The position numbers were made by a program, and so were the translations under genes. Shown here in pieces: positions 1 to 22,185 of a stretch of 22,185 nt of DNA (position 1 is its first letter; each line of letters opens with the position of its first letter). The stretch comes from a virus, in IMG/VR virus record IMGVR_UViG_3300005582_000127, positions 1 to 22,185 of that record; one strand, given 5' to 3'. The notes under the pieces are model-generated. The model saw only the letters and a list, made by a program, of their open reading frames with translations. It was not told the origin of the DNA and searched no databases.

Positions 1-2202
1 AAAATATCTACTTCTTAGATTTGCTAAGTTCATAGATTGAGCTAAAGTAACATCAGAACCAATAAAAGTTTGATTAATCATTCCAGTTGTTGGGTATGGG
101 TACTGAGGAAATACGGAAAAACGAACCAAAGGAACCTTATATCTTTTAGTATATGCTTGTTCACCAGCCAACAACATTTGCCAACTATCATTAACAAATT
201 CTTCCAAATCACCGGTAGCATACGTATCAACCGTTGTTGGTCGACCAACATATCCCTTCATAAGACTATAAGATACAGTACTACCAACATTAGACAATAT
301 ACTTATATTGTCTCTAGCGGATGCTGTATTTACTGAAGTGGCAAATCCTGTTGACTCAGCCTCATCTAACCCTTGATCTTTACAATCACAAGCTTCACAA
401 TCAGGATAAGACATCATAGGTATTGATAACCTTTTAAATGGGTTCTCCTTAGATAATGGTTCTATTTTTTTGTCGTCACAATTTGTCCCCCGCATTTTTC
501 TAGGAGCAAGCCATTTAACAACCTTACAAATTGGTATTATAATTTTATTAAGTAACCAAATGACCACGTTAGCCATTACTCTAATTATTGGGTATATGAC
601 TGCTAATACATGTGAAATAACAATTAATATAATAAAAGTTGGTGTTAAAATCGTAATTAAAATATTAAAAAGAAAAAATAGAAAATCAAAATTTCTAACT
701 CCGTCATTAACTGGAAATCGATTAGTTGTTGTTGTACAAGCTCTGTTAGTAATTTCTTTAATCCCTAAATGTTGTGCTCTATTATATCCCCATTTCCACC
801 TATCTAAAAACATAGAAATAGTATACACTTTATTAAAATTAAACGCATAGAACCTGTCTTTAGCATCAATAGCTTCATTAATCATCTCTAAACCTATTGT
901 TGTTGTTGGGTCTCCATAATTTTCCCATTCCAAACCAAATCCATATGAATATAATTGCTGATAAGTGTTTGCGTTAGGTATTGATGGTGCTAGTTGTGAC
1001 GGTGGTGGTGTGTTAGGGTTATCCCACCCCCATTCTTTAATATTTGGTATTAAATAGTCAGCCCTAAAAATGTTATTTTTAATTCCTTCTTCATTTTGAT
1101 ATTGTATTCTAAACCTATATTTACCTGTAGTTGGGATACCTATATTTGGATCGTTTGATGGTACCATTTCCCCAAATTCGTTTGTTGTTACGTAGTTCAA
1201 ATTCATTGGTATTTCAAACATCCAAGTACCATTAGAATCTATAACCTTACCTCCTTCAGGTAGTACATACTGTTCAAGTATTGGTCTACCGTTTGTGTCG
1301 GTATTGATTGTTTGTCTAATAGCTAATATTGTACCAGACGCAGTTACAAGGTCGCAAAGATTTCCGCTATCAAATTTTGGTTTACAGTTTGTTTTTAAAA
1401 AATCACCATCATTAGTTGAAAATAATGAACCTAAGAACACCGCATGTGGTTGAATATTAATACCACCAAAATCTCTTAAATCAAAATCAACTCGACTAAT
1501 ACCAATATTACAAATGTCTGTTTCTCCCCAAAAAGAAGTAACCTCAACATCTGTTTTTAAGTGAACTATCTGTGGTAACGAATCCAAATCCGTTGATGAT
1601 TTAAATTGTTCCCCGTCAAATTGTTCGGGAGAGCCTAAACCCATCCTAATTAAATCTGCGGGTCGTAAAGAAAAAGTACCAATATTTGATAAATCTAAAT
1701 CTAATATTAATTTTTGCATCCCTAAAGGGACGCCAATAATCATAAAGTCACCACTATCATTTGTTTTAACTGTAAATTTATAATATTTTTCATAGACTTC
1801 GAGAACTTCACGTCTCGTTAAAACGTCCTCACGATCCGGAAAAGTACCTGTAGGTGTGTGACCACCATACTCTTTTTTGTATGGTAACAAATTATAACGA
1901 TAACCATCCTCGTTTTTTGTATTTACAGTTTTATATGGATATAGTGTTGAAATAACAACGTCGGATTCGTCTTCTGGGGATAATGGGATAAAAATGGAAA
2001 CGTTAACGTTAGGAACACCAAAACCACCATTAATGATTACTCGACCCGCAACTACACCGTAATCAGCACAAAACCTAGTATAAACGTCTTCATGTCTTAA
2101 TTTTAGAGATAGTATTTCTAAAAAATCAAAATCTTGGTCAATTTGTACTCTTATATTTTTATCAGTTCCCGGGTTAACTTTTATTCGATGACTTTTGTTC
2201 AT
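1..2202 (-). CDS. Large phage structural-type protein, transthyretin-like fold plus hydrophobic hairpin (3' end missing)
   Basis: An open frame of 734 codons starts at ATG 2202-2200 and runs off the left edge without a stop, so the C-terminus is missing. Residues 50-72 (AGRVIINGG, then GVPNVNVSI) and 148-172 (TNDSGDFMIIGVPLG, then LILDLDL) look like the two halves of a carboxypeptidase-regulatory/transthyretin-like beta domain, separated by about 75 residues. Residues 505-566 are almost entirely hydrophobic and could form two membrane-spanning helices. A cysteine cluster follows at C602, C605 and C607. There is no N-terminal signal peptide. The gene lies 72 bases downstream of the gp6-like gene, which suggests a tail or baseplate-associated role, but I do not recognise a T4 counterpart. 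The fold call is by eye, and the function is unknown. Confidence 0.85.
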   Translation of the reverse strand, partial: MNKSHRIKVNPGTDKNIRVQIDQDFDFLEILSLKLRHEDVYTRFCADYGVVAGRVIINGGFGVPNVNVSIFIPLSPEDESDVVISTLYPYKTVNTKNEDGYRYNLLPYKKEYGGHTPTGTFPDREDVLTRREVLEVYEKYYKFTVKTNDSGDFMIIGVPLGMQKLILDLDLSNIGTFSLRPADLIRMGLGSPEQFDGEQFKSSTDLDSLPQIVHLKTDVEVTSFWGETDICNIGISRVDFDLRDFGGINIQPHAVFLGSLFSTNDGDFLKTNCKPKFDSGNLCDLVTASGTILAIRQTINTDTNGRPILEQYVLPEGGKVIDSNGTWMFEIPMNLNYVTTNEFGEMVPSNDPNIGIPTTGKYRFRIQYQNEEGIKNNIFRADYLIPNIKEWGWDNPNTPPPSQLAPSIPNANTYQQLYSYGFGLEWENYGDPTTTIGLEMINEAIDAKDRFYAFNFNKVYTISMFLDRWKWGYNRAQHLGIKEITNRACTTTTNRFPVNDGVRNFDFLFFLFNILITILTPTFIILIVISHVLAVIYPIIRVMANVVIWLLNKIIIPICKVVKWLAPRKMRGTNCDDKKIEPLSKENPFKRLSIPMMSYPDCEACDCKDQGLDEAESTGFATSVNTASARDNISILSNVGSTVSYSLMKGYVGRPTTVDTYATGDLEEFVNDSWQMLLAGEQAYTKRYKVPLVRFSVFPQYPYPTTGMINQTFIGSDVTLAQSMNLANLRSRYF

Positions 2203-2207
2203 TAATT

Positions 2208-2244
2208 CTTTAAAAATAAATAGTTATGTTCTTTATTTTTAAAG
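2208..2244. repeat. AT-only inverted repeat between gp6-like gene and left-edge gene
   Basis: A perfect 13-base inverted repeat (CTTTAAAAATAAA at 2208-2220, its reverse complement at 2232-2244) flanks an 11-base loop and lies just upstream of the left-edge gene's start. A second palindrome, AAATAACGTTATTT at 2267-2280, covers the gp6-like stop codon. With no G or C in the repeat arms other than the end pair, it would make only a weak hairpin. It could be a weak terminator, an RNA-processing site or a protein-binding site. Confidence 0.5.
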
Positions 2245-2274
2245 ATAATCAATAACATTATAAAATAAATAACG

Positions 2275-4113
2275 TTATTTAAAGTCTACTGTTTTTATAT
2301 TTTTTACCCTAACCTTAATATCTTTATTAGTATATCTAATTTGATATATTTGGCTTGGTTCTGCAAAAATAGTTTCATCAATTAGTTGGATCTCTTTTGT
2401 GGAATTATTTGAATATCTTTGTGACGTTTCTGATGTTGAATATTGTCCTCCAACCTTATTAATGACTTTTATTTCGGTAAGTGTTGATACACCAGCAACA
2501 TTTTGAATTAATTTTTTAATTTCAGACATATTAACGTTTTGTCCTAATTCTCTATTTTCTGGTGACATATAGTTTGCAACAGAATTAATAATTTCTGTAA
2601 TAACTTGGCCTTGGTTTCTATCAGATTCCATCATTACATAAATTTCAAATTCTAAATCAATCACCTTTGCAACATCAATAGATATATAATCATTAATCAT
2701 TCTAAAGTTAGAAAGATATGTTGCTAAATTATTTTTTAAATTATTTGAAACAGATTGGGTTAATTTACCTCCATCATCATATGAAAGTATTTGAATTGTA
2801 ATCTTATTATTATTTTCAGTTATACTTACCTTACCTGGTGATCCAAATTTACCAGGCATAGTGTCAATTAAAGATTTATAATCATTAATAGTAACCGCTC
2901 TTTTTTGTGCTGAAAAATTAAATGTAACCATATTTCTAACTTCTTCAGTACTTGGTGGGTTTGATCCTCCAATTGCTGCGGTAACATTTGTAATATTTAA
3001 AGAATTAAAAACATTGGTATTTATGTCAGATGATGGTCCATTTATAGATAAATCAATAGTACCAATTTGATTTATCACACCAACACCAATATTTGAAGAT
3101 AACCCACCACCAGTTCTATATTGAATAAATAAAGTAGTATTTGGTTGAACGGTAAGTCCTAATCCAATATTATTTTGGTAATTACCTAAATCTAATTTAA
3201 TACCTGATTTTGCAAAATTAACAAGTTGTTGTTCAGGGGTTGTAGTTCCTCCTCCAAATTGCACTTTTAAATAACCTTCTGGTGTATATTCACTAATAAA
3301 TCTATTTTCAGTTTTAATATACTTACCAACTTTAATTCCTGAGTTATCTGATGCTTTTGTAACATCTTCAATAAACACCGTATCTTCAGCCAATGAATCA
3401 ACCTCATACCATTTATTTGTTGAATTAATAAATTCACTATAAGAAGGTATTGCTGGATATGTTGTTCCGTTTTTTTGAATTACAGATGTTATTGAGAGTA
3501 CATTTTTTTCAGGTAAAAATAAATTGAAAAATGGTACAACATCAGCCGGATTAATTATTTTTTTAAAAACTTTAGTAGTTCCATTAACAACGACTTCTCT
3601 TTTGGTTATTACGTAATTTACCACTTTATTACCACTATCAAATGTTGGTATTTTAGTCCGATTAACAAACCCTTCCGGATTATATTGTGTTGAAAAATCA
3701 ATATCGTTTACAGTCTCAAAAGTATTTCCAGCACCATTAAACTGTGATCCTGATCTTAATATTCCAAGATATCTAAAATCCTCACCATCACCAAAAGGTG
3801 GTACAGTGATTGAAATATCAACCACAGCAACTGATGGTCTATACCCCGGTATTTTCAAACCATACGTTCTAGCAATATTATATATTGATGATTTTTGTTG
3901 TGCGTATTGTAATACAGTCTCCTGAATACTCCTGTCAATATGAAAATGAAGGTTGTCGGCAACAGCGGCATTTAAATCCATTAGTACAGAAAAAATAGAA
4001 GCATCATTAAAGTTTTGAATAAGTTCTGGGTAGTATTGTTTAGTGTACAATAATAATGACTCCCTAATCCCTTCAAAGTCTCTTTCAGTATAATTTATTT
4101 TATTAATAGCCAT
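2275..4113 (-). CDS. Baseplate wedge protein, gp6-like (baseplate J family)
   Basis: This 612-residue protein resembles T4 gp6 (660 residues), the wedge subunit that dimerises into the ring controlling sheath contraction. The best signature is in the C-terminal half. From about residue 385 there is a PSTEEVRNMVTFNFSAQKR stretch followed by VTINDYKSLI. After it come a KVSI/ILSYDDGG core and then a domain with repeated 'NVNMSEIKKLIQNVAGV' style sequence near residue 530, typical of the baseplate J-like family. The N-terminal 60 residues (MAINKINYTERDFEGIRESL) also match the usual wedge N-terminus. It starts 2 bases after the stop codon of the gp25-like gene, so the two are co-transcribed and probably coupled. 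In contractile tails gp6 and gp25 bind one another, which supports both assignments. No truncation is visible. Confidence 0.88.
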   Translation of the reverse strand: MAINKINYTERDFEGIRESLLLYTKQYYPELIQNFNDASIFSVLMDLNAAVADNLHFHIDRSIQETVLQYAQQKSSIYNIARTYGLKIPGYRPSVAVVDISITVPPFGDGEDFRYLGILRSGSQFNGAGNTFETVNDIDFSTQYNPEGFVNRTKIPTFDSGNKVVNYVITKREVVVNGTTKVFKKIINPADVVPFFNLFLPEKNVLSITSVIQKNGTTYPAIPSYSEFINSTNKWYEVDSLAEDTVFIEDVTKASDNSGIKVGKYIKTENRFISEYTPEGYLKVQFGGGTTTPEQQLVNFAKSGIKLDLGNYQNNIGLGLTVQPNTTLFIQYRTGGGLSSNIGVGVINQIGTIDLSINGPSSDINTNVFNSLNITNVTAAIGGSNPPSTEEVRNMVTFNFSAQKRAVTINDYKSLIDTMPGKFGSPGKVSITENNNKITIQILSYDDGGKLTQSVSNNLKNNLATYLSNFRMINDYISIDVAKVIDLEFEIYVMMESDRNQGQVITEIINSVANYMSPENRELGQNVNMSEIKKLIQNVAGVSTLTEIKVINKVGGQYSTSETSQRYSNNSTKEIQLIDETIFAEPSQIYQIRYTNKDIKVRVKNIKTVDFK

Positions 4114-4115
4114 AT

Positions 4116-4580
4116 TTAAATATTTATAATCACAAACTCTCGAGTTCCAAAAGTACTATTTTCATTTGTATAGTTTATTTTTAATTTTGCAGTATATTCT
4201 TGTGTGTTAGCTCCAGGAATTCTATGGATACTAGTTTTACCTAATAACTCATAGTCTAACTCACCAATACCTTCTTCAGTTTCTAAGTAAGGGGTAACGG
4301 TTATACTATTAATAGTTAGATTAGGAATATATTTTTCAACTTGGGTTTTAATGTCGTCTTTAATTGCGTCAAACGTTTGACCATCTAATGGATCAAAAAT
4401 AAAAGAATAGATATTTGTTCCAAAATCAGGTAAATAATAACGACTACCACGTTTTGTTAATATTAAATGTAATAAACTAGTTCTAATCTCTTCATCGGAA
4501 TCATCAGTTAAATTAAGATAATTTCCCTTTTCACTTTGTCTAAAAGGGAAACTTATTCCGTATGTTAGTCCATTTGCCAT
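4116..4580 (-). CDS. Baseplate wedge protein, gp25-like (GPW/gp25 family)
   Basis: A 154-residue protein of the gp25/GpW-type family, the small wedge component that links the baseplate core to the sheath (T4 gp25 is 132 residues). Residues 22-55 carry the family signature: an LTDDSDEEIRTSLLHLILT helix followed by KRGSRYYLPDFGTNIYSFIF, where family members normally show a turn after a conserved R-x-x-x-P/DFG-like segment. Residues 66-86 (GQTFDAIKDDIKTQVEKYIP) form the following amphipathic helix, and residues 89-97 form the beta strand LTINSITVT. The start is preceded by an A/T-rich leader with a TATAAATA box 25 bases upstream and no Shine-Dalgarno sequence. The gene is followed by gp6-like with a 2-base gap, a conserved partnership in contractile tails. 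Confidence 0.88.
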   Translation of the reverse strand: MANGLTYGISFPFRQSEKGNYLNLTDDSDEEIRTSLLHLILTKRGSRYYLPDFGTNIYSFIFDPLDGQTFDAIKDDIKTQVEKYIPNLTINSITVTPYLETEEGIGELDYELLGKTSIHRIPGANTQEYTAKLKINYTNENSTFGTREFVIINI

Positions 4581-4605
4581 ATCACATATAAATATATGTT
4601 TATTT

Positions 4606-4613
4606 TATTTATA
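4606..4613 (-). promoter_or_regulatory. T4-type late promoter motif TATAAATA upstream of gp25-like gene
   Basis: The minus strand reads TATAAATA in the 41-base gap between nrdA and the gp25-like gene, 25 bases before the ATG. This octamer is the T4 late promoter -10 consensus, and its position would give a leader of about 20 bases. It sits exactly where transcription would need to switch from early/middle replication genes to late structural genes. The motif is AT-only in a very AT-rich genome, so chance is a real alternative. A second copy at 4121-4128 overlaps the 3' end of the gp25-like gene and is probably just coding sequence. Confidence 0.35.
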
Positions 4614-4621
4614 ATAAATTA

Positions 4622-7051
4622 TTATGATGAACACCCAAAACAATCAAATTCGGAATCTTTTGGTTTTACAGTTAAATTTAAATCTGAATAATCAATACTC
4701 GGTACTTCTAAAATTACATTTTTTTTATCTTTTTTTGACATATCTAAAGCTAAATGTTTTGCTCCTGTTGATATCGCCTTGGTTCTAACATAATAACATA
4801 GTGTTTTTAAACCCTTTTCCCAAGAATGAAAATGAGATGATGTTATTTTTGATAAGGTCGGATTTACCATATAAATGTTCATAGATTGTGATTGGTCAAT
4901 AAATGGAGCTCTATCCGCCGCCATATTAATTAATTCTTTTTGTGATATTTCCCATATTGTTTTATATTTTAAAATAAGATGTTCAATTCTTTTAACTTTT
5001 TTATTGTAATTTTTATCATCAAAATCAATATAATTATTAAAATTAATATTTTGAATTGACCCTTCGTTTATTATTATCTCATTTTTTAAATCTTCAGACC
5101 ATATTTCAATTTTTTCAAAATCATAAATTAAATATTTATTTACAATCATAATCTCACCACCAACAACTCTTCTATTAAAAAGAGCAGAATGTGCGGGTTC
5201 TGTCATTTCAAAAGATCCTGTAATTTTAGCAGATGATGCGACAGGCATTTGTGCAGTAAATAAAGAATTACAAACACCGTATGTTTTTACATCTGTTTTT
5301 AATTTACTCCAATCCCACATACCCGAAAGTTGTGTACTATCAAGTCCCCACATATCAAATTGAAAAATTTCATTAGACATCGGTGACCCTTCAAAAAACG
5401 AATATGGTTTATATTTTTTTTCTTTACATAATTGGTTACTCTCATAAACTGAGGCGTAGTATATCGTTTCAAATATGTCTTTATTTAACTTTTTAGCCTC
5501 TTCAGAAGTAAAAATATAATCCATTAAATAAAAAACATCAGCTAAACCTTGAGTTCCTATTGCAATTGCTCTTTGTTCTAAACCACCTTTTAATCCTTTT
5601 TTTGTTGAGTACCTATTTATATTAATAACTTTATTTAAAGAACGAACAACCTTTCTAACTTCATTATAAAGTAAAGTAAAATCAAACTCACCTTTTACTA
5701 TAAAATTCTTTAATACCATAGATGATAATGTACAGATAGCCGTAGTCTCTTCGTCGGTAAATTGATAAATCTCGTTACATAAGTTAGATTGTTTTATAAC
5801 TCCAATATTTTTATGATTAGTTTTTTTATTAGCACTATCCTTAGCACATAAATAAGGAACGCCAGTCTCAACCTGAGATTCAATAATCTTACTCCATATA
5901 TCTTGAGCTTTTATTTTTTTACCAATACCCATTTGTACCGCTTTTCGATAATTTTCTTCATATTCATCACCATAGGTTTCTTGAAGTGGTTTAAGTCCTG
6001 ATTTTTTTATATCGTTTGGGCAAAACAAATACCAATCTTCGTTATTTTTAACCGCTCTCATGAAGTTGTCAGGAATCCAAAGTGCGGTAAATAAATCACG
6101 AGCTCTTAATTCTTCAGATCCCGTATTTTTTTTAATATCCAATAAGTCCATAATATCTTTATGCCAAGGCTCCAAGTAAATTGCTGCGGAACCAGGTCTA
6201 CGACCTTGTTGGTTAAAAAATCTTAACGATTCATTAACAATTTTTAAATATCTTAATAAACCACCCGAGTGTCCTCCTGATGTAGATATTCTACTTTCCT
6301 TACTTCTAATATTAGACATAGATAATCCAATCCCTGCAGCATCTGAAGAGTATGTTGAAATATCGTTTAATGTATCCAATAATCCTTGTCTTGAGTCTGA
6401 ATTATTATAATGTAAAACACAAGACGCCAATTGAGGTACTTTTGTACCAGAATTAATCATTATTGGTGTCGCTTTAGAAATAAGTTGGTTTGATAATGAT
6501 TTATAATATTCAATCGCGTCTTCAAAATTATCTGTAACCCATAAGGCAACCCTCATATACATATGTTGTGGTCTTTCAATTACTTTTCCTTGTGGTGTTT
6601 TTAGTAAATACATCTCTACTAATGATCTCCAAGCAAAATAATCAAAATTATAATCGTTATTATGATTTATAATTTCATCAATATTTTTTTCTCCGTATTT
6701 TTGAATTGTTTCCACTAACACGTCATTAATAATTCCATGTGAATGTAACTCTGACATTGTTTCTGAAAAACTTGGGTTAGTTTCTTTATGGTATGAAGAA
6801 ATCGCAACTGATGAAGCTAATCTTGAATAGTCGTGGTGACTACCAGTATACGCGGCAGCTATCTCATAAATTAATTTATCCAATTCTTTTGTTGTTATAT
6901 CACCTTCAGTTGGTACTGAAGTAATAACCTTTATGAATATCTCATCCGAATTAACTTTTAACCCTTTAGACGATCGTTTAACTCTGTTATATATTTTTTG
7001 GGGATTAAACGATACTGACTCCCCGTCTCTTTTAATTATTTTTAATGACAT
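4622..7051 (-). CDS. nrdA: Class I ribonucleoside-diphosphate reductase, large (alpha) subunit
   Basis: Reduces ribonucleoside diphosphates to deoxyribonucleotides, using a thiyl radical supplied by NrdB. The 809 residues hold an N-terminal ATP-cone (about 2-90, starting LKIIKRDGESVSFNP), which implies allosteric activity control. The catalytic set is complete: redox cysteines C211 (LASCVLH) and C440 (AICTLSS), the radical-site trio N423/C425/E427 (NLCNE), tyrosines Y753-Y754 (LCYYVRT) of the radical pathway, and a C-terminal redox pair C804/C807 (DCFGC). Other landmarks are RRPGSAAIYLEPWH (283-296), MPVASSAKITG (602-612) and WEISQKELINMAADRAPFID (700-719). These resemble the eukaryotic/Bacteroidota-like class I subgroup. 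The gene follows nrdB after a 14-base gap. Its leader is A-rich without a Shine-Dalgarno sequence. Nothing looks broken. Confidence 0.97.
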   Translation of the reverse strand: MSLKIIKRDGESVSFNPQKIYNRVKRSSKGLKVNSDEIFIKVITSVPTEGDITTKELDKLIYEIAAAYTGSHHDYSRLASSVAISSYHKETNPSFSETMSELHSHGIINDVLVETIQKYGEKNIDEIINHNNDYNFDYFAWRSLVEMYLLKTPQGKVIERPQHMYMRVALWVTDNFEDAIEYYKSLSNQLISKATPIMINSGTKVPQLASCVLHYNNSDSRQGLLDTLNDISTYSSDAAGIGLSMSNIRSKESRISTSGGHSGGLLRYLKIVNESLRFFNQQGRRPGSAAIYLEPWHKDIMDLLDIKKNTGSEELRARDLFTALWIPDNFMRAVKNNEDWYLFCPNDIKKSGLKPLQETYGDEYEENYRKAVQMGIGKKIKAQDIWSKIIESQVETGVPYLCAKDSANKKTNHKNIGVIKQSNLCNEIYQFTDEETTAICTLSSMVLKNFIVKGEFDFTLLYNEVRKVVRSLNKVININRYSTKKGLKGGLEQRAIAIGTQGLADVFYLMDYIFTSEEAKKLNKDIFETIYYASVYESNQLCKEKKYKPYSFFEGSPMSNEIFQFDMWGLDSTQLSGMWDWSKLKTDVKTYGVCNSLFTAQMPVASSAKITGSFEMTEPAHSALFNRRVVGGEIMIVNKYLIYDFEKIEIWSEDLKNEIIINEGSIQNINFNNYIDFDDKNYNKKVKRIEHLILKYKTIWEISQKELINMAADRAPFIDQSQSMNIYMVNPTLSKITSSHFHSWEKGLKTLCYYVRTKAISTGAKHLALDMSKKDKKNVILEVPSIDYSDLNLTVKPKDSEFDCFGCSS

Positions 7052-7065
7052 AATTTTGTTTTTTT

Positions 7066-8013
7066 TTAAAAATCTTCTGTAAATACTATAGTTTCATTCA
7101 ACTTTGCTTTTTGATATTCCATTGTTCTAGACTCAAAAAAGTTACCTTTGGTTTCAATTGCTATTTGTTCCATAAATTTAAATGGTTGGTTAACATTAAA
7201 CTCCTTATCACAACCCATTTTAACTAAAAGTCCGTCAACAACAAATTCCAAATATTGTATCATTAAATTAGAATTCATTCCAATTAATGATACAGGTAAA
7301 GATTCGGTTATAAATTCTTTTTCTATTTCTAATGCTGATAATACGATCTCTTTAATTCTTTTTTGTGATAATTTTTTTTCTAAATGGTTATTTAATAAAT
7401 GTATTGCAAAATCACAATGAAGGTTTTCATCTTTAAATATTAAAGAATTAGCATTACATAGTCCTTGCATAATCCCTTTTGATTTTAACCAAAATATAGA
7501 ACAAAAAGATCCAGAAAAGAAAATACCTTCTACGGCTGCGAATGCAACTAATCTTTCAGCAAAAGAATCGTTGTTAATCCATTCTATAGCCCATTTAGCC
7601 TTTTTCTGTATTGCTGGCATCTTATTTATGGCATCAAAACATTCGGATTTTTCTTTATCATCTTTTATGTAAGTATCAATTAATAATGAGTACATAAGTG
7701 AATGAATATTTTCCATAGCCAATTGAAATCCATAAAAGAATTTAGCTTCAGGGTATTGCACTTCTCTGTAAAAGTTTTCAGCTAAATTTTCATTAACGAT
7801 TCCGTCAGACGCGGCAAAAAAAGATAAAATATTTTTAATAAAGTATCTCTCATTATCTGTCAAAGCTTCCCAATCACGAATATCTGAAGATAGATCAACC
7901 TCTTCTGCTGTCCAAAAAGCAGCTTGATGCATTTTATAGTATTCCCAAATATCATTATGCTCTATTGGGAAGATAACAAACCTGTTTGGGTTTTCAATTA
8001 ATATTTTTTCCAT
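7066..8013 (-). CDS. nrdB: Class I ribonucleoside-diphosphate reductase, small (beta) subunit
   Basis: The 315-residue radical-generating subunit that pairs with NrdA. All diiron ligands can be placed by comparison with mammalian R2: D70 (FAASDGIV), E101 and H104 (AMENIH), E162 (AVEGIFF), E196 and H199 (KDENLH). The radical tyrosine is Y108 (HSLMYS). The segments [12 protein letters not shown] (33-44) and LLIDTYIKD (110-118) are nearly identical to the eukaryotic proteins, so this is the R2 subgroup also common in Bacteroidota. The C-terminal tail (TIVFTEDF) matches the family's acidic-phenylalanine tail that docks on NrdA. Position 106 is Leu where mammalian R2 has Glu next to the radical tyrosine. 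The gene begins 3 bases after the helicase stop codon and sits directly upstream of nrdA, so the holoenzyme is made from one transcript. Confidence 0.97.
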
Positions 8014-8016
8014 ATT

Positions 8017-9390
8017 TTAAGATTCAGTTTCTTTTTTTAATTTTAATAATTCTTTTATTCTATTTCTATTTTTAACTTCTTTTTGTTCTTCATGACCTAA
8101 AAAAGTAACGCTTTGTTCCGTATCAATTTCTAACATACCATTATCAAATTTACAATTTTCAAATATAATTCCGTCTTTTCCAATTCTTGACTTGGTAATA
8201 GCTATAGTCGCTAAATTCATTTCTTTCTGTTGTAGTGACTTAGCTACTGTAATGATTACGTGACCAACTTGAGCTTTTTTAATTGATCCACCCATTTGAT
8301 CAGTAGTAACTACTTCAGAAGAAATAGAACTACGATTTCCTTGTGTTGCTGTCCAACCAACCAAATCTAATTCATGACACATAGACTCAAAAGCCCTCAT
8401 AACTGATCCCTCACTTTTCCATTCATCACTCATTTTTCTATCAGGAACAACACAGTCAATGTAATCTAAAATAACCATATCCACTTTATCTCCATTAGCC
8501 AAAATTTTTCTAATCTGATTTTTTATTTGGTTCATAGTTACAGTGTCAGAAGGTAACTTTTTTAATGTTAGTTTATTTTTTTTATTGTTTTGTATTTGTT
8601 TAACTTTATCAATAACTAATTCTTTATTATCGGTTAAGTCGTCTGGATGTATACCAGTCCAAAGTGTTATGTGTTTTCTCTGTATTATTTTTGGATTATC
8701 TTCAAAAAATATTTGAAGTACATTATATCCTAAATTAAAAGCGTGGTTTGCAATTTTAGTAGTAAACGTTGATTTACCAACTCCTGTTGGGGCTAAAATA
8801 ACACCAATTTCACCCTTAGCTAATCCACCTTTTAACAAATTATCAATCCCCGATATTCCAATTGGAATTGGATGTCTATAATCTTCATCCATAACCTCAG
8901 ATAAATTAAAAAAAACATCAGTAGTTCCTTTATCAACTTCACCAACTTGCAAAGCTCCTCTAACCATTTCTTCTAACTTATCGTAACTTTCAAAATCCCC
9001 ATTATCTATAATAGATTGTGACTTAACCATTACTCTTTGTAGTTCTTGTTGTTTACAAAATTTTAATGATTTTTCTTGAACATAAATAGACCCTTCATCT
9101 GAAACATTTTTAACTTGTTCTAATGTGTCTAAAATGTTTTTTTGAGCCATAGGTGAACTAAGCTCAGATTTTGTTAGTTGTTCAATAGTATTAAATGTTG
9201 GTATATGCTCATATTTTAAATAATATTCTTTAATCATTTGGCAAATAACCTTAAAATATTGATTATCAAAATATTGGGGGTCAATTACATCAATAATTGA
9301 GTTTGAGAATTCTTTATATATTACAATATTGTTTAATAATTGTATTTGAAAAGTATTACCTAAATAACCGAAGTTTTTTTTATCTGACAT
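8017..9390 (-). CDS. Replicative DNA helicase, gp41/DnaB-like
   Basis: A 457-residue hexameric 5'-3' helicase of the DnaB superfamily, near the length of T4 gp41 (475). An N-terminal helical domain (about 1-140, with YFDNQYFKVICQMIKEYY) corresponds to the DnaB/gp41 N-domain. It is joined by a linker to a RecA-type ATPase core. The core has Walker A APTGVGKST (200-208), the catalytic glutamate E230 in IFFEDN, Walker B MVILDYID (305-312, D309), a sensor-like TATQGNR (347-353), and KSRIGKDG (400-407) holding the likely arginine finger. It probably works with a primase not present in this window. The gene lies in a replication operon between a 150-residue unknown protein and nrdB. Its leader lacks a Shine-Dalgarno sequence. 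Confidence 0.94.
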   Translation of the reverse strand: MSDKKNFGYLGNTFQIQLLNNIVIYKEFSNSIIDVIDPQYFDNQYFKVICQMIKEYYLKYEHIPTFNTIEQLTKSELSSPMAQKNILDTLEQVKNVSDEGSIYVQEKSLKFCKQQELQRVMVKSQSIIDNGDFESYDKLEEMVRGALQVGEVDKGTTDVFFNLSEVMDEDYRHPIPIGISGIDNLLKGGLAKGEIGVILAPTGVGKSTFTTKIANHAFNLGYNVLQIFFEDNPKIIQRKHITLWTGIHPDDLTDNKELVIDKVKQIQNNKKNKLTLKKLPSDTVTMNQIKNQIRKILANGDKVDMVILDYIDCVVPDRKMSDEWKSEGSVMRAFESMCHELDLVGWTATQGNRSSISSEVVTTDQMGGSIKKAQVGHVIITVAKSLQQKEMNLATIAITKSRIGKDGIIFENCKFDNGMLEIDTEQSVTFLGHEEQKEVKNRNRIKELLKLKKETES

Positions 9391-9419
9391 GTTTTTAATT
9401 TTATTGTTAATAATAAATA

Positions 9420-9872
9420 CTATTTAATTGAATAATTTAGATAATTAAAAGATAATTTATTATTAGATAATATATCACCAATATCTTTTAATATGTTTTT
9501 AACTATAGGTCTAACATCTAAGGTATATCTAACTTTTGGTGGGTACACTTTTGCGTCAATAACTCTATGATAAATAGTCACATTATCAACCTTTAAAATA
9601 ATATTAAAGGTTTCAGATCCATCAGTATTTGATGTCTCGAGTACCGATGGTGACCCCTCAATTTGATATCTATTTTCTAACATGTATATAACTGATTTTT
9701 TTCTCATAGTACTTTTTAATTCGTTAGACAAATCTTTAATATAGTAATAAAGGTCTAAACTATTTTTAGCCTTTGGGTTATACCCTTTAACGTTAAAAAA
9801 TCTTTGTACTACAAAATTGTTATTTAATGTTATTAAAAATTCAATTTTTGTTATGTCGTTTTGGTCTTTCAT
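9420..9872 (-). CDS. Hypothetical protein in the replication operon
   Basis: A 150-residue protein that I do not recognise. It begins MKDQNDITKIEFLITLNNNF and has a mixed alpha/beta look: an N-terminal strand, basic helices around residues 40-62 (KDLSNELKSTMRKK), a beta-rich middle (NIILKVDNVTIYHRVID) and a C-terminal helix (PIVKNILKDIGDIL). It has no cysteine and no membrane segment. It starts 4 bases after the RNase H-like gene and ends 29 bases before the helicase gene, so its expression is tied to replication. A helicase loader or other replication accessory role is possible from position only. T4 gp59 is longer and shows no obvious likeness, and T4 gp40 lies between uvsX and gene 41 but is a head-assembly protein. 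Confidence 0.8.
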   Translation of the reverse strand: MKDQNDITKIEFLITLNNNFVVQRFFNVKGYNPKAKNSLDLYYYIKDLSNELKSTMRKKSVIYMLENRYQIEGSPSVLETSNTDGSETFNIILKVDNVTIYHRVIDAKVYPPKVRYTLDVRPIVKNILKDIGDILSNNKLSFNYLNYSIK

Positions 9873-9876
9873 AATT

Positions 9877-10884
9877 TTAATTTTTTGTTTTAAATTTTGT
9901 TTTTTCTTTTCTTGTTAATTTTAAAAATGGAGTTAAAAATTTTACCCATGAGTCGTCGTTTTTAGGTAAGTACTTAAACAACCCATCTTTCATCATCATT
10001 TTAATTATATTTTTATGTCCTCTACCATCAGGATCCATTGATTCAGAATAATATGTGTTAACTATTTTTTTGTCGTCTTCACTTATTAGTGGTTCGGATA
10101 AATCGACAAGTTTTTTATTTACATCATAAAATTCATTACCAAAAATCCCTTCCTTCGTTCTACCAGTTAATAAATTGATTAATGCAAGATTACCTTTATC
10201 CTCCTTTAAAAGTTCTTCTCCTTTTGTTAAAATATCCGTAATATTTACCTCTTTGTCAAGTAATTCAGGAAACAATTTAATTAAGGTTTTTTCACCTAAA
10301 TAATAAATTCCAAAAATATTATCAGACTTGTCTCCAGATATTATTTTCCAAGTTTTAACATTAAAATGTGGTATTTCTACATTAAACATTTTAATCATAT
10401 CTCCATTTTTATAGTACTTTTTTGTACTAGGTGAGTATATTGTAACATTCTCAGAAATTAATTGTGTAAGGTCTCGATCACTCGAAAATATCACTTTATT
10501 CTCATCTTCAGATATTTTACAATAATAGGCGATAATATCATCAGCTTCACAATTTTCTATCTCAATATGCCTAATAAACATCTCCTCAAGATATTGTTTT
10601 ACCCTTGTTTTTTGATTTAAAAATGAAGTATCAATATCTTCACTATCTGGGAGTTTTCTATTAATTTTATATTTTGGATAAAATAGTCTTCTTTGAGTTG
10701 AGCTACTTTGACTGTCCCAACAAACAACAACCTTATTAAAATTAGTTTCTTCTAAAAATTTTCTAATAGTGTTTAAAAAATGCCAAATACCCCCAACATG
10801 TTCTCCGTTATTATAAAAATCTTTTACACCGCAAACACCTATTTTTAATAGGTTGTTTCCATCAACAATAAGGGTTTTAATCAT
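9877..10884 (-). CDS. 5'-3' exonuclease / RNase H of the FEN family (T4 Rnh-like)
   Basis: A 335-residue nuclease like T4 RNase H (305 residues), which removes RNA primers and flaps on the lagging strand. The metal-binding acidic residues of the FEN/5' nuclease family are all visible: D8 (IVDGNN), D57 (VCWDSQ), E113, D115 and D116 (CEADDI), D136 and D138 (SSDRDL), and D185 and D188 (SGDKSDNI). The basic patch QRRLFYPKYKINRK (64-77) is the arch region that contacts DNA. The segment after the GDKSDN motif (GIYYLGEKTLIKLF) is the helix-hairpin-helix DNA-binding element. It sits between the UvsX-like gene (39-base gap upstream) and a 150-residue unknown (4-base gap downstream). The last 20 residues are strongly basic. 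Confidence 0.93.
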   Translation of the reverse strand: MIKTLIVDGNNLLKIGVCGVKDFYNNGEHVGGIWHFLNTIRKFLEETNFNKVVVCWDSQSSSTQRRLFYPKYKINRKLPDSEDIDTSFLNQKTRVKQYLEEMFIRHIEIENCEADDIIAYYCKISEDENKVIFSSDRDLTQLISENVTIYSPSTKKYYKNGDMIKMFNVEIPHFNVKTWKIISGDKSDNIFGIYYLGEKTLIKLFPELLDKEVNITDILTKGEELLKEDKGNLALINLLTGRTKEGIFGNEFYDVNKKLVDLSEPLISEDDKKIVNTYYSESMDPDGRGHKNIIKMMMKDGLFKYLPKNDDSWVKFLTPFLKLTRKEKTKFKTKN

Positions 10885-10923
10885 TTATAACTATTAATTA
10901 GTTTGAAAATATTTTTGGGCTAC

Positions 10924-11907
10924 TTACTCGTCTGAATCTTCTAAGGACTCATCTAAAGAATAGTTAGAATCACCTAATTTTGTTATCCAATAATCTGAAT
11001 AATCTTTTTTGTATTTATCTAAAGATTCTTTTGTGTCTGAAATGTACCCTTGTGGTACTGCAATTATTTTTCCGTCTTTATATCCAAGACCATTTACGTG
11101 GTTTTTTAAAATAGAAATCTTGGTTCTAATAGCAAATGAGACTTTTCTACCGTTTTTAGTTGCGTCAATGTGACTAATACCTGATTTTTTTTGATTTCCA
11201 AATAAAAAGATTAAACTACTGGCTAACCATACAGCGGTACCTCCTTTAGCTTGGATCTCAGGTTGACCAAACGGATTATCCGCAAGTAAAACCCAAGGTT
11301 GGTTTAAGATTACAAGAGTATTGTAATAAGGGTAATCTTCTTTTTTAGATTTAGATATTCTTGAATGAATTCCCATTCCTATTTTATCGGCTAATACTTT
11401 AGCATTATGCATACCACCACCTTTACCGTCAAAAGTCATCTGACAAGGAATAGAACCAATTGAGTCCCATAAAAATAATAAACTATATGGTATATCTCCT
11501 TTTTCTTGTGAATCAAGAATATTATTAATAAACTCAGTTGCTTGTTCTATAACATCAAAAGAATCATTAAAAATAAACATTCCATCATATTCTCCAAGTT
11601 CATTTTTTTCGGCTTGTAATCCTAATTCAATCGCGTGTTCCCATGACCATTTTTTTTCGGTTATTATTAAAATAGGTAAATGCCCTTTACGTTGGGCGTC
11701 TGCAGCCGCTAATATCATTGCAGTGGTTTTACTCGTATTACTATGACCTAAAAACATACTAATTCCACCCATAACAGGGCCAGGTAATCCACACGCCTCT
11801 AAAAAAGACTCTCCACAATTATAAAAACTTTCATTTTTATATTTTGTTTTTGTAGAAAATTTATTTTTTATGTCATCTAAATTAAACTCTTTTTTTTTAA
11901 TTCCCAT
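10924..11907 (-). CDS. UvsX/RecA-like recombinase
   Basis: A 327-residue RecA-family protein, shorter than T4 UvsX (391), that would drive strand exchange and recombination-dependent replication. After a 40-residue N-terminal segment, the core begins with GPVMGGISMFLGHSNTSKTT. The Walker A element is GHSNTSKT (54-61), with Ser where the canonical Gly precedes the lysine. T4 UvsX also departs from the RecA consensus here. A glutamate at E84 (IITEKKW) is suitably placed for catalysis, Walker B is LLFLWDS (143-149, D148), and LNQPW (201-205) matches the RecA glutamine switch region. The C-terminus is acidic (SLEDSDE), as in many recombinases. Neighbours are gp32-like, RNase H and helicase genes, a T4-like replication context. 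The leader contains AAGAAAAG near the start, the nearest to a ribosome binding site seen here, but it is weak. Confidence 0.92.
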   Translation of the reverse strand: MGIKKKEFNLDDIKNKFSTKTKYKNESFYNCGESFLEACGLPGPVMGGISMFLGHSNTSKTTAMILAAADAQRKGHLPILIITEKKWSWEHAIELGLQAEKNELGEYDGMFIFNDSFDVIEQATEFINNILDSQEKGDIPYSLLFLWDSIGSIPCQMTFDGKGGGMHNAKVLADKIGMGIHSRISKSKKEDYPYYNTLVILNQPWVLLADNPFGQPEIQAKGGTAVWLASSLIFLFGNQKKSGISHIDATKNGRKVSFAIRTKISILKNHVNGLGYKDGKIIAVPQGYISDTKESLDKYKKDYSDYWITKLGDSNYSLDESLEDSDE

Positions 11908-11927
11908 TATCTTTTCTTAGTTTATGA

Positions 11928-12215
11928 TTAATCAATTTTATTTTGGTCATTAACGATTTTTAACATTTCGTTAGTTATTTCAATCTTATCGTCTTTTTTT
12001 ATGTTATACTTATATATTGTTTCTAACATTTCTAACTTGTCTTTGGCGTTTGTCATTTTTTCAACAATAAGATCCATTTCCTCTAAGTGTTGTGGATGTT
12101 CACCGATACCTACTGGATTATTAAAATAGATAAGTAAGGTAGCTTCTGTTGCCGCCATTTCCGACCTATACTTCAAAGTAAGGGCCTCATACATTTTTTC
12201 ACTAATTTTATTCAT
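11928..12215 (-). CDS. Small helical hypothetical protein between SSB and UvsX genes
   Basis: A 95-residue, probably all-helical protein with no cysteine and no membrane segment. The central motif NPVGIGEHPQHLEEMD (about 33-48) is followed by a helix (NAKDKLEMLETIYKYNI) likely to self-associate or pair with a partner. The motif is familiar from small uncharacterised proteins of T4-like phages, but this is recalled rather than tested. It is the first gene after the SSB terminator hairpin and ends 20 bases before uvsX, so it leads the replication operon. Function unknown. The start is preceded by a run of A residues. Confidence 0.82.
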   Translation of the reverse strand: MNKISEKMYEALTLKYRSEMAATEATLLIYFNNPVGIGEHPQHLEEMDLIVEKMTNAKDKLEMLETIYKYNIKKDDKIEITNEMLKIVNDQNKID

Positions 12216-12239
12216 TTTTTTTTAATTTGTATTGTTTAT

Positions 12240-12270
12240 AAAAATAACCCCCTAATATTAGGAGGTTATT
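12240..12270 (-). terminator. Hairpin terminator after the gp32-like SSB gene
   Basis: Two 14-base arms (AATAACCCCCTAAT and ATTAGGAGGTTATT, 12243-12270) pair with one mismatch and no loop bases beyond the tip, and are followed on the minus strand by five T residues (12244-12240). It lies 17 bases after the SSB stop codon. It should end or attenuate the SSB message, leaving the replication operon dependent on read-through or an unseen promoter. Confidence 0.75.
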
Positions 12271-12287
12271 ATAACTTTTGATATTAC

Positions 12288-13130
12288 TTAAAACGGTAAT
12301 TCGGAATCTTCTTTAGTTTCGTCAAATTTTTCTATAGTTTTTGATGTACCACCCAATGATATGTCACCAGTATCACCATAAACATATTTTTTAAGTTCTG
12401 TACTCCAAATAGGTGTTTCACCAACAGCTACTGCCTCTAAATATTCAACAGGTTTTTTAGAATATGCATCTGACCAAGTCATTTCATCTTTAACCCAACC
12501 ATCCATGATATCTTTATCCGTATGAATTGGTGTTGGATCTCCGTACATAATTGTTTGGATTACCGTATATTCTTTACCTACTGGTGTTTTAGCTTTTTTA
12601 AGTTCAATGATTAAATCTCTACCATTTTCAGAATCAGTAACATCTCCTTTAGCTTTCCAAATAGGTAATATCTTATCTAAAACTCCTTCATTTTTATAGT
12701 TGTGTTTAAATCTCCAAAACTTAATTCCGTCTTGTTCGTTATCTCTATCGATAACTTTTACAATGTAAAACAATCTAGAACGATACTGACCAGCTAAGTC
12801 TTTATCTTCTTTTTTTCCTGTTTTAATTAATTCGTTATAAACTTCACTAATAGGTGATCGTTCATTGTCGTTTTTTTCTGGATCATATAATTTAACCCAT
12901 TGTCCGTTTACTTGAATTTCGTGGTACCAAACCTCAACAAATGGTGATGACCCATCTTTTGTTGGTAAAATTCTTATTGTTCTTTGTGCGGATGTTTCGT
13001 TTTTCATCAAAATTGCTGAAAAATATCTCTTAAGTCTATCTTCTTGAGATATGTTTGCTTTTTGAGAACCTGTACTTTGTGTGTTTTTTTCGTATTGAGC
13101 CAATACTGAATCGAATGCTGAATTTGTCAT
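12288..13130 (-). CDS. Single-stranded DNA-binding protein, gp32-like
   Basis: A 280-residue protein matching the T4 gp32 layout (301 residues). It has a basic N-terminal segment for cooperative binding (to about residue 50, with QEDRLKRYFSAI), a DNA-binding core (TIRILPTKDGSSPFVEVWYHEI, 51-72, through about 240) and an acidic C-terminal tail. The core continues with QYRSRLFYIVKVIDRDNEQDGIKFWRF, written here only in part: YIVKVIDRD (122-130) and GIKFWRF (135-141). There is no cysteine anywhere. The T4 zinc ligands His64/Cys77/Cys87/Cys90 line up with H70 but with Asp, Asn/Arg and Ser in place of the cysteines, so zinc binding is lost. The last residues EDSELPF look like the acidic, Pro-Phe ending tip of bacterial SSB. 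The gene has its own promoter and is bracketed by two hairpin terminators. Confidence 0.9.
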   Translation of the reverse strand: MTNSAFDSVLAQYEKNTQSTGSQKANISQEDRLKRYFSAILMKNETSAQRTIRILPTKDGSSPFVEVWYHEIQVNGQWVKLYDPEKNDNERSPISEVYNELIKTGKKEDKDLAGQYRSRLFYIVKVIDRDNEQDGIKFWRFKHNYKNEGVLDKILPIWKAKGDVTDSENGRDLIIELKKAKTPVGKEYTVIQTIMYGDPTPIHTDKDIMDGWVKDEMTWSDAYSKKPVEYLEAVAVGETPIWSTELKKYVYGDTGDISLGGTSKTIEKFDETKEDSELPF

Positions 13131-13176
13131 AAATAATTTTTTTGGTTTTTTAGTTTTATTACTCTTTTATCTTTAT

Positions 13177-13207
13177 TAAATATAATAAAATTTTATAGAA
13201 TGTCAAA
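13177..13207 (-). promoter_or_regulatory. Promoter of the gp32-like SSB gene, Bacteroidota-like
   Basis: On the minus strand TTTG (13207-13204) is followed by 19 bases and TATATTTA (13184-13177). This fits the Bacteroidota layout of a TTTG -33 box and TAnnTTTG -7 box with one mismatch. The same bases can be read as a sigma70-like TTGACA with TATATT 16 bases on. It lies just after an upstream terminator and about 47 bases before the SSB ATG. Confidence 0.55.
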
Positions 13208-13219
13208 CTTAAAACGCAT

Positions 13220-13242
13220 AAAAAAGGGGAGTTAGCTCCCCT
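13220..13242 (-). terminator. Intrinsic terminator after the 227-residue gene
   Basis: A GC-rich 7-base-pair stem (AGGGGAG paired with CTCCCCT, loop of four) is followed on the minus strand by six T residues (13225-13220). It is 27 bases past the stop of the PVDPTA-repeat gene and is the strongest terminator in the window. It separates the baseplate-side transcript from the SSB gene. Confidence 0.9.
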
Positions 13243-13268
13243 GATTAAATAAAAAATTATCTTAAATT

Positions 13269-13952
13269 TTATAACTCATTATCATCATATAAGTTAAATG
13301 TTTTTTTAATCTCATTTGGTTGTTGGTTTTCAACATCGTCAGCTGTTAATATATATTCATTTTTTCCTGTTTTCTCCATTTCATCTTTTTTATCGTCAAA
13401 AAAATCTGTAAGTTTTTGTGTATAAGGATAAGAGTCTAAAGACCTCAACATTAATTTTTCTTCTGGTGTTTTTTCTCTAGATTTATCAAATTTAGTTTCT
13501 AAACTATTTATTTTATCTAATATCGTATCCATATTAGCTAATTTACTTTCTAAGTCATCAAGTTTTGTAAACATACTTTCCATAAACTCATCTTGTTTCA
13601 TTTTAATATCTTGTTGGGTACTAACTAAATCCGTGATATCTATCTCTTCAGTCTCGTTAGATTCCTCACTATCAACACCAACTTCTTCTACATCAGGATC
13701 GGTTTTAACGTCAACGGGTTCTGGAATAGTATCAGCAACTGGTTCAGTTGCGGTTGGATCTACAGGCGCGGTTGGATCTACAGGCGCAGTTGGATCTACA
13801 GGTGCAGTTGGATCTACAGGCGCAGTAGGATCTACAGGTGCGGTGGTTGGGTCTACAGGTGGTGTAGGAATTTCTGGTTGTTCTTTAATAATATAATTAT
13901 TTATTTGATTAAACCGTCGTAATTCTTCTAATATTGTTTTTTGTATACTCAT
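13269..13952 (-). CDS. Acidic coiled-coil protein with PVDPTA repeats
   Basis: A 227-residue protein of unknown function. Residues 1-25 form a short helix (ILEELRRFNQINNYI). Residues 32-68 are a low-complexity PVDPTA repeat of about six units. Residues 69-108 are strongly acidic (SEESNETEEIDITDL). Residues 110-162 are a likely coiled coil (FTKLDDLESKLANMDTIL). The C-terminal part carries KTPEEKLMLRSLDSYPYTQK and TGKNEYILTADDVEN. The last two blocks look like a defined folded end rather than disorder, so the N-terminal helix and the C-terminal domain may bind partners across a flexible spacer. It follows the hub-like gene and a 74-residue gene (12-base gap) and ends at an intrinsic terminator. 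A structural or assembly role is an inference from position. Confidence 0.85.
   Translation of the reverse strand: MSIQKTILEELRRFNQINNYIIKEQPEIPTPPVDPTTAPVDPTAPVDPTAPVDPTAPVDPTAPVDPTATEPVADTIPEPVDVKTDPDVEEVGVDSEESNETEEIDITDLVSTQQDIKMKQDEFMESMFTKLDDLESKLANMDTILDKINSLETKFDKSREKTPEEKLMLRSLDSYPYTQKLTDFFDDKKDEMEKTGKNEYILTADDVENQQPNEIKKTFNLYDDNEL
13752..13860 (-). repeat. 18-base in-frame minisatellite encoding PVDPTA
   Basis: On the plus strand GGATCTACAGG recurs at 13756, 13774, 13792, 13810 and 13828 (period 18), and a diverged 21-base unit follows at 13849. Units differ at silent positions, such as CGCGGTT and TGCAGTT endings. All lie within the 227-residue gene and keep its frame. Being in a coding gene with no spacers, it is not a CRISPR array. 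Confidence 0.95.
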
Positions 13953-13964
13953 TTTTTATATTTT

Positions 13965-14189
13965 TTAACCATTTAATAATGATTTAACACCTGAAGGTGT
14001 TTCAACCTTTAAAGTTTTATTTATTTTTATAGTATTATCAAATCTTTCAATGAGACCATCTTTTAATCTTATAGTGTAACAATCACCAGTATCTAAATCA
14101 CAAACCTCTTTAAACCCTGGAGATGTATTTTTTTCGGTTATACGAGTATCTTTTTTTAAATAATCGTCTAATAAATTTTTAATGTCCAT
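13965..14189 (-). CDS. Small hypothetical protein, 74 residues
   Basis: A 74-residue protein that begins MDIKNLLDDYLKKD and has two cysteines, C30 and C37, framing CDLDTGDC, followed by an amphipathic strand (YTIRLKDGLIERFDN) and a short basic segment. It is not recognised. The start is chosen as the only ATG giving a gene that fits between the hub-like stop (36 bases upstream) and the 227-residue gene (12 bases downstream). Its leader is A/T rich, like its neighbours. The compact size and compatible spacing support a real gene rather than chance. Possible roles include a small structural or chaperone protein. Confidence 0.7.
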   Translation of the reverse strand: MDIKNLLDDYLKKDTRITEKNTSPGFKEVCDLDTGDCYTIRLKDGLIERFDNTIKINKTLKVETPSGVKSLLNG

Positions 14190-14225
14190 AACTTTTTAAA
14201 TATAAATATACACTTGTTTATGTTT

Positions 14226-17200
14226 TTATATAAAAGTTTTATAATATTTTGTAAATATTTCAACATATGTGTCATATTGAGTAAACTTACTATCATTTTT
14301 TTGCTTAAGTGTAAAATCTTTAATTTGTATAGCGGTACGCGGTGGTGTTGGTGGGCTTGTTGTGATATCTCCAAAAGCTTCCGCAGTATCCCAAGTAGTA
14401 AAGGTTAATTGGGCTAAAGCTTTTCCGTAACTTTTATTAATATCAGTATCGGTGTTTGCAGTAACCAAATTACTAATCATTGTTTCATATGAACTATAAA
14501 AAGAAATAATAAAATTAGTAGAGTCAGTTAAACTAGAAAAACTAACTAAAGGAACATCTTTACCACCAATCTTTGCACAAACTTGTTCTGAAATATAAGA
14601 ATCTAAACCACCCGGTTGTTTAGAGTCTGCTGATATCTCATAAGGATTATAATTTATAGTATTTAATACCTCTCCATCTATTTCAAATGAATTTATAGGT
14701 CTTGTGGTTGCAATACCTAATATTAAAGCTTTCATTTGTCGGCTTATTGGTTTGTTTTTAATCTCACTAACTAAATCAGTAAAGCTTATTGGGGTTCTTT
14801 CAATCGATACAAATGGTATACCAGTCTTATATTCACTGTTATTTAAACACGCAGCTTCTGAAGATAGTATTATTGGTGGGACATTTGGGTCGGCGTTAAT
14901 TAACGTTTCACCACTAAATCTAGCTGGCCTTGATTTCTCGATTTCGTCTTTCCAAGAATTAAGAATGTTTTTATTAACATTAATTATTAATTCGTTTACG
15001 TTTGGTAGGCTGTATTTTGGAATTCTAGTCCCTTTAAAGTCTGTTTTAAATCCAGATTCATCCACACTATGGTTTACCTCATAAATCCAATAAGGACCAT
15101 AAAAGAGTGGAATGTGTCTTAAAACAAAATACATCGTCGGTTGTATCATTACATTTCCAAGTGATGATACACCACAGGAGTATGATCTAGATTTATATAT
15201 ACTATACATAGAAACAGATTGTTGAGCGACTTGATCACCAGCAACCGAACTACCAATATCAGCAAAAACTTTAAATGACTCTGAAGTGTTTTTCATTTCT
15301 GACATATCTAAATCAAAACTTTTAAATATATTTTGATTTTGTATCCCAAAATCAACACTAAACCCAACAACTTTATTTGTTTTAGAATAATCTCTATTTG
15401 TATCGGAAACCCTTAAAGGATTATCAGCAGGAATTCTTAAATCAAAACTATCGTCACCAAATCGACTAAAGGAGTTTTCTTTTGGTTTTGGCATTTCAGA
15501 AGGATTACCCATATATAAACATAAAAATTTAGGACTGGATTTTGTATAATCCACTTCTAAATAAGTACCAAATAAAGAGTTACCTATAGTACTATCTTCA
15601 AGAGGTATTCCATTTTTTATTGCCTTTTGAATACCATAAAAATTAATGTAAGCCGGCATAGCAATAAACATAAACTTGTTATCGTCTAAAATAGTACTAA
15701 CAACTTGCATTAAATTTGTTTTAGGGTTTAATAATGGATCTATTCTTCTTACAACTTGTTCTACATCAATAACAAAAACATCACCTAGATCACTATTAGC
15801 CCTATCCATAAATAAAAAGTCCTCAAACAATGTCATATTTTTTAAATCAGAACCAGCGATCCACTTATCATTAAACCCTTTTAAGGTGTTATATAAACTT
15901 AATTTACCAACATCTCCTGTAACTGAAGACGCCGTTTGGGGTTTTACTACAATATCTTTTAAATTTGTACGTAAATATGAAAAAACTTTATTTAATATGC
16001 TTTGTTGTAAATCTTTTTGTTCGGATAAATAATTATTTATTATACCAGTAAAATCAAACCCATAAAAATTTGTGTTTTCTAATCTTTTTTGAACATATAC
16101 CCTAATAATTGGGTACAATTTAATAATATTTTCAGATGTAAATTCAACATTTTGATAAATAAAAAATTCAGAAACTAAAGATTTTTGATTTAAAGATTTT
16201 TGATTTATTACACTTTGGATTATAGGTCCTTTTGGTTTTACTGTTATTGTTGGTATTGTTAATTTTGGTAATGATAGTGGGGGACTAATCGTGTTTAAAC
16301 AATTAGTACCATATAATTCATAATTAACGCATTCGCTTTGAGCATTTGGGGTATTAACATAATAATCGTCATCACTTGTTAAATAATATGTTTGTTGTCC
16401 TACTGAATTAATATTATTTGGTGGATTAAACGTTGCGGTATTACTAATTTTTCTAGCACAAAACAACTTTAATGTTTGTGGGTTAGTATTTGGTATATTA
16501 TCAGATAATTTTAAAAAGTATATTTCATTTTCAATGTATGTACTATTATTACTAACAACCATTGAATCCGACAAATTATTAATAATAACATTAAAAGTTG
16601 TATTACCATCACAACAACTTTCAAAAGTATAATGACTACTAAGAGGTATTGGTCCTGAAGTTGGTAATGGTATTGGTGTTGATGTTGGTGTAGGACCTGG
16701 TGTCTGACTTGGTGTTGGCGATGGTGATGGTGTTGTTGTCGGAGTTGGTGTTGGACTAGGTAAACTTGGAAACTCAGGAATAACTTGGTTTGGGTAATCA
16801 ACTTCAGGTATTGTTGAAAATCCAATATACTTCCTTAAAGTTATCCAAGCGTCATTGTGTGCAACCATACTAGCTAGTAATGTTATCGATGACCCATCAC
16901 CAGGTAACGTACCCGTAACATACGGAGTAAACGTTATTTTATCTGTAGGACTAAACTCTTGTAAATTTGAAAACGAATTAAATAGTCTTCTGTCAAAATT
17001 TCCTGGATTTCCAATTTTAATTATACAATCAAATGATAAAAATTTACTAATACTTTCTGTAAAATTTTGAATTTGTTTTTCGCCTAATATTTTTCCATCA
17101 ACATCCTCACTACTCAAAGTAACACCAGTTTTATTTATAAAAAATAAATTTTTTAATTGTGAAAATAATCTTTTTTCATTTGTATTTTTTATTGAATTAC

Positions 17201-20200
17201 TTTTACTCTTTGATGGTGTAAGTATTTCATCTTTTAAAATTAAATCTTTAGTGGTAGGACTATAATTACAAAAAGTAATAAAATGTTTTTCAAATTGATC
17301 TAAAAGTTCTGGAGTAAATACTGAAAATATCTCATCAATTGATGAGTACTCTGATTGGGTAGTAGTTAAATCAAATGGGTTTTGCGTATTACTATTAGTA
17401 TTAATTACTTTTAAATATTGTGTAGGGTATGGTTTTTTTACCAATTTAGTATCAAAATATCCAAAATGAGAAGAAGCCCATAATGTCCTTACCGATCCAT
17501 TATACATTGCAGTATTTCCTGATATATCTTTTACTACCTTATTATCATTATTAAAACATTCATATATTGATTGATCAATTGGTATTCCACCCATAGATGG
17601 AAATAATAAAAACATAGGATTATTAGTAGAACTAAACTTATCCATATATTGGTAGTAATTTTGTTTTAATAAAGTTACCGTGTCTGTTGATGTGAAACCA
17701 CTTAAATTTAATACTGCCGGTTGAATTGATACGTACGGTATGTTTGTTGTTGATTGTGAATTTTTACAAATTTTAAAACCGTGATCATTGTATAAATCTA
17801 TAAACTCATTATTAGTCCCTCCACTTATTAATAAGTCTTCCCCAAAAAAATAGTTGTTTACTGCATTTATAACTTTTGGATAAAATCCAACATTTAGTGT
17901 TAATTTTGCTTGTCCAACAAATGGGATAGGGGGTGCAGATAAAAAATTCTCTAAAACTATTTTTTTTTCATTTCCTAAATAATCCGGAAAAGTATAAGTT
18001 TTAGTGATTAAAGAGTCTTTTGGGTCATACGCCGACGCGTAGTTAAAATCCTTCCAAACTGATGATAAAATATCAATATCAGATTCAATAAATTGTTTAT
18101 ATCTGTGCCAAATTGATCCGTACTTTAAAACCCAAGCGTATGGTACTTGGTGTACTGATGAATATTTTTTTAGCGTTGAAGCCAAATAATCTAAATCTGT
18201 AACCGATGTACCACCAATCTTAGATGATTTTAATCTTTCTTTTGTTGTTATTAGTGGTAGTGAGTTTAAAAACAAATAACCTAAAGCAACAAAAGAATTA
18301 TCTAATTTACTTTTATTGTTACTAACGCCATTCATTAATGCGTTTATGAAATATGGGCTATTTAATATTGAAGTAGTTTGAATTTTAGAATTAACATTAC
18401 CGTTATAGTTATTTCCATAATTTACATACGACTCTGTAATATATAAATCTTCGGGTTTTCTTTGATCGTAATACTCTTTTAGACTTAGTCTAGATATGAT
18501 TGGACTACTATTCGTTGCGTTAGTTAGATATAGTTGTGCGTGATTAGTTAATGGTTTATATGATGTTAATAAATTAATATCATCAAACGTTTCACTTTTA
18601 CTAACTCTTCCTATAGTTTTTTTAGATTCTAAATAATTAAAAGTTTTTGTTGTATTGTTGAATTCTTCAATATCTGTAACATTTTTACCGTTAGAGATAT
18701 TAGACGATATCCACTTTAAATTTGTTAATGGGTAAGTATCTAAAAAATTAAGTTTAGATGATTCTGTGTTTTTTAAGTAATCCGTTAAATTTTTAACATT
18801 TGGGTTATTTGCTGATATATTTTTGTATGTTTCACCAATTAGCGTATCAATACTATACACACCATTTTGAGTTTTTATTAAATTTTCAATATATTCCGTT
18901 TTATATAAACTTCTAATATATTTTTGCCAACTTTCACCATTACCATTATTAGAAATAGTTTTCATGTAATCTAAAAACGTAGTATAAGTAAAGTTATAAT
19001 GTTTAAGTAGTTGATTTAAAGGAATGTCATTAAAAACCGATAATCCAATATTTGTTCCCTCAGCATATGCAAAAAAGTCGTCAAGTTTATTTTTAATAGC
19101 TAACTTATTAAGTTTACCGTAATTTGATATTAAATACGACCTTTCAAATATTTCATAAAAAAATGAAATATTGTTTAGATCTTGATATGGTGTAGCCTTA
19201 AACGGGTATTCTATAGCATTTGATGAAACATATTGACTAACTGTTGTTGGGTTATTATAGATTGTGGAAGTATTTGTTGGTTTTGAAGTTTCAGTCGTTC
19301 CTTTTAAATACGCTTCAACAAACCCAATTTCTGGCCAAATTTTATAATCATAAGCCTTAGTCGTATTAATGACTGTTGAGTCTCCAGGATATTGTATAGT
19401 ATATAAGTCTCTACCATCTTTTTGTTTTTCATTAACAAAATATAAAGGCCAAGGATATACTACGTTATCTGAATTTAGTTTTCCACTTGATGTTTGTAAA
19501 CTTTTAACCGCATCAACTGAAAATGATTTATTTGGGGGGATTACCGCCAATAACCTATTTGGGTCATCTCTAACATCCCAAGCGGATTTATGTACGTCTT
19601 CCATTAATCGATAAAAACAATCCGCACCAGCAAAAATAATTGCAAAAATATTTCTAATTGTAGGTTTAAACCCTAACCCACCATCTGATGGATTTTTTAG
19701 TTGTCTATCAGCCAAAAGTTTTTCTAACGTTTTTGTTATTACTTCGTCATAGACATTTAATTTTTTTAATGCTGAATCTATTTCGTTCAAAAAACTTGGA
19801 GATTCGTAAGTCCCATCAGCAATTCTTTTATCTCCAAAAACAAAATAATCTGGTTCGTAATCAACAATAGTCCCGTCAGGTTTTAATACTTTTCCACCTA
19901 TAAGTTTTAATTTTTCTTCAGATAATTTAAATACATTAAATTTAACAACATCATTTGGATTGTTTAAATCCAATTGTGTCCCATTTCTATAATAGTAAGT
20001 CTCTTTAACATTATTATCATTTGATAACCACGTAGTTATATTTAATTTTTTAACAACATCCGATAATGTAATATTAACTGGTATATTTTTACTTCCAGAC
20101 TTACCAAAAGTAGTATTATCCTCAAGTAGTTTAGAATAATATTTAATTCTTTCATCTATTTTAGTGTTATAATCGTATTGGAATTGAGCGTCATATTGTT

Positions 20201-21332
20201 TTCTGTATGGGTAATATATTAACCCATCATTAACATAGTAACTACTTTTATCTAAATATTTATCTAAAGAGTTTTGGTATACGTATTTTTTTAAACTTTC
20301 TAAATTATACCTAAAATCTGCAACATCATTAAATTCTGTAAAATCACCAGTACCACCCTTAGATATATTCTCATTTAATTTTGCAACGTAATTGTTAGCT
20401 ATTGATATAAAATCTTTAATACTAAGTGGTGGAAAATTATCATCAATCAACCCCTTTTTCTTGTAAATATTGTAAACTTCTTCTAATACTTGTCTTCCCT
20501 TATACGAACTCGTAGTTGTTACCGTATTAGTTAACGGATCAGATACTGTTGTTTCAGTATTAAACATCGAAGGTGAAGTTATACTATACGCCAATGGGGT
20601 ATCAAATAATAAAGCGGTAAACTTTCCAATTAATGTTAAAGATATATCATAATTCCCTGTAGATGAATCAAATCTAGAATTAAAAGTAACTAAAGATAAC
20701 CTATATCTAATAGCTTTACCATAATACCCCTTTAATGTTAAATAAAATAAAGGATACGGAAAATTAAAAAACGCAGAATAAATTGAGCTTTCACCCTGCT
20801 CAAATAAAGCTCTACCTTGTATGTCAATCATCTGAATACTAACTTCAGGTACACCCGTACCTTTAATCTTTACATTAATGGATTTAATACCTAAAAGTTG
20901 TGTATCTTCATAATTTTTAATACTATTTTTAAATTTTGGTTTACCGTCTACGGTTACCGTATTTTCTTGTCTTTGGTTAGACCCATTACCAGATCTAGAT
21001 TCCATACCTGTTAATTGATCAGACCAACTAGTATCAAATGCGGTCTTACCTTTAGGTTGTAAAAAATTAATTTTTAAGTTATCATCACCACCAAATATCG
21101 TAGCAATTGTAGTATTCATAACAGCAGAGTCTAGCGATTCACCTATGGCTAATTTTGTTCTTGGGACAATAAAGGTTTCTAAATTGGCGTAGTAAACTAA
21201 ATCTTCGTGGTCTACTAACCTTGGTGATCTTAAGTTGTTTGAATCGTATATCTCATTTGGATTTATAAGTAACACATTATCATACTCAGTTTCAATAAAT
21301 ATTTTTTTTGTGTCCCCTATTCTATCTGCCAT
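14226..21332 (-). CDS. Giant 2,368-residue baseplate hub-like protein
   Basis: One uninterrupted frame of 7.1 kb. Residues 146-245 look like a tail-hub beta-barrel half: VPEVSIQMIDIQGRALFEQ, then FPYPLFYLTLKGYYGKAIRY, and IGKFTALLFD. Near residues 1890-2110 a second hub-like half appears, with FMFIAMPAYINFYG and a block GNVMIQPTMYF, IPLFYGPYWIYEVNH, ESGFKTDFKGTRIP. This pattern of strands is seen in gp27-type hub proteins. Between the halves lie about 1,600 residues, including a Pro/Thr-rich linker (1521-1563) and a Cys-containing domain from C1573-C1574. The last 240 residues include a segment (about 2190-2295: NYNPYEIS, FSSLTDSTNFIISFYSSYE) vaguely like lysozyme or glucosaminidase folds. 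It overlaps the gp53-like gene by 11 bases. Assignment as hub is inference from pattern and gene context. Confidence 0.8.
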   Translation of the reverse strand: MADRIGDTKKIFIETEYDNVLLINPNEIYDSNNLRSPRLVDHEDLVYYANLETFIVPRTKLAIGESLDSAVMNTTIATIFGGDDNLKINFLQPKGKTAFDTSWSDQLTGMESRSGNGSNQRQENTVTVDGKPKFKNSIKNYEDTQLLGIKSINVKIKGTGVPEVSIQMIDIQGRALFEQGESSIYSAFFNFPYPLFYLTLKGYYGKAIRYRLSLVTFNSRFDSSTGNYDISLTLIGKFTALLFDTPLAYSITSPSMFNTETTVSDPLTNTVTTTSSYKGRQVLEEVYNIYKKKGLIDDNFPPLSIKDFISIANNYVAKLNENISKGGTGDFTEFNDVADFRYNLESLKKYVYQNSLDKYLDKSSYYVNDGLIYYPYRKQYDAQFQYDYNTKIDERIKYYSKLLEDNTTFGKSGSKNIPVNITLSDVVKKLNITTWLSNDNNVKETYYYRNGTQLDLNNPNDVVKFNVFKLSEEKLKLIGGKVLKPDGTIVDYEPDYFVFGDKRIADGTYESPSFLNEIDSALKKLNVYDEVITKTLEKLLADRQLKNPSDGGLGFKPTIRNIFAIIFAGADCFYRLMEDVHKSAWDVRDDPNRLLAVIPPNKSFSVDAVKSLQTSSGKLNSDNVVYPWPLYFVNEKQKDGRDLYTIQYPGDSTVINTTKAYDYKIWPEIGFVEAYLKGTTETSKPTNTSTIYNNPTTVSQYVSSNAIEYPFKATPYQDLNNISFFYEIFERSYLISNYGKLNKLAIKNKLDDFFAYAEGTNIGLSVFNDIPLNQLLKHYNFTYTTFLDYMKTISNNGNGESWQKYIRSLYKTEYIENLIKTQNGVYSIDTLIGETYKNISANNPNVKNLTDYLKNTESSKLNFLDTYPLTNLKWISSNISNGKNVTDIEEFNNTTKTFNYLESKKTIGRVSKSETFDDINLLTSYKPLTNHAQLYLTNATNSSPIISRLSLKEYYDQRKPEDLYITESYVNYGNNYNGNVNSKIQTTSILNSPYFINALMNGVSNNKSKLDNSFVALGYLFLNSLPLITTKERLKSSKIGGTSVTDLDYLASTLKKYSSVHQVPYAWVLKYGSIWHRYKQFIESDIDILSSVWKDFNYASAYDPKDSLITKTYTFPDYLGNEKKIVLENFLSAPPIPFVGQAKLTLNVGFYPKVINAVNNYFFGEDLLISGGTNNEFIDLYNDHGFKICKNSQSTTNIPYVSIQPAVLNLSGFTSTDTVTLLKQNYYQYMDKFSSTNNPMFLLFPSMGGIPIDQSIYECFNNDNKVVKDISGNTAMYNGSVRTLWASSHFGYFDTKLVKKPYPTQYLKVINTNSNTQNPFDLTTTQSEYSSIDEIFSVFTPELLDQFEKHFITFCNYSPTTKDLILKDEILTPSKSKSNSIKNTNEKRLFSQLKNLFFINKTGVTLSSEDVDGKILGEKQIQNFTESISKFLSFDCIIKIGNPGNFDRRLFNSFSNLQEFSPTDKITFTPYVTGTLPGDGSSITLLASMVAHNDAWITLRKYIGFSTIPEVDYPNQVIPEFPSLPSPTPTPTTTPSPSPTPSQTPGPTPTSTPIPLPTSGPIPLSSHYTFESCCDGNTTFNVIINNLSDSMVVSNNSTYIENEIYFLKLSDNIPNTNPQTLKLFCARKISNTATFNPPNNINSVGQQTYYLTSDDDYYVNTPNAQSECVNYELYGTNCLNTISPPLSLPKLTIPTITVKPKGPIIQSVINQKSLNQKSLVSEFFIYQNVEFTSENIIKLYPIIRVYVQKRLENTNFYGFDFTGIINNYLSEQKDLQQSILNKVFSYLRTNLKDIVVKPQTASSVTGDVGKLSLYNTLKGFNDKWIAGSDLKNMTLFEDFLFMDRANSDLGDVFVIDVEQVVRRIDPLLNPKTNLMQVVSTILDDNKFMFIAMPAYINFYGIQKAIKNGIPLEDSTIGNSLFGTYLEVDYTKSSPKFLCLYMGNPSEMPKPKENSFSRFGDDSFDLRIPADNPLRVSDTNRDYSKTNKVVGFSVDFGIQNQNIFKSFDLDMSEMKNTSESFKVFADIGSSVAGDQVAQQSVSMYSIYKSRSYSCGVSSLGNVMIQPTMYFVLRHIPLFYGPYWIYEVNHSVDESGFKTDFKGTRIPKYSLPNVNELIINVNKNILNSWKDEIEKSRPARFSGETLINADPNVPPIILSSEAACLNNSEYKTGIPFVSIERTPISFTDLVSEIKNKPISRQMKALILGIATTRPINSFEIDGEVLNTINYNPYEISADSKQPGGLDSYISEQVCAKIGGKDVPLVSFSSLTDSTNFIISFYSSYETMISNLVTANTDTDINKSYGKALAQLTFTTWDTAEAFGDITTSPPTPPRTAIQIKDFTLKQKNDSKFTQYDTYVEIFTKYYKTFI
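16177..16206 (-). repeat. 15-base perfect tandem duplication in the hub-like gene
   Basis: The plus-strand unit AAAGATTTTTGATTT occurs twice in a row (16177-16191 and 16192-16206). It encodes a doubled NQKSL in the hub-like protein, keeping the frame. It is probably a recent slippage event in a tolerant linker just after the Cys-containing domain. Confidence 0.9.
16645..16772 (-). repeat. Low-complexity Pro/Thr linker coding repeat
   Basis: This stretch encodes alternating Pro and Thr/Ser (TPTPTTTPSPSPTPSQTPGP and similar), roughly residues 1521-1563 of the hub-like protein. The DNA is a loose GGTGTTGGTGTT-type repeat on the plus strand. Such linkers usually tether separate domains and are prone to slippage. 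Confidence 0.85.
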
Positions 21333-21639
21333 AATAAAAAATATGAGTATCTAAAGATGATTTGTAGTCTTGCAAGGCGGAAACTAATGGAAATGGTACA
21401 ATTAATAATGTTCCATTAGGAATATTATTTTCTAAACCACCAAACAACGGATTAGCCATTAATATTAACCAACCAAAATATGGTGTTCCATATTTTTCAT
21501 AACTGATCTTATCTAATCTACTTTGGTTAGTTTTATAAAGATAAATTTGGTCTGTAGATCTAGGTGGTATATTTAAAAATGGAACAACAGTTTGACCTCC
21601 ATTTATTAAAAAATTATCATATCGATTATAATATTGCAT
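21322..21639 (-). CDS. Baseplate wedge protein, gp53-like with LysM-type fold
   Basis: A 105-residue protein. Residues 31-82 resemble the LysM-like segment of T4 gp53: QIYLYKTNQSRLDKISYEKY, then GTPYFGWLILMANPL and a closing IPNGTLLIVPFP. This is the usual 'requires a start, small loop, then YG.P..W..LM.N' pattern of that family. T4 gp53 is longer (196 residues), so this is a reduced form, or the C-terminal extension is absent. It starts within the stop codon of the upstream gene (shared base at 21639) and ends 11 bases inside the start of the giant hub-like gene, so all three are translationally linked. Gp53 joins the wedges to the hub in T4, which fits the neighbour. Confidence 0.78.
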   Translation of the reverse strand: MQYYNRYDNFLINGGQTVVPFLNIPPRSTDQIYLYKTNQSRLDKISYEKYGTPYFGWLILMANPLFGGLENNIPNGTLLIVPFPLVSALQDYKSSLDTHIFYYGR

Positions 21640-22185
21640 TAGTTAAATGATTTTTTTCCATTAAATTTATCCCAAGTTGAGCTTTCTGATGACCATAGTG
21701 ACTGTAAATTAATATCGTTACTTATTCCAATAGGTATTTGACTTTCATAATATAATAAACGTTTTTTGTCTATAAATAAAGTCTTAAGTGATTTAATCTC
21801 ATCATTATAGTATTCGTCATAAAACTGTTTAAATCTTTTTTCAATATCAGATTGAAAATTTAAATACTTATAATAAGTACCTCCAACATTAGGTAGAGTA
21901 ATATTGTTACCGGTTTGTTCGTTGTATATCTTTTTAATACCAATAGTTTTAAAAAGATACGTTTCCCACTCAGGTTTTTTGTCGGAGTCAAGTGTTGATA
22001 ACACGTTAGAAACAAAGGTTAAGGGTTCTTTTGAAATATCAAACCCAAATAATATAAAAAATCTATTTTGTTCTGGCGTTAATGTAGGTGAAGATTGGTA
22101 TGTGTCGAAAAGAAAAGTATCAACGTACTCGTTTGTAGCTCCTGACGGTATTATTTTATACGTAAACAATTTATCATAATAATTG
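21639..22185 (-). CDS. Unknown structural-operon protein, 5' end outside window
   Basis: The frame stays open to the right edge. Reading minus strand codons from 22184 gives NYYDKLFTYKIIP, so the TTG at 22169-22167 is more likely an internal Leu than the true start. About 181 residues are visible. The protein is rich in aromatic and charged residues, with a helical middle (IEKRFKQFYDEYYNDEIKSL, about 115-135) and the C-terminus SSESSTWDKFNGKKSFN. No cysteine cluster or membrane segment is seen. Its stop overlaps the gp53-like start by one base (TAATG), so it belongs to the baseplate operon. I do not recognise it. A wedge or tail-tube-associated role is inferred only from position. Confidence 0.75.
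   Translation of the reverse strand, partial: NYYDKLFTYKIIPSGATNEYVDTFLFDTYQSSPTLTPEQNRFFILFGFDISKEPLTFVSNVLSTLDSDKKPEWETYLFKTIGIKKIYNEQTGNNITLPNVGGTYYKYLNFQSDIEKRFKQFYDEYYNDEIKSLKTLFIDKKRLLYYESQIPIGISNDINLQSLWSSESSTWDKFNGKKSFN

Follow-up and report, generated by a model that had tools for sequence, protein, structure and literature searches.

Why would a phage single-stranded DNA (ssDNA)-binding protein of the gp32 type end like a bacterial SSB, and which proteins would such an end call upon? The question is raised by a 22-kb virus record, analysed here over its full 22,185 nucleotides (hereafter, the window), in which the product of a minus-strand gene has the C-terminus ...TIEKFDETKEDSELPF, with KEDSELPF as the last residues of its tail. 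In textbooks, gp32 stands as the model phage SSB, with a tail of its own that is directed at phage proteins. The tip of Escherichia coli SSB recruits more than 17 proteins, and its last two residues, Pro and Phe, bind a pocket on RecO (PMC7913777).

We assigned the 280-aa protein to gp32, and not to the bacterial SSBs, because it matched the Pfam gp32 profile PF08804 above the curated cut-off (E = 6.1e-14, 53 bits, cut-off 26.8) as well as two PHROG single-strand-binding families, and because the PDB matches of its AlphaFold2 model (input of 43 sequences from the window and the locus) were limited to gp32 of RB69 and T4 (Foldseek, E ≤ 0.001; 2a1k, 1gpc, 8gme and 2atq, with E = 5e-9 for RB69 gp32 2a1k), a gp2.5-like fold being absent at that threshold. 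Against the bacterial SSB profiles PF00436/TIGR00621 the protein gave no PF00436 match, and a PDB search with its sequence returned no match. The model was confident over the core (pLDDT ~90) and fell below 50 for residues 254–280; the family profile, the gp32 core fold and an acidic disordered C-terminal domain are all present. A zinc ribbon with Cys/His ligands, which is a feature of T4 gp32 that the Pfam profile does not demand, is missing, since the protein has no Cys. Distant relatives that share its Leu-Pro-Phe (LPF) end (L220, L244, L197 and L221) retain a Cys-rich, zinc-ribbon-like motif, and Cys is absent from the window protein and from the majority of near relatives, which points to an apparent loss of the zinc site inside the family and not to exclusion from it.

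Table 1. Coordinates of the gp32-type gene, its tail and its surroundings in the window.
Feature	Position	Strand	Basis
gp32-type ssDNA-binding protein gene, 280 aa	12288..13130	(-)	Pfam PF08804, PHROG SSB, AF2 model
SSB-Ct-like acidic tip EDSELPF, extreme C-terminus	12291..12311	(-)	direct reading, conservation
Disordered C-terminal tail, residues 254–280, linker variable among relatives	12291..12371	(-)	pLDDT <50, alignment
UvsX/RecA-like recombinase, next widely conserved gene downstream of gp32	10924..11907	(-)	PHROG 97; 39% identity to immuto recombinase
Uncharacterised 150-aa protein, candidate phage partner	9420..9872	(-)	beside LPF-type gp32, absent from immuto clade
Uncharacterised 227-aa Pro-rich/coiled-coil-like protein, candidate partner	13269..13952	(-)	beside LPF-type gp32, absent from immuto clade
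Promoter-like TTGACA-16-TATATT upstream of gp32	13179..13206	(-)	consensus match only
Terminator-like hairpin between upstream 227-aa gene and gp32	13225..13242	(-)	sequence
Terminator-like hairpin directly after gp32	12243..12270	(-)	RNA fold -14.9 kcal/mol, z=-3.7

Read on the minus strand, the EDSELPF codons are followed by a TAA stop at 12288–12290. The range 12288–12345, to which the sequence-only reading had assigned a bacterial-SSB-like tip, spans the last 18 residues and the stop, and the disordered tail starts further in, near residue 254 (~12371). The tip itself was confirmed by this reading and by its conservation, and it has the make-up of an SSB-Ct motif, with acidic residues and then a hydrophobic residue, Pro and Phe at a free C-terminus, on a disordered tail and conserved among relatives.

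Homologue ends were neither variable nor missing. Among complete close relatives (at least 77% identity, n = 78), 77 ended in LPF and one in LPFF; the latter (L045:2840-3694) runs one residue past the usual tip and offers a natural test of the exact C-terminal position. To avoid nearest-relative bias, a second sample was picked by the core motif FWRFKHNY, and all 113 of its complete proteins, at 27–83% identity to the window protein, ended in [L/M]PF (LPF 106, MPF 7), as did 80 of 80 proteins in each of two more scans with distant members as queries (the L220 ring and the ~410-aa L221 clade), these three sets sharing some sequences. An IPF end was never seen in the phage gp32 samples. The residues before the tip differ completely between groups (e.g., ...DDDDDDDDDDDLPF, ...NSGNENQSDSSDYDDLPF and ...VDPQANDEPSEDLPF), and the tip codons vary synonymously (TTA, CTA, CTT or TTG for L; CCA, CCT, CCG or CCC for P; TTC or TTT for F). 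When 30 diverse LPF members were aligned (lowest pairwise identity 29%), 31 of the 234 gap-free columns were invariant, the final L, P and F being three of them; the invariance of FWRFKHNY in that alignment is partly due to sampling by the same motif. In a long relative with 337 ORFs, the PF end was unique to gp32, and an identical protein with the same end occurred on a separate contig (L001). A second tail motif, D-P-Q at residues -14 to -12, lies ~10 residues before LPF in most near-clade members (L001-L080, L154-L271); it is absent from the L221 clade and from the window protein, which still has the tip.

These comparisons establish, at the level of sequence, that the tip is far beyond chance and fixed under purifying selection. 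A chance ending or an annotation artefact (a wrong frame or a 3′ sequencing error), for which we found no supporting point, is ruled out by the conservation together with the synonymous codons, and we give it practically no credence in view of the same end in L001 and in hundreds of relatives. We also consider it very improbable that the acidic tail does no more than cover the gp32 binding cleft as a DNA mimic, with the final LPF partnerless: the acidic tails of gp2.5, gp32 and Enc34 ORF6 do modulate DNA binding (PMC5686142), but charge does not explain an L-P-F that is invariant at the exact C-terminus while length and linker vary.

The sequence-only reading had claimed that no Pro-Phe end is found on known gp32 proteins, and both lineages compared bear this out: none of 78 proteins around T4 and T4-like cyanophage gp32 has one (ends LNDL, LNGL, LAND and LAEE, with ...LDDLLNDL in T4 gp32 itself), nor does any of 54 in the clade of Flavobacterium phage immuto (ends FDDLFN and similar). 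A scan of genome contigs yielded four distant gp32 proteins only, all without the tip. Evolutionarily, a gp32-core tree, built after removal of the last 25 residues, had a single branch that separated all LPF proteins from the rest (support 100/99, with one change of state); tree and sample conservation therefore trace the tip to a single gain, then maintenance through deep divergence, with no loss in the sample.

The form of the tip was compared with that of bacterial SSBs, as the sequence-only reading had proposed for Bacteroidota hosts. Every SSB from 30 Bacteroidota genomes, the best-scoring 30 and not a random set, ended in LPF, unlike the Pseudomonadota SSBs, which ended in IPF (29 of 29). 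The phage tip, being LPF mostly, MPF rarely and IPF never, matches the Bacteroidota tips in sequence, and the phage clade thus bears the form of its presumed host. The LPF match is not unique to Bacteroidota, since LPF SSB tips are known in other bacteria too, e.g., Firmicutes. As a counterpoint to the fit between LPF and host, the immuto clade, from the same host phylum, has a DDLFN tip instead.

A Bacteroidota host is supported for the window phage lineage by several lines of evidence, the L221-type proteins, which form the most divergent LPF clade, standing outside this assignment. Type IX secretion sorting domains occurred above cut-off in relatives (three with Por_Secre_tail, two with CHU_C), Shine-Dalgarno-like 5-mers were few upstream of genes (3 of 205 in the 292-kb relative G001, versus 6 of 15 in T4), the nearest NrdB proteins were from Tenacibaculum phages, and Flavobacterium phage immuto held the only relative of the recombinase (39% identity) among 50,697 phage records; sorting domains, scarce Shine-Dalgarno sites and nearest relatives fit such a host. 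The classic Bacteroidota promoter pattern was not above chance in the window. The carriers of the sorting domains are large proteins (L592 in G001, L593 in G177, L594 in G175, L595 and L596), and such C-terminal domains would allow export of phage proteins by the host secretion system.

Functionally, we think it rather likely that the gp32 body bears, as its tip, a working SSB-Ct docking motif through which RecO and other SSB-interacting proteins of the host are recruited. The disordered acidic tail would end in the bacterial motif [D/E/N]-L-P-F-COOH in its Bacteroidota form, and, with the gp32 core coating phage ssDNA, the free tips would present Pro-Phe as a ligand that the pocket of SSB-interacting host proteins could bind; with tips so offered, host factors would thus serve phage ssDNA without host SSB. 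The most plausible of these factors would be the RecO/RecR mediator, loading the phage UvsX/RecA-like recombinase, possibly joined by restart or repair factors. RecO was present in all 41 Bacteroidota genomes. We infer that the tip would dock in such pockets, that its partners would come from the host and that RecO would be the main one. The same tip evidence would also serve a decoy, in which abundant gp32 titrates host SSB-interacting proteins off host DNA and so blocks repair, restart or defence, and the promoter-like and terminator-like elements that flank gp32 are compatible with high, separate expression. We nevertheless regard a decoy as improbable, since it has no need for placement on the main coating protein, where recruitment to gp32-coated DNA would be automatic, although the data do not separate a decoy from a recruiter. 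The sequence-only reading of the tip as mimicry, either to capture host SSB partners or to compete for them, is supported in part.

The chief rival to a host partner is a phage-encoded one. The tip could dock on the polymerase, the primase-helicase, UvsX or one of the clade-specific 150-aa and 227-aa neighbours, in which case its likeness to the host tip would reflect convergence on the same pocket type or inheritance of a host-derived pocket. There is precedent in T4 and T7, where the tails of gp32 and gp2.5 dock on phage proteins: the C-terminal region of T4 gp32 recruits the phage helicase Dda (PMC11551737), and, counting likewise for a phage partner, staphylococcal phage SSBs act with cognate phage recombinases (PMC5499656). 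The relative G001 (292 kb, the contig of L012) encodes T4-like genes for gp20, gp23, S77 prohead protease, a gp43-like polymerase and a gp61/DnaG-like primase; having their own polymerase and primase, and a DnaB-like helicase, these phages need not borrow the host replisome. Both neighbours, moreover, occur alongside gp32 of the LPF type, and neither was detected in the immuto clade. A phage partner alone, however, does not account for the tip having the L of Bacteroidota SSBs in place of I, the family matches listed for the long relative included no homologue of any known SSB-Ct binder, and the 150-aa neighbour has no PDB fold match; on balance, we hold a phage-encoded partner to be possible, though somewhat unlikely.

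In transcription order, gp32 is preceded by 74-aa and 227-aa uncharacterised proteins and followed by a 95-aa protein, the UvsX/RecA-like recombinase, a 5′-3′ exonuclease, the 150-aa protein, the DnaB-like helicase, NrdB, NrdA and baseplate genes; the core arrangement of SSB, recombinase, exonuclease, helicase and Nrd genes recurs in phage immuto. The 150-aa protein was rejected as a known SSB-binding fold, there being no PDB match at E ≤ 0.001 despite a good AlphaFold2 model (pLDDT 84). The 227-aa protein, considered by position as a gp59 homologue, was rejected as well, as it has no Pfam match, is Pro-rich and coiled-coil-like, and the gp59 profile was negative in 11 relatives. An 18-bp tandem repeat (4.8 copies, window 13753–13838) encodes its Pro-rich repeat, and a 2368-aa ORF (window 14226–21332) adjoins the gp32 block, a position conserved in relatives (e.g., L177 and G001). 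Class I NrdA/NrdB genes lie between the helicase and the baseplate genes (window 4622–8013), where G001 has a B12-type ribonucleotide reductase-like gene (L097:2249-4108); G001 also encodes an Fe/Mn superoxide dismutase (L098:15854-16588) and, at other sites, has genes for glutamine synthetase, DnaJ and glycosyltransferase.

What the LPF phages encode for recombination bears on recruitment of host proteins by the tip. In T4, UvsY and gp59 link gp32 to recombinase and helicase loading. Profile searches detected UvsY and gp59 in T4, S-RIM14 and Mosig and in none of 11 LPF phages, a negative to be read with the facts that divergent proteins may escape profiles and that most contigs are incomplete; both were also undetected in immuto, which has no LPF, so neither absence is specific to LPF. 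Searches of G001 with phmmer for the T4 clamp, clamp loader, gp46/47 and Dda gave nothing at E ≤ 0.01. A bacterial-type ssb (PF00436) was found in none of 15 long relatives, and a co-encoded bacterial-type SSB was accordingly dismissed. We tentatively suggest, as a proposal that may well fail, a deep clade of Bacteroidota T4-like phages with a mixed recombination machine, in which the LPF tip of gp32 would draw RecO/RecR and further SSB clients from the host, replacing the apparently absent UvsY/gp59.

Compared with known systems, the window protein combines features otherwise found apart. With gp32 of T4 and RB69 it shares the core fold, an acidic disordered C-terminus and a T4-like context (UvsX, DnaB/gp41-type helicase, gp20 and gp23), but differs from the T4 protein in lacking the zinc ribbon and in its short tail ending in ELPF. 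With Bacteroidota SSBs (tip DDLPF) it shares acidic residues and then L-P-F at the extreme C-terminus, a disordered tail and the coating of ssDNA, whereas the bodies differ, the likeness being one of sequence only. T7 gp2.5 and Enc34 ORF6 are likewise SSBs of non-bacterial type whose C-terminal tail is acidic, but their fold is unlike gp32; T7 gp2.5 ends in an aromatic residue, its tail serves the T7 polymerase and primase-helicase, and we know of no host-type LPF among SSBs of this type. Some phages are already known to encode complete bacterial-type SSBs, host-like tail included (PMC5499656), and SPP1 G36P and 80alpha Ssb have a host-like C-terminal region in this way, as whole homologues of bacterial SSB, whereas the window gp32 resembles SSB in its tip only. 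The moraphages, Bacteroidota freshwater jumbo phages, share T4-like core genes and, with G001, glutamine synthetase and DnaJ, a likeness by traits; the paper describing them lists SSB among the core genes and does not mention SSB tips (PMC12619734). A full-text literature search found no paper on a gp32 with an LPF C-terminus and, as far as that search found, a bacterial tip on a gp32 body is undescribed.

With a host-type tip fixed on gp32 throughout a large clade, three residues may give an unrelated protein access to the bacterial SSB hub. The terminal Phe offers a simple handle on how far Bacteroidota T4-like phages depend on host repair proteins, and the choice between an LPF and an IPF tip may serve as a sequence mark for host prediction.
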